From assembly GCA_013812655.1 (NCBI GenBank), contig JACCTC010000410.1, forward strand, positions 1-44,188: a DNA stretch of 44,188 bases, written 5' to 3'. Under the pieces are notes generated by a model that saw only the letters and a list, made by a program, of their open reading frames with translations, was not told the origin of the DNA and ran no database searches. Source of the stretch: Deltaproteobacteria bacterium. Its GTDB lineage: Bacteria; Myxococcota_A; Polyangia; Haliangiales; Haliangiaceae. Within the stretch, counting starts at the first letter, position 1. Each line of letters opens with the position of its first letter. Both the position numbers and the translations under genes were made by a program. Positions 1 through 44,188 of the stretch are shown piece after piece.

Positions 1-482
1 CCGCTGCCCACGCGGCCGGCGCGACCATCGACCAGGCGCTCGAGGGCCTCGCGCGCGCACGGCCACCCGCGATGCGCGGCGAGGTGCTCGAGCTCGGCGG
101 CCGCAAGGTGATCGTCGACTGCTACAACGCGAACCCGGCATCGATGGCGGCCGCGTTGCGGGCCCTCGCCGAGCGCGCGCACGGACGCACCGCGATCGCG
201 GTCGTCGGCGATATGCTCGAGCTCGGCGATCACGCGGCGCCCGCGCACCACGACACCGGCACGCTCGCACGCGAGCTCGGGATCGGCGTGATCGCGCTCG
301 GTGATCACGCCGCGCGCGTCGTCGAGGCCGCGGGTCAGGGCGCCGAGGTGGCTGGCTCACCGGCGGCGGCGGCAGCGCGCGTGCTCGCGCGGACGGCAGC
401 CGGCGACTGGATCTTGCTCAAGGCATCGCGCGGCATGCGTCTGGAACGCGTGCTCGACGCCATGAAGGAGGCCGCGCGCTAG
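1..482 (+). CDS. murF: UDP-N-acetylmuramoyl-tripeptide--D-Ala-D-Ala ligase, C-terminal part (5' truncated by window)
   Basis: MurF adds D-Ala-D-Ala to UDP-MurNAc-tripeptide in the cytoplasm, using ATP. The reading frame is open from base 3 at the window edge, so only the C-terminal domain (about 159 residues) is seen. It contains the Mur-ligase C-domain signature DCYNANPASM, followed by VVGDMLELG, both characteristic of MurF. The stop codon TAG (480-482) overlaps the GTG start of mraY by one base (TAGTG), so the two are probably translationally coupled. The following genes mraY and murD fit the usual dcw order. The N-terminal and ATP-binding domains lie outside the window. Confidence 0.95.
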   Translation, partial: AAHAAGATIDQALEGLARARPPAMRGEVLELGGRKVIVDCYNANPASMAAALRALAERAHGRTAIAVVGDMLELGDHAAPAHHDTGTLARELGIGVIALGDHAARVVEAAGQGAEVAGSPAAAAARVLARTAAGDWILLKASRGMRLERVLDAMKEAAR

Positions 483-1633
483 TGCTGTTTCACCTGCTGT
501 ACCGTGTGCTCAGCGACGACATCGGCTTCCTGCGGGTGTTCCGCTACACGTCGACGCGCATCCTCGCGGCAGCGATCACCGCGCTGCTGCTGTCCTTCAT
601 CATTGGCCCGTGGTTCATCGAGAAGCTGAAGTCGCGCCAGATCGGCGAGACGATCCGCACCGACGGCCCGGCGACCCACAAGAAGAAGGCGGGCACGCCG
701 ACGATGGGCGGCTCGCTGATCCTGTTCTGCCTCACGATCTCGACGCTGCTGTGGTGCGATCTGTCGAACGAGTACGTGTGGCTCGCGCTATCGGTCACCG
801 TCGCGTTCGGCGCGATCGGCTTCGCGGATGACTACGCGAAGGTCGCGAAGAAGAACAAGGCCGGCATCTCCGGCAAGCTCCGGCTGTTCCTCGAGTTCGC
901 GATCGCCGGGGCCGCGATGGCGTACCTGTTTCACTCCGAGCTGATGCCCGAGACCATCCGGCTCTCGGTTCAGCTGCCGTTCACGAACTTCTACACGCAG
1001 GCGCTCGTGATGCCGGCGTGGATGTACACGATCTTCGGCGCGTTCGTCGTCGTCGGGACCGCGAACGCAGTCAACCTGACCGACGGACTCGACGGACTCG
1101 CGATCGGGCCGTCGATCATGAACGCCGGCACGTTCCTGATCCTCGCGTACATCGCGGGGACCGAGACCACGATCATCAACGCCACCGGCAAGAGCGTGAC
1201 GATCGCCGAGTACCTCAACGTCGCGCACATCGACGGCACCGCCGAGCTCGCAATCTTCTGCGCGGCGCTGTTCGGCGCCGGTGTTGGCTTCCTCTGGTAC
1301 AACACGTACCCCGCGCAGGTGTTCATGGGTGATGTCGGCGCGCTCGCGCTCGGCGGCTCGATCGGGATGCTCGCGGTGCTCACCAAGAACGAGCTCGTGC
1401 TGCTGATCGTCGGCGGCCTGTTCGTGTTCGAGGCGCTCTCGGTGATCATCCAGACCACCTCGTTCAAGATCACGAAACGCATGACCGGCACCGGCAAACG
1501 CGTGTTCCGGATGGCGCCGATCCATCACCACTACGAGCTCAAGGGGTGGGAGGAACCGAAGATCATCGTCCGGTTCTGGCTCATCTCGCTGGTGCTCGCG
1601 CTGATCGCACTCGGCACGTTGAAGCTGCGATGA
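482..1633 (+). CDS. mraY: Phospho-N-acetylmuramoyl-pentapeptide-transferase (MraY)
   Basis: MraY is an integral membrane enzyme that transfers phospho-MurNAc-pentapeptide to undecaprenyl phosphate, giving lipid I. The 383-residue product has the family signatures in order: GPATHKKKAGTPTMGG (62-77), the catalytic Asp pair in FADDYAK (114-120), NAVNLTDGLDGL (195-206), GDVGALALGG, and the His-rich PIHHHYELKGW near the C terminus. About ten hydrophobic segments are visible. The length is slightly above the usual 320-370 because of an N-terminal stretch. The start is the GTG overlapping the murF stop. The end overlaps the murD start by four bases (ATGA), so murF-mraY-murD look cotranscribed and coupled. 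Confidence 0.97.
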   Translation: MLFHLLYRVLSDDIGFLRVFRYTSTRILAAAITALLLSFIIGPWFIEKLKSRQIGETIRTDGPATHKKKAGTPTMGGSLILFCLTISTLLWCDLSNEYVWLALSVTVAFGAIGFADDYAKVAKKNKAGISGKLRLFLEFAIAGAAMAYLFHSELMPETIRLSVQLPFTNFYTQALVMPAWMYTIFGAFVVVGTANAVNLTDGLDGLAIGPSIMNAGTFLILAYIAGTETTIINATGKSVTIAEYLNVAHIDGTAELAIFCAALFGAGVGFLWYNTYPAQVFMGDVGALALGGSIGMLAVLTKNELVLLIVGGLFVFEALSVIIQTTSFKITKRMTGTGKRVFRMAPIHHHYELKGWEEPKIIVRFWLISLVLALIALGTLKLR

Positions 1634-3045
1634 AGTCCGCCATCACAGAGCTCGACGGCAAGACCGTGGTGGTCGTCGGCCTCGCGCAGACCGGTGTGGC
1701 GCTCGCGAAGTTCTGCGCGAAGCGCGGCGCCCGCGTGATCGTCACCGACGGCAAGGCCGCCGAGCAGCTCGCAGCGCCGATCCAGCAGCTCGACGGTGTA
1801 CCCGTACGTTACGAGCTCGGCGGCATGGACATGACGACGTTCCTCGCCGCGGACCTCGTCGTGATGTCGCCGGGCGTGCCGACGCTGTCCGAGATCCGCG
1901 CCGCGCAGGGACACGGGATCCCGGTGCTCGCCGAGATCGAGCTCGCGTATCGCTTCCTGCATCCCGAGGCAACCGTGCTCGCGATCACCGGCACGAACGG
2001 CAAGTCGACGACGACCGCGCTGACCGGCAAGCTGTGCGAGCACTCGGGCCGGCCGACGTTCTGCGGCGGCAACCTCGGCAACATGCCGATGATCGACGCG
2101 GTCGAGCACCCCGCGAACGCACCGGGCGGGCTGATCGTCGTCGAGGTCGCAGCGTTCATGCTCGAGCACTGCGACACGTTTCGCGCGAAGACCGGCGTCT
2201 TGACGAACATCACCGAGGATCACCTCGACCGGTTCGGCACGCTGGAGCGCTACGCCGAGATCAAGGGCCGGATCTGGGACTTCCAGCGCTCCGACGATCT
2301 CGCGATCGCGAATGCCGCCGATCCGTGGGTGATGCGCGAGACCGCAGGCATTCCGTCGCAGCTCTATCGTTTCGATTCGCGACCCGGGGCTGACGCGTCG
2401 CTCGATCGCGGCGCCTTCGTGTCCGCCGACCGCAAGGAGCTCGTGCTCAGGCTGCCCGAAAGTGAGGAACGGTTCCCGGTCGACGATCTCGTCATCGTCG
2501 GCAACCACAACCTCGAGAACGCGATGTGCGCGTACCTCGCGACCCGCGGCATCGGGCTCCCGAGCTCCGCGGTGCGCGCTGGAGCGCGTGCGTATCGCCC
2601 GCTCCCGCATCGCATGGAGCTCGTCGGCGACAAGGCCGGCATCTACTTCTATGACGATAGCAAGGGCACGAACGTCGCGTCGGTCGCGGCGTCGGTCCGC
2701 GGCTTTCCGCGGCCGCTCGTGCTGATCGCCGGCGGCGTCGACAAGGGCGGCTCGTACACGCCGATGCTCGAGGCGCTCGACGGCGTGTGCAAGGGCATCG
2801 TGCTGATCGGCAAGGCCGCCCCGCTGATCCGCGACGCGGCCCTCGCCCACGGCGCGAGCTATCCGCTCATCGACGCGACGGACATGTTCGACGCCGTGCA
2901 GCGCGCAACAGAGCTATGCACGACCGGCGATGCCGTCGTGCTCAGCCCCGCTTGCGCGAGTTACGACATGTTTCAAAACTTTGGCCACCGCGGCCGCGTG
3001 TTTCGCGAGGCGGTTTCGGCTGTCGGCGCGTCACGGCTCGATTAG
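1630..3045 (+). CDS. murD: UDP-N-acetylmuramoyl-L-alanine--D-glutamate ligase (MurD)
   Basis: MurD ligates D-Glu to UDP-MurNAc-L-Ala in the cytoplasm. The start is the ATG at 1630, which overlaps the mraY stop (ATGA); an in-frame upstream extension exists but lies inside mraY. The 471-residue product has an N-terminal Rossmann-like motif (VVVVGLAQTG), the P-loop ITGTNGKSTTT (119-129), NITEDHLDR with the conserved His/Asp, YDDSKGTN in the C-terminal domain, and LSPACASYDMFQNFGHRG near the end. One deviation is seen: the family's usual ELSSFQLE reads EVAAFMLE here, keeping the metal-binding Glu but losing both Ser residues. Confidence 0.96.
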   Translation: MKSAITELDGKTVVVVGLAQTGVALAKFCAKRGARVIVTDGKAAEQLAAPIQQLDGVPVRYELGGMDMTTFLAADLVVMSPGVPTLSEIRAAQGHGIPVLAEIELAYRFLHPEATVLAITGTNGKSTTTALTGKLCEHSGRPTFCGGNLGNMPMIDAVEHPANAPGGLIVVEVAAFMLEHCDTFRAKTGVLTNITEDHLDRFGTLERYAEIKGRIWDFQRSDDLAIANAADPWVMRETAGIPSQLYRFDSRPGADASLDRGAFVSADRKELVLRLPESEERFPVDDLVIVGNHNLENAMCAYLATRGIGLPSSAVRAGARAYRPLPHRMELVGDKAGIYFYDDSKGTNVASVAASVRGFPRPLVLIAGGVDKGGSYTPMLEALDGVCKGIVLIGKAAPLIRDAALAHGASYPLIDATDMFDAVQRATELCTTGDAVVLSPACASYDMFQNFGHRGRVFREAVSAVGASRLD

Positions 3046-3138
3046 AGCGCGCGCGCATGGTTGACGGCCGGCTGGTGCGAGTGCCGCAGCGGGTGGCGCT
3101 GGTCAGGGCCCTGGTCGGGCGGGTTAGTGATCAACTGA

Positions 3139-3219
3139 TCAACGGCGATAGAAGTAGCCGCCGCCGCCGATCAGCAGGAAGACGAGAAGCAAGACAACGA
3201 TCCATGCGGTTGTAGACAT
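3139..3219 (-). CDS. 26-residue single-TM membrane peptide
   Basis: A very small gene opposite to the dcw cluster. The peptide starts MSTTAW, runs through a 12-13 residue Val/Leu/Ile/Phe segment, then a Gly4 run and ends YFYRR, the usual layout of a one-pass small membrane protein with a basic C-terminal end. The start is supported by a near-perfect ribosome site (CAGGAGA, six bases before the ATG at 3219), much stronger than most sites in this window. A longer in-frame extension upstream exists but has no such site and a different composition. The function is unknown. It sits divergently from the two-TM gene at 3308. Confidence 0.6.
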   Translation of the reverse strand: MSTTAWIVVLLLVFLLIGGGGYFYRR

Positions 3220-3307
3220 GTTGATTCTCCTGACCGGAAAGAGGAGCAATCGACGTGCCTCTTCGCTTGCGTGGTTTCCCGACGGCCGATCTCTGGTATC
3301 AGGCCGT

Positions 3308-3562
3308 GTGCCGAAGCCGATCGTCATCCCGCCGAGGACACCGCTCCGTGTCGCCATCATTGCGTTCGTCGTCACGGTCGTCGTCGGGGGCCTCGTCGGC
3401 ACCGCCATCATGATCTCGCGTACCGAGCCGGGTTACCGGCGGCGCACCGAGTCGTTCAAGTACGGCGTCGAGCTGGGCGTCGGGCTCGGGATCGGTGGCG
3501 CAGTGTGCGCAGGTGTCGCGTACTTCATTCAGCGTCGCCGCACCCGGCACGACAAGCGCTGA
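3308..3562 (+). CDS. Small two-TM membrane protein, unknown
   Basis: The proposed product is 84 residues from GTG 3308 (VPKPIVIPPRTPLRV). It has a hydrophobic segment at roughly 14-35, a short loop with charged residues (RTEPGYRRRTESFKYG), a second Gly/Ala/Val-rich segment at roughly 52-74, and a strongly basic tail (QRRRTRHDKR), suggesting both ends are in the cytoplasm. An ATG at 3218 would give a longer version, but its extra part overlaps the start of the divergent 26-aa gene. No family was recognised. It lies 45 bases before ftsW and may be cotranscribed with it. Confidence 0.5.
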   Translation: MPKPIVIPPRTPLRVAIIAFVVTVVVGGLVGTAIMISRTEPGYRRRTESFKYGVELGVGLGIGGAVCAGVAYFIQRRRTRHDKR

Positions 3563-3607
3563 CGAAAACTGGCCACGCCGGATCCGCGGCCCGAGGATGG
3601 CCATCGG

Positions 3608-4996
3608 ATGACCGTGCTCCGTCGTATCGCCACGTGGCGCGCCGAGCGCGCCGAATACGACGGTAACCGACAACCAACGCGCCCACGCCTCGCGCGCGTG
3701 GTCCACAAGGTTGGGCGTGCCGTCGCACGTGCCCGCACGCGCGTGGCGTCTCCCTCGGCAGGGCAGCTCGATCCGACGCTGCCCGCCACCGCGCAGGTCG
3801 TCGCCGTCCAGCATCCGAGCGCGACGCTGCCCGAACGCCCGTACGACCTCGTGCTGCTCGCGGCGGTGCTCGGCCTGCTCGTGATCGGCAGCATCGAGAT
3901 TTACTCGTCGACGGCCGCCTACGGGATGACGCTCGGCAGTCGCTCGACCGGCGCGTCCGGTCACTTCCTCGAGCGCCAGCTCGCGTTCGTTGCCGTCGGC
4001 GGCTTCGCGATGTGGATGGCCGGCCGGCTCGACTATCGCCAGCTTCGCCACTGGGTTTATCCGCTGCTCGTCCTCGCGGTCGTGCTGCTCGCCGCGACAC
4101 TCGCCACACCGCCCCGTAACGGCGCGAGCCGCTGGATCCCGCTCGGCCCGCTGACGTTCCAGCCCGTCGAGATCGCCAAGCTCGCGCTCGTCACCTATCT
4201 CGCATACTCGCTCGGCCGCAAGGCGGACCGGGTCACGACGTTCACCGTCGGCTTCGTCCCACACCTCGTCGTGTGCGGCGTGATGATGGTGCTGCTGCTC
4301 GCGCAGCCCGACCTCGGCTCGTCGGTCGTGCTCGGCTTGACCACGCTCGGCATGCTGTTCATGGCCGGCACCAAGGTCTCGTACATCGTGTTCGCCGTGC
4401 TCGCGTCGGCGCCGATCGCGTATCACCTCGTCGTGGGCACGCCGTGGCGCCTGCAGCGCTTCCTCGCGTACTTCAACCCCGAGGCCTACGCGAGCACCGA
4501 GGCCTACCAGTTCCTCCAGGCCCGGCTCGCGATGGGCTCGGGCGGGCTCACCGGCACTGGCCTCGGGTCGGGCCACCAGACGCTCGGCTACATGCCCGAG
4601 GCCCACAACGACTTCATCCTCGCGCCGATCGGCGAGGAGATGGGCTACCTCGGCGTCGCGCTCGTACTGCTGCTGTTCGGCGTCCTGGTGTGGCGCGGGA
4701 TCCGGGCGGCGCTCGGCGCGCGCGACGTGTTCGGCGGCTACCTCGCGTTCGGGATCACGCTGCTGTTCGGCGTCCAGGTCCTGTTCAACGTCGGCGTCGT
4801 GCTCGGCGTCGTTCCCAACAAGGGCATCACGCTGCCGCTCGTGAGCTACGGCGGCTCGTCGCTCGTCGTCACGATGTTCCTCGTCGGCCTGCTCCTCAAC
4901 GTCAGCCGCCGCGCCGAGCGCCGCCCGGCCCGTGAGGGTGCTCGCCAGGAGCTCGCGCGGAAGAAACGCAAGCGCGTGCGCGTCGTGATCGCATAG
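3608..4996 (+). CDS. ftsW: Septal peptidoglycan glycosyltransferase FtsW (SEDS family)
   Basis: FtsW polymerises lipid II at the septum together with FtsI. The 462-residue product has a cytoplasmic N-terminal extension of about 75 residues rich in Arg and Pro, then about ten TM segments starting near YDLVLLAAVLGLLVIGS. SEDS signatures are present: NGASRWIPLGPLTFQPVEIAK, LLAQPDLGSS, PEAHNDFILAPIGEEMG, and GITLPLVSYGGSS near the C terminus, followed by a basic tail. Position between murD and murG is classical for FtsW rather than RodA. The long basic N-terminal part is more than the family usually has; a start further inside cannot be excluded. Confidence 0.95.
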   Translation: MTVLRRIATWRAERAEYDGNRQPTRPRLARVVHKVGRAVARARTRVASPSAGQLDPTLPATAQVVAVQHPSATLPERPYDLVLLAAVLGLLVIGSIEIYSSTAAYGMTLGSRSTGASGHFLERQLAFVAVGGFAMWMAGRLDYRQLRHWVYPLLVLAVVLLAATLATPPRNGASRWIPLGPLTFQPVEIAKLALVTYLAYSLGRKADRVTTFTVGFVPHLVVCGVMMVLLLAQPDLGSSVVLGLTTLGMLFMAGTKVSYIVFAVLASAPIAYHLVVGTPWRLQRFLAYFNPEAYASTEAYQFLQARLAMGSGGLTGTGLGSGHQTLGYMPEAHNDFILAPIGEEMGYLGVALVLLLFGVLVWRGIRAALGARDVFGGYLAFGITLLFGVQVLFNVGVVLGVVPNKGITLPLVSYGGSSLVVTMFLVGLLLNVSRRAERRPAREGARQELARKKRKRVRVVIA

Positions 4997-4998
4997 CC

Positions 4999-6084
4999 AT
5001 GCGCCTGATGATCGCTGGCGGCGGAACCGGCGGCCACCTGTTTCCGGGGGTCGCGATCGCGGAGGAGCTGCGCGCGCGCGCGCCCGACGCCACCGTGCAG
5101 TTCGTCGGCACCCGCCGCGGCATCGAGGCGCGCGTGCTACCGGAGCTCGGTTGGGATCTCGCGCTGATCGAGGTCTCGGGCCTCAAGACCGTCGGCGCGC
5201 TCGGCGCGGTACGCGGCATGTTCCGGCTCCCGCGCGCGCTGTGGCAGGCCCGCAAGGCACTCGAGGCGTTCGCGCCCGACGCGGTGATCGGCGTCGGCGG
5301 CTACGCGTCGGGGCCCGTCGTGCTGATGGCGCGGCTGCGTGGCATCCCGACCGCGATCTGCGAGCAGAACTCGATTCCGGGCCTGACCAACAAGCTGCTC
5401 GGCCGGGTCGCGCGCGCGATCTTCCTGTCGTTCGACGAGTCGCGGCGGTTCTTCAAGGCGAACAAGGTCGTGATGAGCGGCAACCCGGTGCGCCGCGATC
5501 TCGTGCAGAAGCTGCTCGCGCCATCACGCGCGACGCCGGTCGCCGACGAGCCGGTGCACGTGCTGATCTGCGGCGGCTCGCAGGGTGCGGTCGCGGTCAA
5601 CGAGCTGGCAGCGCGAGCGTTGAGCTCGCTCGCCGGCGAGCTCAAAGTTCGCATCGTCCACCAGACCGGCGAGAAGGATCTCGCGGCGACCCAGCAACGC
5701 TACGCCGCTGCCGGGATCACCGCCGAGTGCCGCGCCTTCATCAAGGACATGGCGAGTGCGTACCAGCGTGCGGACGTCATCATCGGGCGCGCCGGCGCGA
5801 CGACCGTCGCCGAGCTCGCGATCGCGGGCAAGCCGGCGATCTTCATCCCCTACCCGTTCGCCGCCGACAACCACCAGGAGCTCAACGCGCGCGAGATGGC
5901 GGCGGCCGGTGCCGCGCTGATGTTTCGGCAGTCCGAGCTCACCGCCGACGCACTCGCGACCGCCCTGCGCCCACTCCTCGCTGACCCGACGACCCGCCAG
6001 CGCATGGGCGCGGCAATGAAGGCGCTCGCGAAGCCCGCGGCAGCCGCGACCGTCGTCGACTGGGCGACCGCGCAACGCCACTGA
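4999..6084 (+). CDS. murG: UDP-GlcNAc--lipid I GlcNAc transferase (MurG)
   Basis: MurG transfers GlcNAc to lipid I on the cytoplasmic face of the membrane, giving lipid II. The 361-residue product (GT28 family, usual length) begins two bases after the ftsW stop. It shows the N-terminal glycine-rich loop IAGGGTGGHLFPG (5-17), the CEQNSIPGLTNKLLGR segment, the inter-domain GGSQGA (192-197), and the UDP-binding region GRAGATTVAELA followed by PYPFAADNHQELNA. The gene ends 14 bases before the stop of a convergent lipoprotein gene, so the dcw run is interrupted here and murC must be transcribed from elsewhere. Confidence 0.97.
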   Translation: MRLMIAGGGTGGHLFPGVAIAEELRARAPDATVQFVGTRRGIEARVLPELGWDLALIEVSGLKTVGALGAVRGMFRLPRALWQARKALEAFAPDAVIGVGGYASGPVVLMARLRGIPTAICEQNSIPGLTNKLLGRVARAIFLSFDESRRFFKANKVVMSGNPVRRDLVQKLLAPSRATPVADEPVHVLICGGSQGAVAVNELAARALSSLAGELKVRIVHQTGEKDLAATQQRYAAAGITAECRAFIKDMASAYQRADVIIGRAGATTVAELAIAGKPAIFIPYPFAADNHQELNAREMAAAGAALMFRQSELTADALATALRPLLADPTTRQRMGAAMKALAKPAAAATVVDWATAQRH

Positions 6085-6098
6085 TCGAACGGCGGCGA

Positions 6099-7967
6099 TC
6101 AGCGACGGCGCCGGCGCAACACGACCAGCACCGCGATGCCGAGCGGCCACGGCAGATCGTGTCCGCCGGTGCTGCAGTCGTAGTAGCTTGCCGGACCATC
6201 CTCGCCGAGCACGGCCGGCGTCAATCCCTCGCCCTCGAGCGCGACCGTTGCGAGTCCACCATCGTGAGGGATGACCAGGGTCGCGAACTTCGGACCCGGG
6301 TCGCGCACGGTCATCACGACAAGCCAGGTCGCGAGGCCGTTCGGCGCGATCGTCGACGTCATCGGTTGCGACACGATCGCGAAGCTCGTCGCATCGGGCC
6401 CCTCGATGCGCGCGGTGCCAAACCCGGTCGCGGTGGCCGCGCAGTTCACGAGGTTGACCGGCTGGCCGATCGTCGTGGTGTCGAGCGGCTGCGATCCGAG
6501 GTCGAGCCGATCCGGATACGGCGACACGCCGGCGGCCAGCGCAATCGCCGAGAGTCGGACCTCGCGTCGCGGGGCGTCCGGGATGTTCGTGACCACGGTC
6601 AGCGGCGAGCTGACCGGGCCCGGAGCCGTCGGCGCGACGGTGACGTCGAACCGATACGAGCTCGCGCCGCTGCCCTGGATGTCGACGGGCAACAGTGGAT
6701 TCGCGAGCGTGAACGGCTCCGCGGGTGGCTCGATCGAGACGACGGTGAAATCGGCCTCGGCGTTGGCGACCACCACGAACGGCTGCATCTTCGCCTGGCC
6801 GATGCAGACGGGCCCGAGATCGACCTCGCCGTCGGGAGTCAGCGACATCGCCGTCGCGAGCGCGCGTCCCGTGACCTGCGCGGTCCGGATCTGGCCACCG
6901 TCATACGTGATCGAGAGCGTCCCCGATGCCGTGCCCTCGTCGAGCGGCGCGTGCTGCACGCGAATGCTGAGGATCGCGCCCGCAGCCAGCAGGGTGCCCG
7001 CGGCCGGCGGGTTGACGAGCGCGAGCCCGGTCGCGGTGAGGGTGACCGCGTCGAGCGTGATGTCGGCGAGGCTGGTGTTCGAGAGCTCGAGCGAGGCCTC
7101 CACGGTCTCGCCGACCCGCACGGCTGCCAGCGTCAGGGGGCTCGGGGTGATGCCGAGGACCGAGTCGATGCCCTCGCACACGAGCGGGACGGTCACGGTT
7201 GGCCGCAGCGGATCGTTGCTCGAGATCACGAGCTCGCCGGGGACCGCGCCGACGCCGGGCGGCGTGCACGTCACGCTGTAGGTCTGCGAGCTCCTCGGAG
7301 CGATCGTCATGTCGAGCGGGCTCGCGACCGAGAATCCGGTGCTCGCGGTCACCGAGCTCACGATCAGCGGCTGGCTGCCGGCATTGCGGATGACGACCGG
7401 CACCGCGCTGCTCGTCACCGTGCTGCGGATGTCGCCGAACTCGACCGAGGCGGGCTCGACGTCGATCCGCAGCGCCGGGATCGTGCCGGTCCCCGAGAGC
7501 GTGATCGTGCGCGTCGTCGTGGTGTTCGTCGTGATCGTCACCACGCAGCTCACCTGGCCCTCGACCGTCGGCGTGAACTGCGCGCTGAAGCTGTAGCTCT
7601 GGTACTGGCTCGTCGTGCACGGCGAGGCCTGGCCCTCGGCACACACGCGGGAGACCGAGGCGGGCAGCTCCGGCGCGGCGATCGTGAAGTCGGGGCAGCT
7701 CGCGGTGACCGCGTTGATCACGTCGGTCTGGTTGCCGGCGGCGGGACCGATCTGGATCTCGCGAGCCGCCGAGGTCTGGCTGACCTCGAACGAGCCAAAA
7801 TCCCAGGTCGCCGGCGAGACCACGATGATCTCCTGCGACGTCGTCGACAGGTGTGGCCCGCCCTGACATGCGACCTGGCATGCGAAAAGACACGCCGCGA
7901 GGAAGCACGCGGCGACGAGAACCCTCTGCACGGCGCCAGGATCCAGGCCAACCCGGTGCGGTGTCAA
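6099..7967 (-). CDS. ASH/choice-of-anchor-D repeat surface lipoprotein with MYXO-CTERM-like tail
   Basis: The predicted 622-residue exported protein begins with a signal peptide holding several lipobox-like sites (FLAAC, LFAC). The body is Thr/Val/Pro-rich with repeated units of the type VDFGxxxxG...VxNxGxxPLxVxSV...FSV, each about 100 residues, matching the ASPM-SPD-2-Hydin / choice-of-anchor D immunoglobulin-like fold. Five or so units are visible. The C terminus has Cys in YYDCSTGG, a short hydrophobic stretch (PLGIAVLVVL) and RRRRR, like a MYXO-CTERM sorting tag. It probably acts at the cell surface; its ligand is unknown. It is transcribed away from the kinase at 8081 and converges on murG. 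The start could be a few codons further in. Confidence 0.85.
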   Translation of the reverse strand: MTPHRVGLDPGAVQRVLVAACFLAACLFACQVACQGGPHLSTTSQEIIVVSPATWDFGSFEVSQTSAAREIQIGPAAGNQTDVINAVTASCPDFTIAAPELPASVSRVCAEGQASPCTTSQYQSYSFSAQFTPTVEGQVSCVVTITTNTTTTRTITLSGTGTIPALRIDVEPASVEFGDIRSTVTSSAVPVVIRNAGSQPLIVSSVTASTGFSVASPLDMTIAPRSSQTYSVTCTPPGVGAVPGELVISSNDPLRPTVTVPLVCEGIDSVLGITPSPLTLAAVRVGETVEASLELSNTSLADITLDAVTLTATGLALVNPPAAGTLLAAGAILSIRVQHAPLDEGTASGTLSITYDGGQIRTAQVTGRALATAMSLTPDGEVDLGPVCIGQAKMQPFVVVANAEADFTVVSIEPPAEPFTLANPLLPVDIQGSGASSYRFDVTVAPTAPGPVSSPLTVVTNIPDAPRREVRLSAIALAAGVSPYPDRLDLGSQPLDTTTIGQPVNLVNCAATATGFGTARIEGPDATSFAIVSQPMTSTIAPNGLATWLVVMTVRDPGPKFATLVIPHDGGLATVALEGEGLTPAVLGEDGPASYYDCSTGGHDLPWPLGIAVLVVLRRRRR

Positions 7968-8080
7968 TCCATGAGCTTCGCGGATGGCCTCTCTCCTCCG
8001 GTCCAGGGATCCGGCGCAGGCTGGATGTGTGCGGATGGCGGTTTGACAGACCCCAGATCACCCCGGATGATTCAGATCTC

Positions 8081-9781
8081 GTGATTGGCTCGACCGTCGG
8101 CAGCTACCGCATCGTCGGCCAGATCGGCGTCGGTGGCATGGGCGCCGTCTATCGTGCCGAGCACACGCTGATCGGGCGGCTGGCCGCGGTCAAGTTGCTG
8201 CATCCCGAGATGACGGCGAACCGCGACATCGTCGGACGGTTCTTCAACGAGGCGAAGGCGACGACGGCGATCAAGCATCCCGGCATCGTCGAGATCTTCG
8301 ATTTCGGCTACATGCCGAGTGGCCACGCGTACATCGTCATGGAGCTCCTCGACGGGCAACCGCTGACCCAGCGCATGCACGAGCGGCGACGCGTGTCCGA
8401 GGGCGAGGCGGCGATGCTGATGCGCGATGTCTGCAGCGCGCTCGCCGCGGCGCACGCGAAGGGCATCGTCCATCGCGATCTCAAACCCGACAACATCTTC
8501 GTGATCCCCGACGTCGAGCACGGCGAGCGCACCAAGATCCTCGACTTCGGGATCGCGAAGCTCACCGACATCGGCCTCGCTGGGAATGCCACGAAGACCG
8601 GTTCGGTGCTCGGAACGCCGACATACATGTCTCCCGAGCAGTGTCGCGGCAGCGGCGATGTCGATCACCGCGCCGACCTCTACTCGATCGGCTGCATCCT
8701 GTACGAGCTCGTCGCCGGCCGTCCGCCGTTCGTGAACCGCGGAGCCGGCGAGCTGATCGGCTCGCACCTGTTCGTCGACCCCGAGCCGCCGTCGCGGCAT
8801 GTGTCGATCTCGCCGCAGCTCGAGGGGCTGATCATGGCGCTGCTCGCGAAGCAGCCCGAGCAGCGCGTGCAGTCCGCGCGCGAGCTCGGCGGCCTGCTGC
8901 TGCAGATCGCGCAGGCGAACGGGTGGGGCAACGATTTCAGGCACACCTCCGCAGTCCTCGCGGCGACCGAGACCGTGGTCCAGCATCACGCGGTAGCGCG
9001 AGGTCACACGCCTGCGCCCGGGCATCACACGCCCGCGCCGGCGCACCACACGCCCGCGCCGGCGCACCACACGCCCGCGCACGTCGCACCGGGACATCAC
9101 ACGCCAGCACCGGCGCACTTCACGCCGACGCATCACACGCCGGCACATCGCACGCCAGAGCCGCCCCGCCCCCATCACACGCCCGCGCATCTCACGCCGG
9201 AGCCGCAACACCCGCACCACACGCCGGCGCACCTCACGCCAGATCCCGCACGCTTCACACCGTCGCCCGTCGCGCCGGCGATGCCATCGCAAGCGCCACC
9301 TGGTCAACCGACGACGCTATCCGGGATGGCGAGCCAGGCGATGGGTGCGGGCAGCGCGCCGAAGCGGCGCCATGGCATCGTGATCGCGAGCTCCGCGATC
9401 GTCGCGATCGCGATCGGAATCGCGGTGGTCGTCGCGACGACCGGCAAGTCCGCTGACAAGTCGCCCCAGCCAGCGAGCCAGCCCGCCGAGGTTGCACCGT
9501 CTGCGGGATCGACGCCCGAGCCGAGATCGACGCCCGAGCCGAAATCGACGCCCGAGCCGGGCTCGACGCCCGAGCCGACGCCGCCGATCACCAAGCCCGA
9601 GCCGACGGGCACCGCGCCGATCGCAAAGCCCGTCGAGCCCGCCACCGGCTCGGCCGCGAAGCCGGTATTGACCACCGACAAGCCTGCCGTCGACAAGCAG
9701 GTCAAGCCCGCCGACAAGCCGGCGCGCAAGAAGCGGCCGAAGCCGAAGCCCGCTGACGATCTGCTCGAGACCGATCTGTGA
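8081..9781 (+). CDS. Transmembrane Ser/Thr protein kinase with His-Thr-Pro-Ala repeats
   Basis: Hanks-type kinase of 566 residues from GTG 8081; the start VIGSTVGSYRIVGQIG matches the usual first residues of myxobacterial kinases (GTG 8027 is an alternative). The N-terminal catalytic domain has GVGGMGAVY (16-24), the AVK lysine (38), HRDLKPDN (131-138), DFG (155-157) and MSPEQ, so it should be active. A juxtamembrane region (about 306-400) is a repetitive His/Thr/Pro/Ala stretch (HHTPAPA type). One TM follows (432-454), then an outer region with four STPEP repeats and a Lys/Pro-rich tail. The stop overlaps by one base the ATG of the secreted TPR protein downstream, suggesting a functional pair. 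No PASTA repeats are present. Confidence 0.93.
   Translation: MIGSTVGSYRIVGQIGVGGMGAVYRAEHTLIGRLAAVKLLHPEMTANRDIVGRFFNEAKATTAIKHPGIVEIFDFGYMPSGHAYIVMELLDGQPLTQRMHERRRVSEGEAAMLMRDVCSALAAAHAKGIVHRDLKPDNIFVIPDVEHGERTKILDFGIAKLTDIGLAGNATKTGSVLGTPTYMSPEQCRGSGDVDHRADLYSIGCILYELVAGRPPFVNRGAGELIGSHLFVDPEPPSRHVSISPQLEGLIMALLAKQPEQRVQSARELGGLLLQIAQANGWGNDFRHTSAVLAATETVVQHHAVARGHTPAPGHHTPAPAHHTPAPAHHTPAHVAPGHHTPAPAHFTPTHHTPAHRTPEPPRPHHTPAHLTPEPQHPHHTPAHLTPDPARFTPSPVAPAMPSQAPPGQPTTLSGMASQAMGAGSAPKRRHGIVIASSAIVAIAIGIAVVVATTGKSADKSPQPASQPAEVAPSAGSTPEPRSTPEPKSTPEPGSTPEPTPPITKPEPTGTAPIAKPVEPATGSAAKPVLTTDKPAVDKQVKPADKPARKKRPKPKPADDLLETDL
9026..9067 (+). repeat. Two perfect 21-bp tandem repeats inside the His-rich kinase linker
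   Basis: Two identical 21-base units (9026-9046 and 9047-9067) encode HTPAPAH and are followed by a partial third unit. Degenerate copies of the HHTPA coding unit continue over about 9005-9260. The repeat is in frame and codes for the juxtamembrane linker of the kinase, so its copy number could vary without frameshift only in whole units. Confidence 0.9.
9509..9577 (+). repeat. Four 18-bp coding repeats (STPEPx)
   Basis: Four copies of TCGACGCCCGAGCCG with a variable third-position triplet between them encode STPEPR, STPEPK, STPEPG and STPEP in the extracytoplasmic part of the kinase at 8081. This kind of Pro/Glu spacing is typical of stiff linkers through the periplasm or peptidoglycan. Confidence 0.9.
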
Positions 9782-10803
9782 TGCGCCGGCTCGCGATCGC
9801 GATCTCGTTCGGCTGCGGTCTCGCCGGCACCGCACTCGCGCAGCCGGCACCCGCGCCTGCGACCGATGCCGACCGCGAGAGCGCGAAGGCGCTCCTGCAG
9901 TCCGGCCTCAAGCTGTACGCCGCGAAGGACTACCTCGGCGCCCTCGCTGTCTTCCGCGACGCGTACGGACGGTTTCCGAGCAGCAAGATCCTGCTCAACA
10001 TCGGCACGACCCTGATCAAGCTCGATCGGCATGCCGAGGCCGCGAACGTCTACCAGCGCTACCTCGACGCGGCCGATAGCGATCCGACGAAGCGCGCCGA
10101 CGCCTTGAAGGCGCTCGCCGAGCTCGATCGCAAGGTCGGCGTCGTCGATCTCGCAGCCACGCCCGTCGATGCCGAGGTTCAGGTCGGCGACGGGGACTGG
10201 CAACCGGCGACCACGACGAAGCGTGTGCGGGTGACGCCCGGCGAGCACGTCGTGCGGTTCCGGCACCCGGATCACCATCCGCTCGAACGGCGCGTCACGC
10301 TTGTCGCCGGAGCGAGCGAGGCCCTGACCGTCACGCTCGAGGCACGAGTGGTCGTCGAGGCGCCGGTCGTGTTGCCGCCCGACGATTCGCTGCGCACGCG
10401 CTTCGAACCGGACCCGCGGTCGCGGTTCGGCGCCCTCGCGCTCGCCCACCTCGATCCCGTGAACCAAGGTGGCGCGGCGCTCGTCGGCGTCGCGGTCGAC
10501 GTCACCGGCGGGTTCGGCGTGCGCGGCGCGGCGATCCTCGGCCCGTACTTCGGCGGCTATGCCGGTGCGACGTTCGCGTTCCTGTCGGGCCGCGTCCGGC
10601 CCATCGTCGCCGCCGGCATCCCGGTCTTCAGCTCGAACGGCATGCGGGTCGCGCTGCGTGGCGCCGGCGGGGTCGAGCTGTCCCTGGGCCGTCACCTCGC
10701 ATTGATCGCCGAGCTCGGCGTCGAGTACCTGGTCAACCCCGAGGCGAGCGTGGAGTCTGCGACGCTGTTCGTGCCGGCGATCGGCGCGGCCGGCCGGCTC
10801 TGA
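9781..10803 (+). CDS. Secreted TPR and PEGA-domain protein, probable partner of the upstream kinase
   Basis: The product is 340 residues from ATG 9781, which shares its A with the kinase stop (TGATG); a GTG immediately before would add one residue. A signal peptide (MRRLAIAISFG...TALA, cleavage before QPAP) is followed by TPR-like helices (about 30-110: ALLQSGLKLYAAKDYLGALA, ILLNIGTTLIKLDRHAEAA). A PEGA-like beta domain comes next (about 115-185: VVDLAATPVDAEVQVGDG...GEHVVRFRHPDH). The C-terminal third alternates short Gly-rich hydrophobic strands (GVRGAAILGPYFGGYAGATF), consistent with a small outer-membrane-type barrel or sheet. Role inferred: periplasmic or outer-membrane partner of the receptor kinase. 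Confidence 0.85.
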   Translation: MRRLAIAISFGCGLAGTALAQPAPAPATDADRESAKALLQSGLKLYAAKDYLGALAVFRDAYGRFPSSKILLNIGTTLIKLDRHAEAANVYQRYLDAADSDPTKRADALKALAELDRKVGVVDLAATPVDAEVQVGDGDWQPATTTKRVRVTPGEHVVRFRHPDHHPLERRVTLVAGASEALTVTLEARVVVEAPVVLPPDDSLRTRFEPDPRSRFGALALAHLDPVNQGGAALVGVAVDVTGGFGVRGAAILGPYFGGYAGATFAFLSGRVRPIVAAGIPVFSSNGMRVALRGAGGVELSLGRHLALIAELGVEYLVNPEASVESATLFVPAIGAAGRL

Positions 10804-10953
10804 GCGATGCCGAGCGGCTCCGAGCGCCTTCGAGCTGCGATGCCTGGCGCGCGATTTATCCCGAGGTGACGGCGTGATGCCGGATCTGGTATCACCACGG
10901 GCGCGTCCCGACGGCATATTCCGTCGACACGACACGTTGATCGGATAGGCGCG

Positions 10954-12370
<1,417 letters not shown>

Positions 12371-12399
<29 letters not shown>

Positions 12400-12949
12400 G
12401 CTTCTCGCCAGCAGGCTGGCGTCTGCGATGACCGCCGGCGTGCTGGCGTCCGCGCTGACTGCCGGCGTGGTGATGTCGGTGGTAACCGCCGGCGCCTGCA
12501 GCAAGCGGAGCGATGCACCGCCATCGCCGGTGATCGCGAAGTCGCGTGCACTCGCCGACCAGGCGTGCGCCTGCACGACCGTCGCGTGCGCCGATCCGAT
12601 CGATCGCCAGTGGGCCGCGCTGGCGTCCGAGACGAGCGCGAGCCTCGCGGCGGACGATGTTGACGCGATGGCCGAGGAATCCCAGCGCTACCTGCGCTGC
12701 CTGGTCAAGGTGCCGCTCACGCCGGCCGCGCTGCTCGAGCACGCGCGCGCGCTCGCCGATCAGGTGTGTGCGTGTGGCGCCGACGCCGCGTGCGCGCGTC
12801 CGCTGCAGCTGGAGCTCGATCGTCGCCTGCTCTGGACGTTCGCGACCCAGGCGAAGTTCGAGCCGGCGCAGCAGACCGAGCTCTCGCAGCTGCTGCAAAA
12901 CTTCTCGACGTGCGCACTGAAAGCCGGCGTCGAGCCCACACCGAAGTGA
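12371..12949 (+). CDS. Putative lipoprotein with duplicated CxC motif, unknown
   Basis: The 192-residue product overlaps the end of murC. Its N terminus has a basic start (MNRARPLRGE) and a hydrophobic region built of three 9-residue repeats (LASAMTAGV, LASALTAGV, VMSVVTAGA) leading to a lipobox-like AGAC with Cys43. The mature part holds an internal duplication: RALADQACACTTVACADP (59-76) and RALADQVCACGADAACARP (127-145), each with CAC and a third Cys, suggesting a paired disulfide or metal site. The rest is helical and Ala-rich. Later ATGs (12428, 12473) are possible starts. No family was recognised. It sits between murC and murB, with a GTGA overlap to murB if the latter starts at 12946. 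Confidence 0.7.
12416..12496 (+). repeat. Three 27-bp tandem repeats forming a signal-peptide core
   Basis: Three consecutive 27-base units (12416-12442, 12443-12469, 12470-12496) encode LASAMTAGV, LASALTAGV and VMSVVTAGA. The first two differ at three bases; the third is diverged but keeps the ACCGCCGGCG ending. The first starts immediately downstream of the murC stop. Confidence 0.85.
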
Positions 12950-12957
12950 GCGCCGGC

Positions 12958-14004
12958 ATGGACGTCTCGTGCGACGTACCGCTCGCGCCGAGGACGACCC
13001 TCGGGGTCGGCGGTGTTGCCCGGCGATTCGGCACGGTGACCTCGATCGACGAGCTCCGCGACGCGCTCGCCGATGCCGCCGCGATCGGCGAGCCCGTCCT
13101 CGTGCTCGCCGGCGGCTCGAACCTCGTCGTGCGCGATGGCGGCTGGCATGGCCTCGCGGTCGCGATCGCGCTGCCCGGGATCGCGATCGTCGACGACGGT
13201 GACACCGCGACGGTGACCGCGGCCGCCGGCGTCGTGTGGGACGACCTCGTCGCGCAGTGTCTCGATGCCGGACTCGCGGGTGTCGAGTGCCTGTCGGGGA
13301 TCCCCGGGCTCGTCGGGGCGACGCCGATGCAGAACGTGGGCGCGTATGGCCAGGAGGTCGCCGATACGATCGAGTGGGTCCGCGTCCTCGATCGCCACAC
13401 CGGCCAGCTCGAGACGTTTCGCAAGGCTGCCTGCGGCTTCGCGTATCGCACGAGCCTGTTCAAGGGCAGCACGCGGTGGATCGTCGTCGAGGTCCAGTTC
13501 CGGCTCGCGCGCGATCGGCGGGCGGCGCCGCTTCGCTATCCCGAGCTGTCACGCGCGCTCGGCGTCGCCGACGGTGGCCGCGCGCCACTCGCCGACGTCC
13601 GGCGCACGGTGATCGAGCTGCGTCGCGGCAAGGGCATGGTCGTCGATGCCGCGGATCCCGAGTCGCGCAGCGCCGGCTCGTTCTTCGTCAACCCGATCGT
13701 GAATTCGGTGCAGCTCGCTGCGCTCGAGTCGAGGCTGCCGGCCGGCACGACGATGCCGCGGTTTGCCGCATCCGGGGGACTCACCAAGCTGAGCGCCGGC
13801 TGGCTGATCGAGCACGCTGGTTTCGCGAAGGGCTACACGGTCGGCCGCGTCGGGATCTCGCGCAAGCATGCGCTCGCCCTTGTGAACCGCGGCGGCGCGA
13901 CGACCACCGAGCTGCTCGCGCTCGCCCACGAGATCCAGCAGGGCGTGCACGCGGCCTTCGGGATCGAGCTCGTGCCCGAGCCGGTGATCGTCGGCGTCGA
14001 CTGA
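12958..14004 (+). CDS. murB: UDP-N-acetylenolpyruvoylglucosamine reductase (MurB, type I)
   Basis: MurB is an FAD enzyme that reduces UDP-GlcNAc-enolpyruvate to UDP-MurNAc with NADPH. From ATG 12958 the product has 348 residues; GTG 12946, which overlaps the previous stop as GTGA, would add four residues and is equally possible. Visible motifs are RTTLGVGG (FAD-domain entry), AGGSNLVV, GIPGLVGATPMQNVGAYGQE, and YRTSLFK, whose Tyr/Lys loop marks a type I enzyme like that of E. coli. The three catalytic residues expected in the family are present: Arg164 (YRTS), Ser241 (AGSFF) and Glu341 (EPVIVG). Confidence 0.96.
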   Translation: MDVSCDVPLAPRTTLGVGGVARRFGTVTSIDELRDALADAAAIGEPVLVLAGGSNLVVRDGGWHGLAVAIALPGIAIVDDGDTATVTAAAGVVWDDLVAQCLDAGLAGVECLSGIPGLVGATPMQNVGAYGQEVADTIEWVRVLDRHTGQLETFRKAACGFAYRTSLFKGSTRWIVVEVQFRLARDRRAAPLRYPELSRALGVADGGRAPLADVRRTVIELRRGKGMVVDAADPESRSAGSFFVNPIVNSVQLAALESRLPAGTTMPRFAASGGLTKLSAGWLIEHAGFAKGYTVGRVGISRKHALALVNRGGATTTELLALAHEIQQGVHAAFGIELVPEPVIVGVD

Positions 14005-14027
14005 GCCGCAGCTGATATGCTCGCGCG

Positions 14028-15536
14028 ATGCGCTGGTGGCTGTGCATCTGGGTCGTGCTGCACGCCCGCGCCACCGAAGCCGACATCCTCGATGTCGTCC
14101 GCGGTGCCACGCAACAATGGGCGCCGACGCAGGAGGCGAAGATCGGCCGCCAGCTCCAGAAGTTGCAGGAGCTCCACCAGCAGATCGACGGCGCGATCTT
14201 GCTGGCGACGATGTACCTCGAGAGCAACCCGGTGCACGGCGCCGGGGTCGACGTCAGCGCCACGGCAGGCGGGGGGGGCGACATCGATCGAGGCGGAGCG
14301 GACGCCTCGGTCCTGGCATCCGCACACGTCGACGGCGAGAAGTGCTCGTTCGTTCGCGCCGATCTCCTCGTGCGTGGCCGCACCGCGACGAGCGTCGATG
14401 ACCGCGCGCGCGGCAGCGTCGACGGCTCGGGCTCGCTGTGTATCCCCGACGGTATCGATCTCACGGCGATGGCGGAGGGCGTCCCGATCTCGGTGTTCCC
14501 GATCCGCGCCCGCGCGTTCGCCGCGCTGAACAAGACGCCGTCGCTGACCGCGTCTCGCGCGATCATCCCCGAGCCCTACAGTGAGCTCGGCTGGGGCGTG
14601 TGGATGGAGGGCATGCGGTACCTGCGCCACCGTGGCGAGTACTACTGGGCGTTCCCCGGCATCTCGGTCGAGCAGCGCTACCACTGGCGGGGCTTCCCCG
14701 ACGGTGAGGCATCCCGGCAGGAGATCGTCGCCGACGCATATTTCTTCCGGCTCGGTCACCGGCGCCGCGCGACCGCGCTCGCCGACCGCGCGATCGACAT
14801 CTTCGGCTTCGGGTTCCACGGCGTGCAGGACAAGGCCGGCACCGCGGTCGGCGAGTTCTGGCCGCTACGGATCACGGGCTTCGGGTTCGGGACCGACCGC
14901 GTGCTCGCCGATCTGACGGTCGGCGTCAGCGGCACCGGCACGATCACGTCCGAGGACACCGTGATCGATAGCTCCGAGGTCCCCGACAAGGCGATCGCGT
15001 TCGTCCACGCGGCGCTGTCGTTCGGCGACCGCCGCACCGGTTTCGGCGTGACCTACGATCGCGGGCTCGATACCAACCTCCTCGCCGAGCTCGTGCAGGA
15101 GGACCGCGGTTCGGCATGGACGCGGTTCCAGCGCGGGCCGCTCCAGGTCAGCGCCGCAGCGTTCGCGGCCCGCGCGATCCACTATCCCGACAAGGTCATC
15201 CGCGGCGAGGAGCAGATCGTCGGCGGCACGCTCGACGGCTCGTACCCGCTCGGCGGCGGCGTCGCGCTCGGGTTGTCGATCGAGGGCACGCACTCGCTGC
15301 GCCGCGACGCGGTCCTCGATGGCCGGGTCGCGCCGGATGGCGTCCGCGCGTTCGCGTCGATCACGATCACCCACTCGCTCGCGCGCTGGGTCGCGCCACC
15401 GCCGGAGCCAGCGCCCGTGCCGGCGCCAATACTGGATCCGGACGCGCCGGCCGTGCCCCCGACGGATCCCGCCGCTCCCATCGGTCCTCCCGAGCAGCCG
15501 CCGTCTCCTGAGCCCACGCCGCAGCCGCCCGCGTGA
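14028..15536 (+). CDS. Large exported protein of unknown function with Pro-rich tail
   Basis: The 502-residue product starts at ATG 14028, 23 bases after murB. A short signal peptide (MRWWLCIWVVLHARA) precedes a helical, Gln-rich stretch (about 30-65) and a long beta-type region with alternating aromatic and Gly residues (for example YWAFPGISVEQRYHWRGF, IFGFGFHGVQ, RITGFGFGTDRVL), which suggests a beta-barrel or beta-sandwich in the outer membrane. Repeated ...SLSF/SITI-like strands occur towards residue 450. The last 50 residues are Pro/Ala/Glu-rich. No family was recognised. The coding sequence carries a G8 tract at 14271-14278. Position between murB and ddl suggests an envelope role. Confidence 0.75.
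   Translation: MRWWLCIWVVLHARATEADILDVVRGATQQWAPTQEAKIGRQLQKLQELHQQIDGAILLATMYLESNPVHGAGVDVSATAGGGGDIDRGGADASVLASAHVDGEKCSFVRADLLVRGRTATSVDDRARGSVDGSGSLCIPDGIDLTAMAEGVPISVFPIRARAFAALNKTPSLTASRAIIPEPYSELGWGVWMEGMRYLRHRGEYYWAFPGISVEQRYHWRGFPDGEASRQEIVADAYFFRLGHRRRATALADRAIDIFGFGFHGVQDKAGTAVGEFWPLRITGFGFGTDRVLADLTVGVSGTGTITSEDTVIDSSEVPDKAIAFVHAALSFGDRRTGFGVTYDRGLDTNLLAELVQEDRGSAWTRFQRGPLQVSAAAFAARAIHYPDKVIRGEEQIVGGTLDGSYPLGGGVALGLSIEGTHSLRRDAVLDGRVAPDGVRAFASITITHSLARWVAPPPEPAPVPAPILDPDAPAVPPTDPAAPIGPPEQPPSPEPTPQPPA
14271..14278 (+). repeat. G8 homopolymer inside a coding sequence
   Basis: A run of eight G within the 14028-15536 gene, coding for part of a Gly4 stretch after SATA. Such tracts can slip during replication or sequencing and would frameshift the protein at about residue 80. 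Confidence 0.8.
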
Positions 15537-15586
15537 AATCGCCGAACAAAAACTGACCCGGCACGTTCGGAGCGCTAGAAAGAATC

Positions 15587-16528
15587 ATGCTCCATCCGTT
15601 CACGGGCAAGCGCATCGCCGTCCTCATGGGCGGACTGTCGGCGGAGCGCGAGGTCTCGCTGAACACCGGTGCCGGCGTGCTCGCCGCGTTCACCACGCGC
15701 GGCTGGGACGTCGTCGCCATCGACTGGAAGGCAGGCACGAGCCTCGCCCAGCTCGTCGAGGACTCCGGTGCCGACGCGGTGTGGAACGCCTTGCACGGCA
15801 CCTGGGGCGAGGATGGTGCGGTGCAGGGCCTCTGCGCCTGCCTCCGCATGCCGTGCACCGGCTCGGGCATCCTCGCGAGTGCGCTCGCGATGGACAAGGT
15901 GATGTCGAAGCGGATCTTCGAGTCCAAGGGCGTGCCGACGCCGCGCTGGCGCGTGCTGCCGCACGACGGGCCCGCGAGCGGCAGTGACGCGCTCGACGCG
16001 CTCGCCGACTGGTCGATGCCGTGCGTGATCAAGCCGGCGAACGAGGGCAGCTCGGTCGGCGTCAGCATCGTCGAGCACCGGAGCGAGCTGGTCGCGGCGG
16101 TCGCGGCCGCGCGCAAGTTTCACGGCCCGGTGATCGTCGAGGAGTACATCGCCGGTACCGAGGTGTTTGTCGGCATCCTCAACGGCCGCGTGCTCGGCTC
16201 GGTCGAGGTGCGTCCGGCCACGAAGTTTTACGACTACGAGGCGAAGTACAAGCGCACCGACACCAAGTACCTGGTGCCGCCGGAGCTGCCCGCCGACGTG
16301 ATCACACGCTGCGAAGGCTACGCGCTCGCGGCCTACGAGGCGCTTGGCTGTAGCGGCCACGCGCGTCCGGACATCCGGCTGCGACCGAACGGCGAGGCGT
16401 TCGTGCTCGAGGTCAACACGCTGCCCGGCATGACGGCGACGAGCCTGTTGCCGAAGATCGCCAAGCACGCGGGCATGGACTACGGCACGCTCTGCGAGGA
16501 GATCCTCGCGAGCGCCTCGACGCTCTGA
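15587..16528 (+). CDS. ddl: D-alanine--D-alanine ligase
   Basis: Ddl makes D-Ala-D-Ala for the stem peptide through an ATP-grasp reaction. The 313-residue product starts at ATG 15587 with an AGAAAGA ribosome site a few bases upstream. Motifs are RIAVLMGGLSAEREVSL (N-domain), HGTWGEDGAVQG, CTGSGILASALAMDK, KPANEGSSVGVS, EEYIAGTEVFVG, the omega-loop FYDYEAKYKRTDTKY, and the metal- and phosphate-binding EVNTLPGMTATSLLPK near the C terminus. ARPDIRL takes the place of the commoner RVDF motif but keeps the Asp. Length and order match dcw-type DdlB. The next gene is convergent, so this ends the middle dcw segment. Confidence 0.96.
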   Translation: MLHPFTGKRIAVLMGGLSAEREVSLNTGAGVLAAFTTRGWDVVAIDWKAGTSLAQLVEDSGADAVWNALHGTWGEDGAVQGLCACLRMPCTGSGILASALAMDKVMSKRIFESKGVPTPRWRVLPHDGPASGSDALDALADWSMPCVIKPANEGSSVGVSIVEHRSELVAAVAAARKFHGPVIVEEYIAGTEVFVGILNGRVLGSVEVRPATKFYDYEAKYKRTDTKYLVPPELPADVITRCEGYALAAYEALGCSGHARPDIRLRPNGEAFVLEVNTLPGMTATSLLPKIAKHAGMDYGTLCEEILASASTL

Positions 16529-16603
16529 GCGCCGAAACGACCGCGTCCGAAAACCCGAACGGCGACCACGCAGGCCGCCGTCGCTGCAGAAGCTGCTAGC
16601 CGA

Positions 16604-17305
16604 TCACTTCTTGCAGGTCATCTCGTAGACGGGCTTCCAGGTCTTACCCTTGTCCATCGAGATCTCGCCGGAAGCCTTGGTCCCGGTCTTCACGGTCGTC
16701 AGGTCGAGGTGGTCGCGGAACATGCCGGCGCCCATCGGGCCCATCGTGTCGATGTTCCAGTCGAGCTTGGCGACGCCATCCTTGGCGCCGTCCGACGTGC
16801 CGACGTACTGGTTGCCCATGCTGTCGACCGAGACCCGGCGCCACTTCTTCGAGCCCGGAGCGTACGTCGAGTAGGCGACCATCTTGAACGAGCCGCGGGC
16901 GCTCCTGACGTCCATCGTCTCGGAGATCCACCACTTGTCGAGATCGAGCTTGGTCTTGACGGTCGCGGTCATCTTCGCGCTCGTGCCATCGGCATTGATC
17001 TCGCTGCCCGTGCAGCGCCAGGTGCCGACGACGAGCTTCGCCATGTCGGCGACCTCGACCGGCGGCTTCGGCGTTTCCATCTTGACCACGGTCTTCGCGT
17101 CGAGCTTGGCGTCGGCCTTCACGTCCAGCTTCGCGTCAGTCTTCGGAGGCGCGGTCTTCACGTCCGGCTTCACGGCCGCCTTCGCGTCCACCTTGACGTC
17201 GGCCTTGGCGTCGGCCTTGATCGGCGCCCTCGGGTCGACCTTTGGCTGCGCCGCAGCCACGCCAACCAGGCCAACCATCGTCAGAGTCGCGATCGTGATC
17301 TTCAT
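16604..17305 (-). CDS. Secreted DUF1579-like protein with Lys/Asp repeats
   Basis: The start is chosen at 17305 because AGGAG lies exactly six bases upstream; an ATG two codons earlier would sit on top of the ribosome site. The 233-residue product has a signal peptide (MKITIATLTMVGLVGVAAA), a 55-residue low-complexity stretch of KADAKADVKVDAK-type repeats (about 27-75), then a beta-rich domain (VVGTWRCTGSEINADG, KWWISETMDV, SMGNQYVG, KTGTKASGEISMDKGKTW, YEMTCKK) that resembles DUF1579-type barrel proteins with two Cys. It is probably periplasmic; the ligand is unknown. It is divergent from the lipoprotein gene at 17406. Confidence 0.8.
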   Translation of the reverse strand: MKITIATLTMVGLVGVAAAQPKVDPRAPIKADAKADVKVDAKAAVKPDVKTAPPKTDAKLDVKADAKLDAKTVVKMETPKPPVEVADMAKLVVGTWRCTGSEINADGTSAKMTATVKTKLDLDKWWISETMDVRSARGSFKMVAYSTYAPGSKKWRRVSVDSMGNQYVGTSDGAKDGVAKLDWNIDTMGPMGAGMFRDHLDLTTVKTGTKASGEISMDKGKTWKPVYEMTCKK

Positions 17306-17331
17306 TTGCATCTCCTGTGGAAACTCGGCGC

Positions 17332-17339
17332 ACTATACT
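17332..17339. promoter_or_regulatory. Overlapping divergent -10 elements (ACTATACT)
   Basis: The octamer ACTATACT reads TATACT at 17334-17339 on the + strand and TATAGT at 17337-17332 on the - strand, each a five-of-six match to the sigma70 -10 box. The leftward one would give a leader of about 20 bases carrying the strong AGGAG of the gene starting at 17305. The rightward one would serve the lipoprotein gene at 17406. No convincing -35 box is seen for either. Confidence 0.45.
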
Positions 17340-17405
17340 CATCGACCGACGGAAACCTGCCGCTCGAACGTGGGTCCCATAGACGTGCTCTGCAGATCGC
17401 GATTC

Positions 17406-18725
17406 ATGATCGGCGTCGCGCTTGCCTGGTTGGCAGCGTGTGGCGGATCGCCCCGCGCTCCGACCCCGAACGCAGCGCCGATCGCGGCGTCTCGCCCCAA
17501 CGAGCCGATCCGCACAGCGGATCCAGATCTCGAGCGTGCGCCGATCCCGCAGCTGCTCTCGATCGACTGGACCACGACACCGCTCGCGACGGATGCGGAC
17601 GCGCTCGCGGTGTGGGCGAAGATCGCGCCCACCGGCTTTGACTGGGACGACAAGCTCGGCGAGATCCCGGAGTCGGTCGAGCGTCCGCTCGCGATCGCGC
17701 TGTTGCGCGGCGGCAACTTCACCTGCATGACACCGCCACCGGCGCGCGATTGCGTGGCTGCGGTGTTCGACGTGCGCGCGCCGGCCCACGCCGCCGGGCT
17801 GTCCGATCCGTGTCTGCGCCGCATGCTCGCGCTGTGGGCGCTCGGCCGGCTCGAAGACGATGACCTGCCGAAGGTCCGCGACGCGTTCCGCGCGATCGCC
17901 GCGATCCCGCCGCCCGAGTCCGAGCTGGTCGCCGCCGTGTTCGCGGCGATCCCCGAGGACCAGCCTGCGGTGCGCCTCGAGCTGCTCGCGATCGGCTGGC
18001 GCGCCGGCCAGCGCGACGTCGTCAACGCGGCGGTCGGCAAGCTCGACGAGCCACACCTGGTCGATGCCGCGATGAAGCATCGGATCGACGGCGCGCTCGA
18101 GGTGCTGTCCGCCGACGGCCATCGCGCGGCCTACCTCGCCGCGGTGACCGACGACGCCTTCGACGCCAAGGCGCGGACCAAGGCGATGTTCGAGCTGATC
18201 GCGGTGGATGGCTCGCTGCCGGCGGACGTCCAGGCCGCGATCGTCAAGGCCGCCGGCGCGAAGGACTGCACGGTGGCCGCGACCGCGGCGCGGATCCTCG
18301 AGGCGCGCGGTGACAAGCGGTTCGTACCGCGCCGGCCTCGGGTGCGGACGGCCGACGCGATGATGCGTGCGATCTGCGTGCTCGCGAGCTACGAGCAGCA
18401 GCAACGTGCCGACGAGGTCTCGCTGCTCCCCGGGTTCGTACCGAAGCAGGGCCTCGAGCGCGTGACCATCACCTACGATCCGCTCGGCGAGGTCGACACC
18501 GATGGCGACGGCGACCCGCACACGGCGCGAACGATCGAGCTCGTCACCCGCGACAACCTCGTGCTACCCGAGATCGATGATCTCGTCCGAGCGATGCGGC
18601 GGTGCACCGGGACCACGTGCAAGTCGGACGACCGCGAGTTCCGGTTCGGCCTGAGGTTGGTCGGCGGCGCGCTCGTGCTGCACCGGCTCGAGGTCATCGA
18701 GCGCCCGCCCTGTCCCCGGCAATGA
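17406..18725 (+). CDS. Putative lipoprotein, unknown (helical, Cys-poor)
   Basis: The product is 439 residues from ATG 17406 and begins MIGVALAWLAAC, with a good lipobox LAAC. GTG 17385 would add VLCRSRF, giving the signal peptide the positive charges it otherwise lacks, so that start is a real alternative. The mature protein has a Pro-rich linker, then a long Ala/Leu/Asp/Glu helical body (about 100-330) with spacing reminiscent of alpha-solenoid repeats. A C-terminal part carries DTDGDGDP (an acidic loop of the type seen in Ca-binding linkers) and three Cys (CTGTTC, CPRQ). No specific family was recognised. It lies between ddl and ftsQ. Confidence 0.7.
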   Translation: MIGVALAWLAACGGSPRAPTPNAAPIAASRPNEPIRTADPDLERAPIPQLLSIDWTTTPLATDADALAVWAKIAPTGFDWDDKLGEIPESVERPLAIALLRGGNFTCMTPPPARDCVAAVFDVRAPAHAAGLSDPCLRRMLALWALGRLEDDDLPKVRDAFRAIAAIPPPESELVAAVFAAIPEDQPAVRLELLAIGWRAGQRDVVNAAVGKLDEPHLVDAAMKHRIDGALEVLSADGHRAAYLAAVTDDAFDAKARTKAMFELIAVDGSLPADVQAAIVKAAGAKDCTVAATAARILEARGDKRFVPRRPRVRTADAMMRAICVLASYEQQQRADEVSLLPGFVPKQGLERVTITYDPLGEVDTDGDGDPHTARTIELVTRDNLVLPEIDDLVRAMRRCTGTTCKSDDREFRFGLRLVGGALVLHRLEVIERPPCPRQ

Positions 18726-18782
18726 TTCCAGCTGCTTGGTTTCCGCGATGGATCTTCTCGACGGGTGTGGCACGATAGCCTC

Positions 18783-19142
18783 GTGGGTCCCCGCTGGCTG
18801 ATCGTGCTCGCGCTCGCGTTCCTCGTGACCGCCGGCTCGACGGCGCACGCACAGGTCTTCAAGTCGCGCTCCAAGCCGGCGAAGGCCGAGAAGGCCGAGA
18901 AGGCCGAGAAGGCGAAGAAGCCGACCGCCGAGAAGCGCGCGAAGGCCGAGAAGGCTCCGGCGAAGAAGGCCGCGCGCACCGCGAAGCTCGCGCCGAAGAA
19001 GTCGCGCGCGGTCGCTGTAGACCGATCTGATGACGAGGACGAGGCGCCGGTCGCGAAGAAGAAGAAGAAGGGCGCCCGCGCCGAAGCGGCCGTGCCCGAG
19101 GATGATGACGACGAGGTCATCATCACCGACGACGACGAGTGA
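18783..19142 (+). CDS. Secreted polyampholyte protein (Lys/Ala/Glu repeats, acidic tail)
   Basis: The start is taken as GTG 18783 (VGPRWLIVLALAFLVTAGS...AHAQ), which gives a standard signal peptide; GTG 18765 would add six residues. The mature part is about 95 residues and almost free of hydrophobics: KAEKAEKAEKAKK repeats (encoded by three 9-bp units at 18883-18909), then a basic region, and finally EDDDDEVIITDDDE. It should be disordered. No family was recognised. A role as a linker or cell-wall-associated polymer is only a guess. Confidence 0.6.
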   Translation: MGPRWLIVLALAFLVTAGSTAHAQVFKSRSKPAKAEKAEKAEKAKKPTAEKRAKAEKAPAKKAARTAKLAPKKSRAVAVDRSDDEDEAPVAKKKKKGARAEAAVPEDDDDEVIITDDDE

Positions 19143-19238
19143 TCGCCGCTCAGCTGTTTACAGGGCACGTCTGTTCAGCAGGTGTTTCTCTGACATTCGC
19201 CGAGTGATCTCCAAGTGATCGAAGTGATCCGGAGTGTC
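19138..19238. promoter_or_regulatory. Array of AGTGATC heptamers upstream of ftsQ
   Basis: The heptamer AGTGATC occurs at 19138-19144 (overlapping the previous stop), 19203-19209, 19214-19220 and 19223-19229, with a degenerate AGTGTC at 19233-19238. The last four copies start 11, 9 and 10 bases apart, about one helical turn, as expected for a regulator binding side by side on one face of DNA. A related GGTGATCC lies at 19255-19262. The only downstream gene is ftsQ. Confidence 0.4.
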
Positions 19239-19283
19239 GCCGAAAAATTGCTCTGGTGATCCGCGCGTGCGTATTTGCCAAGC

Positions 19284-20216
19284 ATGGATCAACGTGGTCG
19301 GTCGGGGGCGAAGCAGGGGCGCCCGGCCAGCGCACCGCCCGTTCCCGCGTCGTCACGACTGACGGTTCGCGGCCGCAAGAACCGTCGCAAGCCGCAGTCG
19401 CTGTGGGCCCGCGTCCCGCGTCCGCCCGAGATCGCGAATGCCTGCGGCCGGATGGTGCGGCGCGCGGTGCCCGCGCTCGTTGCCGGCTGCGCAGTCACCG
19501 CGATCGGCACCGGGATCTGGCTCGGCTACCGCTTCGTGACGACCTCCGAGCGCTTCGCGGTCGCCTCGATCGAGGTGCACGGCGCCTTGCACCTCGCACC
19601 CGATGACATCCGCGCCGCGCTGCCGCTGAAGGCCGGCGAGAACATCTTCACAGCGGACCTCGGCTCGCTGACCAACACGCTGCGCGCGCACCCGTGGATC
19701 GCGTCGGCGACCGCGCACCGCGTGCTCCCCGACACCATCGTCGTCGAGATCCGCGAGCACGTCGCGGTCGCGATCGTCCAGCTCGGCGAGCTCTACCTCG
19801 TCGACGACGCTGGCCAGCCGTTCAAGAAGACCCAGCTCGATGCCGGCGACGGTGATGGCCTTCCGGTCGTGACCGGGTTCGATCGCGCCGCCTACCAGCG
19901 CGACCCACGCACGACCTCCGCGGCGATCCTCGCGGCCCTCGACGCGCTCGCCGAGTGGCGCCGCGAGCCCTCCCGCCCCGCGATCGGCGAGCTCCACGTC
20001 GACGCCCAGCACGCGCTCACGCTACGCACCTACGACCACGGCTCCGCGATCCAGCTCGGTCCCGTTGCCACGGCCGGCGCGGCCGCGCTAGCCGAGCGCA
20101 TGCGGACGTTCGACGCCGTGTGGGCCTCGCTCAGCGACGCCGAGCGCGCCCGTGTTCGCACCCTCCATCTCGATAACCGCCCGGATCACGTCACCGTCGC
20201 CTTCGTGAAGGACTGA
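19284..20216 (+). CDS. ftsQ: Cell division protein FtsQ
   Basis: FtsQ is a bitopic division protein that links early and late divisome parts. From ATG 19284 the product has 310 residues. A basic, Pro/Arg-rich cytoplasmic part (about 1-60) is followed by one TM segment (AVPALVAGCAVTAIGTGIWLG), and then a POTRA domain (FAVASIEVHGALHLAPDDIRAAL...GENIFTADL) and the FtsQ beta domain (HPWIASATAHRVLPDTIVVEIREHVAVA, LYLVDDAGQPF). This order and the place before ftsA identify it. TTG 19275 is a possible earlier start. No Shine-Dalgarno is evident. A TATTTG at 19272-19277 could be a -10 giving a leaderless message. Confidence 0.92.
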   Translation: MDQRGRSGAKQGRPASAPPVPASSRLTVRGRKNRRKPQSLWARVPRPPEIANACGRMVRRAVPALVAGCAVTAIGTGIWLGYRFVTTSERFAVASIEVHGALHLAPDDIRAALPLKAGENIFTADLGSLTNTLRAHPWIASATAHRVLPDTIVVEIREHVAVAIVQLGELYLVDDAGQPFKKTQLDAGDGDGLPVVTGFDRAAYQRDPRTTSAAILAALDALAEWRREPSRPAIGELHVDAQHALTLRTYDHGSAIQLGPVATAGAAALAERMRTFDAVWASLSDAERARVRTLHLDNRPDHVTVAFVKD

Positions 20217-20224
20217 AGCATTAC

Positions 20225-21454
20225 ATGGCAAAGCCCAAGACCAGCGAGATCATCGTCGGACTCGACATCGGAACCACCAAGATCGCCTGCATCGCCGGCG
20301 AGGTGACCGAGGACGGCGTCGACATCATCGGGATCGGCACCGCGCCGTCGAAGGGCTTGCGTCGCGGTTATGTCGTCAACATCGACGCAACCGTCGCTTC
20401 GATCCAGCAGGCCGTCGACGAGGCCGAGAACATGGCCGGCTGCGAGATCACGACGGTGTACGCCGCGATCTCCGGTGCCCACGTGCGCGGCCTCAACTCG
20501 AACGGCATCGTCGCCGTCAAGGACAAGGAAGTCCGCGAGGCCGACATCGCGCGCGTGATCGAGCAGGCCCGTGCCGTCAACATCCCGATGGACCGCGAGG
20601 TTCTCCACGTGCTGCCGCAGCAGTACGTCGTCGACGATTGCGACGGCATCCGCGACCCGCTCGGCATGGCAGGCGTCCGCCTCGAGGCGAAGGTCCACAT
20701 CGTGACGACGCTGTGTGCCTCGGCGCAGAACGTCATCAAGTGCGCGAATCGCTGCAACCTGCAGGTCACCGACATCGTGCTCGAGTCGCTCGCGTCGTCG
20801 CAGGCGGTCCTCGAGGACGACGAGAAGGAGCTCGGCGTCGCGGTGATCGACATCGGCGGCGGCACGTGCGACCTCATGGTCTACGCCGATGGCGCGATCG
20901 TGCACACGTCGGTGCTGCCGCTCGGCGGCGGCCACATCACGAATGACATCGCGACCGTGCTCCGCACGCCACTCGATCAGGCCGAGAAGCTCAAGCGCAA
21001 GTACGGCGCCGCATCGCGCGGGTTCGTCACCGACGGCGAGCGCATGGAGGTGCAGTCGAGCGGTGGCCGGCCGCCGCGCATGCTGCCGCGCTCCGAGCTG
21101 GTCGAGGTGATCGAGCCACGCGTCGAGGAGATCTTCGAGCACGTCAAGAAGGAGCTCCTGCGCTCCGGCTACTTCGACAGCCTCGCCGCGGGCCTCGTGC
21201 TTACCGGTGGTGCGACGTCGATGGAGGGCATCAGCGAGGTTGCCGAGCGCGTGCTCGGGCTGCCGACGCGGCGTGGCGCCCCGACCCGGATCGGTGGGCT
21301 CGTCGACGTCGTCCGCTCGCCGAGCTACGCGACCGGCGTCGGCCTCGTCATGTTCGGCGCGAACCAGGGCAAGATGGTGCAGCTGCCGAGCCGCGACATG
21401 GACCGCCCCGGCATGTTCAAGCGCGCCTGGAGCCGGCTCGCCGAGATGTTCTGA
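20225..21454 (+). CDS. ftsA: Cell division protein FtsA
   Basis: FtsA is an actin-like ATPase that anchors FtsZ to the membrane. The 409-residue product starts eight bases after ftsQ, with GAAG six bases before the ATG. Visible features are phosphate-1 [17 protein letters not shown] (11-27), the 1C domain ([18 protein letters not shown]), phosphate-2 [17 protein letters not shown], the adenosine motif [13 protein letters not shown], and the C-terminal amphipathic helix [13 protein letters not shown] that serves as membrane anchor. The stop codon lies within a 12-bp tandem repeat (21449-21484). Confidence 0.97.
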
Positions 21455-21484
21455 TCGACGTTCTGATCGACGTTCTGATCGACG
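21449..21484 (+). repeat. Three perfect 12-bp tandem repeats across the ftsA stop codon
   Basis: TTCTGATCGACG occurs three times head to tail at 21449-21460, 21461-21472 and 21473-21484, followed by a degenerate CTCTGCTCG. The first copy contains the end of ftsA (last Phe codon and stop TGA), so the extra copies look like a duplication of the gene end. Confidence 0.9.
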
Positions 21485-21500
21485 CTCTGCTCGTTTCACA

Positions 21501-21608
21501 GGAGCGCGAGCGCTCCGCGACGAAAAATGCGCGAAGAGATCCGGATCGCAACAAACCCGCATCGTTTGCGATCAAAAAGTTGCCCGACCGGACCCCGGAC
21601 TTTCATAT
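21501..21608 (+). promoter_or_regulatory. ftsA-ftsZ intergenic region with two inverted repeats and a possible ftsZ promoter
   Basis: The spacer has a hairpin GGAGCG-CGAG-CGCTCC (21501-21516) and a second inverted repeat GATCGCAA (21544-21551) with TTGCGATC (21566-21573) around a 14-base loop. A weak sigma70-like pair, TTGCCC (21580-21585) and TCATAT (21603-21608) at 17-base spacing, ends about 28 bases before the ftsZ ATG. A separate ftsZ promoter here would fit the need for high FtsZ levels; the boxes are poor matches. Confidence 0.35.
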
Positions 21609-21636
21609 GGGCCTACCAGGGGGAAGCAGGAACACC

Positions 21637-23049
21637 ATGGCACTCATCGAATTCGACGACGTCAGTCACGCAAAGATCCTCGTTATCGGCGTCGGAGGCG
21701 GCGGCGGTAACGCGGTCAACACCATGATCAGCGGCAACCTCGACGGCGTCGAGTTCGTGGTCGCCAACACGGACATGCAGGCGCTCGAAGCCAACATGGC
21801 CCCCCACAAGATCCAGCTCGGCGACGCGCTGACCAAGGGCCTCGGTGCGGGTGCAAACCCCGACGTCGGTCGCCGGTCGGCCGAGGAGTCGATGCAGCAG
21901 ATCGCCGATCTGATCTCGGGCGCCGACATGGTGTTCGTGACCGCGGGCATGGGCGGCGGTACCGGCACCGGCGCGGCCCCGGTCATCGCGCAGGTCGCTC
22001 GCGACTGCGGCGCGCTCACCGTCGGCGTCGTGACCAAGCCGTTCGGCTTCGAGGGCAAGAAGCGGTCGAAGCAGGCGGTCGAGGGCATCGAGCGCCTCGA
22101 GAAGTCGGTCGACACGCTGATCGTGATCCCGAACAACCGACTGCTCGCGCTCGTCGGCCAGAACACGTCGATGGTCGAGGCCTTCCGCAAGGCGGACTCG
22201 GTCCTCCTCAACGCGGTGCAGGGCATCAGCGACCTGATGACGGTCCCGGGCCTCATCAACGTCGACTTCGCGGACGTTCGCACCATCATGAGCGGCATGG
22301 GCCGCGCCCTGATGGGCACGGGTATCGGCACCGGCAAGCGCCGCGCGACCGAGGCCGCGGAGACCGCGATCAGCTCGCCGCTCCTCGAGGACGTCTCGAT
22401 CGACGGCGCGACCGGCATCCTCATCAACATCACCGGCGGACCGGACCTGACGCTGCACGAGGTCAACGAGGCCTCGTCGCTGATCCAGCAGGCCGCGCAC
22501 GAGGATGCGAACATCATCTTCGGCTCGGTGATCGATCCGAACCTCTCCGAGGAGGTCCGCATCACCGTGATCGCGACCGGCTTCGATCGCGCGAGCAAGA
22601 CCGAGATGATCGTCCCCGAGCGCCAGGTTCAGGCGCATGTCGCGCCCAACGGCAACCGCCGCGTGAGCTCGCCGCAGATCTCGATGCCATACGATGTCTC
22701 GACCCAGATCACCAAGGACTACCCGGCGCCGCTCCAGGCGATGACCCGTCGCCAGCCGGCGCAGGTGATCGACGAGCCCGAGATCGACGTCGAGTGGGAC
22801 AACGGCGATGGCCTCGAGGGCGCGCTCGCCAGCCTCGTCGACCCGGTTCCAGAAGGCGAGTCATTGGCGCGCCTCGCGTCGGGCTCGGGCCCGTCGCCGG
22901 TCGACGGCGCTCCGCTGGTCCACCCCGACCGCAAGCGCGCGCAATCGCGACCGAGCATGAAGGCCGTGCTCTCCGGCGAGATCGACACCGACAGCGAGCT
23001 CGACGTCCCGACGTTCATCCGCCGTCACAGCGCGACGACGCACTCCTAG
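21637..23049 (+). CDS. ftsZ: Cell division protein FtsZ
   Basis: FtsZ is the tubulin-like GTPase of the Z ring. The start is ATG 21637 (MALIEFDD), with GCAGG six bases upstream; an in-frame extension back to 21580 lacks a ribosome site. The 470-residue product shows [12 protein letters not shown] (17-28), the tubulin signature [12 protein letters not shown] (104-115), the T7 loop with NVDFADV, and a C-terminal linker of about 130 residues ending in DVPTFIRR, the conserved peptide that binds FtsA and other partners. The linker is longer than in E. coli. Six residues follow the conserved peptide. Confidence 0.98.
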
Positions 23050-23160
23050 ACTTCGTTAGCTTAGAGCGCGCGTCACCCGACGCGCCGATCGCGCCTTCCA
23101 CGCCACCCGGTGTGGAGAAACCCTCCCTGCATTACGCTGAGGCGCGGCAGCGGCGAATCA

Positions 23161-23190
23161 GAGGCCCGGCCCCATCCGGGCCTCTTCCGT
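23161..23190 (+). terminator. Intrinsic terminator after ftsZ
   Basis: A perfect 9-bp stem, GAGGCCCGG (23161-23169) with CCGGGCCTC (23176-23184), around a six-base loop, followed by TTCCGTTTT. The T-tract is imperfect, but the position 110 bases after ftsZ and 25 bases before the next start fits the end of the dcw transcript. Confidence 0.7.
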
Positions 23191-23208
23191 TTTCGGTAGG
23201 CTGATCAC

Positions 23209-23787
<579 letters not shown>

Positions 23788-23836
23788 GCGCGCCAGCCAG
23801 GCGTACGTGATCGGCGCTGGTGATACGCTGGATGCG

Positions 23837-24754
23837 ATGGGCACCGTAGTCGCGCTTGTCGCGGCGCTGATCGTGACCGGCTGCTACTCGCCACGCGCTG
23901 AAGACTGCGCGTACACGTGCAACGCGGGCGCGTGCCCGAGTGGTCTGTACTGCGTCCAGGCCGTCTGTCGCGATGAGCCCGCGAAGCTGGGCCCGTGTAC
24001 CAGTAACTCGGATGCCGGGCGCGACGTGATCCCGTCGAACTATTCGAGCGTCGTGCTCGCCGACCTTCCCACCGCATACTTTCGACTGGGGGAGATGGTC
24101 GGCGCCACGCAGGCCTTCAACGAGATCGCGGGCGCCGGCGACGGCGCGTACACGCCGTCGGTCATGCTCGGTATGCCGGGGGCGCTCAGCGATACCAGCA
24201 CCGCGGCGACGTTCGAGCCATCCACCGGCGTGCAGTGTGCCACGGTCACGAGCGCGGCACGGTACGACATCAGCAACGCCGCGAGCTTCTCGCTGGAGGC
24301 CTGGATCCACATCGAGACCTACTTGCAGACGACGACGTCGCACCGCGAGATCGTCGGCAAGCTCGGTGCTGTCGGAGCTGTCGACTCGGGGTACTCGCTC
24401 GGCCTCCAGTGGGAGCCGTCGGCGGGAATGTCGCGCATTCGGTTGCGCGTCGGCGACGGCGTCGCGGCCCAGACTCTGGCAGGCGCCGCTCTGAGCCTCG
24501 ACACCTGGCATCACGTCGTCGCGACGCTCGAGGGGACAAACAAGGCCGTGAAGTTCTACGTCAACGGCCAGAACGCCGGGACGGGGACGTTCACGGTGGA
24601 CTCCGCTGCCATCACGACTGCCGATTTCGCGATCGGCTGCCGCGACGAGCGCGGCACGCTGCGTGAAGGCTTCGACGGCTCGATCGACGAGGTGGCGTTC
24701 TATCGCACGGTGCTCTCGCCGGGCCAGGTGATGACACACTTCCAGAATCGGTAG
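23837..24754 (+). CDS. LamG-domain lipoprotein
   Basis: The start is ATG 23837; an earlier in-frame start would spoil the signal peptide. The 305-residue product begins MGTVVALVAALIVTGC, a lipoprotein signal with lipobox VTGC. A short Cys-rich module follows with spacing C-x3-C-x4-C-x5-C-x4-C, a type frequent in myxobacterial surface proteins. Residues about 65-300 form a laminin-G/concanavalin-like sandwich: AYFRLGE, FSLEAWIHIE, IVGKLG, WHHVVATLEGTNKAVKFYVNGQ, GFDGSIDEVAFYRTVLSPGQV. These domains bind carbohydrates or proteins. It probably acts on the cell surface. The next gene is convergent. Confidence 0.88.
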   Translation: MGTVVALVAALIVTGCYSPRAEDCAYTCNAGACPSGLYCVQAVCRDEPAKLGPCTSNSDAGRDVIPSNYSSVVLADLPTAYFRLGEMVGATQAFNEIAGAGDGAYTPSVMLGMPGALSDTSTAATFEPSTGVQCATVTSAARYDISNAASFSLEAWIHIETYLQTTTSHREIVGKLGAVGAVDSGYSLGLQWEPSAGMSRIRLRVGDGVAAQTLAGAALSLDTWHHVVATLEGTNKAVKFYVNGQNAGTGTFTVDSAAITTADFAIGCRDERGTLREGFDGSIDEVAFYRTVLSPGQVMTHFQNR

Positions 24755-24799
24755 CCAACGACGAGCTCTTCGACCACCGCGTCCGGCTCGCCGTGGCTC

Positions 24800-25570
24800 T
24801 TAGAATTCAGCGCGCCACGCGAACGTCGCGCCACCCGTCGTCGGTGCGATCGCGAGCTCGGAGCTCGATGCACTACGACCCAACATGTAGAGCACGACGC
24901 CGCCGACCACCGCCGCGCCGCCTACGCTCCACGAGATCTTCGCGAGCAGGTCGGCGCGCTTGCCGCTGTCCTCGAGCGCGCCGTCGAACTCGGGGGGATT
25001 GCTTGGATCGCCGCCGCTCGTGATGTCGTCGGCTTTGCCTTTCGCGCTCATGCCGAACGCGAAGCCGGTGCCTACGAGCGCCACACCCGCAACGCCCATC
25101 ACGATGCCAGCGGTGCGTTTACCTTTGCCCGAGTCGCGCGCCGGTGGTGGCGGCCTCAGCTCTGCCGTCTCGATCGGCTCCTGTTCCGGTTTCGTCTGCG
25201 GCGGCGCGGCCGGCGGTGGTGGTTGCTTGGTCGCCTGCTCCTTCGCGCACGTCTCCATCTCGGTGATGAACTGGTCGACGGCGCTGATGTTCTGCGCGGT
25301 CGGGAAGTTCCGCTTGTACGTCTTGTAGAAGCCGAGCGCCTCGCCGCAGTCACCTTTGAGCCGATACGACTGCGCGATGTTGAACAGCGACGCTGCGTCG
25401 GAACGGATCCGATACGCCTGCTTGAACTCCTCGATCGCCTTGTCCCATTCGCGCAGGTCGTAGGCCTTGCGACCAGCTTGATATGCCGCTTCACCGGCAT
25501 CCTTCGGCTGTGCGAGCGCAGGCGCTGCGAACGCGAGGCTGACCAACAAGACGAGCGTTCGTGATTTCAT
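24800..25570 (-). CDS. Periplasmic TPR protein with two C-terminal TM segments, kinase partner
   Basis: The 256-residue product starts at ATG 25570 with AGAGG five bases upstream. Signal peptide MKSRTLVLLVSLAFAAPALA, then TPR helices (about 25-105: AAYQAGRKAYDLREWDKAIEEF, AASLFNIAQSYRLKGDCGEAL). A Pro/Gln-rich linker (113-145) leads to two Gly/Val-rich hydrophobic segments (about 152-173 and 211-232) separated by a soluble loop. It lies eight bases after the Ser/Thr kinase gene in the same operon, the same arrangement as the pair at 8081-10803. It probably senses or scaffolds on the outer side of the membrane for that kinase. Confidence 0.85.
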   Translation of the reverse strand: MKSRTLVLLVSLAFAAPALAQPKDAGEAAYQAGRKAYDLREWDKAIEEFKQAYRIRSDAASLFNIAQSYRLKGDCGEALGFYKTYKRNFPTAQNISAVDQFITEMETCAKEQATKQPPPPAAPPQTKPEQEPIETAELRPPPPARDSGKGKRTAGIVMGVAGVALVGTGFAFGMSAKGKADDITSGGDPSNPPEFDGALEDSGKRADLLAKISWSVGGAAVVGGVVLYMLGRSASSSELAIAPTTGGATFAWRAEF

Positions 25571-25578
25571 GGTGACCT

Positions 25579-27051
<1,473 letters not shown>

Positions 27052-27137
27052 CGCGCGTCATCGTATCACTCGACGGACAACCTCCACGAGCAACCCTGTA
27101 CGCGTGGCTCGCACTCGCAGCCCGGCAGCGACGCTGA

Positions 27138-27467
27138 CTACTTGGCCTTCGCCTTCGTGGGCTTGCGCTGCTTGTCGACCAGGACTCGTTGCGCCCACGG
27201 GCTGACGGGCTTGTCGGTGCGATGGATGCAGCCAGCCCAGCAACAAGGCCGGCGTTTTCCCTCGAGTAGCTCTTCTCGCGTTCGCTCGATGCGGCGCTTC
27301 CTTGTCTCGAGCTGCTTGGCGTCCTCGACCCAGCACAGAAACTCGTTGCGGCCAAGGGGCGTGAGGGCTTGCCATCGTTCCAGGGCAGACTTGTCTGCCA
27401 GCAACGCCTTGCGAAGATCAGCTGGCATCTCGTGCACCACGCCTGCTGCGATCTCGATCCTGGCCAT
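27138..27467 (-). CDS. YdeI/OmpD-associated family protein (C-terminal type)
   Basis: The 109-residue product starts at ATG 27467 (MARIEIAAGVVHEMPADL). It matches the family pattern: MPADLRKALLADKSALERWQ, LTPLGRNEFLCWVEDAK, ETRKRRIERTREELLEGKRRP. Members are small soluble proteins annotated as bacteriocin-protection proteins, of uncertain function. The C terminus here adds PCCWAGCIHR, with three Cys that may bind metal, and a basic tail. A longer in-frame reading upstream runs antisense to the divergent REC gene and is not real. Confidence 0.82.
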   Translation of the reverse strand: MARIEIAAGVVHEMPADLRKALLADKSALERWQALTPLGRNEFLCWVEDAKQLETRKRRIERTREELLEGKRRPCCWAGCIHRTDKPVSPWAQRVLVDKQRKPTKAKAK

Positions 27468-27701
27468 GAAGCTAGATCCACTGTAGCGCGCGGGGCGCTC
27501 CAACAGATGAACAGCGGATGATCGCGTCCGAGCGGGGATGACTTGGTAGGTCAGGCACCAGGCCACCATCGAAATGGCGATAATTCCACCGCGAGCGCCG
27601 GGTATCGCGCCTCGCTCGGACTTCACACGCTGACGCTGCCGGAACGCGTATGGCGCGCTAGGCTTGGGCATGGCCTGCTCGTCCCGCAAGGCGGCTCGGC
27701 A

Positions 27702-28829
27702 ATGAAACCGAAGTTGCTCCTCGTCGATGACCTCCCTGCGAACCTGCTCGCGCTGGAGTCGATCCTCGAGTCGGACTACGACCTGGTTCAGTGCACGTCG
27801 GGCGCTGCGGCGATCGAGGCGGTCGGGCAGCATGCGTTCGTCGTGATCTTGCTCGATGTCAACATGCCGATCATGGATGGGCTCGAGACGGCCCGCAGGA
27901 TCAAGCGGATGCCACGCGGCGGCGCCGTCCCGATCATCTTCATCACCGCGGCCTCGCACGACACCGACCGTGTCCGAGAGGCTTACAAGACCGGCGCGGT
28001 GGACTTCATCTCCAAGCCCGTCGATCGCGATGTCCTCTGCGCCAAGGTCAAGGTGTTCGCCGAGATCCACGTGACACGCGAGCAGCAGCTCGCGCGCGAG
28101 CAGCAGGCGCGCGAGGAGGCCGAGCACCTCGCCGCGCACCTCGAGAATGTCGGCAAGCTGAACGAGGAGTTCGTGGCGTCGCTCGATCGCGAGCTGCGTG
28201 CGCCGCTGAAGACGATGCGCGATACGATCCGCGCCGTGCGCAGCGGCGCCGTCGCCGAGCCGCAGCGAGGTCACCAGCTCGGCGCTGTGGAGCAACATGC
28301 AGACGCGCAGCTCGAGCTGATCGAGGAGATGCTCGATATGAAGAGTGTCGCCGCCGGGACGCTGAAGCTGACTCCGTCCAAGGTGAACCTCGCGACGGTC
28401 GTCGAAGGCGTCGTCACGACACTGCGCCCGCGTGCGATCGCTGCATCGGTCCGGATCGAATTCTCCACGGACCCCGAGCTGAGGCCGATGAGCGGCGATG
28501 CCGAGCGGCTCGCTCAGATCGTGCGCCAGCTCGTCACTGCGGCCGTGCGGGCGTCGTCGGCCGACGGCGTCGTCTCGGTCACCCTCCGACGTTCGGGGTC
28601 GCAGGTGCAGTTGACCGTCGAGCACCGCGGTCCCGGCATCGACGCAGCCATGTTGCCGAAGATCTTCGATGGGTTCGATGACGCGGAGGTTCCCGAGAGC
28701 CTGCGCGGCATGGCACTCAAGCTGGCGATCGTGCGGCACCTCGTCGAGCTTCACCGCGGGACGATCAATGTCGAAGGCGAGGGCCTCGGCAAGGGGACGC
28801 GGTTCGTCGTCGAGCTGCCGGCGGCGTAG
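27702..28829 (+). CDS. Receiver domain fused to a degenerate histidine-kinase module
   Basis: The product is 375 residues from ATG 27702. The receiver (1-120) is intact: LLLVDD (D9, D10), phosphoacceptor D52 in LLDVNMP, T82, K105 in SKPVD. A coiled linker (121-150) leads to a DHp-like helix LNEEFVASLDRELRAPL, where Arg163 stands at the phosphoacceptor His position. The ATPase-like domain keeps the fold but has lost its key residues: N-box Asn to Ala280, G1-box Asp to His308 (EHRGPGI), and G2-box glycines (GMALKL). The kinase module should therefore not phosphorylate. Whether it acts as a dimerising or binding platform is inferred. It ends directly against the stop of the convergent transporter gene. 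Confidence 0.9.
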   Translation: MKPKLLLVDDLPANLLALESILESDYDLVQCTSGAAAIEAVGQHAFVVILLDVNMPIMDGLETARRIKRMPRGGAVPIIFITAASHDTDRVREAYKTGAVDFISKPVDRDVLCAKVKVFAEIHVTREQQLAREQQAREEAEHLAAHLENVGKLNEEFVASLDRELRAPLKTMRDTIRAVRSGAVAEPQRGHQLGAVEQHADAQLELIEEMLDMKSVAAGTLKLTPSKVNLATVVEGVVTTLRPRAIAASVRIEFSTDPELRPMSGDAERLAQIVRQLVTAAVRASSADGVVSVTLRRSGSQVQLTVEHRGPGIDAAMLPKIFDGFDDAEVPESLRGMALKLAIVRHLVELHRGTINVEGEGLGKGTRFVVELPAA

Positions 28830-31001
28830 TCATCTGCGTCGCGACGCGACCGACGTGGTGCGGATGAGATCGGCGAGGACCGCGCGCGCGCTCCGCGGCG
28901 GCGGCGCCGCGAGCTGGTCGACGAATGGCCACACCGCGTCGCGCACGTCCAGCGGCAGGATTGTCTGCAGGTACTCGAGGGCCGTGCCGCGCTGCCGCAC
29001 GTCGTCCTGGTGCAGCGCGCGATACGCCATGAGCAGCTGATCGCGATCGATGTGAAGGCCGATGACCGTGAACACGTGATCGAGCGCGTGGTCGGTCGCA
29101 GGGTGAAGCGGCTGTGCGACGAACATCGGCAACTCTTCGAGAGCATCGGGCACGAATGCGGGCCGAATCGCCTGGCGCGCGCGGTGGTCCCGCTCGAGGA
29201 GTAGTGCCCGCAGCGTCGTCGCGCGATCGACCTCGAGCCGCGGATGACGCGTGACGAGCTGCATGAGCGCGCGCGAGCATGTGTACCGGATCTCGAACCG
29301 GTCATCGGCCACGCCCAGCAACAACGCATCCACACCACGCTGCGTGCCGGTGCGTGCGAGGACGAGCGCCACCCGGCGGCGGACCACGACATCGGCGCCC
29401 GGATCGACGAGCACGTCGGCGAGCTGGCCGGCGATCGTGGCGGAGATCTTGCCCAGGGCGTTGAACGCAACGGCGTAGTGCTCGCGATGGGTCAGGAGCA
29501 TGATCGCGTACGCGACGGCTGGCTGGGCCGAGCGCGCGGTGAGCGTGTCGAGTCCGGCAAGCACGGCCTCCGCCGAACCGCCGAGCCACTCGCGACCATC
29601 GACGGAGTTGATCGGGTCGCGCAACGCGTCGGCGATCGGTCCCTCGCCGACGCTGGCGGGCTCCACCGGGGGCACGGCGACCTCGTCGAGAGCACCTGCG
29701 GCTGGCGGGGTCGGCTCGTCGGGCACCGCTGACTCGTCCGTGGTCAGCGCCGTCGACAGCGCGGTGTCGCGCAGGCCACCCTCCAGCGCCGCGATGTAGT
29801 TCGCGCGGAGCAGTGGCGTCAGCGACAAGGAGGCGACCGAGAGGGCGCCGACCGCGACGAGCACGAGCAGCGAGACCTGGCCGGGGTCGGCCGCGAGGAA
29901 GAGTGCCACCAACCCCGCGCCGATGACCGTGCCGAGCCGATCGAAGCCGATGTCGATCAACGCCTTGGCCGCGCGCTTTCGCGACTCCGCGACCGGCGTA
30001 TAGAACAGCTCGTACGCGGAACGATGCAGGGTATTCCGCTGCACGGCCTCGAAGCCGCGGATCACCACGTACGAGGCGAGCGACGGAAGCGCGATCGCGG
30101 CCGCGGCGCCGACGATCAGCAGTCCGGGCAGGGTAGCGATGTTCTTCGCGAGACTCACGCGACCGAGGACGCGGTCGGCGAGGGTGAGCTGGACCGCCAT
30201 CGAGACCAGCGCCACGCTCAGCCAGAACAGCGAGAAAAATGACAGGAGCGGCGCGCCCTTGCCAAGCAGCTCGCTCGCGGTCGAGCTGAGCAGATAGTCG
30301 AGCAGGGACGAGATCGCCGATCCGATCGCGACGAGGACCGCGAGGTTGCGCAGCAGCGGCGCACGCACGAGCGCGCGGAGCCCCCGCGCATCGCCGGTGG
30401 GGCGCACGGCGCCGGGTCTCGGCTCGCGTGTCGGGCGCATGGTGACCCGCATCAGCAGCGTGCCGGCCAGGCACACCACCTGGATCCCGGCGGTCGCCAG
30501 GAGCAGATCGTGCAGCGCGATCACCTCCGCGACGCTATAGATCGCGACGCCGCCCACCACGCCCCCGACGGTCGCGCCGCCGGCGATCCGCGCGACCGCA
30601 CGCTTGGCGTTGTAGGGATCGTAGTGCTCGTTGATCAGCGACCAGAACGCCGAGAGTAACGCCGGGCCCAGCAAGGCCATGTGGAGATAGAACGCGACCG
30701 TCATCCACCCGGTGTCAGCGAACCCGAGCAGCCACTCACCGACGAAGGCCACGGCGCTCACGCCGAACAGTCCGGGCAGGATCCGGCGAGGTCCGTACCG
30801 GTGCAGCAGGCGTGACAGCGCCACGGCAGACAGCAGCGACAGCAGCGCCCCGACGATCATCATCTCCGGGAGGTCCGCGGCGCTGAATGTCGTCAGGAAT
30901 AACGCGTCGCGGACCGATTTCCCGATGATCTGCTGCGCGATGAGGGCGCCCGCCGTGAAGCTCGCTACTCCGATTCCTGCGAGTCCGGGCGAACGCGTCA
31001 C
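28830..31001 (-). CDS. ATP/ADP-translocase-like (MFS-type) transporter fused to a HEAT-like domain
   Basis: The 723-residue product starts at GTG 31001. About eleven to twelve TM segments fill residues 1-415, starting GLAGIGVASFTAGALIAQQIIG and with GKSVRDALFLTTFSAADLPEMM, a pattern seen in NTT/TLC nucleotide-transporter-like proteins of bacteria. A Pro/Ala linker (about 425-460) is followed by a soluble helical region (465-723) with HEAT-type repeats (VVVRRRVALVLARTGTQRGVDALLLGVADD, FEIRYTCSRALMQL). Substrate unknown; nucleotide transport is only a family-level guess. The stop abuts the stop of the convergent REC gene with no spacer, leaving no room for a terminator. Confidence 0.85.
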   Translation of the reverse strand: MTRSPGLAGIGVASFTAGALIAQQIIGKSVRDALFLTTFSAADLPEMMIVGALLSLLSAVALSRLLHRYGPRRILPGLFGVSAVAFVGEWLLGFADTGWMTVAFYLHMALLGPALLSAFWSLINEHYDPYNAKRAVARIAGGATVGGVVGGVAIYSVAEVIALHDLLLATAGIQVVCLAGTLLMRVTMRPTREPRPGAVRPTGDARGLRALVRAPLLRNLAVLVAIGSAISSLLDYLLSSTASELLGKGAPLLSFFSLFWLSVALVSMAVQLTLADRVLGRVSLAKNIATLPGLLIVGAAAAIALPSLASYVVIRGFEAVQRNTLHRSAYELFYTPVAESRKRAAKALIDIGFDRLGTVIGAGLVALFLAADPGQVSLLVLVAVGALSVASLSLTPLLRANYIAALEGGLRDTALSTALTTDESAVPDEPTPPAAGALDEVAVPPVEPASVGEGPIADALRDPINSVDGREWLGGSAEAVLAGLDTLTARSAQPAVAYAIMLLTHREHYAVAFNALGKISATIAGQLADVLVDPGADVVVRRRVALVLARTGTQRGVDALLLGVADDRFEIRYTCSRALMQLVTRHPRLEVDRATTLRALLLERDHRARQAIRPAFVPDALEELPMFVAQPLHPATDHALDHVFTVIGLHIDRDQLLMAYRALHQDDVRQRGTALEYLQTILPLDVRDAVWPFVDQLAAPPPRSARAVLADLIRTTSVASRRR

Positions 31002-31030
31002 GATCTACTCTAGCGGCCAGGCGCCAGCGC

Positions 31031-31050
31031 TGCCGGGCGGGTGCCCGGCA
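31031..31050. repeat. Perfect 8-bp hairpin between two minus-strand genes
   Basis: TGCCGGGC (31031-31038) and GCCCGGCA (31043-31050) with loop GGGT. It lies between the end of the MmcQ-like gene and the start of the transporter gene, both leftward. It could end the upstream operon, but there is no U-tract, so it is left as an inverted repeat. Confidence 0.6.
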
Positions 31051-31124
31051 TCTCACGCAAACCCGACGAGCGATGCTCCGTTCACCCGCAGGACCGGCCG
31101 ACCGTGACGGAGGCAGTTTATCAG

Positions 31125-31583
31125 TCAGCGCTTCGGTGCACGGGTGCGCCGAGATGGAGCTCGCGGCTTGCGTGACGGTGGAGGTTTCGGCACAGCACGG
31201 GACCGCGTTGGCGCGATGGCACGAAACGCGTCGAGGATCGCGGCCCGTACGTCCTTCGCGCGCGCCCGACGTAGTGCGATCAGGATGCCGGCATGCCCGT
31301 CGAAGTGGGGAATCGTGAAAAAGCCCGGCGGCGCGATGGCGAGCCGCGCATCCTTGGCATCGAGGCTCTCGACGCGGACCGCGAGGATCTCGCCCGCCGG
31401 TGGTGGCTCGTCGCCGAAGCGCTCGAGGTCGGCCTTGGTGAAGGGCCGCTGCCACGCGAAGCCCTTGCCGCCCACCATCCACGTCCGCATCCCCCACTTC
31501 GCGCCGACGGTGACGCCCGCCAGGCTCCGCGCGAGCTCGTCAACGTCATCGAAATCGAGGTGCGCGGACGACTTGTTCCCCAT
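31125..31583 (-). CDS. MmcQ/YjbR family protein
   Basis: The product is 152 residues from ATG 31583; GTG 31589, overlapping the previous stop as GTGA, would add two. The YjbR/CyaY-like fold pattern is visible: FDDVDELARSLAGVTVGAKWGMRTWMVGGKGFAW, LAVRVESLDAKDARLAIAPPGFFTIPHFDGHAGILIAL, VRAAILDAFRAIAP. The function of the family is unsettled; some members were described as DNA-binding-like. The C-terminal 30 residues are Arg/Pro/Ser-rich and disordered. It is the last gene of a three-gene leftward operon. Confidence 0.85.
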   Translation of the reverse strand: MGNKSSAHLDFDDVDELARSLAGVTVGAKWGMRTWMVGGKGFAWQRPFTKADLERFGDEPPPAGEILAVRVESLDAKDARLAIAPPGFFTIPHFDGHAGILIALRRARAKDVRAAILDAFRAIAPTRSRAVPKPPPSRKPRAPSRRTRAPKR

Positions 31584-31585
31584 GT

Positions 31586-33094
31586 TCACACGTCGAGCTG
31601 GTCGCGAAGCTTTGCCTTGAAGTCGTCGCGGGCGACGCTGACCTTCTGTTCGAGGACAGCGACGAGCTGCTTGCGCAGCTTCGGTTCGAGCGCGTTCAGC
31701 GCTTCGATGACAATCGGCGTGTTCGCTACCTGGTCGAAGTCGACCGTGAGCGGGATCAGCTTCAGCAGGTCCGTGAGGCGCGCGAGCGCGGGTTTCTTGT
31801 CTCGCCTGGCCAGCACGGAAAAGATCGGAAGCGAAATCGAAGCCGTCAAGAACGTGCCGCCATCGATCCGATCCATCGCGCCCGGAATCTTGTACGTGCG
31901 CAGTACCGGCACGATCTTGTCGCCGAATGCATCGAACAGGTCGGCGTAGACCCGCGCGCGAGAGAGCGAACCGTCCTTGTCCTGGCCGCGGATCCAGAGC
32001 TCGAGACTGCGCGCGCAGAGGTCGACAAGTTGTTCGGGTTGGTGGGTCTTCGCGAGGGCTTCGGCGAGGGGCTTGCGCTTTGCCACCATCTTGATGGCTT
32101 CACCGAGGTGTACGGCAAAGCTCTTGGTCTTGCCTCCGACGGTGACGGGCTCGTCGATGAGCGACCTGCGCTGCTGGATTGCGAGCCCGAGCCTTGCCCT
32201 TGCCTCGTTCGCGGTGCCGGGAAGTCCGCGGTCTTCCCACACGCCAACGAGCTGCATGACACCGAATCGTTTCGGCACGCTGGTCAACGCGTCCAGAAAT
32301 TTACGCTGGTCGTCGGTCAGCTTCCTCGGGACGATCTTCGACGGAAATAGCAGCTCGACGATCGCGACGAGCTCGGTAATGGGCGTGGCGCCAACGGCGG
32401 ACCTGATCAGGGTGTCGATATCGATGGGCGACGCGCCCGGGAGATAGGTGATGCGAGCGCGTAGCGGCTCCAGGTTACCGTGCTCCCAGCACAACGCATC
32501 GCCCGACTTGAGCTTTGCGAGCGCGGATCTCGCAGGGCCGAAGCGGTGCTCGCCGGCGAGCACCGCGAGTGCGAGCACCATCGATGCGTGTGCCGTCGCA
32601 TTCTTCTCCGTGCCGACGCGCTCACGGAGCTGTTTGCTGGATTTTGCGGCGTGCTTGGACAGCCAAGCGATCACGAACGCGGTGGCGGCGCGCACCTTCG
32701 GGTCCTGATCGTCGAGGCAGGCCATGTACGTCGCGTGGCCCTTCGCGACCGTCGCATGCAGCTTGCTATCGAAGGAGGCCGGATCGCCGCCGGTGATGAA
32801 TTGACGATGATCGCCGCCGCATGCGAGGTCACCGAGCAACGCGAGCAGCTCCCAGCGGGCGACCTGCTTCTTCATCGCAATGAGCTGGATGAGGAACGGC
32901 ACGAACGCTATCGCGCTCGGCGCCGGCGTGCTCTGGTGCAGGACCTCTTCGAACAGCCACTGCACGGCCTTCCCGGCCTTTCTCGAATCGCCCGTGGCCA
33001 GCCAGGCGAGGATGACTGGCGCCTTACCGGCAGTACCCTCGATGGTTTCGAGCGTGTCCCAGTTGACCTTGTCGAGACCGACGAGCGCGCTCAT
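31586..33094 (-). CDS. HEAT-like repeat protein, unknown
   Basis: The start is ATG 33094, with GAGAAG four bases upstream; an extension to 33139 has no ribosome site. The 502-residue, mostly alpha-helical product begins VNWDTLETIEGTAGKAPVILAWLATGDSRKAGKAVQWLFEEVLHQ, the pattern of soluble HEAT-like proteins found in many bacteria. Further repeats are VRAATAFVIAWLSKHA, HASMVLALAVLAGEHR and QLVDLCARSLELWI. There is no signal peptide or TM. It is likely a protein-binding scaffold. It is followed with a four-base overlap or a two-base gap by the MmcQ-like gene. Confidence 0.85.
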   Translation of the reverse strand: MSALVGLDKVNWDTLETIEGTAGKAPVILAWLATGDSRKAGKAVQWLFEEVLHQSTPAPSAIAFVPFLIQLIAMKKQVARWELLALLGDLACGGDHRQFITGGDPASFDSKLHATVAKGHATYMACLDDQDPKVRAATAFVIAWLSKHAAKSSKQLRERVGTEKNATAHASMVLALAVLAGEHRFGPARSALAKLKSGDALCWEHGNLEPLRARITYLPGASPIDIDTLIRSAVGATPITELVAIVELLFPSKIVPRKLTDDQRKFLDALTSVPKRFGVMQLVGVWEDRGLPGTANEARARLGLAIQQRRSLIDEPVTVGGKTKSFAVHLGEAIKMVAKRKPLAEALAKTHQPEQLVDLCARSLELWIRGQDKDGSLSRARVYADLFDAFGDKIVPVLRTYKIPGAMDRIDGGTFLTASISLPIFSVLARRDKKPALARLTDLLKLIPLTVDFDQVANTPIVIEALNALEPKLRKQLVAVLEQKVSVARDDFKAKLRDQLDV

Positions 33095-33146
33095 GGCTCT
33101 TCTCAAGATACAGCACGACCCGACATTCGTGACTTGCAACAGTCAC

Positions 33147-33671
33147 TCAGGCCAGCCCGCGCTCGATCTGCTGCCCGTGCGCGATGCGCGGGTAGTCGGC
33201 GGCACGCACGACGACGCGGTGGTTGCGTTCGCCGCAAGGCCACTCGAAGGTCACGTCGCTCGCAAGGATCGCCCGCTCGATCGGCGAGAGCTCGATCTGG
33301 AGGATGCCGTCGTGCTCGTCGAAGTCGCAGACATCCGACAGATAGAAGTCGTCGCTCGAGCCCTCGGCTTGCCGCGCGATCTCGGACGTCGCCATGCTCC
33401 TGATGCTGGCCAGGCCATCGAGGACCTGCGCGACCTGCGCCAACAGCTCCGCATACGGCTGTGTCGAGTCGCCACTCAAGGAGAGCCGGGTCTCCTTCCG
33501 TTCACCGTCGATCAGGCATGTGCCCTCCCACAAGCACCACTTGCCAGGCTTATCCCCCCGGACGATCGACTTCAGCTCGCCGATCCGGTCGTCGCGAAAG
33601 ACCAGGTACTGCGGTCGCCCAAGCGGTCGCCCGAAGAGCCAGTGCGAGAGACGTCGCCTGATGGTGAGCAT
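33147..33671 (-). CDS. Hypothetical protein (weakly DUF2262-like)
   Basis: The 174-residue product starts at ATG 33671 (MLTIRRRLSHWLFGRPLGRP) and has no signal peptide or TM. A beta-rich first half contains KWCLWEGTCLIDGERKETRLSL, followed by a helical part (ELLAQVAQVLDGLASIRSMATSEIA) and an acidic second half (FYLSDVCDFDEHDGILQIELSP). The order loosely recalls DUF2262-type proteins, but the match is weak. It is the first gene of the leftward operon with the HEAT-like and MmcQ-like genes, 52 bases upstream of the former. Function unknown. Confidence 0.75.
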   Translation of the reverse strand: MLTIRRRLSHWLFGRPLGRPQYLVFRDDRIGELKSIVRGDKPGKWCLWEGTCLIDGERKETRLSLSGDSTQPYAELLAQVAQVLDGLASIRSMATSEIARQAEGSSDDFYLSDVCDFDEHDGILQIELSPIERAILASDVTFEWPCGERNHRVVVRAADYPRIAHGQQIERGLA

Positions 33672-33758
33672 GTGGGTCGGTGGACATTGTAGTGATGACT
33701 TGCCGGATCACCACGAGGTTCAGACTTCGACACACGAGCGCTGACCATGCACGCCCGC

Positions 33759-34184
33759 TCACCAGCCCGGGAAGTTGCCGTCGAACGCGCCCTGCGCGAG
33801 GGCCCAGGCCGAGGTCGCGAGGATGACGTCCATGACGCGATTGGCCTTGTGCTCGTGGATGCGGCACAGGGACTCGACGCACTCCCACCACGTGGTCAGC
33901 GCGAGCACGAGCCAGAAGCCGATGCCGAAGCACGCGAGCAGCACGCCGCCGATGAAGTGGGGAATCGACCAGAGGTCGAGGTACTTGCCCTCGCGCCCCC
34001 AGGTGTCGCGCTTGACGCGCAAGAAGATCGAAAACGCGATCCACGGCACGGCGATCGCCGCGATCACCGCGACCGGCACGATCAGCTTGGTGCGCCAGAC
34101 GAGCAGGGCGACGGTCATCGCGAGCGTGAGTGCGGTCAGCGCGGCGAAAGGCTTGGTGCGTTCCTCCGCGTGCGACTCGGTCAT
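33759..34184 (-). CDS. Small membrane protein, VanZ/DUF2238-like pattern
   Basis: The 141-residue product starts at ATG 34184. Three to four TM segments are visible: LTALTLAMTVALLVW, LIVPVAVIAAIAVPWIAFSIFL, FIGGVLLACFGIGFWLVLALTTWWE, and a shorter VMDVILATSAWALAQG. The conserved-looking polar pattern HFIGG...WWECVE...NRVMDVI resembles the VanZ/DUF2238 membrane fold, whose function is largely unknown. The C terminus ends NFPGW. It is divergent from the methyltransferase gene. Confidence 0.78.
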   Translation of the reverse strand: MTESHAEERTKPFAALTALTLAMTVALLVWRTKLIVPVAVIAAIAVPWIAFSIFLRVKRDTWGREGKYLDLWSIPHFIGGVLLACFGIGFWLVLALTTWWECVESLCRIHEHKANRVMDVILATSAWALAQGAFDGNFPGW

Positions 34185-34365
34185 TACTTTCAGCGTAGCG
34201 GATCGGCGTATGATCGTTTCGTGAGGAGCTTCGGCCTGATCGCAGCGAGCGCCCGTCGACCGATGGGCGGTACCTCGCGCGTGGCGATCGTGACAGCGTG
34301 TGCGACCGCGCTCGGATCGATCGCGTGGTTTCGCGCAAGTGCCGCGTCGCGTTGGACCAGCTGAC

Positions 34366-36063
34366 GTGCCCGCGGTGCGCGAGAGCGAGCGCGTGCTCGG
34401 CGTCGTCTACACGCCACCCGAGGTCGCCCGGGCGATGGTCGAGCGCGCGCTCGGGCCGCTCGTGCGTGGCAAGTCGGCGGCGGAGATCCTGGCACTGCGA
34501 GTCTGCGATCCGGCGATCGGCGAGGGCGTATTCCTCGTCGAGGTCGTGCGCGTGCTCGCGGAGCATCTGCATGCGGCGTGGCAGGCAGCCGGCAACCAGC
34601 GCGCGATCGCCGAGGCTCGGCGGGCGGTCGTCCCATGTATTGCTGGCGTCGATATCGATACGCATGCGGTCGTCGCCGCGCGCGGCGTGCTCGGTGATGC
34701 CGACCTCCGCGTCGCGAATGCGCTCGCGCTCGACTGGTCCGCGGCGTGGCCAGCCGTGTTCGCGCGCGGTGGCTTCGACGCGATCGTCGGCAATCCGCCG
34801 TACATCCGGCAGGAGCAGCTCGCCGACAAGGCGGCGCTGCGCGGCTATGCAAGCTACGACGGCGTGGCGGATCTCTACGTGTACTTCGTCGAGCTCGCGC
34901 ACCGGATCGCGCGGCCTGGTGGACGGTATTGCCTGATCACGCCGAACAAGTGGCTGACTGCTGCGTACGGTCGCGGGTTGCGCGAGCTGCTCGCGGCGCG
35001 CGGCAGCGTCGAGGGGATCGTCGATCTCGCACGCACGGCGGTGTTCGCGGATGCCGATGCGTTCCCGAGCATCGTGTGGGGCACGGTCGGCGTGGTAGGC
35101 GCACCGGCGATCCGCGCGACGCGCAGCGAGGCGGACGTCAGCGTGGCCGACGCGCTCGACGAAGCCGGGCTGCCCCATCCTCGGGAGCGCTGGCAGGGCG
35201 ACCCGTGGCACATCGACGTGCCTGCCGATCGCGCGCTGATCGATCGCCTCGAGGCGCGGTGGCCGAGCCTGGGCAGCGTGATCGGCCGGCCGTCGCGCGG
35301 GGTCGTGACCGGGTTCAACCGCGCGTTCGTGATCGATCGCGCGACCCGAGACGCGCTGCTCGCCGCCGAGCCCACCGCCGCGCCGTTGATCCGGCCGTTC
35401 GTGAAGGGGCGCGACGTGCGGCCGTGGTTGCCGGCGCAGGTCGAGCGCTGGATCCTGCTGATCGATCGCGGCACGTCGCTCGAGCCGCTGCCGGCGATCC
35501 GCGCGCACCTCGAGGGCTTTCGCGCGGCGCTCGAACCACGGCCCGCAACCTGGGACGCGGCGACGCGGTGGTCGGGTCGCAAACCTGGCGCGTATCGCTG
35601 GTACGAGCTGCAGGATCCGGTCGGCGAGCTCGCTGCATCACGCGCACCGCGCCTGCTCTACCAGGACATCCAGACCGGACCGGCGTGCTGTCTCGACGAC
35701 ACCGGGCTCGTGCCCGACACGACCGTGTGGATCCTGCCGGGCGGCGAACGCTACTTGCTCGCGGTGCTCAACTCCGCACTGTATGGCTGGTATGCGCGGC
35801 GACGGTTCGCGCCCGCACTCAACGGCGCGGTTCGCCCGAAATTCGAATATCTGCGCGCGCTGCCGATCGCGACGCCGCCGGACGCCACACGCGCTGCGAT
35901 CGCGCAGCTCGTCGATCAACGGCTCGCGCTCGAGGGCGCGCGGCGGCGCGGCGAAGCGGGAACCGATGCGGTAACGCGCGAGCTCGACGCTGCGATCGAC
36001 GACGCCGTGCTCGATAGCTACGAGCTGTCCGCGGCCGAGCGTGCGCGCGTGATCGCCGGCTAA
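34366..36063 (+). CDS. Orphan N6-adenine DNA methyltransferase (Eco57I/TaqI-like)
   Basis: The product is about 565 residues. GTG 34366 is preferred, giving 13 residues before the YTPPEVARAM motif X; GTG 34300 and 34339 are alternatives. Motif I reads CDPAIGEGVFL (the family's DPAcGsGxFL), motif IV NPPYIRQ, followed by LITPNKWL, a part conserved in Eco57I/TaqI-like enzymes. The C-terminal half (about 270-500) is a TaqI-type target-recognition region with RPFVKGRDVRPW and YLLAVLNSALYGWY. No nuclease motif or neighbour restriction gene is seen, so it may be a regulatory or epigenetic methylase. Its stop overlaps the stop of the convergent gene at 36060. Confidence 0.88.
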   Translation: MPAVRESERVLGVVYTPPEVARAMVERALGPLVRGKSAAEILALRVCDPAIGEGVFLVEVVRVLAEHLHAAWQAAGNQRAIAEARRAVVPCIAGVDIDTHAVVAARGVLGDADLRVANALALDWSAAWPAVFARGGFDAIVGNPPYIRQEQLADKAALRGYASYDGVADLYVYFVELAHRIARPGGRYCLITPNKWLTAAYGRGLRELLAARGSVEGIVDLARTAVFADADAFPSIVWGTVGVVGAPAIRATRSEADVSVADALDEAGLPHPRERWQGDPWHIDVPADRALIDRLEARWPSLGSVIGRPSRGVVTGFNRAFVIDRATRDALLAAEPTAAPLIRPFVKGRDVRPWLPAQVERWILLIDRGTSLEPLPAIRAHLEGFRAALEPRPATWDAATRWSGRKPGAYRWYELQDPVGELAASRAPRLLYQDIQTGPACCLDDTGLVPDTTVWILPGGERYLLAVLNSALYGWYARRRFAPALNGAVRPKFEYLRALPIATPPDATRAAIAQLVDQRLALEGARRRGEAGTDAVTRELDAAIDDAVLDSYELSAAERARVIAG

Positions 36064-36749
36064 GCGAGCGGAAGTCGGATCACGATGTGCTGATCAGCGG
36101 TGCAGCGCAGCTCGCCGCCGGCATGGCGGATCGCGAAGGCAGCGAGGGCGAGGTGATCGCCGGCGTGCGCGGGTGGCGGCGAGACGGTCGCGCACGAGAT
36201 CTCGATGCGGCTGTCGGCGAGCGTCGTCTCCAGCGTCAGCGACCGGCCACGACCGGTGCCGGCGGCGACGTCGAAGGCGAGGCCGAGGCCGTGTTGCAAG
36301 AGGCTGAGCGTGACCTCGAGCATCGCGTCGGGAAGCTCGCCGCGGACGACGATGTCGAGGTGGGCGGACGCGTGCTTGATGACGTCGCGGAGCGCGGCGC
36401 GCGAGCGCACGGTAGTTCGTGTCAGGCTCCGGTTCGCGGTGAGGAGCGTGTTGACGTCCCGCAGCGAGGCCTGGGCGGCCTCGGCAGCGCGATCGAGATC
36501 GGGATCGCGCTTGGCTTCGAGGAGCTCGGTCAGCTCGTCAAGCGCCATCATCAGGCCTTGCAGCTTGGACGCGATGTCGTGATTGAACGTGGCAACGCGC
36601 GAGCCGATGGTGGCGAACGCGAGGATGCGATCGAGCGAGGCCGGCTCGTGGACCTCACATGGCTCGTCGAGGTGGCCGAGGTGAACGGTCGGATCGGAAG
36701 CAGGATCGGAGGCGGAACCGGAACGCGGATCGCGTGGCAGATCGCTCAC
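36060..36749 (-). CDS. ChpT-like histidine phosphotransferase / degenerate histidine kinase
   Basis: The 229-residue product starts at GTG 36749, overlapping the previous stop as GTGA. A Pro/Asp-rich N terminus (1-35) precedes a helical hairpin with ATFNHDIASKLQGLMMALDELTELL (53-77); His57 followed by Asp looks like a phosphoacceptor of the DHp type. The C-terminal half (about 120-229) has an HATPase-like order of strands and helices, but without the N-box Asn or the Gly boxes, as in ChpT-type phosphotransferases, which shuttle phosphate but do not bind ATP. It is last in the leftward operon with the kinase and the receiver. This assignment is inferred from pattern only. Confidence 0.7.
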   Translation of the reverse strand: MSDLPRDPRSGSASDPASDPTVHLGHLDEPCEVHEPASLDRILAFATIGSRVATFNHDIASKLQGLMMALDELTELLEAKRDPDLDRAAEAAQASLRDVNTLLTANRSLTRTTVRSRAALRDVIKHASAHLDIVVRGELPDAMLEVTLSLLQHGLGLAFDVAAGTGRGRSLTLETTLADSRIEISCATVSPPPAHAGDHLALAAFAIRHAGGELRCTADQHIVIRLPLA

Positions 36750-37321
36750 GATCGCTCGAGCGCCTCGGTCAGCCCGACGAGGCCGAGCTCGGTGGCCTCA
36801 CCCCACGGGTCATCGGTGACGACGTGGACGTCGGTGGGGAGCCGGTTGACCTGCGAGATGCCGGGATACTCGGCCTCGAGCGCCTTGCGCAGCGCCTCGC
36901 GCCGTTCGCGGCGCTGACGATCGCCAGACAGCGCGAGCAGCTCGCGATTACGCGCGAGGCCGGCGTGGACCGTGCTGCGCAGCAGCTCGTTGTCGAACGG
37001 CTTGTTGAGGAAGCGGAAGATCTCGCCCTGGTTGATGCCGTCGATCGCGGTCTCGAGGCTACGCTTGCCGGTCAACAAGATCCGCGTGGTCTCGGGACGG
37101 ATGCGGCGCGCGTGGCCGGCGAGCTGCGCGCCGGTCATCTCGGGCATGTCGTAGTCGGAGATCAGCACCGCTACCTCGTCGGCTGCGATCCAGCCCAGCG
37201 CCTCGCTCGCGGACAGCGTGGATCGGAGATCGAAGGGCTCGCGCTTGAGGCACCGCACCACGGTGGCGAGCATCGCCTCGTCGTCGTCGACGCAGATCAC
37301 CAGGGGGAGCTTGGTCGTCAT
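36746..37321 (-). CDS. Single-domain response regulator with C-terminal extension (RpfG-type receiver)
   Basis: The 191-residue product starts at ATG 37321, eight bases after the upstream kinase gene. The receiver has acidic DDDE (12-15), phosphoacceptor Asp in LISDYDMPEMTG, Thr in LLTGKRS, and Lys in LNKPFDNE. The helix-strand pattern TRILLTGKRSLETAIDGI with GEIFRFLNKPF is typical of the RpfG-like receivers. A helical and partly acidic tail (130-191) has no known output domain. It could shuttle phosphate to or from the phosphotransferase that follows it. Confidence 0.88.
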   Translation of the reverse strand: MTTKLPLVICVDDDEAMLATVVRCLKREPFDLRSTLSASEALGWIAADEVAVLISDYDMPEMTGAQLAGHARRIRPETTRILLTGKRSLETAIDGINQGEIFRFLNKPFDNELLRSTVHAGLARNRELLALSGDRQRRERREALRKALEAEYPGISQVNRLPTDVHVVTDDPWGEATELGLVGLTEALERS

Positions 37322-37329
37322 AGATCAGC

Positions 37330-38580
37330 TCAGCTCGACAGCCAGCGTCGCCAGCCGCGGCGATCGGTGACACGCTCGATCTCTTCGAGCGCGGCGAGCA
37401 AGGCTCGCATGTTGGGGAACCGCTGTTGCGGGGTCTTCTGCAGGCAGGTGGTGATCGTGTCCGCGAGCTTCGGCGGCAACGGACCATGCGGGCTCTCGAC
37501 CTCGGGGATCGGCGCCTGCAGGTGCTTCATGCAGAGGCTGCGCAGATCGTCGTCGACGTACGGCGGCTGACCGGCGAGCATCTCGAACATCACGGCACCG
37601 AGGCCGTACTGATCCGAGCGCTCCGTCGCCGCCAATCCGCGCAGCTGCTCGGGCGAGATGTAAGCCGGCGTGCCGAGCACGAACTCGGGGTTTTCCTCGT
37701 GCAAGCCTTCGCCGGCGAGCTCGGCGAGGCCGAAGTCGACGAGCTTGACGAGCAGCTCGGTGTCGCCGAGCACGAGCACGTTCGACGACGTGACGTCGGC
37801 ATGGATCACGCCGCGGTCGTGCGCGGCCGCGAGGGCCTGCGCGAGCTGGCGCATGATCGTGACGACCTCCGCGGGCGGCAGGGGCCCACGCGCGACCCGC
37901 GCCGCGAGGCTCTCGCCGTCGAGCAGCTCCATCACGAAGTACGGGCGGCCATCGGGCAGGTAGCCGAAGTCGAAGACGTCGACGATGTTTGGATGGTGCA
38001 CGCGCGCGGCGGTGCGCGCCTCGCGGAGGAAGCGCTCCGCCGCCGTCGGATCGCGACCGAACAGCGTCTCGCGCAGCACTTTGAGCGCGTAGGTCCGGCC
38101 GAGCGCGGCGTGCTCGACCTTGTAGACGGTGCCCATGCCGCCTTCGCCGAGAAACTCGACGACGCGATACTGGCCGACCTTGTCGCCGGCGGTGAGCGCG
38201 GCGAGCTTGGTGACGACGTGGTCACGCGGCCGCATCACCATCAGATCCGCGCGCAGGGCGGCGCCCGGGCGCAGCGTCACGACGACCTCGGCCTCGCGAT
38301 CGCCGGTCTTCACCGGCAGCACGCCCGTCGTCGAGTGCGCCGCCGCGAGATCGAGGTCCGCGAGGAACGCCAGGCGCGCGATCACGGCGGCGCCGATCTG
38401 CGCTTCGATCGGCACCGTGATCAGCACCTCCCTGCCCCGCTCGAGCGTGATGACATACGACTCTTCCGTCAGCGGCATCGGCTCGATGTACACGGCGTCG
38501 GCTTGCGCGCGCACCGCCGCAGCGAGGGCGAGATCGGCGATCCGCGCCGGGTCGTTTCGATGTGATTCGCGGCCGGCCAT
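37330..38580 (-). CDS. GspE/PilB-N-like domain fused to a soluble Ser/Thr kinase
   Basis: The 416-residue product has no TM. Residues about 10-118 resemble the N-terminal domain of type II secretion/type IV pilus ATPases: IADLALAAAVRAQADAVYIEP, VIARLAFLADLDLAAA, with no Walker motif. The kinase domain (130-400) has GEGGMGTVY (145-153), Lys167 (ALK), and DFG (282-284). The catalytic loop reads HADVTSSN (260-267): Asp262 and Asn267 are kept, but Arg and Lys of the usual HRDLKPDN are Ala and Thr. Activity is likely, though regulation by the activation loop should differ. First gene of the leftward operon, 41 bases from the divergent hybrid kinase. The N-domain call is an inference from pattern. 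Confidence 0.85.
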   Translation of the reverse strand: MAGRESHRNDPARIADLALAAAVRAQADAVYIEPMPLTEESYVITLERGREVLITVPIEAQIGAAVIARLAFLADLDLAAAHSTTGVLPVKTGDREAEVVVTLRPGAALRADLMVMRPRDHVVTKLAALTAGDKVGQYRVVEFLGEGGMGTVYKVEHAALGRTYALKVLRETLFGRDPTAAERFLREARTAARVHHPNIVDVFDFGYLPDGRPYFVMELLDGESLAARVARGPLPPAEVVTIMRQLAQALAAAHDRGVIHADVTSSNVLVLGDTELLVKLVDFGLAELAGEGLHEENPEFVLGTPAYISPEQLRGLAATERSDQYGLGAVMFEMLAGQPPYVDDDLRSLCMKHLQAPIPEVESPHGPLPPKLADTITTCLQKTPQQRFPNMRALLAALEEIERVTDRRGWRRWLSS

Positions 38581-38621
38581 GCGTGTGCGTCGCTCGGCGA
38601 CTGCCCTATAGTACCAACAAG
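38581..38621. promoter_or_regulatory. 41-bp divergent intergenic region with -10-like box
   Basis: TATAGT (38607-38612) is a good -10 box for the rightward gene; only nine bases separate it from the ATG at 38622, so the message would have almost no leader. The same DNA reads TACTAT on the other strand (38613-38608), a weaker -10 for the leftward kinase. No good -35 is visible. Both operons of the signalling island must start inside this short region or within the opposite genes. Confidence 0.45.
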
Positions 38622-39740
38622 ATGGACTCGGAGCAGGGCGACGGCGGTGGGGAATCGTCTCCCAACGGCGTTCGTGTCATGATCGTCGACGATGACGAGG
38701 TGATCTGCCGCCAGATGGCCGGTGGACTGTCGAAGGCTGGGTATCAGGTGGTGACGGCTCACGACGGCGAGGGCGCGATCGAGCAGGTCAACGAGACGCC
38801 GCCGGATATCGCGATCGTCGACCTCGAGATGCCGACGAGCGGGCTCGACGTGATCCGCCACCTCCGGGAGCAGTGCGGACCGGCCGTGCACGTCATCGTG
38901 ATGACCGGCCACGATGACGAGGCGAGGCGCAACGCCGCCTTCGACGCTGGCACCAACGACTTCGTGGTCAAGCCGACCGGCCTCTCCGAGCTCAAGCGCC
39001 GGCTCGCCGCGGCAACGCGCCAGGTCCGCGCGTTCGTCGAGGTCCGGCTCGCGAAGGAGGCCGCGGATCGCCGGATGACCTACGGTGCCGAGGCCACCGC
39101 GCTGCTCGCGCACGATCTCAACAATGGCCTGGCCGTCGCGCTGGGCAACATCCAGTACACCGCCGAGACGCTGACCGGCGTCGACGACGATCAGAAGGAC
39201 GCGCTCGCCGCGACCATTCGCTCGCTCCGCCGGATGTCCGGGCTCGTCGCGAACTTCGTCGACATCGCGCGCTTCGAGGACGCCGCGGTCAAGCCGATGG
39301 TCGCGATGGTGAGAGTTGCCAGCGTCCTCGAGTCGGTGCTCGAGGTGAACGCGTCGCTGGTCTCGCGCGGTGCGACCGTCAAGATCGAGTGCGAGTCCGA
39401 GCTCGAAGGGCGGTTCGATGCCGCACTCGTCGAACGCGTGCTGCACAACCTCGTCGGTAATGCCGCACGCTACTGCAACCAGGGCGGCCAGATCGTGGTG
39501 TCTGCGAGCCTGTGGAACGAGGAGGGCAGCATCGAGCTCTCGGTCCTCAACAGCGGCCCGCAGATTCCCGAGAACATCCGCGGCACGCTGTTTGGCAAGT
39601 ACGTGCGTGGCGGCGGCGGCAAGCGTGGCATGGGGCTGTACTTCTGCCGGCTGGTCGCCGAGGCCCATGGTGGGAGAATCGATTACGAGGCCGCACCAGG
39701 CGGTCCGTGCTTCGTGATGCGGTTGCCCGGGCGAGCCTGA
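38622..39740 (+). CDS. REC-HisKA-HATPase hybrid histidine kinase
   Basis: The 372-residue product (ATG 38622) is soluble. The receiver (17-135) has D23-D25, phosphoacceptor D67 in IVDLEMP, T95 and K117 in VVKPTG. The DHp helix carries LLAHDLNNGLAVALGN with His164, the HDLNN variant. The ATPase domain has an intact N-box (HNLVGNAARYC, Asn280), a G1 box with Asn310 in place of Asp (LNSGPQI, seen in some kinases), and a G2 box GKRGMGLYFC. It is probably active, unlike the similar protein at 27702. First of three rightward genes encoding REC proteins. Confidence 0.92.
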   Translation: MDSEQGDGGGESSPNGVRVMIVDDDEVICRQMAGGLSKAGYQVVTAHDGEGAIEQVNETPPDIAIVDLEMPTSGLDVIRHLREQCGPAVHVIVMTGHDDEARRNAAFDAGTNDFVVKPTGLSELKRRLAAATRQVRAFVEVRLAKEAADRRMTYGAEATALLAHDLNNGLAVALGNIQYTAETLTGVDDDQKDALAATIRSLRRMSGLVANFVDIARFEDAAVKPMVAMVRVASVLESVLEVNASLVSRGATVKIECESELEGRFDAALVERVLHNLVGNAARYCNQGGQIVVSASLWNEEGSIELSVLNSGPQIPENIRGTLFGKYVRGGGGKRGMGLYFCRLVAEAHGGRIDYEAAPGGPCFVMRLPGRA

Positions 39741-39768
39741 ACCGCCGACGATCTGCGGTAAGGTACTC

Positions 39769-40161
39769 GTGGTGACGCACGAGATCCTGATCTGCGACGA
39801 CGATCCAGATATCCGCAGTGCGATGAAGCGTACGCTGCGCGGCTATCGCGTGACCGAGTCGACCTCGCCGCGCGAGGCAATCGACGTGCTCAAGCTGCAG
39901 GCGTTCGACGCCATCGTCTCGGACTTCTCGCTCGAGGCCGAGAGCGATGGCCTCGATCTGTTGCAGCACGTGCGTGTCGCGTATCCGCACATGGTGCGCT
40001 TCCTGGTCACCGGCAATCGCGAGCTCGAGGTCGCGGCGCGGGCGATCAACGAAGGCTCGGTGCATCGATACTTCGCGAAGCCGTGGGACGACGAGAAGCT
40101 ACGGGCTGCACTCGAGATCTTGCTGCGGTCACGACGTCAGGCGGACGAGGACGGGGGGTGA
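39769..40161 (+). CDS. Single-domain response regulator (RpfG-type receiver)
   Basis: The 130-residue product starts at GTG 39769 (GTG 39772 is the next codon) with TAAGG five bases before. Acidic DDDPD (10-14), phosphoacceptor Asp in IVSDFSL, Thr in LVTGNRE, and Lys in FAKPWDD. The family pattern MVRFLVTGNRELEVAARAI with SVHRYFAKPW is shared with the receiver at 36746. There is no output domain, so it should act through protein contacts or phosphate transfer. It lies 28 bases after the hybrid kinase and one base before the REC-EAL gene. Confidence 0.9.
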   Translation: MVTHEILICDDDPDIRSAMKRTLRGYRVTESTSPREAIDVLKLQAFDAIVSDFSLEAESDGLDLLQHVRVAYPHMVRFLVTGNRELEVAARAINEGSVHRYFAKPWDDEKLRAALEILLRSRRQADEDGG

Positions 40162-40162
40162 G

Positions 40163-41344
40163 ATGACGGGCGGCGGCGGCGGGAAACCAGGACATCTCGG
40201 ACGCGTGCTCGTCGTCGACGATGATCTCGGGATGCGCAAGGCATGCACCCGGATGCTGAGCACGGAGGGCTGGGTCGTCGTGTCCGCCGAGCATGGTCGC
40301 GCCGGGGTCGATGCGATGCGCGACGGCCGCGAGCAGTTCGATTGCGTGGTGTCTGACGTGCACATGCCCGAGCTCGACGGGTTCGGGCTGATCCGCGAAA
40401 TTCGCCAGCTCGATGACGATCTGCCGGTGCTGCTGATGACCGGCGACCCGACGCTCGACGGCGCCGTTCGCGCGATCGACAACGGCGCGGTCTCGTACAT
40501 CGTCAAGCCGTTCGATCAGGAGACGCTGGCATCCGCGGTCGCTCGCGCCGCGCGCCGCCACGGGATCGCACGGATGCGGCGGCGCGCCGAGACCTTCGCG
40601 CGCGAGATGCTCGGGCCCCAGGAGGGCGATCACAAGGTGACCGAGCAATGCTTCGAGCGCGCACTCGAGCGCTCGTGGATGGCCTACCAGCCGATCGTCG
40701 ACTATCGAACCCGCACCGTCTACGCGTACGAAGCGCTGGTGCGCACCGACGAGGAATCGCTGCGCCGCGCCGACGTGCTGATCGCGACCGCCGAGCGACT
40801 CGCGCGCATTCACGACCTCGGCCGCACCGTCCGCCGTCACGTCGCGGCGATGGCGGCGAACATTCCCGACAGCGCGCTCTTGTTCGTGAACGTCCACGGG
40901 CTCGAGCTGACCGACGAGGAGCTGTTCGCGGAACAGGGTCCATTCGCCGCGCTGTCATCGCGGATCGTCCTCGAGATCACCGAGCGGATCGGGCTCGATA
41001 CGGTTGCCGGTCCGTCACGAGTCGCGATGTTGCGGCGGCTCGGCTATCGGATCGCGGTCGATGATCTCGGCGCGGGATATGCCGCGCTCGGCGCGCTCGC
41101 CACGCTCGAGCCCGACGTCGTCAAGCTCGACATGGGCCTCGTCCGTGATCTCGACCGTCACCACACCAAACGTCGCGTGGTCGGTGCGATCGCGACCCTC
41201 GTTCGCGAGCTCGGCGGGCGCGTGGTCGCCGAGGGTGTCGAGACGCCCGCCGAACGCGATGCGTGCCTCGCTGCCGGAATCGACCTCTTGCAGGGCTACC
41301 TGTTCGCCAAGCCGACCCGCGAGATCGTCGTCCCGACGTTCTGA
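40163..41344 (+). CDS. REC-EAL cyclic-di-GMP phosphodiesterase
   Basis: The 393-residue product starts at ATG 40163, right after the previous stop, with a G-rich ribosome region. The receiver (14-130) has DDD, phosphoacceptor Asp in VVSDVHMPELDG, T in LLMTGDP and K in IVKPFDQ. The EAL domain (about 155-393) keeps the residues needed to hydrolyse c-di-GMP: YEALVR, LFVNV (Asn), LEITE, DDLGAGYAAL (both Asp), VVKLD (Lys), VVAEGVE and QGYLFAKP. It should turn phosphorelay input into lower c-di-GMP. Last gene of the rightward operon; its stop lies in a short duplication (CGTTCTGAGACGA at 41337-41349 and 41354-41366). Confidence 0.93.
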   Translation: MTGGGGGKPGHLGRVLVVDDDLGMRKACTRMLSTEGWVVVSAEHGRAGVDAMRDGREQFDCVVSDVHMPELDGFGLIREIRQLDDDLPVLLMTGDPTLDGAVRAIDNGAVSYIVKPFDQETLASAVARAARRHGIARMRRRAETFAREMLGPQEGDHKVTEQCFERALERSWMAYQPIVDYRTRTVYAYEALVRTDEESLRRADVLIATAERLARIHDLGRTVRRHVAAMAANIPDSALLFVNVHGLELTDEELFAEQGPFAALSSRIVLEITERIGLDTVAGPSRVAMLRRLGYRIAVDDLGAGYAALGALATLEPDVVKLDMGLVRDLDRHHTKRRVVGAIATLVRELGGRVVAEGVETPAERDACLAAGIDLLQGYLFAKPTREIVVPTF

Positions 41345-41382
41345 GACGAACCGCGTTCTGAGACGAGGGTGACGCGTGGTGA

Positions 41383-41407
41383 CTGCCAGCGCTGGCAGCG
41401 CTGCCAG
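41383..41407. promoter_or_regulatory. Two overlapping perfect 16-bp palindromes
   Basis: CTGCCAGCGCTGGCAG (41383-41398) and CTGGCAGCGCTGCCAG (41392-41407) are each perfect palindromes and share CTGGCAG, so only one of the two hairpins can form at a time. It follows the REC-EAL stop by 38 bases and precedes the membrane protein gene at 41494. It could be an operator, or a hairpin at the end of the signalling operon, without a U-tract. Confidence 0.6.
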
Positions 41408-41445
41408 ATCCGACAGTGATGTGGCAGTAGCCGCGCCTGTCATCT

Positions 41446-41461
41446 CACGTGCTTGCACGTG
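41446..41461. promoter_or_regulatory. CACGTG-CTTG-CACGTG repeat
   Basis: Two CACGTG hexamers, each self-complementary, lie four bases apart, 33 bases before the ATG of the membrane protein at 41494. A paired palindromic site of this kind is typical of a dimeric regulator's operator; which regulator is unknown. Confidence 0.45.
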
Positions 41462-41493
41462 GCACGACCGCTGCTCTGGGTCTGCCGCACACC

Positions 41494-41994
41494 ATGACCA
41501 CTGCATCTGCTTCTCAAAACACCAAGCTCTCGTCCCACACCGTCTGGCTGTTCGCGCTCGGCTCGACCGTGGCCGGCATCGGCGCGTCCTATGCCGCCGC
41601 CGGATTCGGCCAGAAGGCCGCCGCCGCCGTGTACTTCGCCGCCGTCGCGATCGGTGGGTTCGGCTCGACGTACCTGACGCGCGCACGCGTCCGCGGTGCC
41701 GTCGTCGCGTTCCTCAGCGTCGCCGTGGTCGCCGCGGTCGTGTACTTCATGCTCGTCGATCAGATGTTCCGCACCGCGACGACCGCGATGACCGACGTCG
41801 CATCCGGTGGCGCGGCGCATCAGCAGGGTGTCGAGGCCGGCGCCACGTTCGGCAAGATGTTCGGCATCATCGTCGCCGCCGTCGTGTTCCTCGAGACCAT
41901 CATCGCGGGCATCGGCGGCGCGATCGCCGGCAGCAAGGTTCGCGAGAAGGGTGGCATCACCGCGCTCGGCGCGATGGGCCGCGCGGCGAGCTAG
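41494..41994 (+). CDS. Small four-TM membrane protein, unknown
   Basis: The 166-residue product starts at ATG 41494 (MTTASASQNTKLSSHT); an earlier in-frame start would overlap the palindromic control region. Hydrophobic segments are at about 15-38 (WLFALGSTVAGIGASYAAAGFG), 43-58, 67-88 (AVVAFLSVAVVAAVVYFMLV) and 124-146 (FGIIVAAVVFLETIIAGIGGAIAG). The loop between the third and fourth is Thr/Ala/Gly-rich. No family was recognised. The stop codon overlaps the stop of the convergent NUDIX gene by four bases. Confidence 0.75.
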   Translation: MTTASASQNTKLSSHTVWLFALGSTVAGIGASYAAAGFGQKAAAAVYFAAVAIGGFGSTYLTRARVRGAVVAFLSVAVVAAVVYFMLVDQMFRTATTAMTDVASGGAAHQQGVEAGATFGKMFGIIVAAVVFLETIIAGIGGAIAGSKVREKGGITALGAMGRAAS

Positions 41995-42572
41995 CCGACC
42001 GACGCCGCTGGCGCGCGACCGACCGCGATCAGATCGCCGAGGATCCGCCAGGTCAGGCCCCAGATCACGTGGCCGGCATAGCTCCACGCCGGGAACGTCA
42101 TCTCGGCGGTCGGGTACTTGTAGGTATCGTCGATCGCGCCACTCGCCGCGAGCTCGAGCGGCAACCAGAACGCGGCGAGCGCCTCGGGACCGCAGACCGG
42201 CTCGAGCGCCATCGTCGTGTGAAACACGAACGGCGTGACCTCGATGCCATTGGGGCCCGAGGTTCGCGGATGCAGCGCTGGCAGGTTGCCGAGGTAGCGC
42301 GCGCCTGCGAGCTCGATGCCGAGCTCCTCGTGAGTCTCGCGGATCGCGGTCGCCAGCATGTCGGCGTCGCCGTCCTGATAGCCACCGCCGGGCAGCGAGA
42401 TGTGACCGGACCACGGATCGCCCTCGCGCTCGGCGCGCTTCATCAGCAGCACGCGTGGGCCCGCGGGTTCGTCGTCGAGCACGCACGCGACCGCCGCGCA
42501 CCGCCCCGTCAGCTTCAGAGGCACGGGAGCCGGCGCGAGGTGCTTCGCGATCCGTTCGAGGAGCTCCGACAC
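41991..42572 (-). CDS. NUDIX hydrolase, CoA pyrophosphatase-like (NudL type)
   Basis: The 193-residue product starts at GTG 42572. The NUDIX box reads GGGYQDGDADMLATAIRETHEELGI, with RETHEELG intact and the shortened GG...DAD front that CoA-hydrolase (NudL-like) members have. Upstream AAVACVLDDEPAGPRVLLMKRAEREGDPWSGHISLPGG matches the CoA-type signature LLxKRA...GxISLPGG. The expected reaction is cleavage of CoA or related dinucleoside diphosphates. The C-terminal helix and WGLTWRILGDLIAV complete the fold. Confidence 0.88.
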   Translation of the reverse strand: MSELLERIAKHLAPAPVPLKLTGRCAAVACVLDDEPAGPRVLLMKRAEREGDPWSGHISLPGGGYQDGDADMLATAIRETHEELGIELAGARYLGNLPALHPRTSGPNGIEVTPFVFHTTMALEPVCGPEALAAFWLPLELAASGAIDDTYKYPTAEMTFPAWSYAGHVIWGLTWRILGDLIAVGRAPAASVG

Positions 42573-42651
42573 GCGATCACTCTAGCTCGTCGCACGTGGC
42601 ATGTCGGTGGGCCGCCAGTTAGAGTGGCCACGATCTTGGCAACCGGCGCAT

Positions 42652-43848
42652 ATGACGAATGACATGACCCGCACCTACGATCTCGTCGTGTTCGGCGCCT
42701 CCGGGTTCACCGGCCGACTCGTGGCCGAGCACATCGCGCGCTCCGCCGACAAGCCGCGCTGGGCGATCGCCGGCCGCAACCGCGAGAAGCTCGAGGCCCT
42801 CGGCTTTGGCGTACCGGTGCTGGTTGCCGACGCGCACGACCGCCCTGCGCTCGACGCGATCGCGCGCGCGACCAAGGTCGTGTGCACGACGGCCGGTCCC
42901 TATGCGAAGTACGGGAGCGACCTGCTCGCGGCGTGCGCCGATGCCGGCACGCATTACTGCGATCTCACTGGCGAGGTTCAGTGGCTGCGCCGGATGATCG
43001 ACGCCCATCACGAGCGGGCGCGCGAGACCGGCGCGCGGATCGTCAACAGCTGTGGCTACGACTCGATCCCGTCCGACCTCGGCACCTGGGCGCTCCAGCA
43101 GGAGTTCACCGCGCGGTACGGCCATCCCGCATCCTCGGTGCTCGCGCTCTATGGCGAGACCAGCGGCGGACTGTCCGGCGGCACGGTCGCGAGTGGGCTG
43201 CAGACCGCCACCGAGGCAGGCGAGGACCGCGCCGTCCGCAAGATCCTCGCGAACCCGTATGCGCTCGATCCCGATCCCACGGCCGCGCGGCCGGCGGTGC
43301 GCGACGAGAGCTCGATCGGCTGGGAGCCGCGGCTCAAGATGTTCACCGCGCCGTTCGTGATGGCGCCGTTCAACACGCGGATCGTCCGGCGCGGCCACGC
43401 GCTCGCCGGGTTTCCGTGGGGGCCTGACTTTCGTTACCGAGAGGTGATGTCGACGCCTGGCTCGGCGCGCGGGCTCGCGATGGCGGTCGGCTTCACCGGT
43501 GGGCTGGGCGCGATCGCGTTCGCGTTGAAGCGCCCCAAGCTGCGGGCGGTCCTCGCGAAGCGCGCGCCGCAACCGGGCGAGGGACCGTCGGCGAAGACCC
43601 GCGAGCGCGGCCACTGGAAGGTCCGGTTCGTCGCCGAGGACGGCATCCACCAGTTGATCTATGTCGCCGCCGATCGCGCAGATCCGGGCTACGGCTCGAC
43701 CGCGAAGATGCTCGGCGAGTCTACGCTGTGCCTCGCGCTCGATCCGCTGACCTCCGAGGGCGGCTGCATCACGCCGTCGGTCGCGATGGGTGCGCCGCTC
43801 CTCGCGCGGCTGCAGCGTGCCGGCCTGACATTCGGCCCGGCGAGCTGA
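42652..43848 (+). CDS. Saccharopine dehydrogenase-like NAD(P) oxidoreductase
   Basis: The 398-residue product starts at ATG 42652 (ATG 42664 is also possible). It begins with a Rossmann fold, YDLVVFGASGFTGRLVAEHI, then IAGRNREKLEAL, and VVCTTAGPYAKYGSDLLAACADAGTHYCDLTGE, the hallmark of saccharopine-dehydrogenase-like and trans-acting enoyl-reductase-like proteins. NSCGYDSIPSDLG follows. The C-terminal half includes a hydrophobic GLAMAVGFTGGLGAIAFAL stretch. The substrate cannot be told; lipid-linked reduction is the family's best-known role. Confidence 0.88.
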   Translation: MTNDMTRTYDLVVFGASGFTGRLVAEHIARSADKPRWAIAGRNREKLEALGFGVPVLVADAHDRPALDAIARATKVVCTTAGPYAKYGSDLLAACADAGTHYCDLTGEVQWLRRMIDAHHERARETGARIVNSCGYDSIPSDLGTWALQQEFTARYGHPASSVLALYGETSGGLSGGTVASGLQTATEAGEDRAVRKILANPYALDPDPTAARPAVRDESSIGWEPRLKMFTAPFVMAPFNTRIVRRGHALAGFPWGPDFRYREVMSTPGSARGLAMAVGFTGGLGAIAFALKRPKLRAVLAKRAPQPGEGPSAKTRERGHWKVRFVAEDGIHQLIYVAADRADPGYGSTAKMLGESTLCLALDPLTSEGGCITPSVAMGAPLLARLQRAGLTFGPAS

Positions 43849-44134
43849 CAGCGATGGACAGCGGCGCCGCTGGGGCTCGCGTCCCTGGCTGGACGGGCTG
43901 CCATGCAGTCCGACTTGCCAGCAGTTGGCACGGCTAAATTCCCGATCGTTCGTGCACGCGCGCTGGCACCGGCGCTGCAGAACATCGGGGCACGGGCAAG
44001 CCGGCAAACCCGTCACAATTCAAGACGTCTCGCGAGGCCGCCTCGTGATTTCGGTTCGGTGACGCGCTGGTGAGCGCGGCGCCGGAGATGGCTGGCCGGC
44101 CGGAGCAATGGTGCTCCGGCCGGTTTTTTTGCGG
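43849..44134 (+). other. 286-bp gene-free stretch, possible small RNA or long 3' UTR
   Basis: No convincing protein gene is seen on either strand. It contains an inverted repeat TGCCA-GCAGT-TGGCA (43916-43930), a TAAATT (43935-43940) that could be a weak -10, and several GC-rich hairpin-forming parts, ending in a strong + strand terminator. So a transcript on the + strand is expected, either read through from the oxidoreductase gene or started here. No known riboswitch could be matched. Confidence 0.3.
44096..44130 (+). terminator. Strong intrinsic terminator
   Basis: A perfect 12-bp stem CCGGCCGGAGCA (44096-44107) with TGCTCCGGCCGG (44112-44123), four-base loop ATGG, and seven T (44124-44130). 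On the other strand there is no T-tract, so it works rightward. It is the clearest terminator in the window. Confidence 0.92.
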
Positions 44135-44188
44135 CTACCGGACGGCGATGGTCTTGACGGTCTGCATGCTCGCGAACCGCGCGGTGAG
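44135..44188 (-). CDS. C-terminal end of an unknown leftward gene (truncated by window)
   Basis: An open frame enters from the right edge and ends with TAG (44137-44135), reading LTARFASMQTVKTIAVR. It is too short to identify. On the + strand an ATG at 44148 also stays open to the edge (MVLTVCMLANRAV), preceded by the terminator and a GGA, so a rightward gene with an attenuated leader is the alternative. Confidence 0.35.
   Translation of the reverse strand, partial: LTARFASMQTVKTIAVR

Follow-up and report, generated by a model that had tools for sequence, protein, structure and literature searches.

The window analysed here, a stretch of 44,188 nucleotides, contains six signalling genes (P1–P6) arranged as two divergent three-gene sets with 41 bp between them. 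The gene coordinates bear out this layout, which a first-pass annotation had proposed. Its account of the six genes is confirmed as well, apart from one relabelling, that of the P3 N-terminal domain. The locus comprises the following features:

34300..36063, + strand: flanking Eco57I-like methyltransferase, a recurrent island border (Pfam)
36060..36749, − strand: P1, pseudo-histidine-kinase with a DHp and a degenerate CA; candidate phosphotransferase acting through a histidine, the candidate phospho-His being H57 (residue counts, hhalign)
36746..37321, − strand: P2, receiver and partner of P3, its C-terminal tail conserved (Pfam REC)
37330..38580, − strand: P3, PilB/GspE N2-like domain (residues ~1-116) followed by a Ser/Thr kinase (136-390) (Pfam Pkinase, PilB profile match)
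38581..38621, no strand: divergent gap of 41 bp with a TATAGT-like element before P4 (by-eye comparison)
38622..39740, + strand: P4, REC-HisKA-HATPase histidine kinase with H164 and REC D67 (Pfam)
39769..40161, + strand: P5, single receiver with D52 (Pfam)
40163..41344, + strand: P6, REC-EAL, predicted c-di-GMP phosphodiesterase and output (Pfam EAL)
41991..42572, − strand: flanking NUDIX gene, a recurrent island border (Pfam)

The P1 and P2 reading frames overlap by 4 bp. Pfam detects REC domains in P2, P4, P5, and P6, the four receivers anticipated earlier, and no DNA-binding domain in any of the six proteins, likewise as anticipated. Sigma-54 activator queries run against the whole window matched receiver parts only. 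P4 carries its REC at the N terminus, ahead of HisKA and HATPase_c domains (Pfam), and residues H164, N276, N280, G312, G336, G338, D67, and K117 are invariant in 12 aligned sequences; with these domains and key residues in place, it alone looks intact, in line with the earlier count of one likely active histidine kinase. P5 consists of a REC domain only (Pfam), with D52 in place. P6 contains an EAL domain (Pfam E 9e-49) whose EAL motif starts at residue 190. Aligned to solved EAL domains, its residues E190, N243, E271, D300, D301, K321, E357, and Q377, along with D65 and K115 of the REC, are invariant in 10/10 island copies. P6 thus joins a REC to an EAL domain with catalytic residues, as a REC-EAL phosphodiesterase does, and this predicted c-di-GMP hydrolase is the sole visible output of the set, as had been suggested.

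The island is conserved in the genus with variable content

Island synteny recurs in 12 of the 16 genus genomes, so the clustering reflects more than chance. P2 and P3 are present in all 12 islands and form the only pair common to them, followed by P1 and P6 (10 each), P4 (7), and P5 (6). The expectation that the six genes would co-occur in relatives therefore holds for the genus, but the complete set is found in only five of the 12 islands. Calling the island a hub, as the first-pass annotation did, is too strong: P4 is gone from five islands and P5 from six, which argues against an obligate hub, and we have weakened the wording because the six genes do not form an obligate set. An element similar to the TATAGT-like one lies 5′ of P4 in 7/7 P4-bearing islands (by-eye comparison). 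Sequence identity across islands is 62-78% for P2–P4, with one P3 fragment at 86%.

Gene loss is patchy. P5 is also absent from four of the five islands without P4, and from G014 and G015, which keep P4; P6 is retained in the L023 and L024 islands though both P4 and P5 are gone, and P1 in three P4-less islands (G002, G004, and G008). P1 is absent in G003 and G007 and split between frames in G006, P3 is split into two frames in G015, and G007 has a shortened P2. Four of the five genomes without an island P4 encode a P4 relative elsewhere (55-56% identity); none was found in G007. At the borders, the Eco57I-like methyltransferase adjoins the island in most relatives' loci (it was not seen in L021), and the NUDIX gene occurs in 7/11 relatives' island loci, some of which end early as fetched.

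P2 and P3 pair a receiver with a Ser/Thr kinase

The kinase domain of P3 spans residues 138-389 (Pfam Pkinase, E 9.3e-45). Its N-terminal profile matches residues 197-288 of PilB (hmmsearch E 6.5e-5), and no T2SSE_N Pfam family matches the region at E 1. We take PilB 197-288 to be the N2 domain and MshEN to be N1. The earlier label of a GspE-N-like domain is accordingly corrected to a PilB N2-like one, and we reject a role for P3 as a c-di-GMP receptor via MshEN, since the domain matches PilB 197-288 instead. P3 is not a PilB/GspE ATPase either: the N2-like part is present, and a Ser/Thr kinase replaces the Walker-type ATPase.

The catalytic loop of P3 reads HADVTSSN rather than HRDLKxxN. We nonetheless reject a dead kinase, because the P-loop (GEGGMG), K167, D262, N267, and DFG motif are all kept, with K167, D262, and D282-F-G invariant in 22 aligned sequences. 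Similar catalytic loops occur in active RIO and Bud32 kinases. A P2-type receiver lies directly 3′ of the P3-type kinase in 38/41 matches, a tally in which one kinase (G024) is counted twice through the overlapping loci L081 and L082, and the pair is also found without P4 nearby. One related locus, L121, has an operon that combines an N2-type Ser/Thr kinase, a receiver, and a histidine kinase. P2 itself has 191 residues, a REC domain (Pfam) with D56, and a C-terminal LExEYPGI-like tail that is kept among 26 aligned sequences.

P1 is a degenerate relative of a rod-gene-linked histidine kinase

P1 scores nothing above the Pfam cut-off and has no PDB family match. Its description as a ChpT-like candidate stands insofar as it resembles a histidine-kinase-derived phosphotransferase, but not as membership of the ChpT family: HPTransfase (PF10090) is absent among the nine Pfam families matched by nine P1 members at E 1. 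Profile alignment instead shows P1 to be related, from DHp through CA, to a receiver-histidine kinase (REC-HATPase) encoded beside flagellar rod genes (hhalign probability 99.0, E 2.7e-18). The match to P4 is far poorer (E 3.5e-5; P3 as control, E 0.18), and we therefore reject P4 as the source of P1.

H57-D58 and a Gln at H+7 are kept in 9/9 P1 proteins, giving the motif HDxASxxQ, while the N-box Asn, G1 Asp, lid Phe, and last G2 Gly are found in 0/9; the first G2 Gly persists in 6/9. Alignments A1 and A3 exclude the two P1 frame pieces of G006, and A3, which used 8 of 10 loci plus the window, also omits the split L114 and a weak Prauserella match, L116. Judged on sequence alone, P1 combines a DHp bearing the candidate phospho-His with a degenerated, histidine-kinase-derived CA. 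Because the His-Asp pair is kept and key ATP-binding residues are lost, we call it a pseudo-histidine-kinase whose build resembles that of ChpT, Spo0B, and PhyT, and regard it as a probable phosphotransferase. Spo0B is a dimeric pseudokinase phosphotransferase. P1 is also the fastest-evolving gene of the island, its copies sharing 32-40% identity with that of the window.

Relatives of P2–P5 cluster with sigma-54 activators

Fifteen loci with P2-P3 relatives (L081 and L082 overlap) were grouped as flagellum-linked. An NtrC-type, sigma-54 activator match occurs in 15/15 of them versus 0/11 of the relatives' island loci; P4 is divergent to P3 in 13/15, and P5 is present in 8/15. FliL or MotA is encoded in 10/15, with neither in the stretch fetched for the other five. 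Pfam confirms the activators, MotA, MotB, and FliL in L097 and the activators in L071, L073, and L083. By homology, then, P2–P5 belong to families whose relatives sit with sigma-54 activators, at many loci beside flagellar genes, whereas the island lacks those outputs and carries a REC-EAL protein in their place.

In a midpoint-drawn tree, the flagellum-linked radiation encloses the focal P3 clade (11 rows for 12 islands, the two-frame G015 P3 falling under the length limit; support 100/100). For P4, the focal clade (7 rows, 100/100) sits in an unresolved fork, so the P4 tree gives no nesting. One tree row, L094, has a stop, shown as X, and the P4 tree holds G024 twice. FliM was found in no genus genome, including those with rod genes, and rod genes and FlhA were therefore taken as flagellar markers. 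No rod genes were seen in 7/12 island genomes, that of the window included, and they are present in the other 5/12; we thus reject the idea that the island is tied to flagella. G010 and others have both island and flagellar copies, so the island is not a simple replacement of the flagellar copy.

A proposed redirection of a flagellar circuit to c-di-GMP

Since the set consists largely of relatives of flagellar-cluster regulators neighbouring sigma-54 activators, the absence of a DNA-binding output seems to reflect a swap of outputs. Our leading interpretation, whose chances we judge to be about even, is that a flagellar regulatory circuit was duplicated, relocated, and rewired so that c-di-GMP hydrolysis took over from sigma-54 outputs, with P4 as phosphate source and P1 as probable phosphotransferase. 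P4 would autophosphorylate at H164 and then phosphorylate the receivers, between which P1 would relay phosphate in the manner of ChpT, Spo0B, or PhyT. P2 would serve as the dedicated receiver for P3, docking via the conserved tail, and both Ser/Thr and Asp phosphorylation could thus converge on it. P5 may be an optional shuttle or sink, and the phosphorylation state of P6 would set c-di-GMP hydrolysis. A PilB-type ATPase ring may be the docking site for the N2 domain of P3. A fuller version is more tentative, and we would sooner doubt than accept it: that in Myxococcota, some of them flagella-less, a flagellar circuit was exapted in which the kinase and the kinase-receiver pair, together with a pseudokinase derived from a second flagellar kinase, run a phosphorelay, while the PilB-N2 Ser/Thr kinase couples pilus-motor state to c-di-GMP through its dedicated receiver, merging Ser/Thr and His-Asp signals on the 191-residue P2.

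The locus could instead hold two back-to-back units that have the divergent promoter region in common and exchange no phosphate: P3-P2 with P1 as a Ser/Thr-kinase unit, and P4-P5-P6 as a two-component unit acting on c-di-GMP. The universal P3-P2 pair, its occurrence without P4 nearby, and the joint loss of P4 and P5 from four islands are what such units would leave behind, but P4 is divergent to P3-P2 in every P4-bearing island (7/7) and in 13/15 flagellum-linked loci, P6 persists without P4 and P5 (L023, L024), and P5 is missing beside P4 in G014 and G015. We consider this arrangement unlikely.

P1 might, rather than transferring phosphate, be a pseudokinase regulator that blocks or sequesters a partner, either by binding to P2 or by forming a dimer with a kinase, or it might be a phosphatase; the lost ATP-binding residues, rapid divergence, and persistence in three P4-less islands suit such a role, which we rate as unlikely given the His, Asp, and Gln at H+7 kept in 9/9 proteins, needless for pure binding. 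That the whole island is a decaying relic of flagellar regulation in flagella-less species seems highly improbable: rod genes were not seen in seven island genomes and losses are patchy (P1 split in G006, P3 in G015, P2 shortened in G007), but P3, P4, and P6 retain conserved catalytic residues, P2–P4 identity remains at 62-78%, and five rod-gene-bearing genomes retain the island as well.

If the rewired-circuit interpretation is correct, the island illustrates how swapping outputs lets a regulatory circuit survive the loss of the machine it once served, and P1 would be a ChpT-like phosphotransferase of independent evolutionary origin, with active relatives that still lie next to flagellar rod genes in related genomes. 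As a recurrent pair, P3-P2 offers a compact test system for the convergence of a Ser/Thr kinase and a phosphorelay.

Comparison with known systems

Among the matches listed in our literature search, which lay mostly outside subscription papers, such an island is undescribed, though its absence is not proven. The available portions of the papers compared (PMC11821767, PMC2877116, PMC7694542, PMC6213207, PMC5010890, PMC5898713, PMC9981736, PMC12199754) describe no relay that merges Ser/Thr and His-Asp signals on one protein. According to the excerpts of PMC9981736, the Caulobacter CckA-ChpT-CtrA/CpdR system has in common with the island a histidine kinase, a pseudo-histidine-kinase phosphotransferase, and a Rec-only protein. 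The CckA Rec is C-terminal, however, whereas the P4 REC is N-terminal; CtrA binds DNA, whereas the island output is an EAL enzyme; and only the island pairs a Ser/Thr kinase with a receiver.

PhyT-SdrG-PhyR of Sphingomonas, as presented in PMC5898713, likewise has a degenerated histidine kinase that acts as phosphotransferase and links a single-domain receiver with an output regulator. PhyT is predicted to be membrane-anchored with a putative sensor domain, whereas P1 has no recognised sensor domain; the motifs differ (HRxxN in PhyT, HDxASxxQ in P1), as do the outputs, general stress response versus c-di-GMP. Bacillus Spo0B, mentioned in the same excerpts, can be likened to P1 as a pseudokinase phosphotransferase, but the PDB search gave no sequence match between them and their outputs differ.

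In FlrBC/FleSR/FlgSR-type flagellar two-component systems, the kinase adjoins an NtrC-type activator, as P4 relatives do at many loci with flagellar genes; P4 differs in its N-terminal REC, and the island in lacking activator and flagellar genes. A Ser/Thr kinase likewise converges on a response regulator in PrkC/WalRK and in M. tuberculosis (Chao et al. 2010; both cited in PMC6213207). Compared with the gene arrangement in PrkC/WalRK-type control, the kinase and receiver of the island stand out as a recurrent adjacent pair (38/41).

Organization of the six-gene island

The six open frames (36060–41344) lie where the first-pass annotation had placed them, with P1, P2 and P3 reading leftward and P4, P5 and P6 rightward across a 41-bp gap. 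A 4-bp overlap joins P1 and P2, and 1 bp separates P5 from P6. Pfam searches give the following assignments:

P1, minus strand, 36060–36749: no Pfam match above the cut-off; candidate pseudo-histidine-kinase
P2, minus strand: REC
P3, minus strand: Pkinase
P4, plus strand: REC-HisKA-HATPase
P5, plus strand: REC
P6, plus strand: REC-EAL

A sequence check of the P2–P6 set shows the phospho-acceptor Asp residues and those of the kinase and EAL sites to be present, and the catalytic loop of P3 reads HADVTSSN. P3 had been described as a kinase with a GspE-N-like domain. The kinase and the extra N-terminal domain both stand, and the label of the latter has been replaced: it resembles PilB residues 197–288 (5zfr, E 6.5e-5; also 6olj, 5tsg and 3jc8), a region that corresponds to the N2 domain rather than to the c-di-GMP-binding MshEN domain.

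The window is the entire 44,188-base contig of an 8.1-Mb genome in 508 contigs. The kinase part of P3 also finds matches at 8003–8926 (39%) and 26251–26943 (44%), and a further receiver domain lies at 27717–28052. By eye, a TATAGT-like short AT-rich element directly precedes the P4 start in 7/7 islands with P4; it may be a −10 box.

P3 and P2 form the core pair

P2 lies directly downstream on the same strand for 38 of the 41 P3-type matches in the loci examined, a count that includes one kinase twice. In one exception, L102, the P2-like gene is upstream. The other two (L074 1368–2183 and window 8003–8926) match the kinase part of P3, and neither gives a match in the N2 search. Alignment of P2 reveals a conserved tail. 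Sampled phylum-wide, the N2 profile matches 16 of 377 genomes, every one in the same class, and seven further loci from these genomes (L121–L127) were examined. In L121–L125 the kinase is followed by a P2-type receiver. The receiver is followed in turn by a HisKA-HATPase-REC protein, confirmed by Pfam, immediately in L121, L122 and L125 and with a small gene in between in L124. The frame of L127 is broken, with a P2-type match still downstream, and L126 has no P3 match. A P3–P2 partnership is very probable, and P3 would dock with P2. The genomes that carry the N2-STK/receiver/histidine kinase operon of L121 and L122 belong to a different family and are assembled in one or two contigs; they could possibly offer a culturable model.

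Distribution of the island within the genus

Searches with P1 match 16 of 95 relatives including the window's genome (G000), strongly only in G000 and nine others, or 10 of the 16 genus genomes (G000–G015). The matching genus loci in named MAG records are Kofleriaceae (3), Deltaproteobacteria (5) and Myxococcales (1); the tenth match there, Prauserella, is weak (E 2e-4). The P3 N-terminal search matches 31 of 144 genomes, and 14/16 within the genus. The six families had been proposed as one set. A P1–P6-like cluster does occur in 12/16 genus genomes, but the full six are found in just five of these islands (G000, G001, G006, G010 and G012). G005 and G011 carry only a flagellum-linked type, and neither type was found in G009 or in G013, which is 59% complete.

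P3 and P2 are present in all 12 island genomes (P3 in two frames in G015, P2 shortened in G007). Ten have P1, which is divided between frames in G006 and missing from G003 and G007, and ten have P6 (at least 65%); a 41% EAL protein adjoins the island in place of P6 in G008, and none does in G007. P4 occurs in seven islands and P5 in six. Genome-wide, P4 has relatives in 13/16 genus genomes and P5 in 7/16. Four of the five genomes whose island lacks P4 (G002, G003, G004 and G008) encode a 55–56% relative elsewhere; no P4 relative was found elsewhere in the fifth, G007. In G003 and G004 this non-island relative adjoins a sigma-54 activator; in G002 its neighbour is a relative of the P1-like REC kinase.

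Gene content, residues, synteny and the kinship of P1–P5 are direct observations. Every phosphate transfer among the island proteins is predicted, as is the sign of P6 control; a single connected relay with P6 as its end point seems an even bet.

Flagellum-linked relatives and the origin of the island

P2–P3 relatives of a flagellum-linked type are found elsewhere in the family, outside the genus, and some genomes of the genus carry them as second copies. By our own grouping, this type comprises 15 loci (L071–L083, L088 and L097; L081 and L082 overlap). All 15 contain an NtrC-type activator match. P4 is divergent to P3 in 13 (L077 lacks P4, and P3 is cut in L082), and P5 is present in eight. 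FliL occurs in nine, MotA in four and either one in ten, with neither found in five within the stretch examined. Pfam identifies NtrC-type and REC-less sigma-54 activators, MotA, MotB, HDOD and FliL in L097, and confirms the activators in L071, L073 and L083. None of the relatives' 11 island loci gives a sigma-54 activator match, and in the window such queries hit receiver parts only.

The P3 tree, built on 37 rows, recovers the focal clade with 100/100 support. It joins flagellum-linked and pair-only rows of the genus as their sister (96/93), and further flagellum-linked rows lie outside this grouping. The focal clade of the P4 tree (28 rows; 100/100) is placed in an unresolved fork. Both trees were midpoint-rooted for drawing. 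Because more distant P3–P2 pairs fall outside, we read the direction as from the flagellum-linked module to the island. In the G011 module, a REC-EAL gene (L071 11132–12562) adjoins P2, a possible intermediate arrangement.

The rod family PF00460 was found in 7/16 genus genomes (G001, G005, G008, G010, G011, G014 and G015), among them five of the 12 island genomes, and not in the other seven (G000, G002, G003, G004, G006, G007 and G012). None of these seven MAGs is complete (93.5% for G000, 73% for G002, 86–96% for the rest), so the absence is likely rather than certain. Full-length FlhA matches (655 positions) occur in G001, G005, G008, G011 and G014. The G000 match covers the N-half only (1–291) and resembles the N-halves of second copies in other genomes, which probably belong to type III secretion. 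FliM (PF02154) was found in 0/16 genus genomes, the seven rod-gene carriers included; this rotor protein may be very divergent in the carriers.

P1 resembles a histidine kinase that has lost ATP binding

Distant, weak P1 matches are ~470-residue proteins with REC and HATPase_c (Pfam, two checked); HisKA gave no match at E 0.01 in two checked P1-like kinases. Rod genes adjoin eight of nine P1-like REC kinases, as checked by Pfam in L030 (one of two genes) and L036 (both) and by eye at the other six loci; none lies beside the kinase of L037 (G002). Profile comparison of P1 with the nine kinases gives a probability of 99.0 (E 2.7e-18, 195 columns), versus 71.8 with P4 (E 3.5e-5) and 0.3 with P3 as control (E 0.18).

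In a joint alignment, His-Asp is found in 9/9 P1 and 9/9 kinases. The N-box Asn (P1 0/9, kinases 7/9), G1 Asp (0/9, 8/9), lid Phe (0/9, 9/9) and last G2 Gly (0/9, 8/9) are gone from P1. With His-Asp kept and these residues missing, P1 looks like a former histidine kinase that lost ATP binding and kept its phospho-acceptor. Counting against complete loss of the ATP-binding residues, the first G2 Gly is retained in 6/9 P1, and the G1 Gly position, in a gapped part of the alignment, is G in 2/9. Since two of the nine P1-like kinases (L030 10438–11841 and L035 7476–8888) lack the N-box Asn and first G2 Gly, ATP binding may have been lost more than once in the family. A CxxH motif close to the P1 N-terminus, present in 8/9 aligned copies (36060–36749 and relatives), is possibly metal or redox related.

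We lean towards P1 being a phosphotransferase. Spo0B, ChpT and PhyT are described as histidine kinases without ATP binding that retain the phospho-acceptor (PMC5898713, PMC9981736). P1 would be like them, its phospho-acceptor retained and its ATP binding apparently gone.
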